Of a stretch of DNA of 64,000 nucleotides, positions 1 through 64,000 are shown piece by piece; the stretch's first letter is position 1; each line of letters opens with the position of its first letter. The stretch is taken from contig JAYWMQ010000003.1 in the NCBI GenBank assembly GCA_035873375.1, positions 1 through 64,000 of the forward strand, written 5' to 3'. A model generated the notes under the pieces. That model was given only the letters and a program-made list of their open reading frames with translations, was not told where the DNA came from and did not search any database. A program made the position numbers and the translations under genes. Source of the stretch: Nitrospirota bacterium. GTDB taxonomy: Bacteria > Nitrospirota > Thermodesulfovibrionia > Thermodesulfovibrionales > JdFR-85.

Positions 1-34
1 ATTCCTGAAATTCAGGCAATGCCTTTGTTGACAT
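1..34 (-). CDS. N-terminus of leftward gene, probable integron integrase (partial)
   Basis: On the minus strand an ATG at 34 follows a strong ribosome site (GGGAGGGTG, about 42-50) and reads MSTKALPEFQE before leaving the window. Eleven residues cannot identify a protein. The call rests on position: integron integrase genes are normally transcribed away from the cassettes, next to attI, and an attI-like site with cassettes begins 60 bp to the right. The PEFQEF-like start is, from memory, seen in environmental IntI proteins. Any other leftward gene remains possible. Confidence 0.5.
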   Translation of the reverse strand, partial: MSTKALPEFQE

Positions 35-91
35 TTTACACCCTCCCTTACAATTATCCAATATTATACGTATTACGTATTTGCTGATATT

Positions 92-229
92 ATGCCCTAA
101 ATACGAAAAACAATATTTTTTCTTTATGAAATAATCAATTAAAATAATCAATTAGAGTTGCATATGTTTCTAACGTGTGCTATAGTGTAAGGAAATTTAG
201 GGAGAAACAAGTAGTTCGTATATTAATTG
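92..229 (+). other. attI-like site with cassette promoter, copy A
   Basis: This 138-bp segment runs from TGCCCTA to the recombination base G229, where the first cassette (TTATACC) begins. It is repeated at 3085-3207, and the similarity stops exactly at the same G. The inner end, TTCGTATATTAATTG, recurs a third time on the minus strand at 54992-55006. It contains a good promoter (158-186) and a ribosome-site-like AGGGAG near 199-204. The length difference from copy B comes from a duplicated AATAATCAATTA here. Role as attI is inferred from the junction position and the flanking cassettes. Confidence 0.7.
158..186 (+). promoter_or_regulatory. Pc-like cassette promoter, copy A
   Basis: TTGCAT (158-163), 17-base spacer, TATAGT (181-186) with a TG just upstream of the -10. 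It points into the cassettes, as an integron Pc promoter should. Confidence 0.6.
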
Positions 230-1549
230 TTATACCCGAATAAAAAATTAAATAGGTACACAATATTGAGAACAGTATTAGCAACAGATTTGGGCATTTG
301 GCCACTCTTTCAGAATATGCACAAAGTATCTGATTTCATGGTCACTTCGAGAGAAGTAAAACGGTCTTTAGCTAACTACATACTTCTTTATGATCAAATA
401 TTTATACCCACAGGTAACTTACAAATATTGCCAGTTCTCCGTATGTTATTAGGTGAGAATATATTTGACGAACTTTTAAAAAACAACATTATCGTTTTAG
501 CACGTTACGACAAGTGGTTTTCATATGTAGGAAATGGAGGAGGATTGATTTTTTTCTCTACTAAATCGGGCGATGTAGAAAACAAACATAATCTATTTCA
601 CTCTTTTTTCTCCCCTTTAGATGAATGCATAGAAACAGCACTAATTAGCACCCACCCAAAATCAGATGCAAAAAGAAAAACAATATTAACTAACTTGTTG
701 CTTGATAAAGTAGTTCCAGTTACAAATAATATAAAACCTTCAACATTCAAAAATGAAACCTATCGTGATATCCAAGAAAGCCCTTACCTTAGAAATTTCT
801 TTTCATACAACAGTCGAGGTCGCCCACTATATAGGTTAAGGGGCATAAATAAAAACCAAGTAAGAACTTTCTCTCCTCATAATGATGAGGATGCGAAAAA
901 GAGTCCTGAAATTGCTGCTGTACTTCAAGCAGCATTTGATAACTTTATCTTAGGAATAGGTTCAGACGTATGCGCTGATGAAATCACAGGTGATGAATAC
1001 TCGCTCGCATTATTAAAGGCAAAAGGTCAGCGTGTTGGCATGCCTATTGAAGGTCAAAAAGCTTTTGCTCAAATCCAAGATATTTCAGGAGTCCCAGATA
1101 TTGGTTTAGCTTTCGCTGATAAACTAATTACAGCAGAGCAATTACTTGATTTACGTGAATCAAAACACGCTGAGGCATTTCGTACATGGCTTGGTGAGTC
1201 TAAGCCACAAGAATCACATGATGAAATTGTTAGAAGATATGTAGAATCTTTAGGTAAGCCTAGTTTAATCGAGTCTATCCCAGCTAAAACACTTCGATTT
1301 GCGGCAACAACAGGTATAGGAAGTCTTGAGCCTGTTGCTGGTGGTATAGCAAGTGCCGTTGATAGTTTTTTGTTAAGTAAGTGGTTTCCAGTTAAGTCAC
1401 CTAGGCTTTTCCTTAAACACGCTAAATCAGTTATTATTAAAAGTGATGAACAAAAATCACCTGGCCGTCCAAAATTAAGTGGAAGAGACAGAAATAGACC
1501 ATGTTCGTGTGGTAGCGGTCTCAAATATAAAAAGTGTTGCGGAAAATAA
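227..1549 (+). CDS. Cassette protein with C-terminal SEC-C zinc motif, function unknown
   Basis: The 440-residue reading frame is AT-rich and has no recognisable N-terminal domain. The last 20 residues carry a SEC-C motif (PCSCGSGLKYKKCCG), a zinc-binding module found at the end of SecA and many unrelated proteins. It fills cassette 1 (230-1632), and its stop lies one base before the attC R'' box, typical of cassettes. The start is uncertain: TTG 227 spans the attI/cassette junction, and TTG 266 or ATG 317 are alternatives, none with an obvious ribosome site. Expression would rely on the upstream Pc-like promoter. A defence or stress role is only a guess from cassette habit. Confidence 0.65.
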   Translation: MLYPNKKLNRYTILRTVLATDLGIWPLFQNMHKVSDFMVTSREVKRSLANYILLYDQIFIPTGNLQILPVLRMLLGENIFDELLKNNIIVLARYDKWFSYVGNGGGLIFFSTKSGDVENKHNLFHSFFSPLDECIETALISTHPKSDAKRKTILTNLLLDKVVPVTNNIKPSTFKNETYRDIQESPYLRNFFSYNSRGRPLYRLRGINKNQVRTFSPHNDEDAKKSPEIAAVLQAAFDNFILGIGSDVCADEITGDEYSLALLKAKGQRVGMPIEGQKAFAQIQDISGVPDIGLAFADKLITAEQLLDLRESKHAEAFRTWLGESKPQESHDEIVRRYVESLGKPSLIESIPAKTLRFAATTGIGSLEPVAGGIASAVDSFLLSKWFPVKSPRLFLKHAKSVIIKSDEQKSPGRPKLSGRDRNRPCSCGSGLKYKKCCGK

Positions 1550-1638
1550 GGTATAACAAGTGCATTAACATTGACCGCAAATACGCCGTTTCGCTTTGCT
1601 ACACTCTGTATTTACGTCAAGTTATGCAGGCGTTCGGC
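1550..1638 (+). repeat. attC site of cassette 1
   Basis: R'' GGTATAAC (1550-1557) is the exact complement of the cassette's first bases plus the crossover G (GTTATACC, 229-236). The arms fold as an imperfect palindrome: GCAT-AAC-TTGAC pairs with GTCAAGTTATGC, and GCAAATAC with GTATTTAC. Unpaired extra bases occur on one strand only, as in known attC sites. Right core is G1632/TTCGGC. Confidence 0.75.
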
Positions 1639-1693
1639 AACTATAAAATGGAAAAATTAAGAATCATTCGTTTGTGTCAATAGGAGGGCTTGC

Positions 1694-2380
1694 ATGAGCA
1701 AAAGAATAATAGATTCGCTCGATGTGCTACGACTAATTCGTGATTCTTATCAGAAGGATAATTCGCAAAAGGTAACTGATTTGCGAACCGGAGCAATAAG
1801 CATTATTGCTGAAAGAGGCGTTTATGACAAAACAGTCTATGCCCATCTGATCGGTAAAAATGTGCCTTCGAAGTTGCCAGCTGTTGTATTTAATGACTTG
1901 CTCAAAAATTGGTTGCAAAATAACTCAACAAAATTAAAAGACTGGTATTTACTTGATGCTGATCGACATGATAAAGTGCTTATTGAAGCTTTTTTTAGTC
2001 AACCTCAAGTTTTAGATACTCCCAAAGCCTCAGATATTAATGATCCTCCTGAGACTACTCGAATTGAGACAACAATATATCGAGTTTTACGTGATACAGC
2101 TCTTTCACGAGAAGTTAAGATAGCACAAAAATTTAAGTGTCAGCTATGTGCTAAAACTATTCAGTTAAGTGATGGTAGCTTTTATGCTGAGGCTCATCAT
2201 GTGAAGCCTTTAGGAAGACCATACAATGGACCAGATATAAAAGACAATATTATTTGCGTATGCCCTACTTGTCATGTGCTCTTGGATTACAAAGTAATAA
2301 GACTTGATCAATCTCAAATACCCAATGTATCGTCAGCTTATATCGACTACCACAACAATGAAATTTGTGGGCAAAAATAA
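1694..2380 (+). CDS. HNH endonuclease
   Basis: 228 residues with an ATG start 6 bases after a strong AGGAGG. The C-terminal third is an HNH nuclease domain: CxxC at CQLC, the catalytic AEAHHVKPL, then ICVCPTCH, which gives two zinc knuckles and the HH core. The N-terminal 100 residues are a predicted helical region I do not recognise. It would cleave DNA, possibly as a restriction or defence enzyme. It is the sole gene of cassette 2 (1633-2509), and the stop codon lies three bases before R''. Confidence 0.8.
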   Translation: MSKRIIDSLDVLRLIRDSYQKDNSQKVTDLRTGAISIIAERGVYDKTVYAHLIGKNVPSKLPAVVFNDLLKNWLQNNSTKLKDWYLLDADRHDKVLIEAFFSQPQVLDTPKASDINDPPETTRIETTIYRVLRDTALSREVKIAQKFKCQLCAKTIQLSDGSFYAEAHHVKPLGRPYNGPDIKDNIICVCPTCHVLLDYKVIRLDQSQIPNVSSAYIDYHNNEICGQK

Positions 2381-2383
2381 AAA

Positions 2384-2515
2384 TGCCGAACAAATTGATG
2401 GATGGAATGCGAACCAGCAGGCCTCTTTTTGACTTTGAATAGTTTGAGATTTGCAAATCGTTTTTTATGCACTTTGAAGTGCTTCAGGTTCGCATCCCTC
2501 ATCATGGCGTTATCA
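2384..2515 (+). repeat. attC site of cassette 2
   Basis: R'' TGCCGAAC (2384-2391) exactly complements the start of the same cassette (G1632 plus TTCGGCA). The main stem is ATGCGAACC with GGTTCGCAT, extended by GATG/CATC, and an inner GCACTT/AAGTGC hairpin lies within. Right core is GGCG/TTATCA with crossover at G2509. The length (about 131 bp) is in the range of long VCR-type attC sites. Confidence 0.75.
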
Positions 2516-2590
2516 AAAATTAAAGATTGATAGAGACAGGCTGATGACCGTTCGACATTTTATTGGTTTACAGATGAGAATGGAACGTTC
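2510..2590 (+). repeat. Cassette-head repeat, copy 1
   Basis: From TTATCAAAAATTAAAG onward about 75 bp match 4295-4372 with few differences. Both copies begin precisely at a cassette junction, so two cassettes share a head, which suggests a common ancestor. Downstream, 2591-2703 holds an open frame without a start codon (..DENGTFQVNFTDGDYW..) that I cannot assign. No attC matching this head is found, so cassette 3 is broken. Confidence 0.65.
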
Positions 2591-2703
2591 CAAGTGAACT
2601 TTACGGATGGAGATTACTGGGTATTTCTTGCCCTATGTGGGCTTCGCTTCGGGGTCATGGCTTGTTTCTTGCAATTTTACAACAAGACTGATAAAATCAC
2701 TGC

Positions 2704-2880
2704 ATGGCAAGACCGTTAAGAATAGAATATGAAAGGGCAGTATATCACGTAACCTCAAGAGGCAACACAGGGGAACCTGTGTTTATAGATGACGAAGACC
2801 GGGAAGAAGACATACTTGCAACAATAAAAAAAGTGAGGGACCGGTATAACTGGCTGTGTCACGGCTACTGTTGCATATTC
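2704..2880 (+). pseudogene. 5' fragment of a REP-associated (IS200-type) transposase
   Basis: The first 55 or so codons (MARPLRIEYERAVYHVTSRG, then DDEDRE) match the start of Y1/HUH transposases of the RAYT group, which nick single-stranded REP hairpins. Similarity ends at about 2875, where unrelated sequence follows; the reading frame continues to 2973 only by chance. The HUH and tyrosine catalytic regions are lost, so it is inactive. REP-like motifs at 5516 and 24615 may be relics of the same family. Confidence 0.75.
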
Positions 2881-2890
2881 CGAGGCAACC

Positions 2891-2959
2891 CGGCCACTGA
2901 TTCCAACGCAAAGCGGCCACCCATTCCAAAGTATTCCGGCCACCTATTCCAAGGGAAGG
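2891..2959 (+). repeat. Three tandem 23-bp repeats, IS21-type end remnant
   Basis: Units at 2891-2913, 2914-2936 and 2937-2959 each start CGGCCAC and contain ATTCCAA. Serial repeats of this kind form the termini of IS21-family elements, where the transposase binds. No istA or istB gene is present, so this looks like a solo end that truncated the transposase fragment before it. Family assignment is from memory of the pattern. Confidence 0.45.
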
Positions 2960-3084
2960 TGGGCGGGGTATAGAGGGAAAAAACTCTAAGCAAAATACCG
3001 ACCTCAGAAGCAGAAGCCGGCGCTGGTTATTTTCTGAAAAAAAGGTAGCCTGAGCCTTTTTAAATCGAAATGGGGAGGAACTGC

Positions 3085-3207
3085 TGCCCTACGGAAAACA
3101 ATATTTTTTTCCTTATAAAATAATCGATTCGTAGAGTTGCATATGTTTCTAAAGTATGCTATATTGAAGGAAATTTGAGGAGGAATAAGTAGTTTGTATA
3201 TTAATTG
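3085..3207 (+). other. attI-like site with cassette promoter, copy B
   Basis: A 123-bp near-copy of 92-229, ending at the same crossover base (G3207) and followed by cassette 4. It has a stronger ribosome site (GAGGAGG, about 3177-3183) and a TTG eight to ten bases further on that opens a very short frame ending at the junction. Two attI copies in direct orientation are unusual and imply duplication or recombination between platforms. Confidence 0.65.
3137..3165 (+). promoter_or_regulatory. Pc-like cassette promoter, copy B
   Basis: TTGCAT (3137-3142), 17-base spacer, TATATT (3160-3165). Same geometry as copy A, with a better -10. Confidence 0.6.
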
Positions 3208-3223
3208 ATATGTAAAAAAAGAA

Positions 3224-3364
3224 ATGAAAATTATCCGTGCAGAAAAAGAAAACGCAGAAGAAATATTAAAATTACAAAAAAATGCCTATCACAGCGAAGC
3301 TGAAATATACAATGATTTCTCCATTCCCCCTTTGACGCAAACTCTTGAAGATATCCAGAATTAA
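3224..3364 (+). pseudogene. N-terminal fragment of a GNAT acetyltransferase
   Basis: 46 codons, MKIIRAEKENAEEILKLQ onward, then AYHSEAEIYNDFSIPPLTQT. This is the usual opening of small GNAT N-acetyltransferases. A full enzyme needs about 150 residues including the acetyl-CoA site, all missing here. The frame closes with a stop at 3364, right before paired palindromes. It is the only protein-like content of cassette 4 (3208-3622). Confidence 0.6.
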
Positions 3365-3380
3365 ATTAATAACCTCCTAA

Positions 3381-3429
3381 CCTCCCTTTGCCAAAGGGAG
3401 GGTTTATCCCCCTCTTTGGCAAAGAGGGG
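3381..3429. repeat. Two adjacent perfect palindromes
   Basis: 3381-3401 has 10-bp arms CCTCCCTTTG and CAAAGGGAGG around one base. 3409-3429 has CCCCTCTTTG and CAAAGAGGGG around one base. They resemble each other and look like REP-type hairpins that cut off the acetyltransferase fragment. Confidence 0.7.
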
Positions 3430-3498
3430 CGAGGGGAGATTTTTAGATTGATGTCAATTCATTTATGAGACTTTTAATATATATGGAAAAAATAAAAA

Positions 3499-3628
3499 AC
3501 ATATCAATTTAATGGTCTTGAACGAGAGCCAGCGGTGACTGATTGGCTTTTGAGTGCTCTTATACATGGAAACAATATTTTGCTTTCGATTATCATACAG
3601 GCTCTCGTCAGACATCATAGCGTTAGGC
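3499..3628 (+). repeat. attC site of cassette 4
   Basis: R'' ACATATC (3499-3505) complements the cassette start (G3207 plus ATATGT), although both depart from the consensus. The main stem GA(a)CGAGAGCC/GGCTCTCGTC has an extra A on one side, then ATG-GTCTT/AGAC-CAT. Right core is a perfect GTTAGGC (3622-3628). Confidence 0.65.
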
Positions 3629-3654
3629 GATATAAAAACTGAAGAATAGGAAAG

Positions 3655-4230
3655 ATGATAATGTGGTTGCGGATTGGCTTGGGCATGTCAATAGGTATAT
3701 CGGTGATACTGGGCATATATGTCTTTTCTGAGATAAAGAAGACATATGACAAAAAAGGAACTTATACTAACAAGCTTCTGTCTCTTTGGTTTGCTATGTG
3801 GGCCTTCCACCATATTCCATTGATTCTGGCGTCATTCTATGGCGTGTGGCCGATACTGATCGACAAAACATTTGCTATGGCAGGAGGTTTGATTTTATTT
3901 GTAATTGGAGCAATCATATTGCCAATGGGAATGATTGAGTTCCGTTCGTTGCGTAGATCCACAGGACAAGATATCTCGAAGCTTATAACCACTGGCATTT
4001 ATCGGTGGAGCAGGAATCCGCAGTTTGTCGGATGGTTTTTCATGCTTTTTGGAATATCGCTTGCCGGGCGATCTGGGCTTGCATTTGCACTTACAGGCGT
4101 ATTTGCCATTGTGATTTATCTGTATACTATTCTGTTAGCGGAACCTTACCTTGAGAGTTTGTATGGAGAGGAGTATCGTTTATTCAAATTGAGAACTGCA
4201 AGGTGGATTGGGATACCAAGGAATAGATAA
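3655..4230 (+). CDS. ICMT/PEMT-like membrane methyltransferase
   Basis: 191 residues with about five hydrophobic segments. The C-terminal half carries the isoprenylcysteine/phospholipid methyltransferase signature: TTGIYRWSRNPQFVGW, then AEPYLESLYGEEYRLFK. Members methylate small or lipid-linked substrates at the membrane using S-adenosylmethionine; the substrate here is unknown. The gene fills cassette 5 (3623-4294). The start is ATG 3655 or the ATG two codons later, after an AGGAAAG. Confidence 0.75.
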   Translation: MIMWLRIGLGMSIGISVILGIYVFSEIKKTYDKKGTYTNKLLSLWFAMWAFHHIPLILASFYGVWPILIDKTFAMAGGLILFVIGAIILPMGMIEFRSLRRSTGQDISKLITTGIYRWSRNPQFVGWFFMLFGISLAGRSGLAFALTGVFAIVIYLYTILLAEPYLESLYGEEYRLFKLRTARWIGIPRNR

Positions 4231-4238
4231 AGTTGACA

Positions 4239-4300
4239 TCGCCTAACAACAGCATGCAGTGGACGGCGCAGTACGCCGCCGCTGATGCTGGGTATTATCA
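4239..4300 (+). repeat. attC site of cassette 5
   Basis: R'' TCGCCTAAC (4239-4247) is an exact nine-base complement of the cassette start (G3622 plus TTAGGCGA). The stem CAGCAT-CAG-GG-CGGCG pairs with CGCCGCCGCTGATGCTG and leaves three single extra bases (G, T, A) on one strand, the classical extrahelical pattern. The right core reads ATTATCA instead of GTTATCA, so the crossover base may be mutated. Confidence 0.75.
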
Positions 4301-4372
4301 AAAATAAAAGATTGATAGAGACAGGCTGATGACGGTCAGACATTTTGTTGGTTTGAAGATAAGAATGAAAAA
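4295..4372 (+). repeat. Cassette-head repeat, copy 2
   Basis: Matches 2510-2590 from its first base (TTATCAAAAAT) and again begins at a cassette junction. It leads into the NIPSNAP gene. Confidence 0.65.
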
Positions 4373-4402
4373 GAAAAAAACAGAGCAGCAGGAGGTTAAA
4401 GG

Positions 4403-4708
4403 GTGGTCACTTGTTACTTGCGGTATGTAATTGATCCGTACAAAGTTGATGATTTTGAGAAGTATGCCAAAATGTGGATACCGCTCGTAAATAAGTTTGG
4501 GGGGACACATCATGGTTACTTCCTTCCATATGAGGGAGCAAATAATATTGCTTTAGCACTATTCAGTTTTCCAAGCCTATCAGATTACGAAAAATACAGA
4601 AAAAAAATAAAAAGTAATCCGGATTGTCAGGAAGCCTTTGCCCATGCTAAAAAAACAAGATGTATAATTAGTTTTGAACGAAGCTTCATGCGTCCTGTTT
4701 TCAAGTAG
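4403..4708 (+). CDS. NIPSNAP-family small protein
   Basis: 101 codons from GTG 4403, with AGGAGG seven bases upstream. The sequence fits the NIPSNAP ferredoxin-like fold: YVIDPYKVDDFEKYAKMWIPLV, then GGTHHGYFLP and the SLSDYEKYRKK helix. The biochemical role of single-domain bacterial members is unsettled. It lies in a cassette-like unit beginning at 4295, but no attC with a complementary box follows, so the unit probably lost its end before the methyltransferase gene. Confidence 0.7.
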   Translation: MVTCYLRYVIDPYKVDDFEKYAKMWIPLVNKFGGTHHGYFLPYEGANNIALALFSFPSLSDYEKYRKKIKSNPDCQEAFAHAKKTRCIISFERSFMRPVFK

Positions 4709-4771
4709 TGGAAAATACGGGTTATTTATTAGACTTCGAGATGAGACGTTGTGCTGATAAGTGAGGTGAAT

Positions 4772-5470
4772 ATGAGAGACCGTTTAACTTGGCAATTCAA
4801 TGAATTTAAACAGGTAGGCAAGGACTACAGCACCCCGAATGAGGTTGAGATGTACGATTCAAGCCATTCTGAATTCCGGAATATTGAACAAGAAAGCATT
4901 GCTGTTCTTGACACTCTTGGAATCGGTGAAAACGACGTAATAATCGACTTCGGTTCAGGGACAGGCACTTTTGCTATCCAGGCGGCGCTTCGATGTGCCA
5001 CAGTCTATGCCGTCGACGTTTCACAGGCCATGATCGACTACGCAAAAATTAAAGCTGAGAAGGCGGGTGTCTCAAATATTGTATTTTGTCACAGTGGATT
5101 TCTCGCTTTTGAATCTGATGGCCTTGCTGTAGATTTCATTACTACAACACTCGCTTTCCATCATCTACCTGACTTCTGGAAAGGAATAGCCTTAAATCGT
5201 ATGTACCACATGCTTAAACCCGGAGGTCAACTTTTTATTCATGATGCAATCCTTGAGGAACATCAGGCAATTGAGAATATAGCGTCCTTGATTGAAAAAC
5301 TGGCAGCAGCAGGTGGTGATTTTCTTCAACAAGACGCAGAAGGGCACTTTAGGGAAGAGTTTTCCACTTATGACTGGATTATGGACGAACTCTTATCACG
5401 AGCCGGATTCGTTATCAAGAGTAAGAGAATACAAGAAGGAGTGATTGGAACTTACTATTGCACTAAATAA
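4772..5470 (+). CDS. Class I SAM-dependent methyltransferase
   Basis: About 232 residues. Motif I IDFGSGTGTFAIQAA binds S-adenosylmethionine, followed by VYAVDVSQAMI, the FITTTLAFHHLPD motif IV region and LKPGGQLFIHD. This is the UbiE/small-molecule group; substrate unknown. I chose ATG 4772 (MRDRLTWQF) after GAGGTG; an upstream GTG at 4751 is in frame but less likely. AT-rich like the rest of the island. No attC follows, so it may mark the end of the cassette region or a captured gene. Confidence 0.8.
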   Translation: MRDRLTWQFNEFKQVGKDYSTPNEVEMYDSSHSEFRNIEQESIAVLDTLGIGENDVIIDFGSGTGTFAIQAALRCATVYAVDVSQAMIDYAKIKAEKAGVSNIVFCHSGFLAFESDGLAVDFITTTLAFHHLPDFWKGIALNRMYHMLKPGGQLFIHDAILEEHQAIENIASLIEKLAAAGGDFLQQDAEGHFREEFSTYDWIMDELLSRAGFVIKSKRIQEGVIGTYYCTK

Positions 5471-5515
5471 TTAATCAGGAATCGTTGTAATTGGATGCTT
5501 TCGCAAATGTAGTCT

Positions 5516-5542
5516 ATGGGGTCAGGCTTGACTATTGATATT
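5516..5542 (+). repeat. REP-like motif, copy 1
   Basis: GGGGTCAGGCTTGACTATTG recurs with few changes at 24615-24640. Such motifs are common beside RAYT transposases, and a RAYT fragment is present at 2704. Confidence 0.4.
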
Positions 5543-5689
5543 TGGCAGTGAATATCTTTTTGCCAAAATAGTTCAAACTCCTGTTTTTTCCTTCCTTCAG
5601 TAGACTATTTCCCATATCTTTTGTCAAGATTTCTTTTTTGAGGCAACGATACTGGTTCGTTTCGATTTTTTATGAGGCAATTCGAGGGC

Positions 5690-5718
5690 TTGACATACAC
5701 CCGCTACATACACTATTG
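5690..5718 (+). promoter_or_regulatory. Candidate promoter for the riboswitch transcript
   Basis: A consensus TTGACA at 5690-5695 lies about 80 bp before the riboswitch. The -10 (ACTATT or CTATTG, 5712-5718) is poor. Confidence 0.35.
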
Positions 5719-5773
5719 TTTAAATAACAGGGAAATCACCAATCCGAGTTTGGTGTCTTAGGCCAAACCGCCT

Positions 5774-5872
5774 GCAAAGGGGAGTAGCTTTATCAGTGGC
5801 TGTCGTCAATACGTCTGCCTTAGGCAGACCGGCGCTGCTGGTTAGGTAATTCTAACAAGCGAGACCTTTGTC
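5774..5872 (+). promoter_or_regulatory. yybP-ykoY manganese riboswitch
   Basis: The consensus elements appear in order: CAAAGGGGAGTAGC (5775-5788), GTCGTCAATACG, a GTCTGCC/GGCAGAC hairpin, CCGGCGCTGCTGGTTAGGT, and GCGAGACCTTTG. The closing helix pairs CAAAGG (5775-5780) with CCTTTG (5865-5870). This family binds Mn2+ and usually switches on efflux P-type ATPases or TerC/UPF0016 proteins. The next gene is a P-type ATPase, which fits. Confidence 0.85.
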
Positions 5873-5914
5873 ATGATAAGTTTTTTTATTGTGGCAAGGG
5901 TCTTTTTTATTTTT
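5863..5914 (+). terminator. Intrinsic terminator overlapping the riboswitch
   Basis: GACCTTTGTCA (5863-5873) can pair with TGGCAAGGGTC (5892-5902), followed by TTTTTTATTTTT. The left arm is also the 3' strand of the riboswitch closing helix, so the two folds exclude each other. Metal binding should therefore prevent termination and allow ATPase expression. Confidence 0.75.
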
Positions 5915-5980
5915 GTTCATAAAGATTAAAATTGAATCGACACAGGGATTGAAAGACCTGTGATAACGAAAGGAGTTTTT

Positions 5981-8650
5981 ATGCACTGGCAGATGGAAGC
6001 AGAAAAAGTCGCTGAGGTCCTGAAGACATCACCTCAGGGTCTTTCAAATGAAGAGGCACGTAAACGGCTCAGGGAGTATGGGCCAAACGAGCTTGTTGAG
6101 AAGAAGAAAAAAACACCCTTTGAAATGTTCCTTGATCAGTTCAAGGACTTCATGATCCTTGTACTCATTGGCGCTGCCGTTATTTCGGGGATTGTTGGTG
6201 AGGTTACCGATACCCTTGTAATTATTCTGATCGTTGTTATTAATGCTGTCATAGGGTTTGTTCAGGAGTACAGGGCAGAGAAGGCAATGGCGGCATTGAA
6301 GAAAATGGCAGCCCTGGCAGCAACTGTTGTGAGGGACGGGCAACCTGTTGATATCCCTGCATCAGAACTTGTCCCCGGTGATATTGTAATCCTTGAGGCC
6401 GGGAAGATAGTGCCGGCGGATATGCGCCTTATGGAGGTAGCACAGCTGAAGGTTGAAGAGGCGGCGCTTACAGGAGAGTCCGTGCCAGTTGAAAAGGTGG
6501 TAACGGCCCTGCATGACGAGAGCCTGTCCATTGGGGACAGGAAGAACATGGTTTATAAGGGCACTATTATTACCTACGGCCGCGGTCTTGCTATCGTTAC
6601 GGCAACCGGAATGAATACGGAGCTTGGCAGGATTGCCACAATGCTTCAGGATGAAGAAGCAGTAAAAACACCACTTCAGAAGAGGCTTGCAAAGTTCGGC
6701 CGTAAGCTTGCCATGGCCGTCCTTGCAATATGTGCCGTGGTCTTTGTCGTTGGTCTCCTCAGGGGAGAGCCCGTGATGTTGATGCTGCTCACTGCCATCT
6801 CCCTTGCAGTTGCTGCAATACCTGAGGCCCTCCCTGCTGTGGTAACCATCTCCCTTGCCATCGGTGCAAAAAAGATGGTCAAACAGAATGCCCTGATAAG
6901 AAAGCTCCCGGCCGTGGAGACCCTCGGCTCAGTGACCTATATCTGCTCTGACAAGACCGGAACCCTGACACTCAACAGGATGACCGTGGAGGAGCTTTAT
7001 GTTAACGGAGAGTTGCTTCGCGGTTCAGACCTGAAGGCCGATACTGATCAACTCGTTTCAGGCTCTCCCCTTCACCGTTTAATGACAGCCCTGGCATTAA
7101 GCAATGACGCCAGGAGCGGTGTTAACGGTAATATCATCGGAGATCCGACAGAGGCGGCCCTTTACTCCATAGCAAGGAAGCATGGTTTTGACAAGAATAA
7201 TCTTGAAAAGCTATTCCCGAGGGTGGCTGAGCTGCCCTTTGACTCAGAGCGAAAGTGCATGACTACCTTCCACAGGATGCCTGCCGACTCCCCTTTGACA
7301 TCAGGGGCTCCGGAGGCATTGACTGCAGGGGGGTATATCTCTTTTACAAAAGGCGCAATAGATGTACTGCTTGATAAATCAACCAATATCCTGACGGCCG
7401 CGGGATTGAAGGAGATAGACAGGGAAGAGTTGGAAGAGGTAAATGCGAGGATGGCAGCCGACGGACTCAGGGTCCTGGGGATTGCCTTCAGGTATTGGGA
7501 GAACCTGCCTGAAGTTCTGACCCCTTCCGATATTGAAAAGGAACTTACCATTGTCGGTCTTGTGGGCCTGATGGATCCGCCAAGGCAGGAGGCAAGGGAA
7601 GCAGTAGCTCTCTGCAAGGCGGCCGGGATAAAACCGGTAATGATTACAGGTGACCACCCGCTTACAGCGGAGACCATATCAAGGAGACTCGGCATCCTTG
7701 AAGACGACTCCGAGGCGATACTTACAGGACAGGAACTCGATGCACTCTCTCTGGAGGAGTTTGAAGAGAAGGTTGAGCATATCAGGGTCTATGCAAGGGT
7801 GGCTCCGGAGCAGAAATTAAAGATAGTAAAGGCGCTGCAGGACAAGGGCCAGTTTGTTGCCATGACAGGAGACGGGGTTAATGACGCCCCTGCCTTGAAG
7901 CGGGCTGATATCGGTATTGCGATGGGTATTACAGGAACGGATGTCTCCAAGGAGGCCGCTTCAATGATACTCATTGACGATAATTTTGCAACGATTGTAA
8001 AGGCCGTAAAGGAAGGCCGGAAGATATATGACAACATAAGGAAATTCATAAAGTACATGCTGACCACGAACTCGGCCGAGATATGGACACTCTTTCTTGC
8101 CCCTTTCCTGGGGCTTCCCATCCCCCTGCTGCCCATCCACATCCTCTGGATTAATCTTATGACCGACGGGCTGCCGGCACTTGCCCTTTCCGTTGAACCA
8201 GAGGAAGGTGATGTCATGAAGAGGCCGCCACGCCATCCCGGCGAGAGTATATTTGCCCATGGCCTCGGCATTCATGCCATCTGGGTGGGACTGCTGATGG
8301 CAGGTATTGTCCTGTCAGTGCAGGCGTGGACTATCAGGACGGAATCCGCTCACTGGCAGACCATGGTCTTTACAGTATTATGTATCTCCCAGCTCTTTCA
8401 TGTGCTTGCCATAAGGTCGGAAAAAGAATCGTCATTCAAGGTAGGTCTCTTCTCAAACAAGCCCCTTCTGGGTGCGGTAATATTGAGTTTCGGCTTGCAG
8501 ATGGCGGTTATTTATATCCCTTTTCTGAATCCGATATTCAGGACCGAGCCCCTGTCTGCAGGTGAGCTGGCGATTACACTTGCAGTCTCTTCTGTGGTAT
8601 TCTTTGCAGTAGAGGGTGAGAAATGGGTTAAAAGAAGGTACAGGAAGTAA
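5981..8650 (+). CDS. P-type cation ATPase (P2A, Mn2+/Ca2+ efflux type)
   Basis: 889 residues from ATG 5981 after AAAGGAG. Domain order is: cation ATPase N-terminal region, M1-M2, actuator domain with TGES (about residue 163), M4 with PEALP, the phosphorylation loop DKTGTLT (about 323), the nucleotide-binding domain, hinge TGDGVNDAPALKRADIG, and a C-terminal six-helix block. It is a SERCA/PMR1-like inner-membrane pump that exports or sequesters divalent cations using ATP. The manganese riboswitch directly upstream argues for Mn2+ as a physiological substrate; Ca2+ cannot be excluded from sequence. Confidence 0.9.
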   Translation: MHWQMEAEKVAEVLKTSPQGLSNEEARKRLREYGPNELVEKKKKTPFEMFLDQFKDFMILVLIGAAVISGIVGEVTDTLVIILIVVINAVIGFVQEYRAEKAMAALKKMAALAATVVRDGQPVDIPASELVPGDIVILEAGKIVPADMRLMEVAQLKVEEAALTGESVPVEKVVTALHDESLSIGDRKNMVYKGTIITYGRGLAIVTATGMNTELGRIATMLQDEEAVKTPLQKRLAKFGRKLAMAVLAICAVVFVVGLLRGEPVMLMLLTAISLAVAAIPEALPAVVTISLAIGAKKMVKQNALIRKLPAVETLGSVTYICSDKTGTLTLNRMTVEELYVNGELLRGSDLKADTDQLVSGSPLHRLMTALALSNDARSGVNGNIIGDPTEAALYSIARKHGFDKNNLEKLFPRVAELPFDSERKCMTTFHRMPADSPLTSGAPEALTAGGYISFTKGAIDVLLDKSTNILTAAGLKEIDREELEEVNARMAADGLRVLGIAFRYWENLPEVLTPSDIEKELTIVGLVGLMDPPRQEAREAVALCKAAGIKPVMITGDHPLTAETISRRLGILEDDSEAILTGQELDALSLEEFEEKVEHIRVYARVAPEQKLKIVKALQDKGQFVAMTGDGVNDAPALKRADIGIAMGITGTDVSKEAASMILIDDNFATIVKAVKEGRKIYDNIRKFIKYMLTTNSAEIWTLFLAPFLGLPIPLLPIHILWINLMTDGLPALALSVEPEEGDVMKRPPRHPGESIFAHGLGIHAIWVGLLMAGIVLSVQAWTIRTESAHWQTMVFTVLCISQLFHVLAIRSEKESSFKVGLFSNKPLLGAVILSFGLQMAVIYIPFLNPIFRTEPLSAGELAITLAVSSVVFFAVEGEKWVKRRYRK

Positions 8651-8694
8651 AGGGGTTATTGATATAAAAGCAGGTGCCTGTTAGAATTTAAATT

Positions 8695-10674
8695 ATGGAA
8701 ATAGCACTCTTAAATGACATTGTTGTTATATTTGCCTTATCCATTGCAGTGCTGTTTCTGTGCAGCAGGCTGAAGGTGCCCTCTATTGTTGGATTCATCC
8801 TGACCGGGGTATTGGCAGGGCCGCATGGGCTTGGCCTCGTGAAGTCGGTTCATGAGGTCCAGGCCCTGGCTGAAGTCGGGGTTGTTTTGCTACTTTTCGC
8901 TATAGGGATCGAATTCTCCCTGAAAAGCCTGCTGCAGATCAGGAAATCCGTCCTGCTGGGCGGTTCTCTCCAGGTTTTGCTGACCATACTGGCTGCATCC
9001 GTTATAGCGGCTCAATTCGGTCAGCCCATTGGTAAAGCGATCTTTATAGGGTTTCTTATATCCCTCAGCAGCACGGCTATTGTGCTCAAACTCATACAGG
9101 AAAGGGCGGAAGTAGACAGCCCCCACGGGCGGACATCTCTGGCCATACTGATATTCCAGGATGTCATCATTGTGCCGATGATATTGCTCACCCCGTTGCT
9201 GGCCGGAGAGTCGGGTGGTACAGGCGGGTCCCTCCTCATTCTTCTGGCCAAGGGAATCGCCATCATTGTGCTGGTGGTAGTCAGTGCCAAGTGGGTTGTG
9301 CCATGGGTGCTGTACCAGGTTGCAAGGACGCGCAGCCATGAACTCTTCCTGTTGAGCGTTTTTTTAATATGCCTTGCTGTTGCGTGGATGACTTCAAGTG
9401 CAGGGCTCTCCCTTGCCCTGGGTGCCTTTTTGGCAGGTCTGGTTATATCCGAATCTGAGTACGGTCATCAGGCGCTTGGTAATATCTCGCCCTTTCGGGA
9501 TGTCTTTACAAGCTTCTTTTTTGTCTCGATAGGGATGTTGTTTGACGGGGGATTCCTTTTTGAGCATCCTGTCCTCATTCTCCTGATTACTGTGGCCGTC
9601 ATGATAGTAAAAGCTGCATTGGCAGGCTTTTCAGCAACTCTGCTCGGGTTTCCTGTACGTACTGCAATCCTGGTCGGATTTGCACTCAGCCAGGTGGGAG
9701 AGTTTTCTTTTATCTTGTCTAAAACCGGTCTTGAACATGGATTGCTTGAGGGGAATGTTTATCAGATGTTTCTGTCTGTATCTGTTCTCACCATGGCTGC
9801 AACACCATTTGTGATGGCCTTTGCGCCGCGGGTGGCGGATTTTGTTTCCCGGCTGCCTTTACCTGTACGGTTGAAGAACGGTCTGCATCCGGTGCAGGTA
9901 ATAAAGGTTGAAAGCAAAAAAGACCACCTTGTTATCATAGGCTTCGGTGTTAACGGCAGGAATCTGGCACGCGCCGCCAGGGTGGGAAGTATCCCCTATG
10001 TTGTCATCGAGATGAATCCCGAGGTAGTAAGGAATGAAAGGGCAAAGGGTGAGCCGATTTATTATGGAGATGCAACACAGGAGGCCGTGCTCCAGCATGC
10101 AGATATCAAGAATGCGAGGATTGTTGTAGTGGCCATATCCGACCCGGCTGCAACCCGCAGGATTACCGAACTTGTCCGGAGGCTTAATCCGAACGTTCAT
10201 CTTATCGTACGGACCCGTTATCTTCAGGAAATGAAGCCCCTCTATGAATTAGGAGCCAATGAGGTTGTTCCCGAGGAGTTTGAGACCTCGGTGGAGATAT
10301 TTTCCCGGGTTCTGGGAAAATATCTTGTCCCAAGAGACGAGATCGAGCGGTTCATTGCCGAGGTACGTTCAGACGGTTATGAGATGCTCCGGAGCCTTTC
10401 CGGAAAGCACGTATCTTTTCCCGATCTGAAGCTTCACCTTCCCGGCGTTGAAGTGAGTGCTTTACGGGTTAAAGAAAAGTCTCCACTGGTTGGTAAAACA
10501 CTGGCCCAAGCCGATCTGAGGAAAAAACATGGTGTTACTGTAGTGGCAATACGCAGGGATTCACAGATATTGTCCAATCCGGATGGAGACTCGCAGATTC
10601 GTGCCGGAGATGTACTCCTCATCCTTGGTTCACCGGAGAAGATTGCCGCTGTCTCCGGCTTGTTCTATCCCTGA
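8695..10674 (+). CDS. CPA2 monovalent cation:proton antiporter with RCK domains
   Basis: 659 residues. Residues 1-385 form a 12-13-helix Na+/H+ exchanger domain of the KefB/YbaL type (GFILTGVLAGPHGLGLV, SLSSTAIVLK). A TrkA-N Rossmann domain follows (VIIGFGVNGRNLARAA, about 412), then a TrkA-C domain near the end (SALRVKEKSPLVGKTL). It should exchange K+ or Na+ for H+ under nucleotide or ligand control at the inner membrane. It lies 44 bp after the ATPase in the same direction and may share its transcript. No clear ribosome site precedes the ATG. Confidence 0.88.
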   Translation: MEIALLNDIVVIFALSIAVLFLCSRLKVPSIVGFILTGVLAGPHGLGLVKSVHEVQALAEVGVVLLLFAIGIEFSLKSLLQIRKSVLLGGSLQVLLTILAASVIAAQFGQPIGKAIFIGFLISLSSTAIVLKLIQERAEVDSPHGRTSLAILIFQDVIIVPMILLTPLLAGESGGTGGSLLILLAKGIAIIVLVVVSAKWVVPWVLYQVARTRSHELFLLSVFLICLAVAWMTSSAGLSLALGAFLAGLVISESEYGHQALGNISPFRDVFTSFFFVSIGMLFDGGFLFEHPVLILLITVAVMIVKAALAGFSATLLGFPVRTAILVGFALSQVGEFSFILSKTGLEHGLLEGNVYQMFLSVSVLTMAATPFVMAFAPRVADFVSRLPLPVRLKNGLHPVQVIKVESKKDHLVIIGFGVNGRNLARAARVGSIPYVVIEMNPEVVRNERAKGEPIYYGDATQEAVLQHADIKNARIVVVAISDPAATRRITELVRRLNPNVHLIVRTRYLQEMKPLYELGANEVVPEEFETSVEIFSRVLGKYLVPRDEIERFIAEVRSDGYEMLRSLSGKHVSFPDLKLHLPGVEVSALRVKEKSPLVGKTLAQADLRKKHGVTVVAIRRDSQILSNPDGDSQIRAGDVLLILGSPEKIAAVSGLFYP

Positions 10675-10735
10675 GGTAAAAAAAACACGGGATAGCCGGG
10701 GAAGTACACGAGCTCCCGGGTACACACAGCTAATT

Positions 10736-12190
10736 TTACCAGCTTGAATCGAAGGAAAATTCGAAGACTATATTATCTGTATTATTTCCTGAAATATGCC
10801 CGGAATCCCTTACCTTTTCGTATCCGCCTTTTAGAGACAGATCCACTCTCTCTGAAACCTTCTGTCTCAAGGCAAGGACAAACTCCTGACTCACCTCGGG
10901 ATTCTTTCCGGATATGCCCTTTCTCTCCCGGTCATAGTAAAATGAATACTTTGTACTCCCTGTCCCGTAAAGGGATGTGCCTACAAAAAGGTCTTCTGCA
11001 TCACTGCCCATATGATGGCCGATGAGCCTTCCCTTGTATGTATAGCCGCTTCTGTAAGTATTATGGTGGTAGAGTATTTTCTGGGTTTGTGCATATTCTC
11101 CCCTCAGATCAATTGTATCAAGATTAAATATCCTCGGCAGGTATATACCGGCAAGATATCCTCCTTTAATCGTTATGTTCCTTGATATGTCCTCAGCCGC
11201 TATCTCTCCATACAGTTGTAATGGCTGCCATTTAAAGGGGAGGGTTATTTTTATATCAGCCCCAACGTGCTGGTCATTTGGTACATCGGGGCCGTCATTC
11301 GGTATATCGTATCCGTTCACGAATGTCATTGTCTTATACCAGTTGTTAAAGTCTTCATCTTCGCCCCTTCCACCTAAAAAAAACGTCCTCTGAACCCCTA
11401 ACTCAAAATATGAGACAGGCTTGAGATTAAAACGGAGTCCCCAGAAATAAGGTTCCGGAAAGGCTCTGTCGGACTCAAGCTTTGTCAAAAAGGTGGTAAA
11501 TTTAAAAGGACCGATGTATTTAAATATCCACGGCAGGAGTAGGGGGTGCGGATTGGAGAGTTTTATCATTGTCATTGGCTCTGGATTGTTTGAAAAAAGC
11601 ATGGCTCCATGATTCCCGGGCCCCCACCACTGTGAATCCTTGCCAATCTCAAGCTCCAATCCCAGAAAATCGAGGGTGCCGTAAATTCTCTTCATTGTCA
11701 GGTCTGTCTCGTCATCAGAGTTCCTGACCTCGGGATTTATATAGAAAGAAAAGCCCCCGACTTCAACATCCGAGGAAAATCCGAATCTGAAATTGGAGCC
11801 TTTTTTGTAGAGGTCACCATCGTTGTTGTAGTTAAGAACTTTTGAGGTGTTGCTGGAATATACATATTTACCATACAGGGTATCCAGGGGTTTAATGGAT
11901 CGTGCACCCTCTATCTGTGCTCTGAACTTTTCTTTGAGGAATTCTATAATTTGCCGGATATGGGGACTTCTGCCTTCGGAATTCCTTTCTGCCTCGAGTA
12001 TTAGCCTTGCCACCTCTTTACGGCTTAACGGTTTTGTTGTCATAATTCCGCTCCGTATCAGGCCTTCTGCCTCAAGGCGTAACAGCAGGTCATATGTTAT
12101 GTTCTCAACTACAACATTGGTGGAGGCAACTGTATCGGGGGCAAATAACAAGAGGCTTATGACTATTAACAGAAAACCAAGACGCCGCAA
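10736..12190 (-). CDS. Wzi-like outer-membrane capsule assembly protein
   Basis: 484 residues with a Sec signal peptide (MRRLGFLLIVISLLLFAPDTVAS). The rest has alternating beta-strand character with aromatic ends and terminates in FEFSFDSSW, typical of an outer-membrane beta-barrel. The segment GKDSQWWGPGNHGAMLFSNN is diagnostic of the Wzi capsule assembly family, in which Wzi anchors surface polysaccharide. No other capsule genes are nearby. It converges on the antiporter gene. Confidence 0.75.
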   Translation of the reverse strand: MRRLGFLLIVISLLLFAPDTVASTNVVVENITYDLLLRLEAEGLIRSGIMTTKPLSRKEVARLILEAERNSEGRSPHIRQIIEFLKEKFRAQIEGARSIKPLDTLYGKYVYSSNTSKVLNYNNDGDLYKKGSNFRFGFSSDVEVGGFSFYINPEVRNSDDETDLTMKRIYGTLDFLGLELEIGKDSQWWGPGNHGAMLFSNNPEPMTMIKLSNPHPLLLPWIFKYIGPFKFTTFLTKLESDRAFPEPYFWGLRFNLKPVSYFELGVQRTFFLGGRGEDEDFNNWYKTMTFVNGYDIPNDGPDVPNDQHVGADIKITLPFKWQPLQLYGEIAAEDISRNITIKGGYLAGIYLPRIFNLDTIDLRGEYAQTQKILYHHNTYRSGYTYKGRLIGHHMGSDAEDLFVGTSLYGTGSTKYSFYYDRERKGISGKNPEVSQEFVLALRQKVSERVDLSLKGGYEKVRDSGHISGNNTDNIVFEFSFDSSW

Positions 12191-12492
12191 TTGGAACTCC
12201 GGTATATACAGTGAATTGAAGAGAGCATTCTGTAAACTGGACCAGACGCTCTTTTATCTCTGGGTTCAGGGCCAACTTATCTTTAGTATAATAGCTTATT
12301 TGCCTGTAAAAGACAAGATTCCGGCGAGGAGATCGTGACCGTCAAAAGGTTGCTTTGTAAAAGCTGAGTGGAGATAACCAGACCTGAAGAGAGACCGGGG
12401 ACTGAATTCCCGGCCTGTCCTGGATATGGTTCGGCAATTCCGCTGCTTATTATACTGTTGACAAGACGTTCAATCTGTGCTAAAAAGAGAGT
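12191..12492. other. Intergenic region between wzi-like and nifU genes
   Basis: Divergent promoter region of 302 bp. On the plus strand TTCAGG (12264-12269), 17 bases, TATAAT (12287-12292) is a possible promoter for the nifU operon. I see no regulator site I can name. Confidence 0.4.
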
Positions 12493-13326
12493 ATGTGGGA
12501 ATATTCTGAAAAGGTAAAAGAGCTCTTCCTTCATCCAAAGAATGTCGGAGAGATAGAAAATCCCGACGCTGTCGGTGAGGTCGGCAGCATAATATGCGGG
12601 GATGCCCTCAAGCTGACCCTCCGGATTGATAAAGAGACCGACAGGATCATTGATGCAAAATTCCAGACCTTTGGCTGTGCCTCTGCCATTGCCAGCTCTT
12701 CCGTGCTTACGGAGCTCATAAAAGGCAAGACCCTTGATGAGGCCCTTAAGCTGACCAACAAGGACATAGCAGAGGCCCTCGGCGGCCTGCCAAGGGAGAA
12801 GATGCACTGCTCTGTTATGGGCAGGGAGGCCCTTGAGGCTGCAATCGCCAACTACAGGGGTGAGAAGAAACCCGCGGAGACAAAAGAGAGGATTGTTTGC
12901 AACTGCTTTCAGGTCTCTGAGGAGAAGATACGGAGGGTTGCCATTGAAAACCATCTCACCACCGTTGAAGAGATAACCAACTATACAAAGGCAGGCGGTG
13001 ATTGCGGCTCCTGTATTCCGGAGATAGAGGCGATCCTCAAGGATATATGGTCTGCAAGGGGTGCGCCTGAAAGGCCGAAGAAGCCAAAGAAACTGACCAA
13101 CCTCCAGAAGATAGCCCTCATACAGGATGTTATCGAAAAAGAGATAAGGCCGCGACTTCAGGCAGACGGGGGAGATATCGAACTGATAGATGTTGATGGC
13201 AACAGGGTAATTGTGGGCCTGAGGGCGATGTGTGCCGAATGCCCCATGGGTGGAGTCACAATACAAGGTATTCAGGAGAAATTAAGGGAGCTTGTCAGTG
13301 AGGATATCGTTGTGGAGGCACAATGA
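12493..13326 (+). CDS. nifU: NifU three-domain Fe-S scaffold protein
   Basis: 277 residues with the complete nitrogen-fixation-type layout. An IscU-like scaffold carries C35, C62 and C106 (with D37). A central [2Fe-2S] ferredoxin-like domain has C136, C138, C171 and C174. A C-terminal Nfu domain has CAEC (C247, C250). It assembles Fe-S clusters and passes them to target enzymes. It overlaps the cysteine desulfurase gene by four bases (ATGA), so sulfur donor and scaffold are coupled. Full NifU occurs as a general Fe-S system in many anaerobes, so it does not prove nitrogen fixation. Confidence 0.93.
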   Translation: MWEYSEKVKELFLHPKNVGEIENPDAVGEVGSIICGDALKLTLRIDKETDRIIDAKFQTFGCASAIASSSVLTELIKGKTLDEALKLTNKDIAEALGGLPREKMHCSVMGREALEAAIANYRGEKKPAETKERIVCNCFQVSEEKIRRVAIENHLTTVEEITNYTKAGGDCGSCIPEIEAILKDIWSARGAPERPKKPKKLTNLQKIALIQDVIEKEIRPRLQADGGDIELIDVDGNRVIVGLRAMCAECPMGGVTIQGIQEKLRELVSEDIVVEAQ

Positions 13327-14525
13327 GTGTAATCTATCTTGACAACAATGCAACTACCGCCATAGCCCCCGAGGTCCTGGAAGAGATGTCCCCGTACCTC
13401 AGGGATCTATATGGAAACCCTTCGAGCATGCATACATTCGGCGGGCAGGTCCGCAGAAAGATTGAAGAGGCAAGGGCGAGGGTGGCGGCCCTGATCGGTG
13501 CTGAGGCAGATGAGATCGTCTTTACAAGCTGCGGTACGGAGAGCGACAACACTGCTGTAATGAGCGCTGTCGAGACATATCCCTACAGAAGACATGTAAT
13601 CACAACAAGGGTGGAGCACCCGGCAGTACTGAATTTCGCAAAACACCTGGCAAGAAAGGGTTTCCGCGTTACGTTCCTTCCTGTAGACAAATTCGGACGA
13701 CTCGATATGGAGGCATTTTCCGGGGCACTTGACGATGATACCGCGATTGTCTCGATAATGTATGCAAATAACGAGACAGGTGTTATATTCCCGATACCCC
13801 GGTTAGGGGAGCTGTTGCGGGAAAGGAAGATACTCTTTCACACAGATGCTGTCCAGGCAGTGGGGAAGGTCCCCATAAATGTAAGAGAGCTTCCGGTTGA
13901 CATGCTTTCGCTCTCCGGCCATAAGCTGCATGCCCCGAAAGGGGTGGGTGCGCTTTATGTGAGAAAGGGCACCAGGTTTTATCCTTATATAATCGGCGGG
14001 CATCAGGAGCGCGGAAGGAGGGCCGGGACAGAGAATGTGGCCTCCATAATCGGGCTTGGCAGGGCTTGTGAGCTTGCAATGGAGACTCTCGATAAAGAGG
14101 CAGAGTATCTGGGCAGGCTGAGGGATAAACTCGAAAGGTCCCTGCTTGAGCGTTGTCCTGATGCCCTGGTCAATGGGGACACTGAACACCGTCTGCCGAA
14201 TACAACGAATATCAGCTTTCAGTATGTTGAGGGCGAGGCCATCCTGCTGAGGCTCAACGAATACGGCATATGTGCCTCCTCCGGGTCTGCATGTACCTCC
14301 GGCTCCCTGCAGCCAAGCCATGTGCTGCGGGCAATGGGTGTGCCTTTTACTGCAATACACGGCTCCGTAAGATTCTCACTGAGCCGTTACAACACAGAGG
14401 CTGAAATTGATAGGGTCATCGAGACAGTGCCGTCTGTCATAAAAGAACTGAGGGCTCTTTCGCCGTACGGCAGAGAAGGACTTATAATAAATGCTTCTTC
14501 AGGAGGGCTTCATGGCAAAGGTTAA
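13323..14525 (+). CDS. nifS: Cysteine desulfurase NifS
   Basis: 400 residues, class V aminotransferase fold. The PLP lysine is K201 in SGHKLHAPKG, H99 (VEHPAV) stacks on the cofactor, and catalytic C324 lies in SSGSACTSG on the mobile loop. It converts cysteine to alanine and delivers persulfide sulfur to NifU. The start ATG overlaps the nifU stop. The 3' end runs 14 bases into the nuclease gene. Confidence 0.93.
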   Translation: MSVIYLDNNATTAIAPEVLEEMSPYLRDLYGNPSSMHTFGGQVRRKIEEARARVAALIGAEADEIVFTSCGTESDNTAVMSAVETYPYRRHVITTRVEHPAVLNFAKHLARKGFRVTFLPVDKFGRLDMEAFSGALDDDTAIVSIMYANNETGVIFPIPRLGELLRERKILFHTDAVQAVGKVPINVRELPVDMLSLSGHKLHAPKGVGALYVRKGTRFYPYIIGGHQERGRRAGTENVASIIGLGRACELAMETLDKEAEYLGRLRDKLERSLLERCPDALVNGDTEHRLPNTTNISFQYVEGEAILLRLNEYGICASSGSACTSGSLQPSHVLRAMGVPFTAIHGSVRFSLSRYNTEAEIDRVIETVPSVIKELRALSPYGREGLIINASSGGLHGKG

Positions 14526-15399
14526 GCTATTCTGGGATCCAAAAGGGCTTGAACTTGACTCCCTTGGCAAAAAGAAACTTCTCAGAATCACAGACGGGGA
14601 TACCCCCTATATTTCAATGTCCATTCGCATGCTCAGTATCGATACCCCTGAAGTCCACTTCCCGGGAAACCAGAGCCCGTCAAAACATGATGCAAAGTTT
14701 CAGGAACTTGCAGACTGGCTACAGGCAGGCAAGGCGCCTGCAGAGCCCGGCCTGGCCTCTTTTCTTTACCCAAAACTTGTTACAGGAAGTGCGGGTACCC
14801 TGCAGAAGGAGCAGGGTGTGAAGGCCACAGAGGAATTTCAGAGACTCCTTGACCTGAAACTTGTCAGGCCTAACGGAAAAAAACGGCGACTGTTTCTCAG
14901 GGCGGCAGACGAGTACTTCGACGGCTACGGCCGCCTGCTTGCCTACATAGCTCCCTCTTACAGCAGGGATGAGCTAAGCACAATGTCGGACAGGGACCGG
15001 GCAACTTTTAACCTCCTGATGATTGAATCCGGATGGGCTGCATCATTTCCGATTTATCCGAGCCTGCCAAAGTACAGGGACCTGTTACTGTTGCAGTCAG
15101 TGGCTGAGGATGCCTATAAAAACGGAAAGGGTGCCTGGTCGGATCCCGGGACATTAACAGGCTATGAATTCAGGATGTGTTACAGACTCTGGGAGGTGAC
15201 CGGCAAGCTGGTAAAGGGAAAACGCTTCACTCCCCGTGAAAAATACGGATGGGTACATCGGTATTGCATCGATATGACGACGCTCGAGATCTACGAGCCG
15301 CAACAGTATTACAAGGTCAAGCCATACAATCGCATCTTTATCTGGCCAAAGGATGTCAACGAGGCGGTGGGCAGACTGAATCTTGTGCCGGCAGGATAG
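14512..15399 (+). CDS. Staphylococcal-nuclease-like protein
   Basis: About 295 residues from ATG 14512, with AGGAGG seven bases upstream, inside the end of nifS. The OB-fold nuclease pattern is visible: RITDGDTPYISMSIRMLSIDTPE near the start, and a later DGYGRLLAYI segment. SNase homologs cut DNA or RNA with Ca2+. This one has long insertions and no signal peptide, so it is probably cytoplasmic. Translational coupling to nifS suggests co-expression; a functional link is unknown. Confidence 0.7.
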   Translation: MAKVKLFWDPKGLELDSLGKKKLLRITDGDTPYISMSIRMLSIDTPEVHFPGNQSPSKHDAKFQELADWLQAGKAPAEPGLASFLYPKLVTGSAGTLQKEQGVKATEEFQRLLDLKLVRPNGKKRRLFLRAADEYFDGYGRLLAYIAPSYSRDELSTMSDRDRATFNLLMIESGWAASFPIYPSLPKYRDLLLLQSVAEDAYKNGKGAWSDPGTLTGYEFRMCYRLWEVTGKLVKGKRFTPREKYGWVHRYCIDMTTLEIYEPQQYYKVKPYNRIFIWPKDVNEAVGRLNLVPAG

Positions 15400-15412
15400 C
15401 AAGGGGATTTTT

Positions 15413-15490
15413 TGGCGTCCCCAACGGGATTCGAACCCGTGTTACCGCCTTGAAAGGGCGATGTCCTAGGCCAGGCTAGACGATGGGGAC
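15413..15490 (-). tRNA. tRNA-Glu (UUC)
   Basis: The minus strand folds as a full cloverleaf. Acceptor GTCCCCA pairs with TGGGGAC, the anticodon loop is CTTTCAA (TTC), and the T-loop is GGTTCGAATCC. Discriminator G and CCA are encoded (15416-15413). Confidence 0.95.
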
Positions 15491-15521
15491 TTTAAATTCA
15501 ATTAATAACTGCTGATTATTG

Positions 15522-15597
15522 TGGTGAGCCGCCCGGGGTTCGAACCCGGCACACCCGCCTTAAAAGGGCGGTGCTCTTCCGACTGAGCTAGCGGCCC
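15522..15597 (-). tRNA. tRNA-Lys (UUU)
   Basis: The minus strand cloverleaf has acceptor GGGCCGC/GCGGCTC (one G-U), anticodon loop CTTTTAA (TTT) and T-loop GGTTCGAACC. Discriminator A and CCA are encoded. It lies 31 bp upstream of tRNA-Glu in the same direction, probably one transcript. Confidence 0.95.
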
Positions 15598-15768
15598 TGA
15601 CCTAAAGTCTTATAGAATACTAAGAATTAAACTATTCTGTCAATCCGCCGTTTTTTTCTGTCCCGTCTTTTTCAGTCATGAACCAGGGTTTTCCGGCTAC
15701 TACCATAAAGAGATAAAAATGTTATAATTACCTGTAAAACTCTAAATGACAGGACATATGTGATTTAA

Positions 15769-16182
15769 ATGCGAAGTGAACTGAGGCGAAACAGGAACCG
15801 GAGGGTGATGAGCGAGATAAATGTCACGCCCTTTGTGGATGTGATGCTTGTCCTTTTGATTATCTTTATGGTGACGGCTCCGCTTATGAAGCAGGGGCTT
15901 GATGTGGACCTCCCAAAGGCCGGGGGTAAGGCGCTGCCGGTCCAGGAAAGGATAACGGTTACGGTCAAGAAAGACGGCAAGCTTTATTTAAATAACAAGG
16001 CGGTCTCAATCCAGGAGATGAGTAGAAGGCTGAAGGCCATCAGCAAGCTGAACCCGACCCTCTATCTCAAGGCAGACAGGCGTGTTTCCTATGGCAAGGT
16101 TATGAAGGTGATGGCCAAGATAAAGGATGCCGGGATTGAAAAAGTCGGCTTGATAACAGAGCCGTGGGCAAGGGTCAGATGA
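15769..16182 (+). CDS. tolR: TolR/ExbD-type proton-channel subunit
   Basis: 137 residues. A short cytoplasmic N-terminus is followed by one transmembrane helix (VTPFVDVMLVLLIIFMVTAPL) with the essential aspartate, then a periplasmic ExbD domain. TolR works with the TolQ channel to energise TolA. It is the first gene of a tight tolR-tolA-tolB-pal-cpoB operon. No tolQ precedes it: the space upstream holds tRNAs on the other strand. A TATAAT at 15723-15728 may be the -10 of the operon. Confidence 0.88.
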   Translation: MRSELRRNRNRRVMSEINVTPFVDVMLVLLIIFMVTAPLMKQGLDVDLPKAGGKALPVQERITVTVKKDGKLYLNNKAVSIQEMSRRLKAISKLNPTLYLKADRRVSYGKVMKVMAKIKDAGIEKVGLITEPWARVR

Positions 16183-16907
16183 GAGAGCCTTCCCTGAAAG
16201 AGACGGCTGTCCTGTCACTCATCCTGCATGCCCTTGTCTTCTTTACAGCCTTGCTGTTAATAAAAAAGACTTCACTTGTTACCCTTCCCTCCCCGTATAT
16301 GGTCAGGCTTGTAAGCCCTGCAAAGGTCACGGTCACCAAGGTCAGGACCGCAAAAAAGGTGAAGGCAAAGAAAAAACCAGCGGCAAAGGTTGAGACTGCC
16401 AGGAAGAGCCGGCCTGCCAAGGTGGCGAAGAAGAAGGCAGTGCCAGTAAAGAAAGCGCCTCCGCCTTCTGATGGCGTGACACTCGAGGAGAGGATTGCCG
16501 CCATAAGGGCAAAGAAACGGATAAGGACGGTTGTTGCACTCAGAAAAACCGTGCTGTCAGTCAAAAAAGAACAGAAGCCAAAGGAAGTTCAACCGCCTGC
16601 AGGGCAGGAGGCAACCACATCCGAGAATACTCCCGGAGGTGGAGAGTCTTTAATCGCAGGGTACTATGCGCTTGTTCAGGAGAGGGTCTGGAGTGAGTGG
16701 GTCTTCCCGGAGTTCAGGACAGGGCAGGGGCTTGAGGCAGTGGTTAACATAAAGATTTACAGGAATGGCAGGGTGAAGATACAGGGTATAAAGAAGTCAT
16801 CAGGAAATACCCTTTTTGACCGCTCTGTGCTGAGGGCCATCTCAAAGGCCTCGCCTCTTCCACCGCCTCCCTATGAGCTGGAAATTGCGGTCAGGTTTAC
16901 CCCATGA
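16179..16907 (+). CDS. tolA: TolA/TonB-like energy-transducing protein
   Basis: About 242 residues from ATG 16179 (ATGA overlap with tolR); a GTG at 16164 is also in frame. An N-terminal membrane anchor (AVLSLILHALVFFTALLL) is followed by a Lys/Ala/Pro-rich periplasmic stretch (about 45-150). A C-terminal TonB-like domain follows (WSEWVFPEF, then VNIKIYRNGRVKIQGIKKSSG). It should transmit proton-motive force from TolQR across the periplasm to TolB/Pal. Called tolA from operon position; the C-terminal domain alone would also fit TonB. Confidence 0.82.
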   Translation: MREPSLKETAVLSLILHALVFFTALLLIKKTSLVTLPSPYMVRLVSPAKVTVTKVRTAKKVKAKKKPAAKVETARKSRPAKVAKKKAVPVKKAPPPSDGVTLEERIAAIRAKKRIRTVVALRKTVLSVKKEQKPKEVQPPAGQEATTSENTPGGGESLIAGYYALVQERVWSEWVFPEFRTGQGLEAVVNIKIYRNGRVKIQGIKKSSGNTLFDRSVLRAISKASPLPPPPYELEIAVRFTP

Positions 16908-18214
16908 ATGAAGTAAAGAGCAGACGGTATGCGGTATACAGCAGGCTGATACTCATTATGCTTGCCGCCTTCTGCCTTCTGCCTGTTTTTATGCATACCC
17001 CTGCAGAGGCAAGGGTCTATATCGACATCACCTCACCGGGTTTCAGGCAGATTCCTATTGCAATTTACAGGCTTTCAGGGGCTCCGGCAGGTGGTGAGAT
17101 TTCAGGCATTATAAAGGACGACCTGCAGTTCTCCGGAGTGTTTTCATATGTTGACAGGGCTGCATACATAGAGACTTCCCTGCCCGTCTTTGACCCGCAG
17201 AACTGGTCTCCCCTTGGTGTTGAAATCGTGGTTAAGGGCTCTGTGACCATGGACGGCGATCAGGTATCGGCAACGATCTATCTTTATGATGTGGTTGAGG
17301 GAAAGAGGGTTTTTCAGAAAGAGTACAGGGCCGTAAAAAGGCATCTCAGGCCACTTGCTCATACGATCTCAAATGATATTTATAAGGCTGTAACAGGTGA
17401 GGACGGGGTTTTTAGGTCAAAAATCGCCTTTATAGGACAAAAGGGCGGGAAGAAAAGCATTTACATTGCGGACTGGGATGGCAGGAGGTTAAAGAATACA
17501 GGTGTCGGTGGCGACCTGATACTTGCGCCTCACTGGTCCAGCGATGGCAAGAGGCTCATATATTCTGCTGCAAGGGGCAGACAATGGTTTATTTTCCTCC
17601 TGGACTTTAATGAGAAGAAGGAGAGGCTCCTGGTGCGCTCTGCAGGGACCAATATCGCCGGTGATTTTTTGCCGGAGGGCAGTGGTTTTCTCTTCTCTTC
17701 ATCAAAGGCCGGGACACCGGATATTTACCTGTTTGACCTCAAGACCTCAAAGCAAAAGAGGTTGACACGGTGGAGGGGCATAGAGGTCTCACCCTCTGTT
17801 TCTCCTGACGGAAGGCAGGTTGCCTTTGTTTCCGACCATGGAGGGTCTCCCCAGGTTTATATTATGAAGATTGACGGAAGTGACGTAAGAAGGGTTACCT
17901 TCAGCGGCAATTATAACACCTCGCCCGTATGGTCGCCAAGGGGGGACAGGATTGCCTACAGCGGCCGTATTTATGGAAAAAACCAGATATTTATTGTCTC
18001 CCCCGATGGTGCAGACCCCCTGCAGCTTACAGACAGGGGCAATAACGAGGAACCGTCATTTTCTCCTGACGGCAGGTATATCACCTTTACCTCTGACCGT
18101 GACGGCATGAAGGGGGTATATATAATGAGGGCAAATGGAGAGGCACAGAAGAGGATAACAGCTAAAGACATGAGGGCCTTTGGCCCGAGATGGTCGCCCA
18201 AAAAAATCTTTTAG
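16904..18214 (+). CDS. tolB: TolB periplasmic beta-propeller
   Basis: 436 residues. A signal peptide (LILIMLAAFCLLPVF, cleaved after the AEA region near residue 36) is followed by a TolB N-terminal domain. Then come WD-like repeats with SPDG..AFVSDRGG-type motifs (VSPDGRQVAFVSDHGG, FSPDGRYITFTSDRDG). TolB binds Pal and links the outer membrane, peptidoglycan and TolA. Start ATG overlaps the tolA stop. Confidence 0.93.
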   Translation: MNEVKSRRYAVYSRLILIMLAAFCLLPVFMHTPAEARVYIDITSPGFRQIPIAIYRLSGAPAGGEISGIIKDDLQFSGVFSYVDRAAYIETSLPVFDPQNWSPLGVEIVVKGSVTMDGDQVSATIYLYDVVEGKRVFQKEYRAVKRHLRPLAHTISNDIYKAVTGEDGVFRSKIAFIGQKGGKKSIYIADWDGRRLKNTGVGGDLILAPHWSSDGKRLIYSAARGRQWFIFLLDFNEKKERLLVRSAGTNIAGDFLPEGSGFLFSSSKAGTPDIYLFDLKTSKQKRLTRWRGIEVSPSVSPDGRQVAFVSDHGGSPQVYIMKIDGSDVRRVTFSGNYNTSPVWSPRGDRIAYSGRIYGKNQIFIVSPDGADPLQLTDRGNNEEPSFSPDGRYITFTSDRDGMKGVYIMRANGEAQKRITAKDMRAFGPRWSPKKIF

Positions 18215-18224
18215 GAGGATGATT

Positions 18225-18803
18225 ATGAGGAGGTTTTTGTTTTTGTTGTTGGTTGTTGGTCTGACTTTTTCCTGTGCGCAGAGAAAGGTTACCACATCAG
18301 AGCCGGGAAAGGTGATTCCTTCAGAGGAAGTAAAGGCAGAGCAGCCCCAGGAGGAGACGCCCGCCATTGTGGGGGAGCAGGATATCTCAAATATCGAGAC
18401 CACGGAAATCAAGGAAGCCCCTGTGGCGATGAAGGTCTCTGAAGAAGAGAAGAAGAATGTTTTGAGGGATATATACTTTGACTTTGACAGGTATGACGTT
18501 AAAGCTGAGGACAAGCCGGTCCTTCGTGCAGTTGCCGACTGGATGCTTGAAAACCCTGATGTAAAATTGGTGATAGAAGGTCATTGCGATGAGAGGGGTA
18601 CAAGTGAGTACAACCTCGGACTTGGCGACAGAAGGGCAAAGTCAACAAAGGACTACCTTATAACCCTTGGTGTTGCAGCAGACAGGCTGCAGACCGTCAG
18701 TTACGGCGAGGAGAAGCCGCTCTGTACTGAAAGCACTGAGGAGTGCTGGGCAAAGAACAGAAGGGCACACTTTGTAGTATTACAACAGGAGGCAGGTAAA
18801 TGA
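18225..18803 (+). CDS. pal: Pal peptidoglycan-associated lipoprotein
   Basis: About 192 residues from ATG 18225, six bases after AGGAGG. A lipoprotein signal ends in VGLTFSC (lipidated Cys17), followed by a Glu/Pro-rich linker. An OmpA-like domain then carries the peptidoglycan-binding core: IEGHCDERGTSEYNLGLGDRRA and NRRAHFV. It anchors the outer membrane to the cell wall within Tol-Pal. It has an extra Cys pair (CTESTEEC) seen in Pal proteins. Confidence 0.93.
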   Translation: MRRFLFLLLVVGLTFSCAQRKVTTSEPGKVIPSEEVKAEQPQEETPAIVGEQDISNIETTEIKEAPVAMKVSEEEKKNVLRDIYFDFDRYDVKAEDKPVLRAVADWMLENPDVKLVIEGHCDERGTSEYNLGLGDRRAKSTKDYLITLGVAADRLQTVSYGEEKPLCTESTEECWAKNRRAHFVVLQQEAGK

Positions 18804-19744
18804 GCAGGGGGCTTCGTGCAGGGGGGAGGTTGATCAACCGGCTCTGCCCGGCCTTGCGCAGTGCTGCCATCCTCAAGCTCTGCGGGGTGGTTCTTCTCTT
18901 GTCCGGATGTATAACCGGCGGTAATTTTGAATCTCTCCGCAGTGATGTTAATCAGCTGAAACGCGAGGTCTATGCCCAGAAACGGGAGGTTACAGGGCTC
19001 AAGGAGGGGCTCGGCAGTCTTGAGGGGAAGACCGCAAAGGTAGTAACCAAGGAGACCCTTGAGGCCATAAGAAACAGTCAGGAGATGATTTACGATCAAC
19101 TAACCGGGTTGAACAGGGATATACAGCTTCTGCAGGGCAAGTTTGACGAGAAGAACTATGCTGTGGAAAAGGCCCTGTCAGAGAACAAGGCCGAGATGAC
19201 GGAGCTGAAGTCCAGGGTCGAGGAGATGGCAGGAGAGGTTAAGCAGCTGATGGCAAGGGTGCAGGTGCTGGAGCAGAAGTTTGATGCCCTGTCAAAGGGG
19301 CCGCTTGTTGAGAAGAAAGCAGAGAAGAAAAAAGCACCTGTTGTTACTGAAGAAGGTATTTACCAGCAGGCCTTAAAGACATTCCGTGACGGGAAATACA
19401 AGGAAGCAAGAAAAGAGTTTGAGTCCTTCCTCAGGAGATACCCTGACTCGGATCTATCGGATAATGCGCAGTTCTGGATTGCCGAGTCGTATTACAAGGA
19501 TGGACTTTACGAGGATGCAATCCTTGCCTATGAAACCCTGATAAGGAAGTTCCCGAAGAGTGATAAAGTCCCAGGGGCAATGCTGAAGCAGGCGTATTCA
19601 TTCCTGGAGTTGGGAGACAAAAATACTACAAAGGTTATCCTCTCGACTCTGAAGGAGAGGTTTCCGAAGTCAAAAGAGGCAGAGCTTGCTGATAAAAAAC
19701 TGCAGGCACTCGGCAAGAATGCTCAACAGAAGAAGACCCCCTGA
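18800..19744 (+). CDS. cpoB: CpoB/YbgF, Tol-Pal coordinator, as a lipoprotein
   Basis: 314 residues. The signal sequence ends in LLLSGC (Cys37), so this version appears lipidated, unlike the soluble E. coli protein. Residues 45-165 form a long coiled coil (SDVNQLKREVYAQKREV..), and 185-305 hold TPR repeats (YQQALKTFRDGKYKEARKEFESFL). CpoB coordinates cell-wall synthesis with Tol-driven constriction. The start overlaps the pal stop (ATGA). Confidence 0.88.
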   Translation: MSRGLRAGGRLINRLCPALRSAAILKLCGVVLLLSGCITGGNFESLRSDVNQLKREVYAQKREVTGLKEGLGSLEGKTAKVVTKETLEAIRNSQEMIYDQLTGLNRDIQLLQGKFDEKNYAVEKALSENKAEMTELKSRVEEMAGEVKQLMARVQVLEQKFDALSKGPLVEKKAEKKKAPVVTEEGIYQQALKTFRDGKYKEARKEFESFLRRYPDSDLSDNAQFWIAESYYKDGLYEDAILAYETLIRKFPKSDKVPGAMLKQAYSFLELGDKNTTKVILSTLKERFPKSKEAELADKKLQALGKNAQQKKTP

Positions 19745-19754
19745 GGGGCAGGAA

Positions 19755-20732
19755 ATGAGCTTATCGGATCGGTATCACAGGGTTATCGACTATATGAGGG
19801 TTTCCGTTACCGACAGGTGTAACCTCAGGTGTCTCTACTGTATGCCCGGTGATAGCGACCCTGTAGTCTATAAGGAGATACTCTCCTACGAGGAGATAGC
19901 AAGGATTATCTCTGTTGCGGCCGGATTGGGGGTAAAAAAGATTCGGCTTACAGGTGGTGAGCCCCTTGCCAGAAAGAATATTCAGTATCTGATTAAAAGG
20001 CTTGCCGAGATGGAGGGTATTGAGGATATAAGCCTTACCACAAACGGGCTCCTCCTGAAGAGGTATGCAGCGGAGCTTAAAGAAGCAGGCCTGAACAGGG
20101 TGAATGTCAGTCTTGATTCCATACGGCCGGAACGTTTCAGGGAAATTACCGGCGGCGGGTCTCTGGAGCAGGTACTTGGGGGAATAGAGAGTGCCCATGC
20201 AGCAGGGCTCAGGCCTGTAAAGATAAATGTTGTAGTCATAAGGGGAGTAAATGACGATGAAGTTGAGGACTTTGCCCGCCTTACATTAACCACGCCATAC
20301 CACATCAGGTTCATTGAGTTTATGCCTGGTTCAGACAATCTGTGGACCAGGGACAAGTGTATCCCGGTTGAGGAGATTAGAGAGAGGATAGAGGCCATAG
20401 CGCCTGTTGTTGCTGTGAAGGAGAGGAGGCATGGACCGGCAAGGTACTTCAGGTTTGCAGGTGCAGAGGGAGTAATCGGTTTTATAAGTGCGGTTTCACA
20501 CCATTTTTGTTCAGACTGTAACCGCCTGAGACTTACTGCCGACGGGAAGATAAGACCCTGCCTCTTTTCCGGGAGCACAATAGACCTCAAAAGCGCCATC
20601 ACCATGGGGGCCTCGGATAAAGAGATAGAAAGGCTTTTGAGGCTTTCGGTTGCTGTCAAGCCGGAGGGGCATAAGATAAATCAGGGAGTCTGCGGGGATT
20701 TCATCCGGTCAATGTCAAAGATAGGGGGGTAG
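19755..20732 (+). CDS. moaA: GTP 3',8-cyclase MoaA
   Basis: 325 residues from ATG 19755 after GGGGCAGG; the open frame starts earlier but inside cpoB. The radical-SAM cluster motif CNLRCLYC and a second C-terminal cluster (HHFCSDCNRLRLTADGKIRPCLFS) are both present. It converts GTP to the cyclic pterin precursor of molybdenum cofactor. The usual terminal GG is seen in KIGG. It follows the tol operon by 10 bases and may be read through from it. No other moa genes are in view. Confidence 0.93.
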   Translation: MSLSDRYHRVIDYMRVSVTDRCNLRCLYCMPGDSDPVVYKEILSYEEIARIISVAAGLGVKKIRLTGGEPLARKNIQYLIKRLAEMEGIEDISLTTNGLLLKRYAAELKEAGLNRVNVSLDSIRPERFREITGGGSLEQVLGGIESAHAAGLRPVKINVVVIRGVNDDEVEDFARLTLTTPYHIRFIEFMPGSDNLWTRDKCIPVEEIRERIEAIAPVVAVKERRHGPARYFRFAGAEGVIGFISAVSHHFCSDCNRLRLTADGKIRPCLFSGSTIDLKSAITMGASDKEIERLLRLSVAVKPEGHKINQGVCGDFIRSMSKIGG

Positions 20733-20741
20733 CCGGGGCTG

Positions 20742-21863
20742 ATGTGGCAGTTACTGAGGAAAGAACTTCTCCATATGCTCCGTGACCGGGGGCTTGTCAT
20801 CTTCATCCTCTACGCCTTCACCCTCGATATATACATGGCTGCCAAGGGCTTTAATCTTATCCCTGAAATGATCTCCATAAGCGTATATAATGAGGATAAT
20901 TCACCCCAAAGCCGTGAGCTGACAGACAGGATCAAGCCGCCCGCCTTCCGCCCGCCCCGCATGATTAACAGCCGCCAGGAGATAGACAGGCTTTTAAATG
21001 CATCCGAGACCGTGCTTGTCCTTGTCATCCCCCAGGGATTTCAGAGAGACCTGTACAGGGGCGGGGCATCTGTGCAGGTTCTGGTTGACGGCACACAGAG
21101 CACGGCTGCATATCTGAGTTCAGCCTATATCGGCAGTATTATAGAGCGGTATTCAGCAGAGTTGTTGAGGGAGAGGCAAAGGCTGAGAAATATAACGGGA
21201 TTGCCGTATGTTGATATAAAGAGCAGGATCTACTTTAATCCCGGCGCACGGGACGACATCTTTGAGGGCCTCAATGAATTCTTTATGGTCGTCACGCTGA
21301 TCGGGATGATACTGCCTGCAGCAATACTTATCAGGGAGCTGGAGTACGGAACAATCGAGCAGATACTGATTTCACCTTTCAGCATAAAGAAGCTCCTGCT
21401 TATAAAGATAATAGCATCATCTGCCTTCCTGCTTACAATGATAGGATTGAGTTATGAATTTGTGCTCAGGCTGTGGCTCGGGTTTCCCCTGCGGGGTACG
21501 GTTTACGGCTTTCTCCTTATAAGCATGCTCTACGGGATTGCCACCACCGGACTCTCCTTTATAATCGCCTCAATCGCCAGGAGGTTCAGCCAGATAGGGA
21601 TGCTGACCATCGTATTTTTTGCCCCGATGCTCCTGCTCTCAGGCGGATGGGTGCCGCCGGAGGCCCTTCCGGAGTGGCTGAGGTCCCTGACCTTTATCTC
21701 TCCCCTCAAGTATTACATGGAGCTGGGGATCGGCCTTCTGATCAGGGGCGCTGATCTGGAGATGCTCCTCCCAAACATACTGAAACTCTCGGCACTGGCG
21801 GCAATCCTGATGGGGACAGGCTACAGTCTGTATAACAGGAGAATATCAAGAGGGGAATATTGA
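20742..21863 (+). CDS. ABC-2 type transporter permease
   Basis: 373 residues. One N-terminal transmembrane segment is followed by an extracytoplasmic loop of about 150 residues, then five hydrophobic helices from about 180 (FFMVVTLIGMILPAAILIRELEYGTIEQILISPF). This is the YhhJ/YbhR layout (ABC-2, drug or lipid export). The ATPase subunit is not adjacent, so it would have to be supplied from elsewhere, or a neighbour was lost. It starts nine bases after moaA. Confidence 0.82.
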   Translation: MWQLLRKELLHMLRDRGLVIFILYAFTLDIYMAAKGFNLIPEMISISVYNEDNSPQSRELTDRIKPPAFRPPRMINSRQEIDRLLNASETVLVLVIPQGFQRDLYRGGASVQVLVDGTQSTAAYLSSAYIGSIIERYSAELLRERQRLRNITGLPYVDIKSRIYFNPGARDDIFEGLNEFFMVVTLIGMILPAAILIRELEYGTIEQILISPFSIKKLLLIKIIASSAFLLTMIGLSYEFVLRLWLGFPLRGTVYGFLLISMLYGIATTGLSFIIASIARRFSQIGMLTIVFFAPMLLLSGGWVPPEALPEWLRSLTFISPLKYYMELGIGLLIRGADLEMLLPNILKLSALAAILMGTGYSLYNRRISRGEY

Positions 21864-21880
21864 GATGCCCTTGATTTGTC

Positions 21881-21901
21881 ACCCTGAACTTGATTCAGGG
21901 T
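21881..21901. repeat. Short REP-like palindrome
   Basis: ACCCTGAA and TTCAGGGT flank five bases, 18 bp after the permease stop. It may act as a transcript end, but there is no T-run. Confidence 0.5.
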
Positions 21902-22180
21902 CTCATATATCGTTCTTTTCTGTTTGTACGACAAAAAATTAACCAGCAAAAAACTCTGTATATTCTTATCCAACAGCGTATACATGTTGATGGATTGCGT
22001 GGTTTACTGAAATATTCAGGATTTGAAAAGAGGACTCGTGGTAGCCATTATATCTTCACGAAAGATGGCATTGAAGAGATTCTTAATTTACAACCTAAAG
22101 GTGCTAAAGCCAAGCCGTATCAGGTAAAACAAGTTCACAGTCAGGCCCATAAGCCCTGTTTTACGAGCTTATGGGCCTGA
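21890..22180 (+). pseudogene. Degenerate HicA-type toxin
   Basis: The core HicA fold is readable: a LRGLLKYSGF helix, TRGSHYIF with the catalytic histidine, and LQPKGAKAKPYQVKQV. There is no proper start, since the upstream part runs into a REP-like palindrome. The last helix is replaced by a long inverted repeat beginning at 22134. HicA is a small mRNA interferase; this copy is probably dead. A HicB-like scrap lies 1.5 kb further on. Confidence 0.65.
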
Positions 22181-22187
22181 CTGTGAA
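22134..22187. repeat. Perfect 21-bp inverted repeat
   Basis: Arms 22134-22154 and 22167-22187 (TTCACAGTCAGGCCC.. and ..GGGCCTGACTGTGAA) are identical over 21 bp around a 12-base loop. It interrupts the end of the hicA relic. No T-run follows, so it is more likely a mobile hairpin than a terminator. Confidence 0.8.
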
Positions 22188-22342
22188 TATTTAACAGTTA
22201 AGATGTTCTCTTCTAAATACGATAATCAATAAATTTTTCTTTATGGCAATTCTGCGCTTGAAACATATCGTGACAGTGTAAGAGCTGAAGAGAAAAGGAT
22301 AGTATGCCTCCCGATGCTTCTCATCACGAATAATCCTAATTG

Positions 22343-22708
22343 TCAGATTACCCCTACCGCAGTGATGTGATATGTTACTCTGTAAAGCCATCCATCTATA
22401 TCACGAATAGCAAGCCCAAACTTTAGGTAAACCTGATGGTTTAAATTATACCAGTTGCACCAATCAACAGCCCATCCTGCATCGACAGCGTGATGATCGT
22501 TTCCAATAGCTGCCAGGGAGACAATTGAGGCAACATCATCAAGGCGATTCCAGACCGGACCACGCACCATCTCACCAGTTACATGTCTCCATGAGCCGCC
22601 AGAACCTTTCAAGTGGAAACCTGCATAACCAGACAAAACTACAAGATCCCGTCCGTCCCCGGTTTTTGTTCTTAACTCTTGTGGGGATGCATACCATATT
22701 GGCCACAT
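22343..22708 (-). CDS. Hypothetical protein, 121 residues
   Basis: Starts at ATG 22708 after an excellent GAGGAGG with five-base spacing (MWPIWYASPQELRTKTGDGRD). Rich in Trp and Gly, with no signal peptide or membrane segment. Contains GYAGFHLKGSGGSWRHV and WAVDWCNWYNLNHQVY. I do not recognise the family. It is the second gene of a two-gene unit with the acidic protein upstream. Confidence 0.6.
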   Translation of the reverse strand: MWPIWYASPQELRTKTGDGRDLVVLSGYAGFHLKGSGGSWRHVTGEMVRGPVWNRLDDVASIVSLAAIGNDHHAVDAGWAVDWCNWYNLNHQVYLKFGLAIRDIDGWLYRVTYHITAVGVI

Positions 22709-22758
22709 AAAAACCTCCTCTTGTTTAAACTTGAAAGTTTGACACCCATTCCAAGAAG

Positions 22759-23082
22759 TCACGCCTGAAAACCTATCGGCGGACCTCCTTTTTCATAAAC
22801 GACTTCGCTCCACGATTTCTCCTCTGGAATATCTGGGATGTCACCAACTTCTGTTGGCTGAATCATCGTCCTTTCCTCTCCTCGTGCCATCTCAACTCCT
22901 GTGCTAACGCCCTCAGGACCGATCTCTGGAATTTCCGGAATACGTATACCTGTGCTTACCGGTATTACTTCTTCATAAGTTACATCCTCCTCACTTGAGG
23001 GTGCCACTGCTTCTGGTCCAGGACCCCCTAATTTCTCCGTTGTTTCCTCCGGCGTGGAAGGTGTCTGAGGTCTTTCCGACAT
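22759..23082 (-). CDS. Hypothetical acidic Pro/Glu-rich protein, 107 residues
   Basis: Starts at ATG 23082 with a GGAGGGAAG site. Very rich in Pro, Glu, Gly and Thr, with few hydrophobics (TPSTPEETTEKLGGPGPEAV, then IRIPEIPEIGPEG), so probably disordered. It ends 50 bp before the next gene. No family recognised; the pairing suggests that the two products act together. Confidence 0.55.
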   Translation of the reverse strand: MSERPQTPSTPEETTEKLGGPGPEAVAPSSEEDVTYEEVIPVSTGIRIPEIPEIGPEGVSTGVEMARGEERTMIQPTEVGDIPDIPEEKSWSEVVYEKGGPPIGFQA

Positions 23083-23458
23083 AGAATCTTCCCTCCTTTC
23101 AATAATAAGAATTTACTTCAATGCAATTCATATTGCACTTCAACGTATCTCTCGGGTAAACATAAGAGTATGCTACTCCTACTGTTACATTAACGAAAAG
23201 GTAAGTAAAGGTATTATTCACATTGCAGAGAATCAGAGCGTTACCAACTAAATTTGATTTAAAATAATTGCTTCCTACAAAAAAACCGGCTCAAGGCTGT
23301 TTAGGTAACGGAAACGACATGGTTCAGGCCTGTGCATTTGACATTCATGTCGTAATTTTGTGCCCAGGAGAAAACCTCTATTACTTATGTCAAGATGTAT
23401 CCCTGTTTCTCTGTTGTCATTCAGCTATTTGGATTTGTTATAATTTCATATACACCAG
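23083..23458. other. AT-rich intergenic region
   Basis: No convincing gene. It holds a segment GGCTCAAGGCTGTTTAGGTA near 23285-23310 that resembles the hairpin region at 62016-62041, and the start region for the leftward gene pair. Confidence 0.4.
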
Positions 23459-23551
23459 TTGGATGTATTGAGCGAGAACCGGAAACAAGAGTATATGCAG
23501 GGATTCCCTGACGCCCACACACAAGCTGAAACATTAGATGAACTACAGGAA
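23459..23551 (+). pseudogene. HicB-like antitoxin fragment fused to the next gene
   Basis: The codons YMQGFPDAHTQAETLDELQE match the HicB core (..FPxAHTQGETLDELEEN..). The fragment has lost its start and the DNA-binding part, and runs in frame into the methyltransferase. Confidence 0.5.
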
Positions 23552-24565
23552 ATGGACAATGAAGACATGAAGACTACCCTGAAACATAGGGATGCAAACG
23601 TTGTTGTTGAAGAACTTGCATCTGGTAAAAAGAAAATCCATGTAGAGATTCCAAGCGGCGATTTATTTATGACCACAAAGACTTGTGAGACATCTTATCC
23701 CTTAGATTTGATTGATAAAATCCTGAGCGTGAAAGGACCTGCTTATTTATGTGATGAGATTTTGCGAGACGAATCACCAGATTATGTTCAGAAGAGTTTA
23801 AAATATGATCTGTTGAGTTATCTGCATGATAATGAATTCAAAAACAAAAGACTACTTGATTTCGGTTGTGGTAGTGGAGCATCTACAATGATACTTGCGA
23901 GAATGTTCCCACACACTGAGATAGTTGGGATAGAACTTGAAGAAAAACTACTATCTATTGCGAAACTCAGAGCTAATCATTATGGTTATAACAACATAGA
24001 ACTGCTAATCTCTTCAAATCCCGATCAATTACCTCCCGATACAGGTTATTTTGATTATATTATATTAAGTGCCGTATACGAGCATCTTCTTCCAAATGAA
24101 CGTGCAATGCTGTTACCGAAACTTTGGAGCATACTAAAAACCGGTGGAATTCTTTTCTTAAACCAAACTCCTTATAGATATTTTCCTGTTGAAACACATA
24201 CCACCAGTGGTTTGCCGTTTATTAACTATTTACCAGACAGAGCTGCCCTCTTTTGTACTCGACACTTTTCCAAAAGGAAGTTGAAAAACAATAGCTGGCA
24301 AGAACTGTTAAGAAAAGGTATACGAGGCGGAAGTATCAAGGAGATATCCAAAATTCTAAGCCGTTGTTCTCAAAAGCCGCTTCCCTTAAATCCTTATAGA
24401 TTTGGAATAAAAGACAGAATTGATCTTTGGTATATCAAATCCGGGAAGACCGGATTTTCAGTAATTAAAAAATCATTCCTGTTCTTAACCAAGTCTCTGA
24501 ATAGCGTAACGGGAATAAGTATATTACCCAGTTTATCTTTAGCGATTAAAAAAAGTGATCGGTAA
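23552..24565 (+). CDS. SAM-dependent methyltransferase
   Basis: About 337 residues from ATG 23552 or 23567; the open frame reaches back to 23459 through a HicB relic. Residues 80 onward hold a class I fold: LLDFGCGSGASTMILA (motif I), IVGIELEEKLLSIA, FDYIILSAVYEHLLPNER (motif IV) and LKTGGILFLNQTPYRYFP. The C-terminal 100 residues are basic and unassigned. This pattern is common in sugar or lipid-linked methyltransferases. AT-rich codon use marks it as acquired. Confidence 0.72.
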   Translation: MDNEDMKTTLKHRDANVVVEELASGKKKIHVEIPSGDLFMTTKTCETSYPLDLIDKILSVKGPAYLCDEILRDESPDYVQKSLKYDLLSYLHDNEFKNKRLLDFGCGSGASTMILARMFPHTEIVGIELEEKLLSIAKLRANHYGYNNIELLISSNPDQLPPDTGYFDYIILSAVYEHLLPNERAMLLPKLWSILKTGGILFLNQTPYRYFPVETHTTSGLPFINYLPDRAALFCTRHFSKRKLKNNSWQELLRKGIRGGSIKEISKILSRCSQKPLPLNPYRFGIKDRIDLWYIKSGKTGFSVIKKSFLFLTKSLNSVTGISILPSLSLAIKKSDR

Positions 24566-24614
24566 CTTGAGGTTAAACAAGGTTCAATAATGACAAAAAA
24601 TGTCATAACAAAAA

Positions 24615-24640
24615 TGGGGTCAGACTTGACTACTGACATT
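24615..24640 (+). repeat. REP-like motif, copy 2
   Basis: TGGGGTCAGACTTGACTACT closely matches 5516-5542. It sits directly before the carbonic anhydrase start and replaces any native leader. Confidence 0.4.
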
Positions 24641-24645
24641 AACAG

Positions 24646-25275
24646 ATGCGGGTCTTAAAAAATCTTTTTGAAAGAAACAGGAATTGGGCAGAAAAAGTAA
24701 AAAAGTCTGACCCTGATTTCTTCCTGAAACTTTCAAAGCAACAAAATCCAGAATATTTATGGATTGGTTGTTCGGACAGTCGCGTGCCGGCAAATGAAAT
24801 TGTTGACATGCTGCCAGGTACGATATTTGTTCACCGAAACATTGCCAATCTCGTAATCCATACGGATTTGAACTGCCTGTCGGTTATTCAATATGCCGTA
24901 GAAGTATTAAAAGTAAAACATATTATTGTTTGCGGCCATTACGGTTGCGGTGGCATTCAGGCAGCCATGGAGAATAAGGAGCATGGATTAATTGACAACT
25001 GGCTTCAAAACATCAGAGATGTTTATCGCTATCACCAGGACAGGATTGATACACTTCAGGATGAAAAGGAAAAAATCAATTTACTGTGTGAACTCAATGT
25101 CGTTGAACAGGCAGCAAATATATGCCACACAACAATCGTTCAGAGTGCATGGAAATCCGGACAGGAATTGGCAGTTCATGGCTGGATATACAATATTGAA
25201 GACGGGATACTGAAAGATTTGAATGTCTGCATCACAAACCTGGACGAAATGTCTCAGGCGCACAGGACAAAATAG
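24646..25275 (+). CDS. can: Beta-class carbonic anhydrase
   Basis: 209 residues. Zinc ligands C42, H98 and C101 and the catalytic D44-R46 pair (CSDSRVPAN, VCGHYGCGG) are all present, with HRNIANLV between them. It interconverts CO2 and bicarbonate in the cytoplasm, and the length is typical of the E. coli Can type. The start has no clear ribosome site because a REP-like motif lies just upstream. Confidence 0.92.
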   Translation: MRVLKNLFERNRNWAEKVKKSDPDFFLKLSKQQNPEYLWIGCSDSRVPANEIVDMLPGTIFVHRNIANLVIHTDLNCLSVIQYAVEVLKVKHIIVCGHYGCGGIQAAMENKEHGLIDNWLQNIRDVYRYHQDRIDTLQDEKEKINLLCELNVVEQAANICHTTIVQSAWKSGQELAVHGWIYNIEDGILKDLNVCITNLDEMSQAHRTK

Positions 25276-25362
25276 CACTCCACCCAACCAAAACAAAAAA
25301 CATCATTTAATAACGGGGAAAACCTGACAGCAGGAACCCCAGGGGGATTACAGCCCGGACTG

Positions 25363-25390
25363 TTGAAAAAAGTCCTGAAATGGTTATAAT
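25363..25390 (+). promoter_or_regulatory. Probable nhaA promoter
   Basis: TTGAAA (25363-25368), 16 bases, TATAAT (25385-25390), about 125 bases before nhaA. The leader between has no riboswitch I recognise. Confidence 0.5.
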
Positions 25391-25516
25391 ATCGCCCTAT
25401 ACATTTTGACAGGTGATACAGGGAAAGCTAAGGTGGAGAGAGCAGGAAACAGAATGCTTTAATTTTTGGACTTTTTTCTGCAGACTTGTTATGTACAGTA
25501 GAACCCAGGTTTTTAA

Positions 25517-26683
25517 ATGAATATAATCGAAGAATTTATAGAGAAAGAATCAACAAGCGGTATATTGCTGATACTTGCAACTGTCCTGGCTTTAGTATTC
25601 AGTAATACATCGTTATCAGTATGGTATGAGTCATTCCTGCATGTCCCTGTTGGAATACATATTGGCACATTAAATCTGGAGAAATCACTCTATCTCTGGG
25701 TAAATGATGGGCTGATGGCTGTTTTCTTTCTGTTAATCGGCCTGGAAGTCAAGAGGGAAATAATAGAAGGGCATTTATCATCCTTAAGCCAGGTTGCACT
25801 ACCTGGAATCGCCGCTGTAGGGGGAATGGCTGTTCCAGCGGTAATCTATTTAATATTCAACCTAAACCATCCAATCGCTGTTAATGGTTGGGCAATACCA
25901 ACTGCTACTGATATTGCTTTTGCATTAGGCGTTCTCTCCCTGTTAGGCAAGCGGGTTCCTGTTTCACTCAAACTGTTTTTAATGACTTTGGCAATTATAG
26001 ATGATTTGGGGGCGATTGTCATTATTGCCATATTTTATACAAGCAAACTATCCATGCTATCAATTGCTGTTGCAGCGGTTTCCTTTGCAATCCTGGTCGT
26101 TCTTAACAGATTCGGTATATCAAAGAAAGCGGCTTATTTCATTGTCGGCAGTGTATTATGGGTCAGTGTTCTTAAATCGGGGGTCCATGCAACCCTGGCA
26201 GGAGTGATACTGGCATTTACTATCCCTTTGCACGCAAAAGGTGAAAACAATAAACCCGTCTCACCTGCAAAAGAGATAGAACATAATCTTCACTTTTGGG
26301 TAGCATTCTTCATTCTGCCCCTGTTTGCCTTTGTTAACGCAGGGGTGAATGTTACACAACTATCCCTCAGCCAAATGTCTGGTTCAGTACCGCTGGGTAT
26401 CATTCTTGGATTATTTGTCGGCAAGCAACTGGGGGTTTTCGGTTTCAGCTGGCTTGCAATAAAATTTAAAACAGCAGAACTTCCAAAGGACAGCAATTGG
26501 GTCCAACTCTATGGGGTATCAGTATTAACGGGCATTGGCTTTACCATGAGCCTGTTCATCAGCTCATTAGCATTTGAAGATGCACGCGTCTTTCAATATA
26601 CAGATAAGCTGGCTATACTTATTGGGTCGTTCCTCTCGGGAATTGTTGGTTATTTAGTGCTGAGAACAGGTAGAAGCAGATAA
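25517..26683 (+). CDS. nhaA: Na+/H+ antiporter NhaA
   Basis: 388 residues with about 12 membrane helices. Signature segments are FFLLIGLEVKREIIEGHLS, the discontinuous helix ATDIAFALGVLSLLG, and the ion-site pair IIDDLGAIVIIAIFYT, which carries the two essential aspartates. It exports Na+ in exchange for H+ and adjusts pH. It adds to several other ion transporters in the window. Confidence 0.95.
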   Translation: MNIIEEFIEKESTSGILLILATVLALVFSNTSLSVWYESFLHVPVGIHIGTLNLEKSLYLWVNDGLMAVFFLLIGLEVKREIIEGHLSSLSQVALPGIAAVGGMAVPAVIYLIFNLNHPIAVNGWAIPTATDIAFALGVLSLLGKRVPVSLKLFLMTLAIIDDLGAIVIIAIFYTSKLSMLSIAVAAVSFAILVVLNRFGISKKAAYFIVGSVLWVSVLKSGVHATLAGVILAFTIPLHAKGENNKPVSPAKEIEHNLHFWVAFFILPLFAFVNAGVNVTQLSLSQMSGSVPLGIILGLFVGKQLGVFGFSWLAIKFKTAELPKDSNWVQLYGVSVLTGIGFTMSLFISSLAFEDARVFQYTDKLAILIGSFLSGIVGYLVLRTGRSR

Positions 26684-26777
26684 TACTGAAACAAAACCTG
26701 CAACAAACAGCGATACGGTTGTATCTATAACCCGAATCCGGCAATAAACAATTTCTGATTTGCATGTTTCAGCAACG

Positions 26778-28349
26778 TCACTCTAAAGTTGATACAAGGT
26801 TACCTTCCCTGTCCATCCGCCACTCTATGTGGTAGTAACAGCCCTCTTTTTGAGGAAAGTCCGACCTGTAATGGGCCCCAAGACTGCAACGTCTCAGAAA
26901 AGCTCCCTCGGTAACGAGTATCGCTGTCTGAAGCATGTTTTTGAGCTCGATCTCCTCTCTTGTGCTGTACTGGTGTTCAAGAATCTGCAGAAAGCAGGAC
27001 AGCTCCTCCCTTGCACCACTAAGCGACTCAGCACAACGGATTATACCCACACGGTCCCACATAACCCTCCGCAAGCGCGTCCTTATCTCCTCATAATCCT
27101 CAATCCTTCCATACTCTGAAGGGGCTGTCACTGATAACTCACCCGGATCAGGCACTTCTGATCTGCCCTCACCGGTAGCAGCCTGTCCTGCCCTTGCACC
27201 AAAGACGAGCCCTTCGAGGAGACTGTTGCTTGCAAGACGGTTTGCCCCGTGAACCCCTGTGCAGGTAACCTCGCCTGCGGCACAAAGCCCTGTTATGCTT
27301 GTACGTCCCATCATGTCGGTCTTGACGCCTCCCATCATATAATGGGCTGCCGGCGATACAGGAATCCTGTCCCTTGTTATATCTATATCGTACTGAAGGC
27401 AGGTTCTGTATATCCTCGGAAACCTCTTCTTTACAAACCGGGGATCAAGGTGTGTAAGGTCAAGGTAGACATACATGCTCCTTGTCCTGACCATCTCTGA
27501 TATTATTGCCCTTGATACCACATCCCTTGGGGCGAGTTCGGCATCAGGATGATACTTTTTCATGAAAGGCTCACCATAGATGTTCCTCAAAACCCCACCC
27601 TCTCCCCTCATTGCCTCACTCAGGAGAAACTGGGGCGCAGCAGGTGCAAAAAGTACGGTGGGATGAAACTGGACAAACTCCATATCCTCCATCACAGCCC
27701 CGGCCCTCAGGGCAATCGCCATTCCATCAGAAGTGCTCACCTGGGGATTAGTGGTCCTGGAAAATATCTGGCCACCCCCGCCTGTTGCCAGCACTGTAGC
27801 ACGGGCAAGTACCAGATGCATCCTGCCCTCCTTCAAGATATAGGCCCCGCAACAGATGCCGTCCCTCATGACGAGGTCTACAGTCATTGCAAAAGGAAAC
27901 TTCCTGACACACTTCAGGGAGACAACCTTGTTAATCAATACCCGCTCTATCTCTTTACCTGTTGAGTCACCATGGGCATGGAGCACCCTCCGCCTTGAGT
28001 GAGCAGCCTCAAGGGTAAAATCAAGCTTTGTTCCTTCGCGGTCAAACTCCGCCCCCCATTCAATCAGCTCAAGTATCCTTTGAGCCCCCTCCTCAACCAG
28101 AACCCTCACTGCCTCTTCCCTGCAAAGACCATCACCAGCCTTCAGGGTATCTTCAAAATGAATTCCAACCCTGTCCTCATCACTCATGGCAACAGCAACC
28201 CCGCCCTGGGCGTACTCTGTGCTTGATTCTCTCAGGACGTCCTTTGTCACCACAAGGACCTCCCCATGAGGCGCAAGTTCAACAGCAGCCCTGAGGCCGG
28301 CCACACCGCTACCAATAATCAGAAAATCTGTTTTCTCCGTCTCTATCAT
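26778..28349 (-). CDS. nadB: L-aspartate oxidase
   Basis: 523 residues. The N-terminal FAD motif is IGSGVAGLRAA, followed by the flavin-loop signature SSTEYAQGGVAVA. The active-site regions GGVKTDMMGRTSITGLCAAGEV and GANRLASNSLLEGLVFG are typical of NadB rather than SdhA. It makes iminoaspartate, the first step of de novo NAD synthesis; nadA and nadC are not in view. The C-terminal domain is complete. Confidence 0.93.
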   Translation of the reverse strand: MIETEKTDFLIIGSGVAGLRAAVELAPHGEVLVVTKDVLRESSTEYAQGGVAVAMSDEDRVGIHFEDTLKAGDGLCREEAVRVLVEEGAQRILELIEWGAEFDREGTKLDFTLEAAHSRRRVLHAHGDSTGKEIERVLINKVVSLKCVRKFPFAMTVDLVMRDGICCGAYILKEGRMHLVLARATVLATGGGGQIFSRTTNPQVSTSDGMAIALRAGAVMEDMEFVQFHPTVLFAPAAPQFLLSEAMRGEGGVLRNIYGEPFMKKYHPDAELAPRDVVSRAIISEMVRTRSMYVYLDLTHLDPRFVKKRFPRIYRTCLQYDIDITRDRIPVSPAAHYMMGGVKTDMMGRTSITGLCAAGEVTCTGVHGANRLASNSLLEGLVFGARAGQAATGEGRSEVPDPGELSVTAPSEYGRIEDYEEIRTRLRRVMWDRVGIIRCAESLSGAREELSCFLQILEHQYSTREEIELKNMLQTAILVTEGAFLRRCSLGAHYRSDFPQKEGCYYHIEWRMDREGNLVSTLE

Positions 28350-28383
28350 TTAATATCCTCAATGTAGAACCAGAAAGGCTCAG

Positions 28384-28473
28384 TAAACCACAGAGGCACC
28401 GAGACACAGAGAGAAAAAAGTAAAGTGGTTTTAAAAAACATATATCTCTGTGCCTCAGTGTCTCTGTGGTTTA
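28384..28473. repeat. 28-bp imperfect inverted repeat
   Basis: TAAACCACAGAGGCACCGAG.. (28384-28411) pairs with ..CTCTGTGGTTTA (28446-28473) with three mismatches around a 34-base loop. This ACCACAGAG-type hairpin is widespread between genes in environmental bacteria. It lies between the two leftward genes. Confidence 0.65.
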
Positions 28474-28532
28474 TAGTCTCCTGAATATACTTGAAAACAG
28501 CTGCATAGCTCTGCAACATCACGCTAAAACTC

Positions 28533-30158
28533 CTACATCGGGCAGATTATTCTGCCAAGGACCTCGGTCAGTCTGAGGTTTTCAGTATAATCAACCGGAC
28601 AATCAATCAGCACAGGCCCTTCTTCGTCAAAAGCATGCTTCAGGATAATCTCCAGATTGTCATCCCTGTCAATCCTGAAACCCCTGAAACCAAAACCCTC
28701 AGCCAGCTTAACCCAGTCGGGATTCCCGAACCTCGTAAAAAACTCCTGCCTGTATTTTATCAGTTCCTTCCACTCAATAAGACCCAAACCTTTATCATTA
28801 AAAACAATGATAACAATATCAAGACCAAGCCTCTTTGCAGTCTCAAGCTCGCCAAGGCTCATCATCAATCCGCCATCCCCTGTAACCGCAATCACTTTTC
28901 TTTCAGGATACAGGAGTTTTGCTGCAATCGCCCCGGGGATGGATATACCCATTGCCGACAGTCCGTTTGAAATAATTACCCTGTTTTCCCTCAAGGGTCT
29001 CAGGAATCTTGCAAGCCATATCTTGTGGGCACCAACATCCGAGACTACAATATCATCATCATTAAGCACTGCCCTCAATGCCTTAACTATTCTTATGGGT
29101 TTCAGTGGATATCCGTCTTCGGGAAAATCATCCTCGCATATAACCAGATCCCTCAGCGTATTATAATAGGAAGGGTCTTTGGGGGCAGTTATCTTCTCTG
29201 TCAGATAATCAAGGGACTTGTTAATGTCACCCACAACCTCAAGCCCCGAGTAATGAGAGTCCACTTCTGCGCCTGTTGTGTCAACATGAATAATGGATTT
29301 ATTTCCCTCAGGGTTCCAGTATTCCGGGAGGAACTCTACCGTGTCGTATCCAACGGTAATTATGAGGTCGGCCATCTCAAACCCGCAGGATATATAGTCA
29401 CGGCTCTGAAGTCCCACCGTTGATATAAAAGACTCATCCTCTGAGGCAATCACACCCATTCCCATAAAAGTCGTTGTTACACCTATGAGTGATTTATCTG
29501 CAAATCTCCTCAAGGCCTCGGATGCCCCTGACCTCACAACTCCATTACCTGCAATAATAATGGGGAATTCAGCATCATTGATAAGCCTTGCCGCCTTTTC
29601 GAGCAAGGCCTCGGGAGGCGATGGATAGACTATCTCTTCAGGGGGGAGCGGCCTTGCATCTGTATGCTTCAGCGCAACATCCTCAGGGAGTTCCATATGT
29701 ACAGGACCCTTCTTCTCAGTCCTTGAAACCTTAAAGGCCTTCCTTACAATCTCGGTCAATGTCCCGGGCATGGTAATCCTTGTATTCCATTTGGTAATGG
29801 GGGCGAAAAGGGAAAGGATATCTATGTATTGATGTGACTCCTTATGTATCCTTGACAGCTCTACCTGGGCAGTAATTGCAACAAGGGGTGAGAAGTCAAG
29901 AAGTGCATCGGCAACACCTGTGATCAGATTTGTCGCACCGGGGCCGAGTGTACTCAAACAGACCCCCGGCCTGCCGCTCAACCGGCCATAAACGTTTGCC
30001 ATAAAGGCTGCGCCCCGCTCGTCCCTTGTGAGTATGAATTTTATATGCGAGGATGCGAGGGCGTTGAGGAACTCGAGGTTCTCTTCGCCGGGAATACCAA
30101 AGATGTACTCCACTCCCTCTGCTTCAAGACACGTGACAAAGAGCTCCGCAACCTTCAT
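28533..30158 (-). CDS. Thiamine-diphosphate enzyme, acetolactate-synthase-like
   Basis: 541 residues with the three-domain TPP layout. The cofactor-activating Glu is in TRDERGAAFMANVYGR. The central domain spans about 190-330. The TPP/Mg motif is VTGDGGLMMSLGELETAKRLGLDIVIIVFND. It resembles catabolic or orphan acetolactate synthases that condense pyruvate. No ilvN regulatory subunit is adjacent, so participation in branched-chain synthesis is uncertain. Confidence 0.82.
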   Translation of the reverse strand: MKVAELFVTCLEAEGVEYIFGIPGEENLEFLNALASSHIKFILTRDERGAAFMANVYGRLSGRPGVCLSTLGPGATNLITGVADALLDFSPLVAITAQVELSRIHKESHQYIDILSLFAPITKWNTRITMPGTLTEIVRKAFKVSRTEKKGPVHMELPEDVALKHTDARPLPPEEIVYPSPPEALLEKAARLINDAEFPIIIAGNGVVRSGASEALRRFADKSLIGVTTTFMGMGVIASEDESFISTVGLQSRDYISCGFEMADLIITVGYDTVEFLPEYWNPEGNKSIIHVDTTGAEVDSHYSGLEVVGDINKSLDYLTEKITAPKDPSYYNTLRDLVICEDDFPEDGYPLKPIRIVKALRAVLNDDDIVVSDVGAHKIWLARFLRPLRENRVIISNGLSAMGISIPGAIAAKLLYPERKVIAVTGDGGLMMSLGELETAKRLGLDIVIIVFNDKGLGLIEWKELIKYRQEFFTRFGNPDWVKLAEGFGFRGFRIDRDDNLEIILKHAFDEEGPVLIDCPVDYTENLRLTEVLGRIICPM

Positions 30159-30257
30159 GCCGACATTATAGCAAAAAACAAGCGGTACTTGACCCCGAAG
30201 ACATGTGAAAGGTCTTCTGCACTTGAGTTTTAAAAAGGTTTACTGATAAAGTAATTC

Positions 30258-30677
30258 ATGATGCGGATTGCCGTAGTAGATGGGCAGGGTGGCGGTATCG
30301 GAAGCACGGTTGTAAAGAGGCTGAGGGAAGAATTTGGCACCGATGTAGAGATATTAGCCCTTGGCACAAATTCGGCTGCCACCTCAGCGATGATGAAGGC
30401 CCGGGCCAATAAAGGCGCAACAGGTGAAAACGCCATCATCCGCAACACCGGGAGGGTGGATGTAATTGTAGGACCACTCAGTATCGTGCTTGCCAATGGA
30501 ATGCTTGGGGAACTGACCCCGGGAATTGCAGAGGCCATAGCTTCTTCAACGGCAAAAAAGATACTTCTTCCAATCAATCAGGAAGGCGTTGAGATTGCCG
30601 GTGTACAGAGGGAGCCACTTCCACACCTTATAGAAAAGGTGGTAGAATACTTAAAACCCGGAATAAGAGGGAGGTAA
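30258..30677 (+). CDS. DUF3842 protein
   Basis: 139 residues with a glycine-rich nucleotide-binding-like start (IAVVDGQGGGIGSTVVKRL) and VDVIVGPLSIVLANGMLGELTP. This matches the DUF3842 family of anaerobes, function unknown. It is the first of three closely spaced genes (DUF3842, CooT-like, DsbC-like). Confidence 0.8.
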   Translation: MMRIAVVDGQGGGIGSTVVKRLREEFGTDVEILALGTNSAATSAMMKARANKGATGENAIIRNTGRVDVIVGPLSIVLANGMLGELTPGIAEAIASSTAKKILLPINQEGVEIAGVQREPLPHLIEKVVEYLKPGIRGR

Positions 30678-30681
30678 TGTA

Positions 30682-30876
30682 ATGTGTGAAGCGAATGCAT
30701 ATATTTATGACAATGGTGAGGAGTCCCTGTATCTTGAAAATGTGGACATACTCAGACCTGAGGGAGACAAGATATTCATGCGCAACCTTTTTGGAGAACA
30801 GAAGGAATTTGAAGGAAAAATAAAGGAGATATCGCTTATCAAGCACCGGATTGTACTGGAAAAGATAAAAACCTGA
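30682..30876 (+). CDS. CooT-family nickel-binding protein
   Basis: 64 residues starting MCEANAYIYDNGEE. The conserved Cys2 is the metal ligand in CooT, a nickel chaperone for CO dehydrogenase in Rhodospirillum. Many anaerobes carry such short homologs next to DUF3842. The family was earlier annotated as an RNA-binding protein. Starts four bases after DUF3842, following GGGAGG. Confidence 0.8.
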   Translation: MCEANAYIYDNGEESLYLENVDILRPEGDKIFMRNLFGEQKEFEGKIKEISLIKHRIVLEKIKT

Positions 30877-30895
30877 ACCCAAAATTGAGGTAAAA

Positions 30896-31711
30896 ATGAA
30901 AAAAACCATTGTTATAATGATGACTATCTTCACGGGGCTGGCACTACTGTTTGTCGTTGAAACAGGAGCATCAGCCTTTGGTGGATGTGAACAGGACTGC
31001 GGAAAGTGTCACTCCCTAACAAAGGAAGAGGCCCAGGAGACATTAAAGCAGCTGATACCTGATATTCATGTCATAGGGGTAAGAATGTCCCCGTCAAGGG
31101 GGCTTTGGGAGGTATCCCTGGAGACACGCGGCAAGAAGGGTATCGCCTATATGGACTTCTCAAAAGAAAATGTCATCATTGGACAAATTGTGAAGATAAA
31201 AACAAAAAAGAACCTCACCCAAAGACGACTCATAGAGCTTAACAGGGTGGATTTCGCACAGATCCCACTCGATGATGCCCTTGTTATGGGAGACCCGGAT
31301 GCAACATACAAGGTCGTTGTCTTTGACGACCCTGACTGCCCATTTTGTGCAAAACTCCACAAGGAGCTAAAGGAAATTATTGAAAAGAGAAAAGATATAG
31401 CATTTTTTATCAAACTCTTTCCCCTGAAAATGCACAAAGATGCCTACCGGAAGGCTGTGGCCATCCAATGCAGCAAGTCTTTGCAGCTTCTGGAGGATGC
31501 CTTTGCAAAAAAAGAGATCCCTGACCCTGAATGCAAGACAGATATTATAGACAAAAATATCCAGCTTGCAGAGAAACTCGGAATAACCGGCACGCCGACC
31601 ATTGTGCTTGAAAACGGCAAGGTCCTGAGTGGTGCAATAAAGGCAAAGCAGCTTATAGAGCTTATTGAGAAAAAAGAGGACAATTCCGGAGCAGATGAAA
31701 CAAAGGAGTAG
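30896..31711 (+). CDS. DsbC/DsbG-like periplasmic disulfide protein with CxxCH
   Basis: 271 residues. A signal peptide (to about residue 27) is followed directly by CEQDCGKCHSLTKEEA, in which CGKCH is a c-type heme motif. A DsbC-like dimerisation region comes next, then a thioredoxin fold with active site CPFC (FDDPDCPFCAKLHKEL) and cis-Pro TGTPT. It likely isomerises or reduces disulfides, perhaps during cytochrome c maturation. Whether the N-terminal motif binds heme is untested. It ends before a strong terminator. Confidence 0.85.
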   Translation: MKKTIVIMMTIFTGLALLFVVETGASAFGGCEQDCGKCHSLTKEEAQETLKQLIPDIHVIGVRMSPSRGLWEVSLETRGKKGIAYMDFSKENVIIGQIVKIKTKKNLTQRRLIELNRVDFAQIPLDDALVMGDPDATYKVVVFDDPDCPFCAKLHKELKEIIEKRKDIAFFIKLFPLKMHKDAYRKAVAIQCSKSLQLLEDAFAKKEIPDPECKTDIIDKNIQLAEKLGITGTPTIVLENGKVLSGAIKAKQLIELIEKKEDNSGADETKE

Positions 31712-31800
31712 ATTTCTGCCTTTAGTTACAGTCCTTGCAGAACTCCGTGAGATACTTCTGTAAATTCTTTTCCTGCAGCATAATCGTTTCCAGCTCAAAA

Positions 31801-31839
31801 GCAAAAAGGCAGGTTTTTAGCTGCCTTTTTGCTTTTTTC
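31801..31839 (+). terminator. Intrinsic terminator
   Basis: Perfect 12-bp stem GCAAAAAGGCAG/CTGCCTTTTTGC with an 8-base loop, then TTTTTT. It ends the DsbC-like transcript. Confidence 0.9.
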
Positions 31840-31869
31840 TTGACTAATAATTTTTTGAACAATTATTAT
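31840..31869 (+). promoter_or_regulatory. Promoter of the first CBS/permease pair
   Basis: TTGACT (31840-31845), 18 bases, TATTAT (31864-31869). Same geometry as promoters at 33913 and 35913. Confidence 0.65.
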
Positions 31870-31879
31870 AGCTGTGCTG

Positions 31880-31892
31880 TTGAACAATGCAA
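31880..31892 (+). promoter_or_regulatory. TTGCnnAwTGCAA operator-like site a
   Basis: TTGAACAATGCAA, one mismatch from the locus consensus, 10 bases after the -10. Further half-sites (TTGCAT) follow. Confidence 0.5.
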
Positions 31893-31931
31893 TGACCGTG
31901 TTGCATTTAAAAACGTTCTGTGGAGGTTTAC

Positions 31932-32420
31932 GTGAAGGCAAAGGATATTATGGAGAAGGTAAAGGATTATTTATCTCCTGACGACACCATCAGAAACGCT
32001 GTAAACAAGATGAGGGTTGTGAAGAGAGATGATGGCATAGTCGGAGTAAAGGGTATGATAGTGCTCGACAACGAAGGCAACATAATGGGAATGGTTTCAG
32101 TTAAGGACATCCTCAAGGCGATCATACCTTTTTATATGACTATGACGGAACTCGGGGAGTTTACCTGGGAGGGTATGCTTGCGGAGATGACCAAGAAGGT
32201 TGCCGACAAAAAGGTAGCGGAGATAATGATGAAGGATGTAATAACGGTTTCCGAGGATGCCCCGCTCATGGAGTGTGCTGACCTTATTGTCAAACATAAT
32301 CTCCAGAGGGTTCCTGTTTTAAACAAGGAGAAGAAAGTCGTTGGAATCATCTATGTGCGGGACCTCTATAATGCAATTGTAAAAGTGCTCCTGGATGACA
32401 AGGAGGTACAGAATCTATGA
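31932..32420 (+). CDS. CBS-domain pair protein (copy 1)
   Basis: 162 residues from GTG 31932, after TGGAGG; the paralog uses the same start. Two CBS motifs form one Bateman module: MEKVKDYLSPDDTIRNAVNK and MMKDVITVSEDAPLMECADLIVKHNLQRVPVL. CBS pairs bind adenine nucleotides and often gate transporters. The gene overlaps the permease by ATGA, so it probably senses energy state for that permease. The segment between the CBS motifs (ELGEFTWEGMLAEM) is shared with copy 2. Confidence 0.85.
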   Translation: MKAKDIMEKVKDYLSPDDTIRNAVNKMRVVKRDDGIVGVKGMIVLDNEGNIMGMVSVKDILKAIIPFYMTMTELGEFTWEGMLAEMTKKVADKKVAEIMMKDVITVSEDAPLMECADLIVKHNLQRVPVLNKEKKVVGIIYVRDLYNAIVKVLLDDKEVQNL

Positions 32421-33787
32421 CTCACGAAGTTGCCGCTGCATCCCAGCCCTTTGTAATGGATACAACTTTCTGGACTGCAACAACCATATTCCTGATCTCC
32501 TACGTTGTTATAATATCGGAAAAGGTACACAAGACGGTTGTTGCGCTTTTCGCTGCATCGCTGATGCTTGTGTTAAAAATACTTTCGCAGTATGAGGCTT
32601 TTCATGTTGAGGAATTAGGGGTAGACTGGAATGTTATCTTCCTGCTTATCGGAATGATGGTAATAATAAACCTTATGCGGCCGACAGGTTTTTTTGAATA
32701 CATTGCAATAAAAAGTGCTAAGGCCGGTAAGGGTGACCCCATGAGGATAATGATCATATTCGCTGTTGTCACGGCAGTGCTTAGCGCCCTGCTTGACAAT
32801 GTTACCACAGTGCTCCTGCTTGCCCCGGTTACCCTTCTGATTGCAGATGCCCTTGAGGTTGATCCGATTCCGTTCCTGATTGTTGAGGCTATTGCATCCA
32901 ATATCGGAGGTACGGCCACACTTATCGGTGACCCACCCAATATCATGATTGCCTCAAAGGCAAAGCTCAATTTCATGGATTTTATCTATAATCTTACGCC
33001 GATTGTCATCGTATTGATGGTTGTGCTTCTCTTTGTTATCAAGCTTGTCTTTGGCAGGAAACTGAAGACCAGGGAAGAGCTCAAACAGAGAATAATGCAG
33101 ATGAACGAGAAAGAGGCGATAAAAGACCCGTTAATGCTCAAAAAGTCTCTCTTCGTCCTCGGTCTCGTACTTGTCGGGTTTGTATTCCATGGAACACTGG
33201 AACTGCAGCCTGCCACAGTAGCACTCTTCGGGGCAGGTCTGCTGCTTCTACTGTCAGGCACTCACGAACCACACCACGTCCTTGCCGAAGTCGAGTGGCC
33301 TACCATATTTTTCTTTATAGGTCTCTTTATACTCGTTGGCGGGGTGGTAAAGGTTGGACTTATTAAATGGATGTCTTTAAAGATGCTCGCCGTGACACAG
33401 GGCAATCTCCTTGCAACAAGCATGATCGTAATGTGGTTCTCTGCCATAGCATCAGCAATCGTTGACAATATCCCCTATGTTGCCACCATGAATCCCCTGA
33501 TAATCGACATGGCCAAACAGATGTGGCCGCAGGAGACAGGCCTGGCACTCCTCAGGCATCCTGACCTGATGCCTATCTGGTGGTCTCTGGCACTCGGGGC
33601 ATGTCTTGGAGGTAACGGCTCACCAATCGGTGCCTCGGCAAACGTAATAGTAGTTGGAATGGCCGAAAAGGCAGGGCAAAAGATATCCTTCATGAGATTT
33701 GTTGCATACGGCTTCCCGATAATGCTTCTGACCGTGTTTATCTCCATGATATACGTGTGGCTGAGGTACTACGTCCTTAACTTCTGA
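32417..33787 (+). CDS. NhaD/ArsB-type ion permease (copy 1)
   Basis: 456 residues with about 11-12 helices. Two inverted-repeat signatures of the ion-transporter superfamily appear: LLDNVTTVLLLAPVTLL with GGTATLIGDPPNIMI, and IVDNIPYVATMNPLI with GACLGGNGSPIGASANVI. NhaD members exchange Na+ or Li+ for H+; ArsB and citrate-type members are alternatives. It is paired with a CBS protein, and the whole unit is duplicated in tandem. Confidence 0.83.
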   Translation: MTHEVAAASQPFVMDTTFWTATTIFLISYVVIISEKVHKTVVALFAASLMLVLKILSQYEAFHVEELGVDWNVIFLLIGMMVIINLMRPTGFFEYIAIKSAKAGKGDPMRIMIIFAVVTAVLSALLDNVTTVLLLAPVTLLIADALEVDPIPFLIVEAIASNIGGTATLIGDPPNIMIASKAKLNFMDFIYNLTPIVIVLMVVLLFVIKLVFGRKLKTREELKQRIMQMNEKEAIKDPLMLKKSLFVLGLVLVGFVFHGTLELQPATVALFGAGLLLLLSGTHEPHHVLAEVEWPTIFFFIGLFILVGGVVKVGLIKWMSLKMLAVTQGNLLATSMIVMWFSAIASAIVDNIPYVATMNPLIIDMAKQMWPQETGLALLRHPDLMPIWWSLALGACLGGNGSPIGASANVIVVGMAEKAGQKISFMRFVAYGFPIMLLTVFISMIYVWLRYYVLNF

Positions 33788-33815
33788 TATCCTGCATTTG
33801 ATAGTCCGAAATAGC

Positions 33816-33833
33816 GCCCCCCTCAGGGGGGGC
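33816..33833. terminator. GC-rich hairpin after copy-1 permease
   Basis: GCCCCCC, short loop, GGGGGGC. No T-run, so termination would be weak or Rho-assisted. Confidence 0.4.
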
Positions 33834-33912
33834 TCAACAGTTTGCACGCCTTTCATCCTCCCAGCTTATAACTTAGCCTTAATCTCCTATAAAAATAAAA
33901 AATCCTGTTTGC

Positions 33913-33942
33913 TTGACTAAGAATTTAGCCTGGCATTATGAT
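33913..33942 (+). promoter_or_regulatory. Promoter of the second CBS/permease pair
   Basis: TTGACT (33913-33918), 18 bases, TATGAT (33937-33942). Confidence 0.65.
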
Positions 33943-33953
33943 ATCGTGTATAG

Positions 33954-33966
33954 TTGCGTAATGCAA
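33954..33966 (+). promoter_or_regulatory. TTGCnnAwTGCAA operator-like site b
   Basis: TTGCGTAATGCAA, 11 bases after the -10, at about +4 to +16 of the transcript. Confidence 0.6.
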
Positions 33967-34008
33967 TGTTTGTTGTTGCAGTAAATAACAATACAACTGG
34001 AGGGTCAC

Positions 34009-34488
34009 GTGAAGGCTAAAGACATAATGGAGCCGGTTAAAGAGACCTTGACTCCGGAGACCACACTGAAAGAGGCAGTTAACAGGATGAGGGTTGCCAG
34101 GCGGGGAGATGGCCGGGTTGGGGTAAAAGGCATGATAGTACTTGATAATGGAAAGCTTGCAGGTATAGTCTCAATCAAGGATATACTGAAGGCCATTATC
34201 CCATCATATATGACCTTGACCGAACTTGGAGAATTCACATGGGACGGGATGCTTGAGCAAATGGCAAAAAAGGTTGCCGGAAGGAAGGTTGAGGAGATAA
34301 TGACAAAGGATGTGATAACCGTTTCAGAAGACTCCCCGCTCATGGAGTGTGCTGATCTTGTTGTAAAACACGGGCTGCACAGGCTTCCTGTCCTGGATAG
34401 GGACAAGAAGGTGGTCGGCATGATATATATACGAGATCTGTACCAGGCAATAGTGCAGGCCCTTTTTGAAAAGGAGGACAAGAGATGA
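34009..34488 (+). CDS. CBS-domain pair protein (copy 2)
   Basis: 159 residues from GTG after GGAGGG. Highly similar to copy 1 throughout (MEPVKETLTPETTLKEAVNR, then MTKDVITVSEDSPLMECADLVVKHGLHRLPVL). Differences are scattered, so the duplication is not recent. It overlaps the downstream permease by four bases, like copy 1. Confidence 0.85.
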   Translation: MKAKDIMEPVKETLTPETTLKEAVNRMRVARRGDGRVGVKGMIVLDNGKLAGIVSIKDILKAIIPSYMTLTELGEFTWDGMLEQMAKKVAGRKVEEIMTKDVITVSEDSPLMECADLVVKHGLHRLPVLDRDKKVVGMIYIRDLYQAIVQALFEKEDKR

Positions 34489-35843
34489 CACATGAAGCTG
34501 CCCCTTTTGTAATGGATGCAACCTTCTGGACAGCCACTACCATATTTCTCCTTGCCTATGCATTAATTGTCTCGGAAAAGATACATAAGACGGTTGTTGC
34601 CATCTTTGGTGCAGCCCTGATGCTTGTGCTCAAGATACTGGAGCAGAGAGAGGCCTTTCATGTTGAAGAGTTCGGCATAGACTGGAATGTCATATTCCTC
34701 CTCATCTCGATGATGATAATAATAAACCTCATGAAGCCAACCGGTTTTTTTGAGTACATAGCCATAAAAAGCGCTAAACTGGGAAAGGGTGAGCCCATGA
34801 GGATAATGACCATATTCGCTGTTGTTACGGCCGTTCTGAGCGCCCTTCTTGACAATGTCACCACGGTGCTACTGCTTGCCCCGGTCACTCTTCTGATTGC
34901 AGACGCCCTTGAGGTCGACCCGATACCCTTTCTGATTGCCGAGGCACTCGCCTCCAATATAGGAGGCACTGCCACACTTATCGGTGACCCGCCCAATATC
35001 ATGATTGCCTCAAAGGCAAAACTCAATTTCATGGATTTTATCTACAATCTGACACCTGCAATCATTGTAATAATGGCCGCCTTCCTCTTTGTCCTGAAAA
35101 TAATGTTCGGCAAGAAGCTCCATGTCAGGCCCGAACTTAAACAGAGGATATTGGAAATGGACGAAAACGAGGCTATCAAGGATCCAATCATGCTTAAAAA
35201 ATCACTCTTCGTCCTCGCAATTGTTGTAGTTGGTTTTGTCCTGCACGGCACGTTTAACTATGAACCGGCCACAGTGGCCCTGTTTGGAGCAGGACTTTTA
35301 TTGCTGCTATCAGGCACTCATGAACCACACCACGTCCTTGCCGAGATCGAGTGGCCGACCATATTCTTTTTTATGGGTCTCTTTATCATTATCGGGGGCG
35401 TTGTCAAGGTCGGGCTTATCAAGTGGATGTCCATAGAGGTGCTTGCAATTACACACGGAAACATGTTTGCCACGAGCATGCTCATAATGTGGTTCTCTGC
35501 CTTTGCCTCGGCCTTTGTGGATAACATTCCATACGTTGCAACAATGAATCCCTTAATAATCGATATGGCTAACCAGATATGGCCTCACCTTCAGGGCCTG
35601 AAACTCCTGCACAATCCCGAGCTCATGCCCGTCTGGTGGTCTCTCGCACTTGGGGCATGTCTGGGGGGCAATGGCACGGCTATCGGGGCATCTGCAAATG
35701 TGATTGTGGTCGGGCTGGCCGAAAGGGCAGGAAAGAAGATATCATTTATCAGGTTTATGGCCTACGGAATGCCCGTTATGATAATAACGGTATTTATATC
35801 CACGATTTATGTCTGGCTGAGGTATTATGTACTGAAGATATAG
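34485..35843 (+). CDS. NhaD/ArsB-type ion permease (copy 2)
   Basis: 452 residues, very similar to copy 1, with all signature segments kept (LLDNVTTVLLLAPVTLL, GGTATLIGDPPNIMI, FVDNIPYVATMNPLI, GNGTAIGASANVI). Hydrophilic loops differ most, including the one after MFGKK. The two copies may differ in ion preference or expression. Confidence 0.83.
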   Translation: MTHEAAPFVMDATFWTATTIFLLAYALIVSEKIHKTVVAIFGAALMLVLKILEQREAFHVEEFGIDWNVIFLLISMMIIINLMKPTGFFEYIAIKSAKLGKGEPMRIMTIFAVVTAVLSALLDNVTTVLLLAPVTLLIADALEVDPIPFLIAEALASNIGGTATLIGDPPNIMIASKAKLNFMDFIYNLTPAIIVIMAAFLFVLKIMFGKKLHVRPELKQRILEMDENEAIKDPIMLKKSLFVLAIVVVGFVLHGTFNYEPATVALFGAGLLLLLSGTHEPHHVLAEIEWPTIFFFMGLFIIIGGVVKVGLIKWMSIEVLAITHGNMFATSMLIMWFSAFASAFVDNIPYVATMNPLIIDMANQIWPHLQGLKLLHNPELMPVWWSLALGACLGGNGTAIGASANVIVVGLAERAGKKISFIRFMAYGMPVMIITVFISTIYVWLRYYVLKI

Positions 35844-35912
35844 GAAATACCGTGATGTTCGGACCTATAACTTCCCTTTAATATCTTATTAAAATAAAAA
35901 ATCGCCATTTTC

Positions 35913-35942
35913 TTGACATATCTACTAACAGAGGATTATCAT
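35913..35942 (+). promoter_or_regulatory. Promoter of the TauE-like operon
   Basis: TTGACA (35913-35918), 18 bases, TATCAT (35937-35942). Confidence 0.65.
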
Positions 35943-35952
35943 ATCTCAGCAA

Positions 35953-35965
35953 TTGCGTATTGCAA
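35953..35965 (+). promoter_or_regulatory. TTGCnnAwTGCAA operator-like site c
   Basis: TTGCGTATTGCAA, 10 bases after the -10. Same spacing as sites a and b, although the downstream genes are unrelated. Confidence 0.6.
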
Positions 35966-36019
35966 TATTATTGTTACAATAATCAACAGTACTGAATAGA
36001 TGACGAAGGAGGCATTACG

Positions 36020-36985
36020 ATGTCACGCACTTTGCGAAGGTTTCTCTTTCTTTTTGCAGTAGTGGCTATAACTATAGGATTTTATAGCATTGCATTTGGT
36101 GAAGAACAGATAGTTGAGGTAGCCCAGAAAGGAAGCACCATTGTCTGGTGGATGTGGCCGGTAATCCTGTTTATCTTTACCTTTTTCCTTGGTATCCTGG
36201 CAGTTGTTGCAGGTGTTGGAGGAGGGGTGCTGTTTGTTCCCATAGTAAGCAGCTTTTTTCCCTTTAATCTTGATTTTGTAAGAGGTGCCGGCCTGCTGGT
36301 GGCCCTTACCGGGGCACTCTCTGCAGGTCCCGGATTGCTCAAGCGCGGACTCGCAGATCTCAGACTCGCGCTCCCCATGGCCCTTATAGCCTCTACATGC
36401 TCAATCTTTGGCGCAATGGTGGGCCTTGCACTCCCTACGAATGTAGTCCAGACCGCACTCGGGGCCACGATCATAATGATCGTCATCATTATGGCTACAG
36501 CCAAGCGCTCGGATTTTCCGGAAGTTAAAGAGGCTGATACACTCTCTTCAGTCCTCAGGATAACAGGTATTTATTACGAGGAGTCTGCCGGCAAGCAGAT
36601 TAACTGGCAGATTCACAGAACACCACTTGGTCTTTCACTCTTTATAGTAATAGGCTTTATGGCAGGCATGTTCGGCCTCGGTGCCGGATGGGCAAACGTA
36701 CCCGTCCTTAATCTGCTCCTCGGCGCACCACTGAAAATCTCCGTGGCAACAAGTGTATTTCTGCTCTCCATAACTGATACAGCAGCAGCATGGGTATACA
36801 TTAACAAGGGTGCGGTGCTACCATTAATTGCCGTACCATCAGTTGCCGGCATGATGCTCGGCACGAGAATAGGTGTAAGGATACTGGCAAGGGCAAAGCC
36901 CAAGGCAGTAAAATGGATGGTGGTAACCATTCTCTTCCTTGCCGGATTCAGAGCACTCTTAAAAGGTCTTGGAATATGGGGGTGA
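36020..36985 (+). CDS. TauE/SafE-family permease
   Basis: 321 residues. An N-terminal hydrophobic segment is followed by two repeats of the family signature: LAVVAGVGGGVLFVPIVSSFF and IGFMAGMFGLGAGWANVPVLNLLLGAPLKISVATS. Members export or import sulfoacetate, taurine, sulfite or other small anions. The start is ATG 36020 after GAAGGAGG. It heads an operon with a small membrane protein and a stress protein. Confidence 0.85.
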   Translation: MSRTLRRFLFLFAVVAITIGFYSIAFGEEQIVEVAQKGSTIVWWMWPVILFIFTFFLGILAVVAGVGGGVLFVPIVSSFFPFNLDFVRGAGLLVALTGALSAGPGLLKRGLADLRLALPMALIASTCSIFGAMVGLALPTNVVQTALGATIIMIVIIMATAKRSDFPEVKEADTLSSVLRITGIYYEESAGKQINWQIHRTPLGLSLFIVIGFMAGMFGLGAGWANVPVLNLLLGAPLKISVATSVFLLSITDTAAAWVYINKGAVLPLIAVPSVAGMMLGTRIGVRILARAKPKAVKWMVVTILFLAGFRALLKGLGIWG

Positions 36986-36991
36986 CAAATC

Positions 36992-37405
36992 ATGAGTAAT
37001 AAAACAAAGCCATCAGAAGAACAGCTAAAGTATGCATCCGTACTTCAAACAATATCCCTTGGGGGGTTGGCGCTCCTGATCATCGGTTTCTTTGTTTATC
37101 TAAGCGGCATGCTTCCAACCCTGGTTCCGGCTGATGAGATCCCGAACTACTGGGGAATGAGGGTACACGAGTTCGTTGAAAAAACGGGAATGCCAACCGG
37201 ATGGGACTGGGTACCCTTGCTTAATAATGGTGATATAGTAAGTTTTCTCGGAATAATCCTGTTGGCTGCAGGCACACTCGTCTGCTTTGCAGTTATACTC
37301 CCTAATTTTATACGTAAAAAAGATACACCTTTTGTGATTATTGTCATCGTGCAAATCCTGATCCTCTTGCTTGCAGCAAGCGGGTTTATTACAGGGGGTC
37401 ATTAA
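36992..37405 (+). CDS. DUF1634-like small membrane protein
   Basis: 137 residues with three hydrophobic segments (LGGLALLIIGFFVYLSGMLP, DIVSFLGIILLAAGTLVCFAVIL, FVIIVIVQILILLLAASGF). DUF1634 proteins commonly accompany TauE/SafE permeases, which fits the six-base spacing here. The role is unknown, perhaps an accessory subunit. Confidence 0.7.
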   Translation: MSNKTKPSEEQLKYASVLQTISLGGLALLIIGFFVYLSGMLPTLVPADEIPNYWGMRVHEFVEKTGMPTGWDWVPLLNNGDIVSFLGIILLAAGTLVCFAVILPNFIRKKDTPFVIIVIVQILILLLAASGFITGGH

Positions 37406-37406
37406 T

Positions 37407-38243
37407 ATGAGCACACTTGATTCATGCCCGGTTACAAGCCTTGAAAGAATCCTCTTATGCACAGACGGGTCGGAATTCAGCGAAGGGGCTATCAGGGAGG
37501 CTATAAGCATCGCAAAAAGCTGCAAGAGCAAACTGTACGTCATCTCTGTAGTAGAAGTAAATCCTGAACTTGAGGCTTATGCCCCCGGACTTGTAGAAAA
37601 GATAGAGAAAGATACGAGAAAACACCTCGAAGGCATAAAAGAAAGGGCTGAAAAAGAGGGAATTACCTGTGAAACAATAACACACGAAGGCGAGGAGCCT
37701 TACAGATACATAGTCAAGGAGACGTCCAGACTGAAGGCTGACCTGATCATAATGGGAAGACACGGCAGGACCGGCATTAACAGACTGATGATGGGAAGTG
37801 TCACCGCAAGGGTCATTGGACATGCTGACTGCAATGTCCTTGTTGTGCCAAGAGCGGCAGTATTTACGTGTAAAAAGATACTGATTGCTACTGACGGTTC
37901 GGAATTCAGCGACAAGGCAGTCGAGGAGGCCCTCGATATTGCGGCGGCAAGTAAGAGTGAAGTTGTCATTGTGTCAGTGGCTTCAGGCGACTCTGACCTC
38001 AAGGAAGCCGGGATGAATGTCCGAAAGGCGCAGGAAATGGCCGATAAAAAGGGCATAAAGGTTACAACCGAAATACCCGTGGGAACTGTTTACGAGATGA
38101 TCATTGATGTTGCTGAAAAAGAAAAGGTTGACCTCATCGTTGTAGGAAGCCACGGCAGAACAGGGCTTAAAAGACTATTGATGGGAAGTGTAGCTGAAAG
38201 GGTTATCGGCCACGCCTCATGTACAGTACTGGTAGTTAAGTAA
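37407..38243 (+). CDS. Tandem universal stress protein
   Basis: 278 residues from ATG 37407, two bases after the previous stop. There are two Usp domains, each beginning RILLCTDGSEFS / KILIATDGSEFS and ending in the ATP-binding loop GRHGRTGINRLMMGSVTARVI / GSHGRTGLKRLLMGSVAERVI. Such proteins bind ATP and modulate stress or transporter activity. It probably serves the TauE-like permease of the same operon. Confidence 0.88.
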   Translation: MSTLDSCPVTSLERILLCTDGSEFSEGAIREAISIAKSCKSKLYVISVVEVNPELEAYAPGLVEKIEKDTRKHLEGIKERAEKEGITCETITHEGEEPYRYIVKETSRLKADLIIMGRHGRTGINRLMMGSVTARVIGHADCNVLVVPRAAVFTCKKILIATDGSEFSDKAVEEALDIAAASKSEVVIVSVASGDSDLKEAGMNVRKAQEMADKKGIKVTTEIPVGTVYEMIIDVAEKEKVDLIVVGSHGRTGLKRLLMGSVAERVIGHASCTVLVVK

Positions 38244-38258
38244 GAACAAAAACAGGTA

Positions 38259-38289
38259 ATCCGGAGTATTGCAGCACAATACTCCGGAT
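38259..38289. terminator. Perfect 13-bp hairpin between convergent genes
   Basis: ATCCGGAGTATTG, loop CAGCA, CAATACTCCGGAT. The position between two gene ends suggests a bidirectional transcript end. Confidence 0.65.
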
Positions 38290-38324
38290 CTGATAAATTC
38301 CAGCACAAAGAGACTTTCCCGCCT

Positions 38325-40136
38325 TTATGTAGTTATTCCATAGAAAACATACATTGTCCCAATCATGACTACAAGGAACAGGATTGTCATAACAGAGCCG
38401 GCCTTTATATAGTCAACCGTCTTGTACTCTCCGGGTCCCATGATATAAGCGTTTACCTGGTGTGTGGGAAGGACAAAGGTATTTGACGCCGCCACAGCCA
38501 CGGTCAGCGCAGCCATTCTCGGATCCACACCTCCACCCATTGCCATGTTGATAGCCAGAGGCACCAGCAGCACGGTTGCACCCACATTGGAAACAACAAG
38601 TGTAAATGCCGATGTGAGGAGCCCTATAACTGTAAGCAGTACAATTGGCGAAACATCGCCGATCAGAGAGAGTATCTGGGTTGCTATGTATGCTGCTGCA
38701 CCTGTCTTCTCGGTTGCCACACCCAGAGGTATCAGTCCACCTAAAAGAAAGACCGTTCTCCAGTCCACGGCATTATATGCCTCGTCAACTGAAAGAACCC
38801 CCGTCAGGATCATCCCGACTGCACCTGTCATCAAAGCTACTGAGAGCTTCACACTACCTGAGACAACAAGGACGAGTGCAACTGCAAAGCAGAACAGGGC
38901 GGCCTTTGCCTTGTGAGTCTTCATCACTTCTGCTTCAAACGGAGTTATAAAGGACAGGTCTTTTGAGTCCTTCAGAATTGCAAACTTCTCCCAGAGCCCC
39001 TGCAGGAACATCATATCTCCTGACTGTAAGGGAATGTCTGAAAGGCCTCCGTAAAAAACCCTTTGTCCCTTCCTTATAGCAATCGGATTAACCTGATATT
39101 TTTCTCTGAAATGCACCTCTCGGAGGGTCTTCCCCTCAAGTGCAGAACGGGGGGTAACAATCACCTCCACCATCCCTGCATTGTTGTCTGAAAGATCATC
39201 TTCAAAAGTCTCCAGCTTGTCCTTCAGTTTCAACCCGAAGTCCTGGGCAAATCTTTCCACATTATCCTTGGCCCCCACCACCGCTATGTCATTTCCAGGA
39301 CTGAGTTTCATGGTCCTTGTAGGGGCAAATATCTTTCTTTCCTCAGCATGCTTTGCCACGGCAACTACTGTTACAAGATAATCAGGCCTTATCGCCATAT
39401 CCTCAAGGGTATGACTGCAAACACGGCAGTCATCAGGAACCTTCAGCTCAAACAATCCGCTCGCCGCATGATATATTTTGCCGAAATCAACATCCCCTTC
39501 AGCCCCTTCGGTTGCCAACCCCCTGCTTGGGAGTATAAACCTGCCGAACAGGACAAAATAGAGCAAGGCTGCTATAACAAGTGCGATCCCTATCGGGGTA
39601 ACATCAAAAAGCCCGAACGGCTCAAGATTATTCGGGATGAGAAGATCGTTTAAAAGGATCAGGGGACTTGACCCCACAAGGGTAAGACATCCACCTATAA
39701 TACCAAGATACCCCATGGGAATGAGAATCCTCGAAGGGGGAACATTCATCTTTTTGCTTACCCTCTGGGTTGCCGGCAGAAAGAGGGCAACAGCTCCAAT
39801 GTTCTGCATAAATGAAGAAATTACGGCAACTGTGGCAGAGACAAGCGTTATCAGCCGGGATTCACTATTGCCGGCAAGCCGGGTAATCGGTTTTGCCACC
39901 TTGTTCATTATGCCGGTCCCGTCCAGACCGGCCCCTATTATTATCACGGCAATAATAGAGATAACGGCATTACTGCTCAGGCCCATAAAGGCCTCGTTTC
40001 CGCTCACCAGTCCCAAAAGCGGTAAGGTCACCATCACGATCAGGGCTACTACGTCCACCCTGACCCATTCAACAATAAATAGAAAAACTGCGGCTACTAT
40101 AACACCCATTACCAGAATCATGTCCATTGTGAGCAT
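38325..40136 (-). CDS. SLC13-type permease with two RCK_C domains
   Basis: 603 residues. An N-terminal half-transporter (about 1-200) contains NIGAVALFLPATQRVSKKMN and SSPLILLNDLLIPN. Two TrkA-C domains follow (about 215-405; VTPRSALEGKTLREVHFREK). The second half-transporter contains VSNVGATVLLVPLAINMAMG and AASNTFVLPTHQVNAYI. This DASS-like layout transports dicarboxylates or sulfate with Na+; the substrate is unknown. Transcription is leftward, after a leader with a long hairpin near 40210-40265. Confidence 0.85.
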   Translation of the reverse strand: MLTMDMILVMGVIVAAVFLFIVEWVRVDVVALIVMVTLPLLGLVSGNEAFMGLSSNAVISIIAVIIIGAGLDGTGIMNKVAKPITRLAGNSESRLITLVSATVAVISSFMQNIGAVALFLPATQRVSKKMNVPPSRILIPMGYLGIIGGCLTLVGSSPLILLNDLLIPNNLEPFGLFDVTPIGIALVIAALLYFVLFGRFILPSRGLATEGAEGDVDFGKIYHAASGLFELKVPDDCRVCSHTLEDMAIRPDYLVTVVAVAKHAEERKIFAPTRTMKLSPGNDIAVVGAKDNVERFAQDFGLKLKDKLETFEDDLSDNNAGMVEVIVTPRSALEGKTLREVHFREKYQVNPIAIRKGQRVFYGGLSDIPLQSGDMMFLQGLWEKFAILKDSKDLSFITPFEAEVMKTHKAKAALFCFAVALVLVVSGSVKLSVALMTGAVGMILTGVLSVDEAYNAVDWRTVFLLGGLIPLGVATEKTGAAAYIATQILSLIGDVSPIVLLTVIGLLTSAFTLVVSNVGATVLLVPLAINMAMGGGVDPRMAALTVAVAASNTFVLPTHQVNAYIMGPGEYKTVDYIKAGSVMTILFLVVMIGTMYVFYGITT

Positions 40137-40276
40137 TTAAATCCTTCCTCCTTTTCCTGACAAATCCTTGAATTTTAAAAAAAGATTTCACACAATAATA
40201 CAACTTAAGTTGGCTGAAGATGCAAGCTATTTTTCAGCCTGCACCTTAACAGCCAACTCAAGTTTCCAGACAAAAC

Positions 40277-40299
40277 TTTGAGGGACAGAGTCCCTCAAA
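40277..40299. terminator. Hairpin after the leftward usp-like gene
   Basis: TTTGAGGGA, CAGAG, TCCCTCAAA: perfect 9-bp arms. On the minus strand GTTTTG follows, so a weak intrinsic terminator is plausible. Confidence 0.55.
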
Positions 40300-40353
40300 T
40301 AATTTTAAGGTCTTGTGTGCAACGAACTGTGGAGTGGAAAAGCTGCAAGTTTG

Positions 40354-40995
40354 CTATATATCAAGACAAAAAACGGGAATACCTGCCTTTGCCGGGGACC
40401 TGTCAGCTACATGCTCCGGCTCCGTCAGAACAAATGAAATCCGCTTAAAATCTTTGTGTGCATCCTTGATTGACTTGTCAAAGTCCCCAAACCTCACGTT
40501 GTGACTGAAGAGTATATCCTTATCTTCAGCCTTCTTTCTGAAAGTATCCGCCTCTCTCACCGTCCTTTCCCTTAACTCTTCCCTGACCTTCTCATTCAGC
40601 AGGGAAAAAAGACGGTTTCCAGCTGGTATTACATTGAGGGCGACAATCTCGTAATCCATTCTCTCGGCCATCCCGAGGGCATAATGAACAAGCTTCTCCG
40701 AAAAGCCCTCCTCAGCACCTACAACGAGTATCTTCTTCTTCTCGTTATCATCCCTCTTTAGTATCTCCCTTGCATACTCATACTCACCTGCCTCGGCAAA
40801 GACGATGGCTTCCTCTGTCCTCTCATGTTTCTTGATTAAAGACTCTACCCTTTCATCCTTGACATTGAGAGACCTGCCTTCTTTTTTTGTCATCCTCATC
40901 TCGCTTATTATCTGACGTGCTGTCTTTTCGTCCCCTGATTCGGCAAATGCTACTGCTGCCATGGAATCCTCAAAGTTTTTGATAAAGTTTTTCAT
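40354..40995 (-). CDS. Usp-like protein with two AxAFAEAG motifs
   Basis: 213 residues from ATG 40995 after GGAGG. Two copies of a short helical motif come first (MAAVAFAESGDEKTARQI, EEAIVFAEAGEYEYAREIL). A Usp-type Rossmann domain follows (KKILVVGAEEGFSEKLVHYALGMAERMDYEIVALNVIP), but it lacks the usual GxxGxR ATP loop. A sigma-54 promoter (41069-41085) and an upstream palindrome at 41150 make it a likely target of the sigma-54 regulators encoded next door. Confidence 0.72.
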   Translation of the reverse strand: MKNFIKNFEDSMAAVAFAESGDEKTARQIISEMRMTKKEGRSLNVKDERVESLIKKHERTEEAIVFAEAGEYEYAREILKRDDNEKKKILVVGAEEGFSEKLVHYALGMAERMDYEIVALNVIPAGNRLFSLLNEKVREELRERTVREADTFRKKAEDKDILFSHNVRFGDFDKSIKDAHKDFKRISFVLTEPEHVADRSPAKAGIPVFCLDI

Positions 40996-41068
40996 TGTTA
41001 TCCTCCTTTTCAACATTTTTAAGCTGTTTTTGTCAGGCCTGACTCGCCTGCTTATTTGCCTTACTAAA

Positions 41069-41085
41069 AGCAACAAGCATGCCAA
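41069..41085 (-). promoter_or_regulatory. Sigma-54 (-24/-12) promoter
   Basis: On the minus strand TTGGCATGCTTGTTGCT: GG and GC are exactly 10 bases apart, near-perfect to TGGCACN5TTGC. It lies about 75 bp before the usp-like start. Confidence 0.75.
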
Positions 41086-41149
41086 CTTTAAAAGTTATTG
41101 ATTTTAAAGGATATTTTTGTGAGGAGGCAGTATAGGAAGGATATTAATG

Positions 41150-41162
41150 TTGCTTATTGCAA
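41150..41162 (-). promoter_or_regulatory. TTGCnnAwTGCAA site d (enhancer-like)
   Basis: TTGCTTATTGCAA, about 65 bp upstream of the sigma-54 promoter, the expected place for an NtrC-type activator site. Confidence 0.6.
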
Positions 41163-41166
41163 CGCA

Positions 41167-42525
41167 TTACTTCTCCATATCATATCTCTTAATCTTTCTC
41201 CAGAGGGATACCCTGTCTATTCCGAGTATCTGGGCTGCCTTTGACTTATTTCCACCAACCTCTTTCAGCACCCATTGTATGTATGCCTTCTCCTGGTCTT
41301 CAAGTGACGGGACTTTCCCTGCGCTCTTTCTGAATGTCCTGATGCTCAATTCCCTGAGATCATCAGGGAGATGTATGGTTTCAAGGGTGTTTACCTTGGA
41401 GAGCGCAATCCCCCTCTCGATGATATTCTCCAGCTCCCGTACATTTCCCGGAAAGTTGTAACTGTTAAGCACTCCTAACATATCCTCGGAAATATCAGTC
41501 ACTTCCTTTCCCATGATTGAGGAGTATTTCTTGAGGAAGTGATAGCAGAGCAGTGGAATATCTCCTTTTCTCTCTGAAAGCGGCGGGAGGTGAAGCGTTA
41601 CGACATTCAGACGGTAATAAAGGTCCTGCCTGAACTCACCGCTTTCGATAACTTCCTGAATGTTTCTGTTGGTGGCTGCAATAAACCTCACATCAACCTT
41701 TACCGGTTCAGTGCCCCCAACACGCTGGTACTCTCTTTCCTGCACAACCCTGAGGAGTTTTACCTGCATGGAAGGGCTCATTTCCGTAATCTCATCCAGG
41801 AACAAAGTGCCCTTGCTTGCCACCTCGATAAGACCTTTTTTAAGAAATGTAGCACCTGTAAATGCCCCCTTCTCGTGTCCGAAAAGCTCGCTTACGAGGA
41901 GCCCCTCTGAAAAGGCCCCGCAATTGATTGCAATAAAGGGTCCTTCAGACCTCTTGCTGTAAAGGTGGACATAGCGTGCCACCAGTTCCTTACCCGTTCC
42001 GCTTTCACCCGTGATAAGGATATTGCAGTCAGTAGGCGCAACATCCTTGGCCGTATCCAGTATCCTGAGCATCTGGGGGGCCTGGGTGATTATCCTCACC
42101 CTGTCCGTAATGTTCTCAAGGCTCTCCCTGAGTTGCCTGTTCTCTTTCTTGAGCCTTACCTTTTCCGAGGCCTCCCTTACAACCTTTCTCACCTCATCCA
42201 GCTTAAAAGGCTTTGCTATATAATGGTACGCACCGTGTTTCATTGCCTCTATGGCGGTCTCAACCGTGGCATATCCTGTAATCATTATCACCTCTAAATC
42301 GGGGTTGGCCTCCTTGCATCTCTTGAGTATCTGCATTCCGTCAACCTTCTCCATCTTCAGGTCGGTCAGAACAACGTCGAAATCATGTCTGTTCAGGAGT
42401 TTTAAGGCGTTCTGCCCGTTTGTGGTTGTCTTTATCTCATAACCCTCCTTCTTCAAAACATGCTCAAGGTTCTTTATGGCTATCTTTTCGTCATCAACAA
42501 TCAGAAGTTTGATCTTGTTTTCCAT
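41167..42525 (-). CDS. Sigma-54-dependent response regulator A
   Basis: 452 residues. The receiver domain has acidic residues DDE near the start, phospho-acceptor Asp in VVLTDLKM, and K in YIAKPF. The AAA+ domain has Walker A GESGTGKE, the sigma-54 contact GAFTGA, and Walker B FLDEI. A C-terminal Fis-type helix-turn-helix follows (NKSKAAQILGIDRVSLWRKIKRY). It should activate sigma-54 promoters when phosphorylated by the adjoining kinase, whose gene overlaps its start. Confidence 0.93.
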   Translation of the reverse strand: MENKIKLLIVDDEKIAIKNLEHVLKKEGYEIKTTTNGQNALKLLNRHDFDVVLTDLKMEKVDGMQILKRCKEANPDLEVIMITGYATVETAIEAMKHGAYHYIAKPFKLDEVRKVVREASEKVRLKKENRQLRESLENITDRVRIITQAPQMLRILDTAKDVAPTDCNILITGESGTGKELVARYVHLYSKRSEGPFIAINCGAFSEGLLVSELFGHEKGAFTGATFLKKGLIEVASKGTLFLDEITEMSPSMQVKLLRVVQEREYQRVGGTEPVKVDVRFIAATNRNIQEVIESGEFRQDLYYRLNVVTLHLPPLSERKGDIPLLCYHFLKKYSSIMGKEVTDISEDMLGVLNSYNFPGNVRELENIIERGIALSKVNTLETIHLPDDLRELSIRTFRKSAGKVPSLEDQEKAYIQWVLKEVGGNKSKAAQILGIDRVSLWRKIKRYDMEK

Positions 42526-44020
42526 CCTCGTCTCCTTTCAGTGGGAGTTTTATGATAAAGGTTGTTCCTGTGCCCGACCGGCTTTCCAGATCAATAGACC
42601 CGTCGTGCTGCTTTATAATCTCATGACTAATATACAGTCCAAGCCCCGTACCCTTTCCAATATCCTTTGTTGTAAAAAAAGGGTCAAATATCTTGTTGAT
42701 TATCTCCTCGGGTATGCCCCTGCCCGTATCTGAAAAGCGGATCTCAACCTCTTTCTTTTCCCTGTCCACTCTGGCAGTTATTATGATCTTGCCTTCCACA
42801 CCCTCATCGGGTATCGCATCGACTGCATTTCTCAGAAGATTGAGAAAAACGTGCTGAATCTTCTGTTTGTCGGCAAGAATTACCAAATCTTCCGGTATGT
42901 CAATGGCAATCGTTATATACGTTGGCATATCGGTCCGAATAAACCTCAGGGTCTCCCTTAATGCATTCAGGAGATTTATCTCTTCCTTTTTAAAGTCCCT
43001 GTCCCTTGTGAACTCAAGCACTGACTTAACGATGTCACGTGCCCTGTCAGTCTCCTGAATAATCTGCTCAATCAGCTCCTCCCTGAACTCACGGTCTTCA
43101 TTGCTGTCTATCTCCTCAGACAGTATCTGGGCAGAAGTAGATATGTTCGAGAGGGGGTTGTTTATCTCGTGCGCGATCCCTGCAAGCATTGTCCCGAGGG
43201 AGGTAAGCTTTTCTGAACGAATAATGTCCCTCTGGGAGAATATCTCGTTTATCATGCGATTAAACGCTTTATTCAGAGATACTATCTCTTTATCCTCAAA
43301 GTTCAAGGAGAGCATTTCAAATTTTCCTGAGGCAATCTTTCTCATGCTTGACTCCAGTTCCCGCAATGGCTGTATTGCCACCCTTGATATCGTTCTTGCA
43401 ATCAATACAGTCCCAATCAGGAAAACCGCTACGGATACTACAAGGCTCTTCCTTGTTGTGGAAAGCATTCGCTGTATCTTTATACGTTCAGCCTCTGAAA
43501 GCCTCTCGGCGATCTCCGTAATCTCCCGTCCCTTCTGCCGTATTCTCGCCTCCGGCTTCTTTGAGGGATCCTGCTCAGCAAAGTCCTTTTTTAACAGTTC
43601 CCGGTACTCACGAAGAACATTAAGGCTTCGTTCGGATGTCTTCTCTGAAAGCGGTAAAGGCTCCTTCTTTTTCCTGAATATGCCCAAAGGCCAGTCACCA
43701 TAAAAGGACGACAACAGTCCGTCAAATTTTCCCCTGTTATTCTGTATTAATTCCTCGGCAACCCTTAGGTAAGCGAGTGTTTCAGCAAAGTCCTCTTTTT
43801 TTCTGTACAGAAAATAATTCTTTTCGAATCTCCTCATCTCAAGGGTTGTGTCAAGAAACCTCGATATCACTGCATAAAAACTGATTCTCTCGTCTATTAC
43901 TATTAAATTGACGAATATGATTGAGGCGATGACAAGTATAAGCAGAAAGCTTACTATATACCCAAGCTTTATCTTCTGAAGTATACTCTTGTTCTTCGCA
44001 AACATATAATATTGTAACAT
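42494..44020 (-). CDS. Membrane sensor histidine kinase A
   Basis: 508 residues. TM1 (about 18-40), an extracytoplasmic sensor of about 150 residues and TM2 (about 190-210) come first. A HAMP domain follows, then the H-box LAGIAHEINNPLSNISTSAQ, and an ATPase domain with N box NLLRNAVDAI, DTGRGIPEE and GTGLGLYISHEI. The start is ATG 44020 or 44005. The stop overlaps its regulator gene by 32 bases. The closely related kinase B is encoded divergently. Confidence 0.92.
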   Translation of the reverse strand: MLQYYMFAKNKSILQKIKLGYIVSFLLILVIASIIFVNLIVIDERISFYAVISRFLDTTLEMRRFEKNYFLYRKKEDFAETLAYLRVAEELIQNNRGKFDGLLSSFYGDWPLGIFRKKKEPLPLSEKTSERSLNVLREYRELLKKDFAEQDPSKKPEARIRQKGREITEIAERLSEAERIKIQRMLSTTRKSLVVSVAVFLIGTVLIARTISRVAIQPLRELESSMRKIASGKFEMLSLNFEDKEIVSLNKAFNRMINEIFSQRDIIRSEKLTSLGTMLAGIAHEINNPLSNISTSAQILSEEIDSNEDREFREELIEQIIQETDRARDIVKSVLEFTRDRDFKKEEINLLNALRETLRFIRTDMPTYITIAIDIPEDLVILADKQKIQHVFLNLLRNAVDAIPDEGVEGKIIITARVDREKKEVEIRFSDTGRGIPEEIINKIFDPFFTTKDIGKGTGLGLYISHEIIKQHDGSIDLESRSGTGTTFIIKLPLKGDEDGKQDQTSDC

Positions 44021-44026
44021 TCAATA

Positions 44027-44039
44027 TTGCAAATTGCAA
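44027..44039. promoter_or_regulatory. TTGCnnAwTGCAA site e, divergent kinase promoter region
   Basis: TTGCAAATTGCAA sits seven bases before the kinase A start and about 110 bp before kinase B. It could autoregulate both systems. Confidence 0.55.
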
Positions 44040-44151
44040 CTATAGCACTGCATTCAAAGCTTCAGATATGATACAATATATATAGTTTTTGCAAGGCTCC
44101 AAACACGGCAAAAATGAATTATATCTACATTAAAAGGAACTTTACAGGTCC

Positions 44152-45711
44152 GTGTCGATAAAAAAGAAAATTATTCTCAGTTTCTTCATCAGTTTTTCAA
44201 TCATTGCAACACTTGCCATAGCAGCTTATATAGACTTTCGCGAGACCAGAAACGAGTTCAAGTATCTTGAACTTGCAGAAAGCATCAGGGGCAAGACCTT
44301 ACAGTTAAGGAGGCATGAAAAAAACTTCCTTCTTTATGGAAACAAAAAAGAAATTGACTCTATTCACAGATATATCAGGGAAATTGAAGCACTCATTAAG
44401 AATGCCAAGCCTTACACCCGCAGTGACAACCTTGACAGGCTGGATGTTGAACTGAAGAAATTCAGCCTGAGGTTCGAAAGAATTACCTCCATGGCTTCCG
44501 GTTTCCATGAAGAGCTGGCCAGCTTAAAGCCAAAAGAGCCCTCATATCTTTTTCTGATTCCCATAATTAAAGCCACTTTTCTGGAACACCCACAGCAAAA
44601 TGCACAACTCCTGAAGCGTTTTTTCAGGATATCCAAAAAAGACGGCTACATTTCATTCCTTAAAAGACTGGGAGACGAGATTAAGGACCTGAGAAAGACC
44701 GGTGAAAAAATTACCGGAATATCAAAAGAACTTGACAGGGGTGCCAGGGAACGGGTTCAAAAAATTATCGATGTCACCAAGGTGGCTGTTCTGGTATTTT
44801 TGCCTGTATCCTTCCTGATCGGGTTTGTATCGCTCTTTTATATCAGCCAGAGCATAGTTAACAGGTTGCAGAAACTGATGCTGACGATTGAAAAAAGCGG
44901 TGGCGGTTTCTTTTCTCCCATGCCTTTTCCGGCAGGCCACGACGAGGTCAGCACACTTATAAGGACATACAACAATATGGCAGAGGCATTACAGGCGCGG
45001 GAGGAACAACTCAGGAAGAAAGAAGAAGAGTTGATTCAGAGCAAAAAGCTTGCAGCCATAGGCACTCTTGCATCCGGAGTGGCACACGAACTAAATAATC
45101 CCCTGAATAACATTCATATCTCGGCACAGATATTGGCAAAGGAGATGGGTGCGGACTGTACAGGTGTTATAGAGGAGACGGTTGATGATATATTGAGTCA
45201 GACATTCAGGGTAAAGAAAATAGTAGGAAACCTGCTGGATTTTGCAAGGTCAAAAGAGCCGGACTTTCAAAAAGTAAATATCGTTGATATTATAAAAAAG
45301 ACATACGCGCAGGCACAGAAAATAACGGCTTTCAAGGATATAGAGTTTTTATTTGAGTCCCCGCCCGAAGTCTTCCTCCAGGCAGACCCGGTCCAGATTG
45401 AACGGGTATTCGTCAATCTCTTCACAAACGCAGCTGATGCGATGGAGGGCAAAGGAGAACTTCATGTGAAGGTCTTTCCCGAAGAAGATGGGGTTAAAAT
45501 AGAGGTGACGGATACAGGTAACGGGATTCCTCCTGAGGTTAAAGACAAGATTTTCGACCCCTTCTTTACAACCAAGGACAGGGGAACCGGCCTCGGCCTC
45601 TCCATAGTATATAACATCATCAAAAACCATGGCGGAAGTGTCAACGTGGAGAGCACGGTAGGCGCTGGGACCACATTCAGAATCTTCTTACCGAGGAAGA
45701 AAGAGGTATAA
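44152..45711 (+). CDS. Membrane sensor histidine kinase B
   Basis: 519 residues from GTG 44152. Same plan as kinase A: TM1 (IILSFFISFSIIATLAIAAYI), a periplasmic helical sensor with an LRRHEKNFLLYGNKKE element also present in kinase A (MRRFEKNYFLYRKKE), TM2 near 210-232 and a HAMP-like region. The H-box is LASGVAHELNNPLNNIHISA and the ATPase boxes are NLFTNAADAM, DTGNGIPPE and GTGLGLSIVYNI. The ligand is unknown; shared sensor features imply related signals. Confidence 0.92.
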   Translation: MSIKKKIILSFFISFSIIATLAIAAYIDFRETRNEFKYLELAESIRGKTLQLRRHEKNFLLYGNKKEIDSIHRYIREIEALIKNAKPYTRSDNLDRLDVELKKFSLRFERITSMASGFHEELASLKPKEPSYLFLIPIIKATFLEHPQQNAQLLKRFFRISKKDGYISFLKRLGDEIKDLRKTGEKITGISKELDRGARERVQKIIDVTKVAVLVFLPVSFLIGFVSLFYISQSIVNRLQKLMLTIEKSGGGFFSPMPFPAGHDEVSTLIRTYNNMAEALQAREEQLRKKEEELIQSKKLAAIGTLASGVAHELNNPLNNIHISAQILAKEMGADCTGVIEETVDDILSQTFRVKKIVGNLLDFARSKEPDFQKVNIVDIIKKTYAQAQKITAFKDIEFLFESPPEVFLQADPVQIERVFVNLFTNAADAMEGKGELHVKVFPEEDGVKIEVTDTGNGIPPEVKDKIFDPFFTTKDRGTGLGLSIVYNIIKNHGGSVNVESTVGAGTTFRIFLPRKKEV

Positions 45712-47049
45712 ATGAGCATTAAAATCTTTATTGCAGAAGACGAAGAGATAACCCTGAAACATCTGATGTATGCCCTTAGGAACGAGGGATATACTGTTTC
45801 CGGCGCAAAAAATGGTCTTGAGGCAAGGCAGGCAATTGAGAAAGAGCACTTTGATATTGTTATTACGGATATAAAGATGCCCGGTCTCGACGGCCTGAGC
45901 CTGCTCGAGGGGATTAAAGAGAAAGGAATGGAGACGGACGTGATCGTTATCACGGGTTTCGGGAGCATTGATTCAGCAGTGGAGGCCATGAAAAAAGGGG
46001 CTTATGATTATATTACAAAACCCTTTAATCTGGATGAATTACTATTAAGGGTCAGAAAGATATGTGAAAAAAAAAGCCTTGAAAAAGAAAATATAGCACT
46101 GAAGATTTCACTCGGTATAGATAAAAACCTCCCCACCTTTATCGCAAAAAGCAAAAAGATGAAAGAGGTTATTAATATTATCAAGAGCATAACGGCGTCT
46201 GATTGCAATGTTATCATCACGGGAGAAAGCGGTGTCGGCAAGGGACTTGTTGCAAAGCTTATTCATTATACCGGGACAAGGGCAAACAGGCCTTTTCTTG
46301 CAATCAACTGTGCAATCTTTACAGAGGAACTCCTTGCCAGTGAACTTTTCGGCCATGAACGGGGGGCATTCACAGGGGCGGTTACCACAAAAAAGGGACT
46401 CCTGGAGATTGCAGATACAGGAACAGTCTTCCTTGACGAGATAGCCGAGATGGCGCCATCCCTGCAGGCAAAGCTCCTGAAAGTCATTGAAGACAGGGAG
46501 TTTTTCAGGGTGGGGGGCACAAGACCGATCAAGGTGGATGTCAGATTCATTGCTGCCACAAACCAGGACATAAACGGACTTGTCACCAAAGGCACTTTCA
46601 GAAAGGATCTCTTCTACAGGCTCAATGTAATGGATATCTACATACCCCCATTGCGCGAAAGGAAAGAGGATATTCTGCCCCTGAGCAAATACTTCCTTGA
46701 AAAACACGCCAAAAAGGCCAGGAAAGACATAAAGGGTTTTAACAGGGAGACAACCGAGATACTGAAGTCATACAGCTACCCTGGAAATGTCAGGGAGCTG
46801 GAAAATATTATCGAAAGGGCAGTGATTCTGGAACAATCATCGCTTATCCAGCCTGAAAACCTCCCGGTTACCATGCAGATGTTCCAGATTGAAACAATAG
46901 ACCCGGGCAGGTTAAAGACAATTGACGAGCTTAACAGGGAATATGCCTTAAAAATTCTCGACCACCTTGAAGGAAACAAGACACGGGCAGCTAAAATGCT
47001 GGGAATTTCAAGAACCAGCCTCTGGCGCATCCTTAGAGAAAAAGAGTAA
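45712..47049 (+). CDS. Sigma-54-dependent response regulator B
   Basis: 445 residues, directly after kinase B. The receiver has DIVITDIKMPGLDGLSLLEG. The AAA+ domain has GESGVGKG, GAFTGA and FLDEIAEMAPS, and the C-terminal Fis-type HTH is NKTRAAKMLGISRTSLWRILREK. Walker A ends in GKG where most have GKE. Its HTH resembles that of regulator A, so both may bind the shared TTGC-N5-GCAA site. Confidence 0.93.
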   Translation: MSIKIFIAEDEEITLKHLMYALRNEGYTVSGAKNGLEARQAIEKEHFDIVITDIKMPGLDGLSLLEGIKEKGMETDVIVITGFGSIDSAVEAMKKGAYDYITKPFNLDELLLRVRKICEKKSLEKENIALKISLGIDKNLPTFIAKSKKMKEVINIIKSITASDCNVIITGESGVGKGLVAKLIHYTGTRANRPFLAINCAIFTEELLASELFGHERGAFTGAVTTKKGLLEIADTGTVFLDEIAEMAPSLQAKLLKVIEDREFFRVGGTRPIKVDVRFIAATNQDINGLVTKGTFRKDLFYRLNVMDIYIPPLRERKEDILPLSKYFLEKHAKKARKDIKGFNRETTEILKSYSYPGNVRELENIIERAVILEQSSLIQPENLPVTMQMFQIETIDPGRLKTIDELNREYALKILDHLEGNKTRAAKMLGISRTSLWRILREKE

Positions 47050-47231
47050 GCTCAAAAACTTCTTTTAGCCTCACGATTTAAAGGAATCAAGAAGTTTCTC
47101 TCTGTTTCAACTCCTCAACTCCAAAACTATCAGCATCTCCGTCCCGAAACCGTTCAGCACTGTCCAAATATGAAACACTGCATACCACACCCCTCTCTGA
47201 AAATATTCTTAAAAATCAACTGGTTACCTGT

Positions 47232-47247
47232 TGGCATGAGATTTGAC
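47232..47247 (+). promoter_or_regulatory. Sigma-54-like promoter before usp-like gene
   Basis: TGGCATGAGATTTGAC: -24 GG is good, but the -12 has GA instead of GC at the right spacing. It lies about 50 bp before ATG 47295. Confidence 0.4.
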
Positions 47248-47294
47248 TATATGTTATGTAGAAATTGAATAAATCGGATGAAAGGAGAAGAGAC

Positions 47295-47777
47295 ATGAAA
47301 GGCAGGGTTTTATTTGTAACAAAGGAAGATGAGAACTTCAGTGATGGGTTTTCATATGCAATGGAGCTGTCAAAGATAGTGAACGGTGGTATATACATCC
47401 TGTTGTATCACGACACAAACATCCTGAAAAGATTTGAAGATGATATGGCAGCTGCTGCACTTGCCGAGGCAGGTGAGTTTGAAACTGCGGATCAGATTCT
47501 TAACGAAGAGGAAACCCTTCTCAAGGCCGATGCAAACAAGAAGGTCGCTTTGCTGGCACAAGAATGCTCTGACCCTGCAATGCTTGTGGATTACCGCCTC
47601 GCTACAGGAGACCTCGTCTCTGCAATAAGGGGTGTCCTGCAGGATAAAGCAAGTATCGAGATGGTAATACTCAGCCCTTCACTAATGGACAATGGCAAGG
47701 CTATCAGCCTGAAGAAATTAAGAAAGTATATAACAAGACCTATTGTGACTATGTCAAGAGCGGCAAGTGCCCAATAG
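47295..47777 (+). CDS. Usp-like protein with AxALAEAG motif
   Basis: 160 residues from ATG 47295 after AAAGGAG. It begins like a Usp domain (GRVLFVTKEDENFSDGFSYAMELSKIVNGGIYILLYHD), has MAAAALAEAGEFETADQIL inserted near residue 50, and ends without the ATP-binding loop. Two companions, the leftward gene at 40354 and the small protein downstream, carry the same insert. Role unknown; probably a target of the nearby two-component systems. Confidence 0.7.
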   Translation: MKGRVLFVTKEDENFSDGFSYAMELSKIVNGGIYILLYHDTNILKRFEDDMAAAALAEAGEFETADQILNEEETLLKADANKKVALLAQECSDPAMLVDYRLATGDLVSAIRGVLQDKASIEMVILSPSLMDNGKAISLKKLRKYITRPIVTMSRAASAQ

Positions 47778-47800
47778 GTAACAAAAAGGAGGAACAAAAA

Positions 47801-47998
47801 ATGAAAATCTTAAGAAAAATGTTAAGGAAGTTCGAAGGTGAGATGGCGGCTGTAGCATTTGCAGAGGCCGGTGAATTTGAGACTGCAAGAGAGATTCTGA
47901 AGAGTTCTGTGAGTGAAGAAAGGTCCAATGGCAACATGGTCTTTGACAGTGAGGAAAGCCAGGGATTGAATATCTTAAAGCACGCTGAGAGCAAGTAA
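47801..47998 (+). CDS. 65-residue protein made of the AxAFAEAG motif
   Basis: Starts at ATG 47801 with AGGAGG nine bases upstream. Residues 12-35 (KFEGEMAAVAFAEAGEFETA, then REIL) match the inserts of two Usp-like neighbours almost exactly. The remainder is polar and low in complexity. It may be a free-standing helical hairpin that binds a common partner. It sits 23 bp after the Usp-like gene and 16 bp before the TauE-like gene. Confidence 0.7.
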   Translation: MKILRKMLRKFEGEMAAVAFAEAGEFETAREILKSSVSEERSNGNMVFDSEESQGLNILKHAESK

Positions 47999-48014
47999 AA
48001 GGAGGCAGTGAAAA

Positions 48015-48800
48015 ATGGGCATGTTCAATGTATTGTTAACCCTTGGGGTTGTAGGCGGTTTCCTTTCAGGTCTGCTGGGACTTGGAGGGGCAATTATCAT
48101 GATCCCTCTCATGTTAACTGTTCCGAAGATACTGGGGGTAGGTGCACTTTCGATGAAAGCAGTTGCCGGACTATCCATGATTCAGGTGGTATTTGCATCT
48201 TTATCCGGTGTTGCCCGACACAGAAAAAACAAGTTTGTCAGCATGAAACTGATATATACACTTGGAATAGCAATGGCAATTGGTTCGGGGTTTGGCTCCA
48301 TAATCTCAAAGTATATGAGCAACCAGGTGTTGATGATTGTGTTTGGCTTTATAGCGGTGATTGCAGCCTTGATGATGTTCATACCACCAAAGTCACAGGA
48401 TTCTGAAAACATTTCCAATCCTGATGACATTCAGTTTAACAAACCACTTGCCGCTGTACTTGGAGTAGTAATCGGAAGCCTGGCAGGGATGGTTGGTGCA
48501 GGCGGCGGGTTTATATTGATTCCGGTAATGATTTACGTTCTTAGAATCCCGATAAGAGTTACTATAGGTACCAGCCTGGGAGTAGTACTTATCGGTGCTG
48601 TTATCGGTGCTGTTGGTAAAATGGTGACAGGACAGGTAGACTGGCTACTTGCGTTGGCCCTCATTATCAGCTCGGTCCCATCAGCCCAGTTAGGCAGTCT
48701 TGTAAGCAAGAAAACACCGGCACTGATTCTGAGATATTCCCTTACTATCCTGATAATTTTAACGAGTGTTGAAATATGGTATAAGATTATAGTGGTATAA
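48015..48800 (+). CDS. TauE/SafE-family permease (second)
   Basis: 261 residues, about eight helices. Repeat signatures are VGGFLSGLLGLGGAIIMIPLM and IGSLAGMVGAGGGFILIPVMIYVLRIPIRVTIGTS. Shorter than the copy at 36020 and without its N-terminal extension. Ribosome site AAAGGAGG. Probably an anion exporter, in one operon with the two motif proteins. Confidence 0.85.
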   Translation: MGMFNVLLTLGVVGGFLSGLLGLGGAIIMIPLMLTVPKILGVGALSMKAVAGLSMIQVVFASLSGVARHRKNKFVSMKLIYTLGIAMAIGSGFGSIISKYMSNQVLMIVFGFIAVIAALMMFIPPKSQDSENISNPDDIQFNKPLAAVLGVVIGSLAGMVGAGGGFILIPVMIYVLRIPIRVTIGTSLGVVLIGAVIGAVGKMVTGQVDWLLALALIISSVPSAQLGSLVSKKTPALILRYSLTILIILTSVEIWYKIIVV

Positions 48801-48828
48801 GGCATACTTACCCCACTCCACCCCATTA

Positions 48829-48880
48829 AGAGAAACACACAGAGGTAAATACCCCTGTGTGTTTCTTACTTTTTATTTTT
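48829..48880 (+). terminator. Intrinsic terminator
   Basis: AGAAACACACAGAGG pairs with CCCCTGTGTGTTTCT around a short loop, then a T-rich run (TTTTTATTTTT). Confidence 0.8.
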
Positions 48881-48941
48881 AGCTCTTAGGATTTATCCCA
48901 ACTTTTTCAGGACTTCAACAGCGGAATCTCTCAAATTAGGT

Positions 48942-48954
48942 TATAATTTAACAA
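48942..48954 (+). promoter_or_regulatory. -10 element six bases before a start codon
   Basis: TATAAT at 48942-48947 puts the transcript start at or next to ATG 48954, and no ribosome site exists. A leaderless mRNA is suggested. Confidence 0.45.
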
Positions 48955-49832
48955 TGAAAAAGCGTTCAAAAATACTGATCCTTGATAACTCAAAAAATAC
49001 AGAAAACCTGTTGACTTTTGCGATCCAGTGGGCAGACCTGATAAATGCATCCATAAAGGTTATACGGGTTATAGATGAAAAGGTTATCAGGAACACCACC
49101 ATGGCAGTTGATGCTATTGGCCCAATCGCCAGAATGATCAAGGATGACTTAATTAAGGAGGCCAGGGAACAGATTAAAACCCTATCCGAAAGATACAGTC
49201 TTAACGACTTGATAAGCATAGAGGTTATAGTGGGCAATACCCGGGAGGAGATTACCCGGGCTATAGATAAATCTGAAGCTGATTTCCTGATATTAACCTC
49301 TACCCTCAAAGGACCCCTCGGAAGCATTGCATCAGAAGTTATCGGATACAGCAAGAACAACTGTATTGTGCTCCCCACAGAGGCTCACCAGTTAAAGTGG
49401 GAGAGGGTTCTACTCGCAACCGACTGTTCGGAGAAGGCGGAGAGTGCTACCGAGATGGCAATTGAGATTTGCGAAAGGTTTAAGGGCAGGCTATTTATTG
49501 TATCAGTGGTTACTTCCAATGAGGAAGTGCAGATACATGCACCCGCACTCCTCGATAAAATGGCTGACGAAAGGAAAGAGATGGTAAAAGAGATTGAGAA
49601 TCGGGCCCGGAAGAGGGGAATACATGCAGAAGGCATAGTAAGGGAAGGCATAATTTCCAATATTCTGATTGACCTCAACAGGACCATACGCCCTGATGTA
49701 ACCATTATGGGCAGCGAGAGCAGAACAGGGTTAACCAGACTCTTTATGGGAAGTGTTGTCGGAAGCATAATCAACAAGGTTAACCATCCGATCCTTGTAA
49801 TCAAAAAACCCTTTATCTTCAAAAACGATTAG
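48954..49832 (+). CDS. Tandem universal stress protein (second)
   Basis: 292 residues. The first Usp domain is degenerate (KILILDNSKNTENLLTFAIQWADL, with TSTLKGPLGSIASEVI in place of the ATP loop). The second is canonical (RVLLATDCSEKAESATEMAIEI, GSESRTGLTRLFMGSVVGSII). It precedes the Trk genes by 50 bp and may regulate K+ uptake, as Usp proteins do for some K+ transporters. Confidence 0.85.
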   Translation: MKKRSKILILDNSKNTENLLTFAIQWADLINASIKVIRVIDEKVIRNTTMAVDAIGPIARMIKDDLIKEAREQIKTLSERYSLNDLISIEVIVGNTREEITRAIDKSEADFLILTSTLKGPLGSIASEVIGYSKNNCIVLPTEAHQLKWERVLLATDCSEKAESATEMAIEICERFKGRLFIVSVVTSNEEVQIHAPALLDKMADERKEMVKEIENRARKRGIHAEGIVREGIISNILIDLNRTIRPDVTIMGSESRTGLTRLFMGSVVGSIINKVNHPILVIKKPFIFKND

Positions 49833-49882
49833 AGAGAAAGACAAGACTAAAAGAGTGTGACAAGCTGGTATAATATCTCACG

Positions 49883-51232
49883 GTGAAAAATAAATATACA
49901 ACCAGAAAGCTATCACCACATCAACTCCTTGTCTTCGGTTTTACCGGCATGATACTGCTGGGAACCGCACTCCTCATGCTTCCCTATTCAACGACAAACG
50001 GGATTACTCTAATTGATGCCCTTTTCACCTCCACATCTGCTGTCTGTGTCACAGGACTGATAGTAAAAGATACGCTGGTTGACTTCACATCATTCGGCAA
50101 GGGTGTTATCCTCCTGTTAATCCAGATTGGGGGGCTGGGCTACATGTCCATGGCAACATTTCTGGCCCTGCTGATAGGCAGGAAGATCGGTCTCTCCGAG
50201 AGAATTTTAATAAAGGAATCCCTGAATATAGCAACCCTTGAAGGTATAATCAGGTTCATGAAGGGGATGCTCGTCTTTGTCTTTTTGGCAGAAGGCATCG
50301 GGGCCGTAATCTTATCCCTGAAGTTTCTGAAGGAATTTCCCTTAAAGGATGCCGTCTTTCAGGGTATATTCCATTCTGTCTCTGCCTTTAATAATGCTGG
50401 ATTCAGCCTTTTTCAGGACAGCCTGATACGCTTCAGGGATGACGCCACCATAAATATTACCATTATGAGCCTCATCGTCCTCGGTGGAATAGGGTTTCTG
50501 GTCGTTGATGATATTTACGGCTGGGTGAAGAAGAGACAGAAAAAGCTGATGCTTCACACGCTCATTGTCCTCACGTCAACATCCTTCCTGATTATTGTTG
50601 GCGCCTTTCTCTTTTATTTTAATGAGAGAAAATACTTTTTTGCACTCTCAGGTCTGAGCAGCCCTGAAACCGTCCTCACCTCCCTATTTGCCTCGGTTAC
50701 TGCAAGAACTGCGGGATTCAATACAATCGATTACTCCATTCTCCAGCCTGCAACCATCTTTCTGACCATTATTCTGATGCTCATAGGGGCCTCACCGGGA
50801 AGCACAGGCGGAGGCATAAAAACCACGACATTTACTGTTGTGATTATGAATTTATGGTGTACAATAAAGGGGAGAAAGGACACGGTCATGTTTAAGAGAC
50901 GGGTACCGGAGGCACTGATATCGCGATCCTTTGTTGTCCTTGCCCTTGCGGTTATCTTTATAAATATCATAACACTGGTAATCATCGACATAGAGCACAC
51001 AGGGTTTCAGCAGACAATGTTTGAGGTGGTCTCGGCCTTTGGAACAGTGGGGCTGTCAACCGGTGACGGAGGGTCAAGGAGTTTTTGTGCAACATTTTCT
51101 GATCCCTCAAAGATTATAATAATATTTACAATGCTTGCCGGAAGACTTGGTCCCTTAACACTCTTTATGGCCCTGCTCGGACAGAAAGAGGAACGGATCC
51201 GTTATCCGGAAGGGAGGATCATGATAGGATGA
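49883..51232 (+). CDS. trkH: TrkH/KtrB potassium transporter subunit
   Basis: 449 residues from GTG 49883. Four loop-pore repeats with selectivity-filter glycines are recognisable (TSTSAVCVTGLIV, FHSVSAFNNAGFSL, TARTAGFNTIDYS, SAFGTVGLSTGDGG), plus the intramembrane loop GASPGSTGGGIKTTT. It imports K+ with H+ or Na+. The length is closer to KtrB than to TrkH. The start codon is eight bases after a TATAAT, so the mRNA may be leaderless. It overlaps trkA by four bases. Confidence 0.92.
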   Translation: MKNKYTTRKLSPHQLLVFGFTGMILLGTALLMLPYSTTNGITLIDALFTSTSAVCVTGLIVKDTLVDFTSFGKGVILLLIQIGGLGYMSMATFLALLIGRKIGLSERILIKESLNIATLEGIIRFMKGMLVFVFLAEGIGAVILSLKFLKEFPLKDAVFQGIFHSVSAFNNAGFSLFQDSLIRFRDDATINITIMSLIVLGGIGFLVVDDIYGWVKKRQKKLMLHTLIVLTSTSFLIIVGAFLFYFNERKYFFALSGLSSPETVLTSLFASVTARTAGFNTIDYSILQPATIFLTIILMLIGASPGSTGGGIKTTTFTVVIMNLWCTIKGRKDTVMFKRRVPEALISRSFVVLALAVIFINIITLVIIDIEHTGFQQTMFEVVSAFGTVGLSTGDGGSRSFCATFSDPSKIIIIFTMLAGRLGPLTLFMALLGQKEERIRYPEGRIMIG

Positions 51233-51897
51233 AAAAACAATTTGCGGTAATCGGACTTGGAAGGTTTGGCTCAGCAGTGGCACTGACACTCGCTGAAAGC
51301 AACTGTGACGTAATAGTAATAGACAGAAATGAGAACAAGATAAAGGCAATCGCAGACCATGTAACCCTTGCCATCCAGATGAATGCAATAGATGAGGATG
51401 CATTGAAGGAGGCAGGGGTGCAGAATGTGGATGTGGTTATTGTGAGTATAGGGGAAAACGTTGAGGCGAGTATCCTTGCGGTTATGATACTCAAGGAGAT
51501 GGGCATAAAGGAGATAATAGCAAAGGCCGTAAATGATCTTCACGGAAGAGTCCTTGCCAACCTCGGCGTTGACAGGGTGGTACACCCTGAAAGGGATATG
51601 GCACAGAGGGTTGCCCGCAGTTTGATAAAACCCCAATTCCTCGAGCATATAGAACTCTCGCCTGAATACAGCATTGTTGAACTGCCGGCACCGAAGTCCC
51701 TGTGGGGCAAGAGTATAAAAGATACCAACCTCAGGGCAGAATACGGCATAAACATAATCGCAATAAAAAAAAGATACACTATTAACGAGACGGAGAAAGA
51801 GACCTGGAACATCAATCCCTTGCCAACAGATGTAATTAAAAAAGACGATGTCCTGGTCGTCCTTGGTGCAGACAGAGAGATAGAAAGGCTGAAGTAA
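51229..51897 (+). CDS. trkA: TrkA/KtrA regulatory subunit
   Basis: 222 residues: one RCK_N Rossmann domain (FAVIGLGRFGSAVALTLAES) and one RCK_C domain (PKSLWGKSIKDTNLRAEYGINI). Single-RCK length is the KtrA type. It forms an octameric ring that gates the K+ channel subunit in response to ATP or ADP. The start overlaps the transporter stop (ATGA). Confidence 0.92.
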   Translation: MKKQFAVIGLGRFGSAVALTLAESNCDVIVIDRNENKIKAIADHVTLAIQMNAIDEDALKEAGVQNVDVVIVSIGENVEASILAVMILKEMGIKEIIAKAVNDLHGRVLANLGVDRVVHPERDMAQRVARSLIKPQFLEHIELSPEYSIVELPAPKSLWGKSIKDTNLRAEYGINIIAIKKRYTINETEKETWNINPLPTDVIKKDDVLVVLGADREIERLK

Positions 51898-51937
51898 AAC
51901 AGAGCGTATGACCAGGTAAAGAAGCTTTAATCTACCA

Positions 51938-53392
51938 ATGCTGACTCTCTTAAATGAAATCTGGCCTCATATTGCCGGAGGGCTTACCCTGCTTGTCACG
52001 GTTGTGGCTTCGGGTCATGCCGTCTTGCACAAGCGGGATGCACGTTCGGCAGTAGCATGGGTGGGGGTGATCTGGCTGGTTCCTGTAGTCGGTGCCCTGC
52101 TCTATCTCCTCCTGGGGATTAACCGCATCAGGCGGCGTGCCAGGGCCTTACGTAGTGATCAGAGCCATCTGCCGTGCCACTCTCAGTGCTCGAGTAAATA
52201 TCAATGCAGGATTGACGCTGATCAGGCGCTCCAACAGCACGGGCAGTTCCTTTCCCTGTCCCGGCTGGTGGAAGGAATCGTGCAAAAACCCCTCCTGCAG
52301 GGTAACAGGATTACCCCTCTTGTCAATGGCGACACCGCATATCCTGTAATGCTCAGTGCCATCGAAGGGGCAGAGTCTTCCGTTACCCTTTCTACATACA
52401 TCTTTGACAACGACAAGGCAGGCAGGTTATTTCTCGACGCCCTTACCCGTGCTGTCAACCGTGGTGTGGATGTGCGGGTGCTTGTCGACGACGTTGGAGC
52501 ACGTTATTCATGGCCCCCGATGACACGTATACTGCAACGTGCAGGCATTACTGTTGCACGCTTTCTCCCAACCTCTCTCCCCTGGCGAATGCCGTATATC
52601 AATCTCAGGAACCACCGCAAGATACTTGTGGTAGATGGGAAAACAGGATTTACTGGGGGCATGAATATACGGGTGGGGCATATGCTGAAGGCGAACCCCG
52701 GGTATCCTGTACAGGACCTTCACTTTCATGTGGAGGGACCTGTTGTTGCACATCTGCAGGAGATCTTTGCCAAGGACTGGGCCTTCTGTACAGGGGAGAC
52801 CCTGGAGGGAGAAGATTGGTTTCCATGTATTGAACCAAAGGGCTCTGTAGTAGCACGCGGGATTCCGGATGGACCTGATGAGGATTATGAAAAACTGCTC
52901 TGGACCGTTCATGGTGCGCTTACCTGCGCAAGAAAATCCGTGCGGATCGTGACCCCATACTTTATTCCTGATTCCACCCTTACAACATCGCTGAACCTTG
53001 CTGCAATGCGCGGGGTGGATGTGGATATTATCCTCCCGCAGAAAAACAACCTGAGGATAGTCAAGTGGGCATCCACTGATCTGCTTCTGGAGTGCCTGGA
53101 GCACGGCTGCCGTGTCTGGCTGACCACACCCCTGTTTGATCACACAAAGCTGATGCTCGTGGATGACGTCTGGGGCCTGTTTGGCTCTGCAAACATAGAC
53201 ACCAGAAGCTTTCTGCTGAATTTTGAGTTCAATGTAGAGTGTTATGATCAGGGGTTGGTAGCGGAGATGAATTCACTCGTAGATACAAAGCTGAAGAATG
53301 CTCACCAGGTAACGCTGCAAGAGATAAGGAACCGGAGGCTTCCGATTAAATTACGCGACGGTATTGCACGGCTATTCTCACCGTATCTGTGA
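51938..53392 (+). CDS. cls: Cardiolipin synthase
   Basis: 484 residues. Two N-terminal membrane helices are followed by two phospholipase D HKD motifs (NHRKILVVDGKTGFTGGMNI and DHTKLMLVDDVWGLFGSANID). It condenses two phosphatidylglycerols to cardiolipin at the inner membrane, a lipid often raised in osmotic stress, in line with the K+ genes before it. A cassette insertion in the opposite direction begins just past its stop. Confidence 0.92.
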   Translation: MLTLLNEIWPHIAGGLTLLVTVVASGHAVLHKRDARSAVAWVGVIWLVPVVGALLYLLLGINRIRRRARALRSDQSHLPCHSQCSSKYQCRIDADQALQQHGQFLSLSRLVEGIVQKPLLQGNRITPLVNGDTAYPVMLSAIEGAESSVTLSTYIFDNDKAGRLFLDALTRAVNRGVDVRVLVDDVGARYSWPPMTRILQRAGITVARFLPTSLPWRMPYINLRNHRKILVVDGKTGFTGGMNIRVGHMLKANPGYPVQDLHFHVEGPVVAHLQEIFAKDWAFCTGETLEGEDWFPCIEPKGSVVARGIPDGPDEDYEKLLWTVHGALTCARKSVRIVTPYFIPDSTLTTSLNLAAMRGVDVDIILPQKNNLRIVKWASTDLLLECLEHGCRVWLTTPLFDHTKLMLVDDVWGLFGSANIDTRSFLLNFEFNVECYDQGLVAEMNSLVDTKLKNAHQVTLQEIRNRRLPIKLRDGIARLFSPYL

Positions 53393-53421
53393 AACAATAT
53401 CAATTATGCGATCTCGGGTCG

Positions 53422-53559
53422 CAAACAACGTGGAATTCACCTGCCACGACCTGAGAAGCGACTAATTCTAAATACCGCTAAAACTTAAAACTTTGGTAGC
53501 AGTGCCATCGCTCAAAAAGGGACCGCTGTTCGTGGTCAGCATAAATGACTGGTTATGTC
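53422..53559 (-). repeat. attC site of the hicBA cassette
   Basis: Minus strand R'' TGACATAAC complements the cassette start (G plus TTATGTCA at 53994-53986) over nine bases and contains the hicA stop codon. The stem CTG-CCACGA/TCGTGG-CAG has an extra A on one side. The right core is G/TTGTTT at 53429/53428. Weaker than the other sites. Confidence 0.6.
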
Positions 53560-53726
53560 AGTTCTTTTATTATATGTTTTGCGAGACGCTCGTCTATTTC
53601 GTTATGTCTAGGAACAGGTTGCTTTTTTCCTGTTTTAGGATTTTTGTAAAGATCATGACGACTCCCGTGTCTGTGAAGTACACATCCTGCAGAAGTAATT
53701 TCCTTGATGAGGTCTTTTCTTTTCAA
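53553..53726 (-). CDS. hicA: HicA toxin
   Basis: 57 residues from TTG 53726 (MKRKDLIKEITSAGCVLHRH), then GSRHDLYKNPKTGKKQPVPR and HNEIDERLAKHIIKEL. This is the complete double-stranded-RNA-binding-like HicA fold with the catalytic His in GSRHD. It cleaves mRNA or blocks translation. It overlaps hicB by TTGA, giving translational coupling in the hicB-hicA order. It lies in a gene cassette together with its antitoxin. Confidence 0.85.
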   Translation of the reverse strand: MKRKDLIKEITSAGCVLHRHGSRHDLYKNPKTGKKQPVPRHNEIDERLAKHIIKELT

Positions 53727-53920
53727 ACAGCAAGGGTAAGTTCTTTTACCTTGTGTTTTTCAGGGACATCCTCCAAGGTCATAAGTATGTATGCATCCTT
53801 CATGTTTTCCTCAAGTTCTTCCAGTGTCTCGCCTTGCGTCATTATTTCAGGATGTTCGAGAAGCTTTCCCACCCAAAACTTTTCACCTTTCCAATAAACC
53901 ATTTTTAATTTGGTTTTCAT
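53723..53920 (-). CDS. hicB: HicB antitoxin
   Basis: 65 residues from ATG 53920 after GAGGTG. The partial RNase-H-like HicB core is clear (YWKGEKFWVGKLLEHPEIMT, QGETLEELEENMKDAY). It lacks a C-terminal DNA-binding domain, so autoregulation may be absent or rely on the complex. It neutralises HicA. Confidence 0.85.
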   Translation of the reverse strand: MKTKLKMVYWKGEKFWVGKLLEHPEIMTQGETLEELEENMKDAYILMTLEDVPEKHKVKELTLAV

Positions 53921-53987
53921 TTTTCACCTCAGATAACATTTCTTTATTTATAATAACATAAGTACTGATAGTTGCAATATATTTTTG

Positions 53988-54117
53988 ACATAACGACCGC
54001 ATTCAGGGGCTGGCGGGTTTACGGCAACCAACTTCGATAAACCAAAAAGTTAATTTGAAAGACTGAACTTCGAAAAACCGCACTGGTAGCCAGTCCCTTG
54101 CAATGCATTGTTGGCCT
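53988..54117 (-). repeat. attC site of the RES cassette
   Basis: Minus strand R'' AGGCCAAC (54117-54110) complements the cassette start (G54992 plus TTGGCCT) over eight bases. The stem GCATT-CA-GGG-CTGGC pairs with GCCAGCCCCTGAATGC, with extra G, A, A bases on one side. Right core GTTATGT (53994-53988). Confidence 0.72.
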
Positions 54118-54976
54118 AAAATATTCCTCCGATCTCTGTTGATGGAGACCATGTTATTACATCCTTTTCGACTTTACCTTTAAAGTCAGTTTCTATTGCC
54201 ATTGATACCAAATTATAGAAGGGATGGGCTCTAAATTTATGGATATGATTTGATACATGCTCTTTTTGAACCAGACGAACAATTCGGATGTCTTTTATTT
54301 CAATTTTTTTCCTTGCGGACTCAGGCTTTAAGGCAATATTATTTTTATTTGACTGCACCGATGGATATAACCAACCATCTGATTCATCGCTATGAAACCA
54401 AACTCTGCACATTGAAGAAGATATTTTATGAAGGTACTCTGTCCCTTTGCCAACAGGTTTTAAAAATTCTGACCGTACAAACTCACGAAGAATTTGATAC
54501 GACAACATGCTTTGATCATCATAGATAGGCTTATGATTCTCATCTGTTGTAATCAATTCCTTCGGAACAATTCTTTTTAAATTAAGTGGGTCTGTAACCC
54601 TATACTTGATTGTGTAAACTGGTTCACCAACTTGAATATTTAATTCCTCAAATGGCGTTTCTAAATTATCTGATACATATAATACCGGACTACACTTACT
54701 ATTACATCTACCCAAGGGGGTTTTTGAGGATGGGGGCTCCCAACATTCAGATACGTCTTTGAAAAGATATTCAAATTTTCTGATTCTCCAAAACTTGAAA
54801 GGTTGAGTTTCCGTTGTTGATACTGGATAAACTTCTAACGAATCTAAGAAATTGGATAATTCAGTATCAATTTCCGAATCTGACATTTTTCTTAAGTCAT
54901 GTTTTCTCCATTTTTCAATACATTCCATTACGGTATGTGGAGAAGGCAAAGTCCATTTTTTAGAATTATAAGTCAT
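54116..54976 (-). CDS. RES-domain protein
   Basis: About 286 residues from ATG 54976; the ATG at 54994 straddles the cassette junction and is unlikely to be native. The RES fold is seen in RIRKFEYLF, then GRCNSKCSPVLYVSDNLETP with FEEL, and WLYPSVQSNKNNIALKPE. RES toxins degrade NAD+ and are usually paired with a Xre antitoxin, but none is adjacent. A longer N-terminal region is unassigned. It is the only gene of its cassette (54991-53994) and its stop overlaps R''. Confidence 0.72.
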   Translation of the reverse strand: MTYNSKKWTLPSPHTVMECIEKWRKHDLRKMSDSEIDTELSNFLDSLEVYPVSTTETQPFKFWRIRKFEYLFKDVSECWEPPSSKTPLGRCNSKCSPVLYVSDNLETPFEELNIQVGEPVYTIKYRVTDPLNLKRIVPKELITTDENHKPIYDDQSMLSYQILREFVRSEFLKPVGKGTEYLHKISSSMCRVWFHSDESDGWLYPSVQSNKNNIALKPESARKKIEIKDIRIVRLVQKEHVSNHIHKFRAHPFYNLVSMAIETDFKGKVEKDVITWSPSTEIGGIF

Positions 54977-54991
54977 TTTTCCAAAGGCCAA

Positions 54992-55028
54992 CATTTAATA
55001 TACGAATTTCCAGTTTCCCTGTTTAATG
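54992..55028 (-). other. attI-like remnant, copy C (inverted)
   Basis: On the minus strand the segment ends ..AAATTCGTATATTAAATG at the RES cassette start. The last 15 bases match attI copy A (TTCGTATATTAATTG) with one change, and AGGGA-AAC upstream also aligns. The promoter part is cut off by the IS66 fragment beginning at 55029. Confidence 0.6.
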
Positions 55029-55245
55029 GTAAGCGTCAAATAAAGCCCATCTTCCCAGGAAGAGGTAAGAGATGCCATGATAAGCCAATCAAAAATAAGG
55101 AGGCGAGTCATGGCAAAGAAAGGGTCAAGAGAGGGAGAGAAAGAGGAATACTGGAAGGGGCATATACGGGAGTGGAGCAGAGGGGGAATGAGTCAGGCAG
55201 AGTATTGCCGACGGCAGAAACTGAGCCCGAAATCATTTACATACT
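55029..55245 (+). mobile_element. IS66 end fragment with start of tnpA
   Basis: Begins with the same terminal sequence (GTAAGCGTCAAATAAAGCCC) as the full element ending at 59735, in inverse orientation. It covers the leader and about 45 codons of tnpA (ATG 55110, MAKKGSREGEKEEYW). It stops at CATACT, where the IS1380 element begins. Confidence 0.8.
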
Positions 55246-55248
55246 AGG

Positions 55249-57123
55249 CCTAAAACAAGCGAGGTTTTTCTATGAGTTGCATAGAGCCCCATCTTATCCA
55301 TTGACGAATTACATTTTTGCCTGTTAATCTCTCGAAGCGCTGATTTAATAGTATGAATGCCTCGATCAGTCCCATCATAAAACCTAAAACACATTCTTAC
55401 CGGTAAAACTTCCATGATTCCGGCGCACCTTTTCCGCTTTCATCTTTTCTTGTTTTAACTTTCTGCTTAAATCGTATCTTCTTTAAGTAATCGCTAATTT
55501 TAATCGTCGTATTCGCTCCCATGTTGCAAAGAAATCTTTCAGCCATGCATTATACCCAAGTATTCGATATACTATCTTTCGTCCTGTCCTGATTATCTGA
55601 GCAGGCAGCAAAATCAGCGTATATAGAAACCGGCGGAACTCCATCTTTATTACTTCAGTCCCACGAACTTTATCGGGCATCAATAATCCAAACCATGACT
55701 TCAGATTCCACGCCAATGCAGCCATCACCATATACGCCCAGTTGCTTTCCAGATCCCGCACCGGCACTCTCATAGCATTTACTCCGTTTTTTAACTGCTC
55801 CACTACATTCTCCTGATCGCAGCGTCCATTTGCTAATCTCACCACCTCTGCTGCCGTCAAATCTCTGCGCGTTGTGATATAGAAAAAATACCTGATATCG
55901 TCAAATAGTACTTCCTCTCCTTTTTCAACACTCAGGTTCTTTCTTATTACCACCATCCGGTATGTCTGCCTGCATTTGCCCGGCCTATACTCAAATTCCG
56001 ATACCTCTTCACCCTTCAACTTTATGTTCTTGAATTCACGCTTCCTCACTATCTCCTCTTTGACATTCTCCGGCTTCAAACGCTCCTGTGTCTGTACCTC
56101 GTATTTAGGTTTCCGCTTCAATGCCGTCCAATCCTCCTCAGAAACCTCTTCTGCTCGTTTTACCAATCCTTTGCGTGCATCCATTCCGAATACAAAATCT
56201 ACTCTCTCTGCCCACCGGTCAAAATTGCTCGTCAATGAAAAATCAGTGTCTCCACGTAAACAGATCTTCTTCGCATAGGGCTTCACTAAATCTATTGCAC
56301 GATCAATCCACTCCGTCGCTCCCTGGTGACTTGCTGCATTCCCCGACCGGTTTACTATGTACAACACCTCTTTTGTGTTGGCTAACGAAACAATCAGGGG
56401 CGCATATCCCCATATCCCCTTGTACGATATGTCCATTCCCTTCTTGCACTCCCCCAGCGTCCCGGCTATCGTCCCATCTATATCTATCAGCCCCTCCTCC
56501 AGTCTTCCTTTTCCACCCTCTGCCCACACTCGCTGCCGCGTCCTGTTTATACTTTCCATCAGTATCCCTATGTCTTCCCTGTCAAATCGACGTGTGAAAT
56601 CTCCCGCTGTCGTCGGGTCAGGTATGCGCTGCGTTCCCAATGCATTCAGAAACACTTCGTCTTTCCGTCTCAACTCTATATCCTCCAGACGCATACCCCC
56701 GACCAATATGTTATACGCTATGTTCAATACATGATCAGATTCATGATAGGGTATATGTACCTTTAGTAATTTTAGATTTGCATTAATCTCTTTCTCTAAT
56801 CCTATCCTTTTTACCATCTGGTGGAACACTCCTATTCCCCCGCAACTGATCGCCTGCGTCTTCTCGCTCATCTCGTAATGTATGTTGCTGCCCTTCATTA
56901 TCGGCTCCGCCTGTTCCTTCCACTGCCTCTTCCCCAATCGTCCCTCTATTCTCCGTTTACTTTTCCTCATTATTTTGCTATACTTGTTTTTAGATATTTT
57001 GCTCACTTGAAATGCCCCTTTCTTTGGTTATTGCGCTTCCCACGCTTCTTATTTTAACCAATAGATTCGGGGCATTTCTACCTCTTACTGTTTGTTTTTT
57101 GTTTTATCGCGCTTCTTTAAGGG
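55249..57123 (-). mobile_element. IS1380-family insertion sequence
   Basis: About 1.9 kb with one intact transposase. Imperfect terminal repeats: GCCTAAAACAAGCGAGG at the left, CCCTTAAAGAAGCGCGA (reverse strand) at the right. Flanking CTAG and TTAG are similar but not identical, so a target duplication is unproven. Confidence 0.75.
55483..57006 (-). CDS. IS1380 transposase
   Basis: 507 residues, DDE type. Catalytic candidates are D in [11 protein letters not shown] in [10 protein letters not shown] and E in [16 protein letters not shown], the Y-(2)-R-like E region of the family. Basic N-terminus ([20 protein letters not shown]). Full length and uninterrupted, so probably active. Confidence 0.9.
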
Positions 57124-57333
57124 TTAGTGCGTGAAAGATCAGCAACTGCTATTGGGATTTTATTAGCAAATTCATCCAAAAAAGAAGAAATATACAATCG
57201 GCTTTTAAAATGGATAAAAAGTTGGAAAATTGAAAGTATTATTGCTATTGGTCTGCTGCCAATCATCAAATCTTTTCATGTATGTAAAAATAAATCAGAT
57301 GTATCTTTCATAAAGACAGAGGATATTTTGAGT
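57124..57333 (+). pseudogene. Gene scrap between IS1380 and IS66
   Basis: An open frame (..RERSATAIGILLANSSKKEE, then IYNRLLKWIKSWKIESIIAI) without a start is cut on both sides by insertion sequences. I do not recognise it. Helical, Lys-rich. Confidence 0.35.
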
Positions 57334-57359
57334 GTAAGCGTCAAATAAACCCCACGTGA

Positions 57360-58898
57360 TTAACCAAGAAGGACGATGGAGCCACGATTAACGTACTGGG
57401 GCAGAAGAGCCCTGTAATCTTCCTCTGTATTGGCACCGGGCAGTTCTTCAAAGAGGAAGCGCAAATAGGCATAAGGCTCCAGGCCGTTGGCCTTGGCGGT
57501 CTCGATCAGGCTGTAGATAGCGGCACTTGCCTCAGCACCCCGTGGATGACCCGAGAATAGCCAGTTCTTGCGGCCTACCACAAACGGCCGGATGGCATTC
57601 TCCGCAATATTGTTGTCTGGACGAAGTCTGCCGTCATCAAGATAACGCACCAGATTGTCCCACCGTTTAACCGTATACCCTATCGCCTTGCCAAGCAGCC
57701 CCCTGGGAGGTGTATATTGCATACGCTTGTCCAGCCATTGCTTAAACTCTTCAAGTACAGGCATTGCCTTCTTCTGCCGAAGCTCATAAACCTCCTCCGC
57801 ACCCATATCAGCATCTGCCGCCTCCGCCTCTATCTGATAAAGCTTCCCTATATAACTCAGCGCTACATTAGCACTGCCCGTCTTACCCTTCTTCATGGCT
57901 CGCGTTACATCCACGAACTTTCTCCGGGCATGTGCCCAGCATCCTACATGCTCTATTTCAGGGTTTTCATCAAAGAAATTATAGCCGGAATATCCATCCG
58001 TTTGTGCATATCCACGATAGTCGGCCAGAAATTCTTTAGCCACATCTCCGTATCTTCCCGGATGATATTGATATATCACTCCAGGTCTGCCTCGTACTCC
58101 ACCTAAAAACACCCACATGTATGATTTGCTCTTATTTGCCCGCCCCGGCTCCTTCATAACCTGTACCGTCGTTTCATCTATGTTTACCACAGGTCCCTTT
58201 ATTATCTCTTCTCTCAGTAACGATATCAACGGCTTGCATCGTTTGCCGACCTGTATTGCCCAATTGGACATCGTTGCTCTCGATATTTCAACCCCTATCC
58301 GCCTGAACTTCTTCTCCTGACGGTAAAAAGGCATTGCATCTGCAAATTTCGATATCAGGATATGTGACAGAAGCCCAGGAGTCACTATACCCTGCGGGAT
58401 TATCTGCGCCGGCAGTTTCGCCGTCTTCACTGCTCCTTCTTCACTTTCCAATCCTTCACAGCTACGGCATGCATATTTGTAACGTATATGACGTATTACC
58501 TTGACCTTCGCCGGCACTATATCCAGCTTCTCCGATACCTCCTCACCTATCCGGCTCAGCCGACTGCCGCAACCACATTGTTTCTCCTCTTCTCTGAGAT
58601 CATGGATTATCTCTTCCCGCGGCAGTTCCTTTGGTAGTGGTTTGCGACCGGTCTTACGCGTATGCGCAGGAATGCTTATCTCTTTCTCTCTTACCTCTTC
58701 CTCTACTTCCTCGGCCTCGTCAAATAATGAACCCTGCTCTCCGTTAGCCTCTTCCCTCTTCTCCGTCTTGCGACCATACAGCAGGTCCTTTAACAGACGC
58801 ACCTGCTCTTGAAGCAGGCTTACCTCCGTGTTGAAATTTACAATTATTTCCTTTAATACTTCGGGGTTATCAGGTAGGTTGGCTACGTCTGAATTCAT
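57360..58898 (-). CDS. tnpC: IS66 transposase TnpC
   Basis: 512 residues with an N-terminal coiled coil (LKEIIVNFNTEVSLLQEQVRLLKDLLYGR). Next are an IS66 zinc-finger region (CGCGSRLSRIG, then YKYACRSCEG) and a DDE core (NIDETTVQV, AQTDGYSGYN, CWAHARRKFVD, PDNNIAENAIRPFVVGRKNWLFSGH). Intact. It moves the element together with TnpA and TnpB. Confidence 0.95.
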   Translation of the reverse strand: MNSDVANLPDNPEVLKEIIVNFNTEVSLLQEQVRLLKDLLYGRKTEKREEANGEQGSLFDEAEEVEEEVREKEISIPAHTRKTGRKPLPKELPREEIIHDLREEEKQCGCGSRLSRIGEEVSEKLDIVPAKVKVIRHIRYKYACRSCEGLESEEGAVKTAKLPAQIIPQGIVTPGLLSHILISKFADAMPFYRQEKKFRRIGVEISRATMSNWAIQVGKRCKPLISLLREEIIKGPVVNIDETTVQVMKEPGRANKSKSYMWVFLGGVRGRPGVIYQYHPGRYGDVAKEFLADYRGYAQTDGYSGYNFFDENPEIEHVGCWAHARRKFVDVTRAMKKGKTGSANVALSYIGKLYQIEAEAADADMGAEEVYELRQKKAMPVLEEFKQWLDKRMQYTPPRGLLGKAIGYTVKRWDNLVRYLDDGRLRPDNNIAENAIRPFVVGRKNWLFSGHPRGAEASAAIYSLIETAKANGLEPYAYLRFLFEELPGANTEEDYRALLPQYVNRGSIVLLG

Positions 58899-58977
58899 GC
58901 TGTAATTATACCATAACTGCCTGTTTTATATGCATTTTAAATGCATATACCTGAATCAGTTTTGTAAATATTTGCCC

Positions 58978-59331
58978 TCAGATTACTCCCCTGTAACTCA
59001 GCCTGCCATGCCCCTTCATATTACTGACATCCAGTCCCTCCAACAGCCACATAAGTTCCCTCTGCTCCACTTCCATTACATCTTGCCTTGACTCCGGCCA
59101 GATAAACCTGTCCTTCTCCAACCGCTTCTGCCACAGACAGAATCCGTTCTGATCCCAGTACAGTATCTTTATCATGTTGCGCCTCTTATTTGAAAAGACG
59201 AACATATGCCCTGATAACGGATTTAACTCCATCTGGCTTTCCACCAGGATCGACAATCCGTTTATTGCCTTCCGCATATCCGTATTCCCTATCGCTATAT
59301 ACACTCTCAGCTTATCCCCATGCATCAGCAT
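58978..59331 (-). CDS. tnpB: IS66 accessory protein TnpB
   Basis: 117 residues, typical of IS66 Orf2: IAIGNTDMRKAINGLSILVE, HMFVFSNKRRNMIKILYWDQ, NGFCLWQKRLEKDRFIWP. Needed for transposition; the mechanism is unclear. The start overlaps the end of tnpA. Confidence 0.93.
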   Translation of the reverse strand: MLMHGDKLRVYIAIGNTDMRKAINGLSILVESQMELNPLSGHMFVFSNKRRNMIKILYWDQNGFCLWQKRLEKDRFIWPESRQDVMEVEQRELMWLLEGLDVSNMKGHGRLSYRGVI

Positions 59332-59654
59332 TGCACTTCCCTCAGTGTCCGCAGCACTTCCCCTAACACCTCCCGCTTAAACCCTTCCTTGATTTCTATT
59401 CGGTATTCATCTTTGCACAGCACTACTCCTGTTTGGCTTTCTGCAGGGATTTGGAGCGCTGGCTTTATCTGTATCGGTACAAATGAAACTGATGTTTTCT
59501 CCCTCAACTTCCTCTTCCAGTATGTAAATGATTTCGGGCTCAGTTTCTGCCGTCGGCAATACTCTGCCTGACTCATTCCCCCTCTGCTCCACTCCCGTAT
59601 ATGCCCCTTCCAGTATTCCTCTTTCTCTCCCTCTCTTGACCCTTTCTTTGCCAC
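59325..59654 (-). CDS. tnpA: IS66 accessory protein TnpA
   Basis: About 109 residues from GTG 59654 after AGGAGG; the fragment copy at 55.1 kb has ATG at this place. A helix-turn-helix-like segment is present (HIREWSRGGMSQAEYCRRQK, then LSPKSFTYWKRKLRE). Probably binds the element ends. Confidence 0.88.
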   Translation of the reverse strand: MAKKGSREGEKEEYWKGHIREWSRGGMSQAEYCRRQKLSPKSFTYWKRKLREKTSVSFVPIQIKPALQIPAESQTGVVLCKDEYRIEIKEGFKREVLGEVLRTLREVQC

Positions 59655-59735
59655 GACTCGCCTCCTTATTTTTGATTGGCTTATCATGGCATCTCTTACC
59701 TCTTCCTGGGAAGATGGGCTTTATTTGACGCTTAC

Positions 59736-60199
59736 TGATAATCAAAGACATAATCAAAGTCCTGGCTGAAGGGCGGGTTCCCCTTGTTCTTACAGATCGC
59801 ATTGAGCACCTGGAAGCGATTGCTTCCAAACTTAAAGGGTTAGCAAGAAATGTTATAGTTCTGAGGGGAGGTTTGGGAAAAAGGAAGTTGAAAAACCTGA
59901 CTGAGCAGCTTATGGATATTCCTGAAGGAGAAGAACGACTGATTGTATCCACCGGACGTTATATAGGTGAGGGATTTGACTATGCCTGGCTGGACACTCT
60001 TTTTTTAACAATGCCTGTTTCATGGCGGGGAACAATCCAGCAGTATGCAGGCCGTCTCCATCGTCTCCATACCAATAAGAAGATAGTCCGGATTTACGAT
60101 TATATCGATAGTCAGGTTCCCGTACTTCTTCGTATGTATAAAAGAAGACTTAAAGGCTACAAGGCTATAGGATACTCAATTCAGGAAAATACATTTTAG
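59736..60199 (+). pseudogene. C-terminal fragment of a TOTE-type conflict-system helicase
   Basis: The frame reads directly out of the IS66 end with no start: VLAEGRVPLVLTDRIEHLEA, then STGRYIGEGFDYAWLDTLFL and MPVSWRGTIQQYAGRLHR, which are SF2 helicase motifs V and VI as found in large TOTE/primase-linked helicases. About 150 codons remain; the ATPase N-terminal half was removed by the IS66 insertion or a later deletion. It marks a former defence gene here. Confidence 0.7.
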
Positions 60200-60290
60200 C
60201 TGACTGCTTTCATATCAAGAAGAAAGTTTTTCTCAAGTACATAGCTGAAGAAAAACCTTTTTTCACCAAAAAACATACAGAGAGCACTAT

Positions 60291-60389
60291 ATGAGTTGGC
60301 GATACTCTTTGATAAATAAAGCATTTTTGCGCATCTTCAGCGAACTATGTGTCAAGGATGCGGAGAAGATTCTGGAGGATATCATGTAA
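60291..60389 (+). CDS. Possible 32-residue leader peptide
   Basis: ATG 60291 to a TAATG junction with the next gene (MSWRYSLINKAFLRIFSELC, then VKDAEKILEDIM). The coupling is suggestive, but only a weak GAGAG precedes the start. It could be the end of a lost gene. Confidence 0.3.
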   Translation: MSWRYSLINKAFLRIFSELCVKDAEKILEDIM

Positions 60390-60948
60390 TGGCTGACTTG
60401 AATTTCTCCAGCTTTTTCCGTTTTGTTTTCCCACTCGATCTGGCGAGCACCATTGCCGGCGGCATCGTTGGATTAGCCTTGGTTTATCTCGTTAAATGGC
60501 TCTGGCGTCCAAAGGTCAAAGAACTTGGTTTTAGAAAAGAGAAGGTTAACTTCGGTACTTTGCATAATTTTGGGTTTAAGATTAAAGGGAAAGAAGCTCC
60601 AGGCTTGTGCAGTTTAGAGATCGAATGGTGTGGCAATAAGGTTTTCGCCAAATGGGATGAGACATCAAATCCTCTTAAAGATGACAAGATAGATGAATTT
60701 GTTCCCGAACGTGTGCCACAAATATATTATCAGCCGATTTTTTTAAACGAGAGTATTACGTGCCGATTATTTTTGAGCCTGAGAATAGAGGCAGTAAAGA
60801 GGTGTTTAGCGGATGGTGGTTTGGAAAAAATAAAGGATATGGTCCTAACCCGGCCAGCAATAATAATACAAAAATTAGCCTTACACTCGTTGGCAATGGC
60901 CTGATTTGGAAAAAGGAATTCAATGTAAGCGAAATAGTTAATGATTAG
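60389..60948 (+). pseudogene. Membrane-anchored unknown protein with a -1 frameshift
   Basis: Starts at ATG 60389 after GGAGG. One N-terminal helix (FVFPLDLASTIAGGIVGLALVYLVKWLW) is followed by a beta-rich soluble domain. In zero frame the sequence becomes nonsense after PIFLNE. The -1 frame continues sensibly (EYYVPIIFEPENRGSKEVF, then SGWWFGKNKGYGPNP) to 60948. The switch lies at TTTTTTTAAAC (60738-60748), which contains the in-frame slippery heptamer T TTA AAC. A lost T, a sequencing error or programmed frameshifting are all possible. Family not recognised. Confidence 0.6.
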
Positions 60949-60974
60949 AGAAAATAACAATAGAGGATGCTTCC

Positions 60975-61022
60975 ATGGTGGACATAAGTTTCACACAAAC
61001 TGAAGCGGATGCGCTGAATTAA
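60975..61022 (+). pseudogene. 15-codon N-terminal scrap
   Basis: MVDISFTQTEADALN then stop. It resembles the first residues of a family of small proteins (..SFTQAEADAL..) seen in mobile regions. The rest is absent. Confidence 0.3.
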
Positions 61023-61025
61023 GTA

Positions 61026-61679
61026 ATGAGACAATTCCCAAAATACGATACCTCCGGCCTTGTCGAGGCCCACTACGAGCCTGGGTCGCGTTGCCGTGTC
61101 CTCAGAAACAAGCTTGGCATCAAACTCAGGCGGGAGATGGACAGGGCCGAAATCGATGCACTGGCACACGCCCTGAAAAAACTCGCTGGGATGTTTGGTC
61201 CGGAACACAGATTCACGGCCAACGACGTATGCAGCATCCATGGGGTATGGCTTGGTGATATATACGAATGGGCTGGCAAGTACCGGCAGGTCAATATCAG
61301 CAAGGGGGAATTCCTGTTTGCCGGCGCTGCACAGATTCCAAAGCTCATGAAAGACTTCGAGCGGGGAGTCCTCAAAGAGTTCACGCCATGCAATTTCAAG
61401 ACCCTTGAGGAAGTGGCGAGAGCCATTGCCACGGTGCATGTAGAGCTTGTGCTAATCCATCCATTCAGAGAAGGCAATGGCAGGGCGGCCCGTCTGCTTG
61501 CAGACCTGATGGCTATGCAGGCGAATTATTATCCCCTTGATTACACAGGTATCAGCAAAGGCAAGCAGCGCAAAGCATACTTCAGGGCGGTGCAGGAGGG
61601 AATGAACAGGAACTATCGACCTATGATTGAGATTTTCGACCGCGTGGTTTCAAGGACTTTGAAGGAGGCTCAACAATGA
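61026..61679 (+). CDS. Fic-family protein
   Basis: 217 residues. The catalytic Fic motif is complete, HPFREGNGRAAR, with the flap region GDIYEWAGKYRQVNISKGEFLFAG upstream. Fic enzymes transfer AMP or another phosphate moiety to target proteins. No inhibitory (S/T)xxxE(G/N) helix is visible inside the protein, so control must come from another polypeptide. A convergent small gene offers such a motif. No clear ribosome site precedes ATG 61026. Confidence 0.88.
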   Translation: MRQFPKYDTSGLVEAHYEPGSRCRVLRNKLGIKLRREMDRAEIDALAHALKKLAGMFGPEHRFTANDVCSIHGVWLGDIYEWAGKYRQVNISKGEFLFAGAAQIPKLMKDFERGVLKEFTPCNFKTLEEVARAIATVHVELVLIHPFREGNGRAARLLADLMAMQANYYPLDYTGISKGKQRKAYFRAVQEGMNRNYRPMIEIFDRVVSRTLKEAQQ

Positions 61680-61845
61680 CGGCATTCATACCTTCTCCTA
61701 TGTGGGCTACAGCCCAGTCCTTAGAAGGCTTTATATGCACCCCTTCTATGGCTGAAGAAGAGGTGACAGACGTGTATATGAACCTTTCGGCCTTCTCAGG
61801 GTCTTTAAATAGGGGGTTGGTTTCTAATAAGGACTTTCGCTTCAT
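61621..61845 (-). CDS. Small protein with a Fic-inhibition-like SxxxEG motif
   Basis: 74 residues from ATG 61845 (MKRKSLLETNPLFKDPEKAE, then RFIYTSVTSSSAIEGVHI). SSSAIEG fits the (S/T)xxxE(G/N) inhibitory helix of Fic antitoxins. The tail overlaps the Fic 3' end antisense by 59 bases, which gives convergent overlapping transcripts. Double TATAAT elements precede it (61852-61875 reversed). Antitoxin function is inferred only from motif and position. Confidence 0.6.
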   Translation of the reverse strand: MKRKSLLETNPLFKDPEKAERFIYTSVTSSSAIEGVHIKPSKDWAVAHIGEGMNAVIVEPPSKSLKPRGRKSQS

Positions 61846-62000
61846 AATTTTATTATACCATAATATTATACCATAGTACCATGCGAATGAAGGGCAATAT
61901 CAGTTGAGCAAACAGGCATTAACAGAAGATGCCCTTGAAAAAGTATGGGGACAGGCTATTTTTTGATGATTGTGAACACAACTGAAAAAGATTTATCTAA

Positions 62001-62041
62001 CCCGTTACCCATTTCAGCTCAAGGCTGTTTTGGGTAACGGG
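62001..62041. repeat. 10-bp stem with 21-base loop
   Basis: CCCGTTACCC (62001-62010) and GGGTAACGGG (62032-62041). The loop AGCTCAAGGCTGTTTT resembles 23285-23305. Confidence 0.6.
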
Positions 62042-62396
62042 AGCTGAGGGCTGGGTTGGTCTGAACACATCTTGCAAAGAAAAAAACTCAATTTTTTTCA
62101 GACAGGATTAACAGGATGTTTTAAGAAACCGGTTGATTATCTGACTCTGTATAAACGTTTGCTATTGCAGTAAGTTTTATGTAGATGTATGCCCTGTCAG
62201 CTCGTTCTTCTGGTGAATCAGTATTGTCCTGCATATATTTTACGTATCCGCATTTTGTCCGGATTCAAGCTCAAAACAGACCGTGACTATTTGTGAACAG
62301 GCTGTATTCGACAGAAACAAGGCCTCTGCGACAATATAATTAAATATTGCCATGAGTATCAAGGGATTCTGGAGATTCATGGATTGTATTTTTTTG

Positions 62397-62425
62397 TTGA
62401 CAAAAATAGAATTATCGTATATTAT
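62397..62425 (+). promoter_or_regulatory. Promoter of the wHTH gene
   Basis: TTGACA (62397-62402), 17 bases, TATTAT (62420-62425), six bases before ATG 62432. No ribosome site, so the mRNA is probably leaderless. Confidence 0.6.
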
Positions 62426-62431
62426 TAAGCT

Positions 62432-62977
62432 ATGTTGCAGAGACTATTCTCCTCAACTGTAAGGGCCGATATCCTGGCGTTGCTTTTGAATAACCCGAAC
62501 GAGAAGTTCTATGTTCGGGAGATTGCAAATATCCTGCGGAAAAATCCATCCGGAGTCAAGAGAGAACTTGATAACCTTGAGAAGATGGGCATACTCGTCA
62601 GTGAGAGGGTTGCCAATCTGAGATATTTTCAGGCAAACACAAATTCCCCCTTTTTCCCCGAACTCAGAAATCTGATAACAAAATCACTTGGCCTGCCAGG
62701 TGCCCTGAAGTCTGTATTGCGGGCTTCCGGGGTCAAGGCTGCCTTTATTACCGGTCCCTATGCCGAGGGACTTGCAACTGATTCTATCGATCTTTTTGTT
62801 ATAGGTGGTGGAGCTTCTTTAAAGGAGTCATTTGAGAACATTGAAAAAGAGTTTAAAGTGACGATTAACATCAGACAGGTTTCAGAGGCAGACTTCAGAA
62901 AGATGAAGAAGCAGATGACTGGGGAGATGAAAAAGATAACAAAAGGGAAAAAGATGATTCTCTTCGGAAGGATCTGA
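62432..62977 (+). CDS. Winged-helix regulator with nucleotidyltransferase-like tail
   Basis: 181 residues. An ArsR/MarR-like winged helix is clear at 5-65 (RADILALLLNNPNEKFYVRE, then LRKNPSGVKRELDNLEKMGI). The C-terminal part (ITGPYAEGLATDSIDLFVIG) resembles a MNT-type nucleotidyltransferase fold without the catalytic GS..DxD. Such proteins occur widely as predicted transcription factors. It is followed by a histone-like gene and may regulate it. Confidence 0.75.
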   Translation: MLQRLFSSTVRADILALLLNNPNEKFYVREIANILRKNPSGVKRELDNLEKMGILVSERVANLRYFQANTNSPFFPELRNLITKSLGLPGALKSVLRASGVKAAFITGPYAEGLATDSIDLFVIGGGASLKESFENIEKEFKVTINIRQVSEADFRKMKKQMTGEMKKITKGKKMILFGRI

Positions 62978-63022
62978 TTTTATAAACCCCGTATTCGGGG
63001 AAGAAAGGGGGTGAAAAGGACG

Positions 63023-63373
63023 ATGGCAACTGTAAAGAAGACGGTCAAAAAGAAGGCAGCTACTGCCAAGAAGACAGTCACAAAGAAGGCGGCCACTGCC
63101 AAGAAGACGGTTGCAAAGAAGGCGACCGTTGCCAAGAAGACGGTTGCAAAGAAGGCAACTACTGCCAAGAAGACGGTTGCAAAGAAGGCAACTACTGCCA
63201 AGAAGACGGTTACAAAGAAGGCGGCCACTGCCAAGAAGACGGTTGCAAAGAAGGCAACTACTGCCAAGAAGACGGTTGCAAAAAAGGCAGCTACTGCCAA
63301 GAAAACGGTTACAAAAAAGGCAGCTACCGCCAGGAAGAAGGTTATAAAGAAGGCAGCCGCTGCACTCAAGTAG
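63023..63373 (+). CDS. Histone-H1-like Lys/Ala repeat protein
   Basis: About 116 residues from ATG 63023; a GTG at 63011 is an alternative start. Composed almost wholly of an 11-residue unit TAKKTVAKKAA/ATT repeated about ten times, i.e. 33-bp tandem DNA repeats. Very basic, with no acidic residues. It resembles bacterial H1-like nucleoid proteins (Hc1, AlgP-type tails) that bind and compact DNA. Repeat number is likely to vary between strains. Confidence 0.82.
   Translation: MATVKKTVKKKAATAKKTVTKKAATAKKTVAKKATVAKKTVAKKATTAKKTVAKKATTAKKTVTKKAATAKKTVAKKATTAKKTVAKKAATAKKTVTKKAATARKKVIKKAAAALK
63056..63350 (+). repeat. 33-bp coding tandem repeats
   Basis: Nine near-identical units (GCCAAGAAGACGGTTGCAAA..) within the histone-like gene. 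Confidence 0.85.
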
Positions 63374-63384
63374 AAACGTTCTAT

Positions 63385-63426
63385 GGCTGGAGTGCTGTAA
63401 ATTGCTCTCCAGCCTCCCTTTTTTTC
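63385..63426 (+). terminator. Intrinsic terminator
   Basis: GGCTGGAG (63385-63392) pairs with CTCCAGCC (63407-63414), followed by TTTTTTT. It ends the histone-like transcript. The remaining 250 bp to lpxC hold no gene I trust. Confidence 0.8.
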
Positions 63427-63676
63427 TCGTGCTTTATCGCCTTCGAATAAGAGATGTCATGCTAAAGGAATCTCCCCTTGAAACATGCAGTGAAAATATT
63501 ATAAAACACAAGGGCAGAAAGGTGCAAAATATTTCTTTTCAAGTATTGGAAGTTACAGGTCTGCCACGGACTTTTTCGATTGATGATTAACAAATTCTCA
63601 GCTGGCCCTGCGTTTTCTGCGGTTAAAAAAATCAGTGCTTGTGATTATCCAATTATAGATATCAAATTGTACATAT

Positions 63677-64000
63677 CTAATTGTAAACGGCGGCGTAACA
63701 CTGGCTGAGTTCGGTCTCATGGGAGACGAGTTCCCATGAATCCACTGAAGAGAGGAGTTTTCTGAGGAACCTTACATGTGAGGAATGACCGGCCCTGTCA
63801 GCAATTATATGCCCATGAATGGGATAGCCGATGAGAGAGAGGTCTCCTATCAGGTCGAGTATTTTATGCCTGACAAATTCATCGTCAAACCTCAATCCTG
63901 TTTCATTGAGTATCCCGTGATCGCCTATAACTATTGCATTGTCAAATGAGCCACCCTTTGCAAGTCCGTTAGCCCTGAGCATCTCCACATTTTTAAGAAA
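63677..64000 (-). CDS. lpxC: LpxC, UDP-3-O-acyl-GlcNAc deacetylase (C-terminal part)
   Basis: About 108 C-terminal residues; the gene continues past the window edge. Diagnostic segments are LRANGLAKGGSFDNAIVIGD, LRFDDEFVRHKILDLIGDLS with the zinc ligands His and Asp, and GYPIHGHIIADRAGHSSH with the catalytic-site His. It is the committed step of lipid A synthesis, which confirms an LPS-type outer membrane. Confidence 0.93.
   Translation of the reverse strand, partial: FLKNVEMLRANGLAKGGSFDNAIVIGDHGILNETGLRFDDEFVRHKILDLIGDLSLIGYPIHGHIIADRAGHSSHVRFLRKLLSSVDSWELVSHETELSQCYAAVYN

Follow-up and report, generated by a model that had tools for sequence, protein, structure and literature searches.

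The usual picture of an integron is that of one integrase serving one attI platform, and several described systems depart from it. Clusters of attC sites lacking an integrase (CALINs) are thought to be degraded integrons (PMC9024848). In Xanthomonas there are integrons in which intI is truncated or lost while the cassettes remain; these occupy a single ilvD platform, and attI copies do not appear to be reported for the CALINs elsewhere (PMC12444791). In class 1 and 2 integrons, DattI-type cassettes have an attC-unit-attI layout in which a partial attI (up to 244 nt, DattI2) replaces the attC within the array, and they are excised and inserted by IntI1 (PMC12901181). Gene-less promoter cassettes are known from Vibrio superintegrons (PMC11014356). 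According to the authors of IntegronFinder, attI sites outside class 1 go undetected. This leaves a blind spot, as promoter-attI segments that lack intI (referred to here as heads) remain unseen by standard tools. Few integrons have been recorded for Nitrospirota.

We analysed a stretch of 64,000 nucleotides from a Nitrospirota bacterium (the window), which is the start of contig C3. This contig, C56, C19 and the other contigs cited by a C number alone belong to one genome (G000), which is 99.3% complete. Window positions 1-4370 would represent the remnant of a chromosomal integron, consisting of an intI stub, a promoter (Pc), attI, two cassettes, a second promoter-attI pair and two more cassettes. 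We consider it likely (probability about 0.72) that this is a decayed, integrase-less integron, the promoter-attI modules of which have been dispersed and relied on an integrase that acted in trans or was present in the past. With at least two attC sites and no intact intI adjoining, the array resembles a CALIN. It differs from the CALINs described (PMC9024848) in that attI and a putative Pc are retained, and in that heads of two attI lineages number about 11 in one genome. The array adds multi-copy promoter-attI heads to this known kind of decayed integron; independent mobility of the heads is a less certain reading. A full-text literature search, covering few subscription papers, returned no description of multi-copy attI modules. 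About 11 heads of two lineages in a genome without integrase indicate that landing sites are able to survive and increase in number independently of the enzyme, which raises the testable question whether IntI acts in trans on scattered attI sites.

Cassettes and attC sites at the start of the window

The original prediction had recognised four integron cassettes in this region from the complementarity between each cassette start and a box heading its own attC. All four were recovered at the predicted places, on the forward strand. Cassette 1 (230-1632) starts with GTTATACC at 229, the exact reverse complement of the box at 1550-1557 (8 nt, the crossover G being included here and below). The start of cassette 2 (1633-2509), GTTCGGCA at 1632, pairs in the same way with the box at 2384-2391 (8 nt). 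For cassette 3 (3208-3622), GATATGT at 3207 corresponds to the box ACATATC at 3499-3505 (7 nt), and for cassette 4 (3623-4294), GTTAGGCGAT at 3622 corresponds to the box at 4238-4247. The last match extends over 10 nt and not over nine as had been counted, while the other three lengths stand. The corresponding attC sites span 1550-1638, 2384-2515, 3499-3628 and 4238-4300. Canonical attC sites are polar, the L'' arm being the one that carries surplus unpaired bases. The extra bases noticed earlier on one strand conform to it: in all four sites, two to three of them are found on this arm.

It has to be considered that such complementarities and hairpins might arise by chance or from unrelated repeats. 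The region is AT-rich and contains many weak palindromes, and our home-made hairpin scan is unspecific by itself, so that start/box matching and a covariance model were used. When each unit was randomised by Markov shuffling with its 7-nt start held fixed, some 7-nt match followed by some hairpin downstream was obtained in 1.5-8% of the shuffles, but a match and hairpin as good as the observed one never occurred in 2000 shuffles for any of the four units. The attC covariance model was trained on 18 attC sites, all from other genomes to avoid circularity. It has exactly three matches in the 64 kb (E<=10), all at predicted sites: 4241-4300 (39.8 bits, E=1.7e-6), 1551-1638 (25.1 bits, E=0.003) and 2385-2515 (24.2 bits, E=0.005). 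The covariance check that had been proposed thus succeeds for three sites and fails for 3499-3628, which has no match in the window at this cut-off. The box of that site ends in ATC instead of AAC and covaries with the GAT core of its cassette start at 3207. Shuffles and covariance model together refute chance or unrelated repeats as the source of the boxes and hairpins, and we assign this explanation practically no weight. Judged by these features, the window opens with a genuine bacterial integron array, in which attC sites bound the cassettes.

The cassette contents agree with what had been proposed. Cassette 1 carries an ORF at 227-1549, the start of which is probably internal, for a protein of 440 aa with a C-terminal SEC-C motif. 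Cassette 2 (ORF 1694-2380) codes for an HNH nuclease which is closest to restriction enzymes acting on modified DNA (type IV / phosphorothioate). The product of cassette 4 (ORF 3655-4230) is a membrane methyltransferase of the PEMT/ICMT type. As had been noted, stop codons lie close to the boxes (1549, 2380 and 4230), but this holds only for units 1, 2 and 4. Unit 3 is devoid of an intact ORF and contains a degenerate reading frame of 46 codons together with a 27-bp inverted repeat (3376-3434), part of which recurs near the head on C2.

The four units do not form one unbroken array. Units 2 and 3 are separated by 2510-3207, which is not a normal cassette and had been missed when the units were called consecutive. 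This segment has an attC crossover at its left and an attI at its right end, with a promoter at the 3' end. Its last part (3090-3207) is a second head, about 80% identical to 100-229, with a promoter at 3137-3165 (TTGCAT-17-TATATT) and an attI core at 3189-3207 (crossover G^AT). The architecture is that of DattI-type cassettes; those, in contrast, are resistance cassettes of mobile integrons with intact intI (PMC12901181), whereas here a conserved promoter accompanies the attI piece, which recurs at other places on the chromosome. There is also a likeness to the gene-less promoter cassettes of Vibrio (PMC11014356), as units devoid of an ORF might supply internal promoters, but here the unit ends in attI and not in attC, and its promoter copies the platform's own Pc. 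Within the segment, a truncated ORF (2704-2970, beginning MARPLRIEYERAVYHVTSRGN) has no Pfam or NCBIfam match; we take it to resemble the start of REP-associated transposases. Positions 2661-2720 are 98% identical to C20:331-390.

The left end of this segment (2510-2585) is 88% identical to 4295-4370, which follows the last attC. In a similarity search this 76-bp tail was found in these two places only, both inside the window. The tails may be the right half of an empty attI or, equally, a duplicated truncated cassette. The crossover after the last attC is mutated from GTT to ATT (4294). Past the last tail, genes for a NIPSNAP-type protein and a methyltransferase follow at 4403-5470, and no attC was found behind them.

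Remains of the integrase gene

A leftward ORF at the start of the window had been interpreted as the beginning of an integrase gene. This is correct as far as the start is concerned, but the gene is truncated. Contig C56 ends in 121 bases that agree exactly with window positions 1-121, and a divergent frame (MSTKALPEFQEFLRARKIVPDRKVPFYAHWVSKF...) spans the join. It starts at window position 34 (MSTKALPEFQE..., positions 34 to 1 on the reverse strand); among the integron integrases of relatives, the matching part is the N-terminus (53% identity over 47 residues). On C56 it stops after about 55 codons in all, with parA-parB further out. When the genome was searched by tblastn with the integrases of relatives, matches beside a head were obtained on C56 and C19 (53-54% identity over 46-47 aa), the remnant on C19 comprising about 41 codons.

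The 99.3%-complete genome yielded no intact intI, contrary to the expectation that a search to the left would reveal one. Two of its tyrosine recombinases are matched by the integron integrase model with scores under the cut-off, and the NCBIfam cut-offs assign them to XerC and XerD. Among the 150 relatives searched, 38 have an integrase over the cut-off, but in the window's genus, with six genomes, there is none. Since the gene is truncated on C56 and no intact copy was found elsewhere in the genome, the intI to the left of the window is a fossil, and the array alone does not make a working integron platform. A complete integron would have an intact intI, and with none of any kind present the array does not belong to the mobile integrons of classes 1-3 either.

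One might argue that the integron is complete, canonical and active, its integrase lying immediately beyond the contig end or on a plasmid that was left out of the bin. The window does begin at a contig end, and the exchange of cassettes at another head of the genome (C54, see below) would be in line with an active enzyme. However, the exactly overlapping contig C56 has the stub only, followed by parB, and no IntI above the cut-off was found in this genome or in the remaining five of the genus. We thus regard a complete active integron as improbable, although draft MAGs break at arrays, several heads are located at contig ends, and an unassembled or plasmid-borne intI may exist. Supply of the integrase in trans from a plasmid is possible also for the decayed, integrase-less integron that we favour.

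The integron integrases of the order are mostly 420-510 aa long (loci L050-L079, e.g. L085:1685-3004), while IntI proteins typically have 320-340 aa. About 110-170 extra N-terminal residues precede the SAM-like domain, with no Pfam match in the two that were tested. Against the integron integrase model NF011946, the L085 protein scores 290 bits versus a cut-off of 435. In a relative (G011:C43, L028/L162), an intI pseudogene lies beside an attI head; its N- and C-terminal pieces are detectable and the middle is not.

Promoter-attI heads in the genome and in relatives

In front of cassette 1, a promoter and an attI-like site had been proposed. The attI core (GTAGTTCGTATATTAATTG, 211-229, crossover after G229) has copies in the same genome, and homologous cores occur beside intact intI genes in three genomes from other families of the order (G103, G047, G089), where the sites diverge from the integrase gene. 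By this homology the proposed site is probably a primary attI site. The putative promoter (158-186) is TTGCAT-17-TATAGT with an extended -10 motif (TGC), and it is kept in nearly all solo heads. A plain consensus scan for promoters does not perform above chance and does not list 158-186, so that the putative Pc is supported by conservation and position.

When the 130 bases before G229 (class A) were compared with the genome, seven strong copies were obtained: C3 at 229 and 3207, C19, C2, C54, C28 and C12. An eighth, diverged copy on C21 is followed by a cassette and then by an attC box which matches the cassette start over 12 bases. When the cassette starts belonging to other matches of the attC model were located, a second attI lineage (class B, ACAGAAAACTG..ATTAACTTG^TT) emerged on C44 and C19 and, more diverged, on C56, with start/box matches of 8-9 nt. 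The class-B attI is similar to that of another integrase clade (G091), and C9 begins with a stub of an integrase of this type. This dispersal, about 11 heads from two lineages in one genome, had not been anticipated. Many attI heads or attC sites occur near contig ends (C56, C44, C21, C37, C28, C12, C54), so that the assembly is probably broken up by array repeats and the number of copies is to be read as a minimum.

Outside the window, exact box matches did not suffice to chain cassettes at most heads. The covariance model detected attC sites at C19, C28 and C21 and none within reach at C2, C12 and C54. Since, in addition, the first attC on C19 does not match its cassette start, some cassettes at these heads are decayed or fused. 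The second unit on C19 (L019, reverse complement of about 7226-10124) is cassette-like, is located between two attC model matches downstream of an intI-free attI head, and carries the anti-phage system Thoeris (ThsB-ThsA-ThsB). Other pairs of attC sites, with start/box matches of 10 nt, were seen at G000:C13:11102-11699, with no head found on C13, and at C19:1222-2302.

Class-A heads without intact intI nearby are present in G091, G098, G082, G136 and G017, two attC sites following downstream in G082. They were also encountered in G002, G003, G004 and G011 and at four places in BMS3Bbin05. One head is located in a Desulfobacteraceae MAG. The head on C54 has an orthologous locus in a sister species (G004). 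The two loci have a 1.1 kb flank and the head in common as far as G^TT exactly, with no relation beyond it. The cassettes at this head therefore changed after the species split, and cassette content at such a site differed between sister species. Neither assembly contains an integrase, although that of G004 reaches only 78% completeness; the integrase acted in trans or was later lost in both. Near the family's orthologues of parB (flanking the head on C56) and pyk (flanking that on C2) no head was found, many of these contigs ending close to the gene. Within the genus, a search for an empty site at parB revealed a rearranged neighbourhood and no clean junction.

Copying of heads that lack intI

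It is conceivable that every head is an independently decayed full integron, copied or acquired repeatedly, with intI deleted each time and no intI-free module ever having moved. This would fit the graded remains of the gene: it is intact in G103, represented by N- and C-terminal pieces in G011, reduced to about 55 and 41 codons on C56 and C19, affected by deletions on C28 and C12, absent from C2 and, for class B, a stub on C9. The left edges of the heads vary in the window's genome, which would also fit the decay of several full copies, and loss of intI is common elsewhere, as in Xanthomonas (PMC12444791). However, the heads on C12 and C28 have one deletion junction in common (CCGG|ACACCCTCC / ACACGCTCC) although they are at different loci. 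Moreover, BMS3Bbin05 and the MAG DRR093003 contain an intI-free module of about 310 bp (89-97% identity) between unrelated flanks, which has a constant left edge (AAGGCCATAGGG) and always ends at the attI crossover. In view of the common junction and the constant left edge, intI-free heads appear to have been copied, at least in these two cases, and we consider purely independent decay unlikely.

For the decayed integron with dispersed modules that we prefer, cassettes would have entered each head by IntI-type attI x attC recombination, with the integrase present or acting in trans. The Pc of each head would transcribe the adjoining cassettes, and intI-free heads would have spread as small modules. 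This scheme is built on features read from the sequence: attC sites, start/box complementarity, attI homology, truncation of intI, absence of an intact IntI from the assembly, and dispersal of the heads. We propose only tentatively that promoter-attI modules of about 0.1-0.3 kb are mobile landing pads which multiply without intI in genomes and inside cassette arrays. If so, one integrase in trans could serve many loci, and arrays would gain fresh internal promoters. The right edge of the modules could be explained by IntI recombination, while none of the explanations tested accounts for the left edge.

Modules of this kind are found inside attC arrays or in place of part of an attC, a third observation that speaks for copying of intI-free heads. 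At one locus of BMS3Bbin05 (BMS_b), a cassette (GTTAGCGA...TCGCTAAC) retains its matching box, but its attC is cut after about 25 nt and the module takes its place. In DRR093003 (L088), a validated attC lies directly to the left of the module. The layout with an attC crossover at the left and an attI replacing the attC at the right thus occurs in window 2510-3207, in L108 (6365-7455) and in L088 (1632-1981). The 349-bp unit of L088 ends in attI, and so it is not a gene-less promoter cassette in the sense of an ORF-less unit ending in attC. By analogy with the DattI-type cassettes handled by IntI1, all three units might be excised and inserted by an integron integrase.

Follow-up and report, generated by a model that had tools for sequence, protein, structure and literature searches.

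RES and hicBA gene cassettes at a putative integron attI site split by IS66 in a Nitrospirota genome with dispersed attI sites

On sequence grounds, the RES gene and the hicBA pair next to a cls-like gene are two integron cassettes, bounded by attC sites with R″/R′ boxes, an L stem and extrahelical bases, and they adjoin a real attI site split by IS66. This site very probably belongs to an attI family termed here type II, was later split by IS66 and has its promoter half on a second contig, C21. The window analysed comprises the first 64,000 bases of contig C3 (G000:C3:1-64000) of a 2.67-Mb draft genome (63 contigs, 99.3% complete). The features of the window are collected in Table 1.

Table 1. 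Features of the window that bear on the cassettes and their attI site
Feature	Position	Strand	Basis or remark
Type-I attI/promoter A	63..229	+	TTGCAT-N17-TATAGT; relic of the intI start precedes and probably continues on C56
Type-I attI/promoter B	3089..3207	+	Copy of the type-I block
cls-like phospholipase D gene	51938..53392	+	Pfam PLDc_2, E 1.8e-42; converges on the cassettes and bounds the array
hicBA cassette attC	53423..53558	-	R″ ACATAAC, R′ GTTGTTT, stem TTTAT[G]CTG[A]CCACG
hicBA cassette	53429..53993	-	From the T after the first G^TT up to the next G; start/R″ pairing, 9 bases
hicA toxin gene	53553..53726	-	TTG start, overlaps hicB; Pfam HicA_toxin PF07927, E 5e-11
hicB-like antitoxin gene (65 aa)	53723..53920	-	Position and linkage to hicA; sub-threshold UPF0150, E 0.07
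RES cassette attC	53988..54116	-	R″ GGCCAAC, R′ GTTATGT, stem GCATT[G]CAAGGG[A]CTGGC
RES cassette	53994..54991	-	Start/R″ pairing, 8 bases
RES-domain gene	54116..54994	-	Pfam RES PF08808, E 4.9e-7
Type-II attI inner half (37 bases), ends ...GGAAATTCGTATATTAAATG^	54992..55028	-	41 bp, 88% identity to the intact C21 copy, E 1.5e-7
IS66 left-end fragment, cuts attI	55029..55245	+	217 bases, 99.5% identical to IS66 left end 59735-59519
DDE transposase gene beside the IS66 fragment	55483..57006	-	Pfam DDE_Tnp_1_4, E 9.5e-34
Full-length IS66 element	57334..59735	-	Flanks mismatched, no target duplication

The RES cassette starts at G^TTGGCCT, where ^ marks the crossover, and its start GTTGGCCT (54992-54985, minus strand) complements the R″ box of its attC, AGGCCAAC, over 8 bases. 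The hicBA cassette starts at G^TTATGTCA, and its start GTTATGTCA is complementary to the R″ box TGACATAAC over 9 bases. Taken alone, such pairing of R″ with the start is no better than chance at several other junctions. The attC sites were located with a structural scan for the pattern AAC, stem, extrahelical base, 3 or 6 bp, extrahelical base, stem and, at the far end, GTT. Among the 3,348 AAC/GTT pairs of the 64-kb window, the RES attC ranks first (score 37.5) and the hicBA attC fourth (score 29.0), in agreement with the two minus-strand cassettes of the original prediction; second and third place go to the attCs of array A. In 40 Markov-shuffled windows, a mean of 0.25 matches scored at least 29 and none scored at least 37. 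The stem lengths were chosen after inspection of the RES and hicBA attCs, and the ranks are somewhat favourable because the scan was written after these sites had been seen. Applied unchanged to other loci, the scan finds attCs 3′ of attI on contigs C28, C19 and C21 and on a bacterium BMS3Bbin05 contig; it misses some attCs and gives a few matches in controls. An earlier scan that required pairing between R″ and R′ was dropped, since it failed on arrays, in which R′ belongs to the next cassette. In a duplex-energy test, the RES attC stands apart from the null (0.4% of null) and the hicBA attC only weakly so (3-4%), and the R′ box of the latter, GTTGTTT, deviates from GTTRRRY.

RES and HicBA genes are common as mobile genes outside integrons, and the two loci might be ordinary toxin-antitoxin islands whose box pairing and hairpins arose by chance. 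That two attCs lie exactly where expected, with scores never or rarely reached in shuffled sequence, and that an attI stands at the predicted crossover make the chance of this negligible. At a threshold of 1e-15, no relative of the RES gene turns up among 230 further genomes of this class. The attI/cassette junction falls within the first ATG of RES, and the next in-frame ATG is at 54976, 18 bases inward. No empty site after cls was found in relatives: the contig of the closest relative breaks off within cls, and in the remaining relatives this region is different.

Upstream of the RES cassette, the junction TTCGTATATTAAATG^ (55006-54992, minus strand) differs from attI A at one of 15 bases, and its position is exact, as had been proposed. 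The inner 12-mer occurs within one mismatch at 27 places in the genome; preceded by TTC or TTT in an attI context, it is found only in full attI copies and at the RES junction. A match on C36, GTATATTAATTG, was rejected as a chance occurrence that lacks a promoter. The best matches to the attI half at the RES site are on C21, C59, C6 and C5, all of type II. An integrase could also have inserted the cassettes at a non-attI, attG-like genomic site after cls, and targeting of genomic attG sites by IntI1 for cassette insertion is cited in PMC12901181. The RES junction, which would then be unrelated to attI, instead lies inside a 318-bp attI-family sequence, other members of which likewise precede cassettes, and insertion at an attG is very improbable here.

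The attI half is bounded at 55029, 37 bases from the RES start, by an IS66 fragment with 99.5% identity over 217 bases to the left end of the full-length element; IS66 has thus taken away the promoter side. The first 8 bases of the attI half, CATTAAAC (55028-55021), directly abut the IS66 start. IS66 makes 8-bp target duplications, so a search was made across the genome for an IS66 end that adjoins CATTAAAC. The sole exact match is C21:14499-14513, where an IS66 right end has the orientation required; the duplication is thus at C3:55028-55021 and C21:14499-14506, and one of the 7 IS66 right-end flanks in the genome has it. Only this flank aligns to attI, with a score of 338 versus 16-23 for the others. 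Upstream of CATTAAAC and the IS66 right end on C21 is a predicted promoter, TTGAGA-N16-TATACT (consensus only), and C21 stops 131 bases past the right-end match. An intact copy of the C21 half, C21:12150-12452, lies 2 kb upstream on the same contig. When the C21 and C3 halves are joined at CATTAAAC, the product is 83.6% identical to this copy over 318 bp (E 2e-97). The alignment is unbroken across the join and ends at the crossover G^TTGG, directly after which the copies diverge. The RES locus therefore combines an attI with a promoter (by consensus only), homology that stops at G^TT, and an IS66 insertion with the 8-bp duplication at both ends. The promoter side had been described as cut off; it is cut from the cassettes but not lost, and the promoter half persists at the end of C21 with the same duplication.

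As in other IS66-family insertions, the ends are GTAA and CATTAAAC is duplicated on both sides; unlike them, this insertion has its two ends on separate contigs, and the piece at the left end measures just 217 bases. The full-length IS66 of the window has no matching 8-bp flanks and thus probably arose when IS66 copies recombined with each other. With a draft assembly and identical or near-identical IS66 copies, the physical distance from C21 to the RES locus is uncertain. The separation of C21 and C3 could be an assembly artefact at the IS, and we infer that it is real in the chromosome.

The original prediction held that the platform carrying attI A and attI B, at 192-229 and 3170-3207, had itself been duplicated, or carried by an IS, to the site beside cls. 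The match of 15 bases to A with one mismatch agrees with this, as does the dispersal of attI copies across the genome. The joined site nevertheless fits type II (83.6% over 318 bp), whereas its best match to type I is 60% over 185 bp, and the C21 half alone is no closer to type-I attI than shuffled sequences are (42 of 300 shuffles; nhmmer weak). In addition, no other place in the genome fully matches the 3′ flank common to A and B. A copy of the A/B platform is accordingly highly unlikely, and the site belongs instead with the type-II copies on C21, C59, C6 and C5.

The attI remnant at the RES junction is real; it had been counted as the third and is one of about twelve sites in the genome, 7 of type I and 5 of type II, most with a cassette at G^TT. 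The type-I block is 130 bp long and consists of a predicted promoter, TTGCAT-N17-TATAGT, followed by GTAGTTCGTATATTAATTG^TT; it is located on C3 (A and B), C19, C2, C54, C28 and C12. Type II comprises the RES site, C21, C59, C6 and C5, with further copies in G002 and G005, two genomes of the same genus. Beyond the inner end (TTCGTATATTAA.TG) and where the -10 box lies, the two types have little in common. Pairwise identity, computed without the three bases that follow the G, falls at the crossover from 0.82 to 0.31 in type I and from 0.75 to 0.34 in type II, and GTT is present at the crossover in 10 of the 12 copies (absent from B and C6). The intact C21 attI is followed by a cassette with the start GTTGGGTATC and R″ box GATACCCAAC, complementary at 10 of 10 bases, and an attC score of 30 in the structural scan. 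In G002, attI^GTTAGCGG is accompanied by a matching R″ box. The type-II copies on C6 and in G005 occupy the same locus, with hicBA after both.

Several further observations concern these families. At the C6 attI (L118, ~1600-1780), a MITE-like insert with the ends AGTCTGTGTATAAA...TTTATACACAGACACT lies at the crossover; the orthologous locus G005:C136 is without the insert, and hicBA is directly 3′ of its attI. Two species of the genus have a type-I attI next to one shared chromosomal neighbour (L049, G000:C54; L092, G005:C102), but their first cassettes differ. Truncated promoter pieces (AAAATAATCAATTAGAGTTGCATATG...) that lack the attI core adjoin cassette-like genes in relatives (L097, G003:C83; L098, G001:C60). 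The attI core is also present in the MAG “Nitrospirae bacterium SZUA-77” and in bacterium BMS3Bbin05, where a type-I attI (BDTO01000089.1, L104) is followed by an array of at least 4 attCs with HEPN-like, MazE/PIN and DUF6602 genes. It was not found on viral contigs, and an exact copy in Clostridium sp. C2-6-12 was set aside as probably due to chance. An HNH protein of array A (1694-2380) resembles a restriction enzyme of phosphorothioated DNA (NF045808, 35.9 bits, below the cut-off).

No gene for an IntI-type tyrosine recombinase was found beside any attI of the genome: no protein exceeds the NCBIfam TIGR02249 cut-off for intact IntI in the 99.3% complete draft, and the two matches are XerC/XerD-like. 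IntI might sit in the missing part of the assembly. Relics of the gene are observed. Copy A and the C19 copy run into a divergent gene start, MSTKALPEFQEFLRARKI(I/V)PDRKVPFYAHWVS, an IntI-like amino end that soon breaks off, and the end of C56 is identical to the 121 bases at the start of the window, so C56 probably carries the intI relic of A. Full IntI is present in two relatives, G011 and G015; in a third, G001, the intI next to the type-I block has been disrupted by a deletion and by the insertion of two genes as a pair. The reverse strand upstream of both C21 type-II attIs (12190-12290 and 14270-14360; L110) reads ELQALLGH and EL*ALLGHKNL. This reading resembles the C-terminal box of IntI and may be what remains of an intI that has largely been deleted.

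Integrons normally gain a cassette when IntI recombines the cassette's folded attC with attI, which places that cassette behind Pc. At the RES locus, an IntI no longer found intact in the assembly would have joined folded attCs to the G^TT of a type-II attI, which would have placed RES and hicBA behind the upstream promoter TTGAGA-N16-TATACT. IntI presumably made these junctions and those at many other attI sites, and the promoter of the split attI is presumed to be active. IS66 would later have inserted inside attI, between the promoter and the crossover, with the 8-bp duplication. After further IS rearrangement, the cassette side would have come to lie beside cls, adjoining the 217-bp IS66 fragment, and the promoter side at the C21 end, behind the second, intact attI/cassette unit. 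The RES and hicBA cassettes are probably stranded, cut off from their original promoter.

Partial attI sequences offer another explanation of the RES junction. In class 1 and 2 integrons, some cassettes have an attI end of 14-18 bases in place of attC, one type retains 244 bases, and such pieces are moved by IntI1 (PMC12901181). The 15 bases at the junction could be such a delta-attI that closes a preceding cassette on its 3′ side, rather than part of a promoter-bearing platform. The left end of the type-II block on C21 resembles the 5′ arm of a G002 attC (32 bases, 88%), as if an attC and an attI had fused, which would suit this explanation. The re-joined element is ~300 bases long and includes a promoter, against the 15 bases of a delta-attI end, and a short partial attI is unlikely. 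A long delta-attI cassette is a possible arrival route of the ~300-base block at the type-II site preferred here.

The dispersed attI copies and the delta-attI cassettes are alike in that attI fragments of varied length with the same G^TT end occur away from intI, and the attI2 core AATAAAATGTTRRRY (PMC12901181) resembles TATTAAATGTTGGCC in the genome studied. Unlike delta-attI cassettes, the fragments here are 120-300 bases long, bear a promoter and are located at many chromosomal loci. The left ends vary among the copies and the right end is always the crossover. On C21, a methyltransferase unit ends in an attI block of ~300 bases with a promoter and has no attC of its own. The variable left ends, the fixed crossover end, the likeness to an attC arm and the known delta-attI cassettes favour spread as long delta-attI cassettes; tandem duplication and IS transport are other possible routes. 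Tentatively, and with considerable doubt, the attI and promoter block may be the spreading unit in this lineage: pieces of variable length ending at G^TT would have reached a dozen loci by copying, perhaps in the form of long delta-attI cassettes, allowing a single integrase to serve many dispersed docking sites, each with a promoter.

Integrons are viewed as one integrase with one attI. The arrangement described here is similar to a sedentary chromosomal integron in its attI with promoter, G^TT crossover, cassettes with folded attCs and divergent-strand intI relics (A/C56 and C19), and it differs in having about twelve attI/promoter sites of two families and no intact intI. Like a CALIN, which IntegronFinder 2.0 defines by default as at least 2 attC sites without intI, the RES/hicBA locus has two attCs in a row (by the structural scan) and no intI nearby; a CALIN is defined by attC only, whereas here the attI end remains and the site can be rebuilt. 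More than one intI is present in 22% of intI-bearing genomes, and K. pneumoniae strains with four complete integrons have been noted (IntegronFinder 2.0, PMC9024848). The attI sites outside class 1 are poorly described and are not searched by the standard tool (PMC9024848), so dispersed attI sites would be missed. No report of a comparable multi-attI genome was found in the open-access literature. The presence of two attI families at some twelve loci, the majority with a cassette at the crossover, indicates that attI can multiply and persist without its integrase. The dispersed attIs constitute natural variants, and their common inner 20 bases are a candidate binding core for the integrase.
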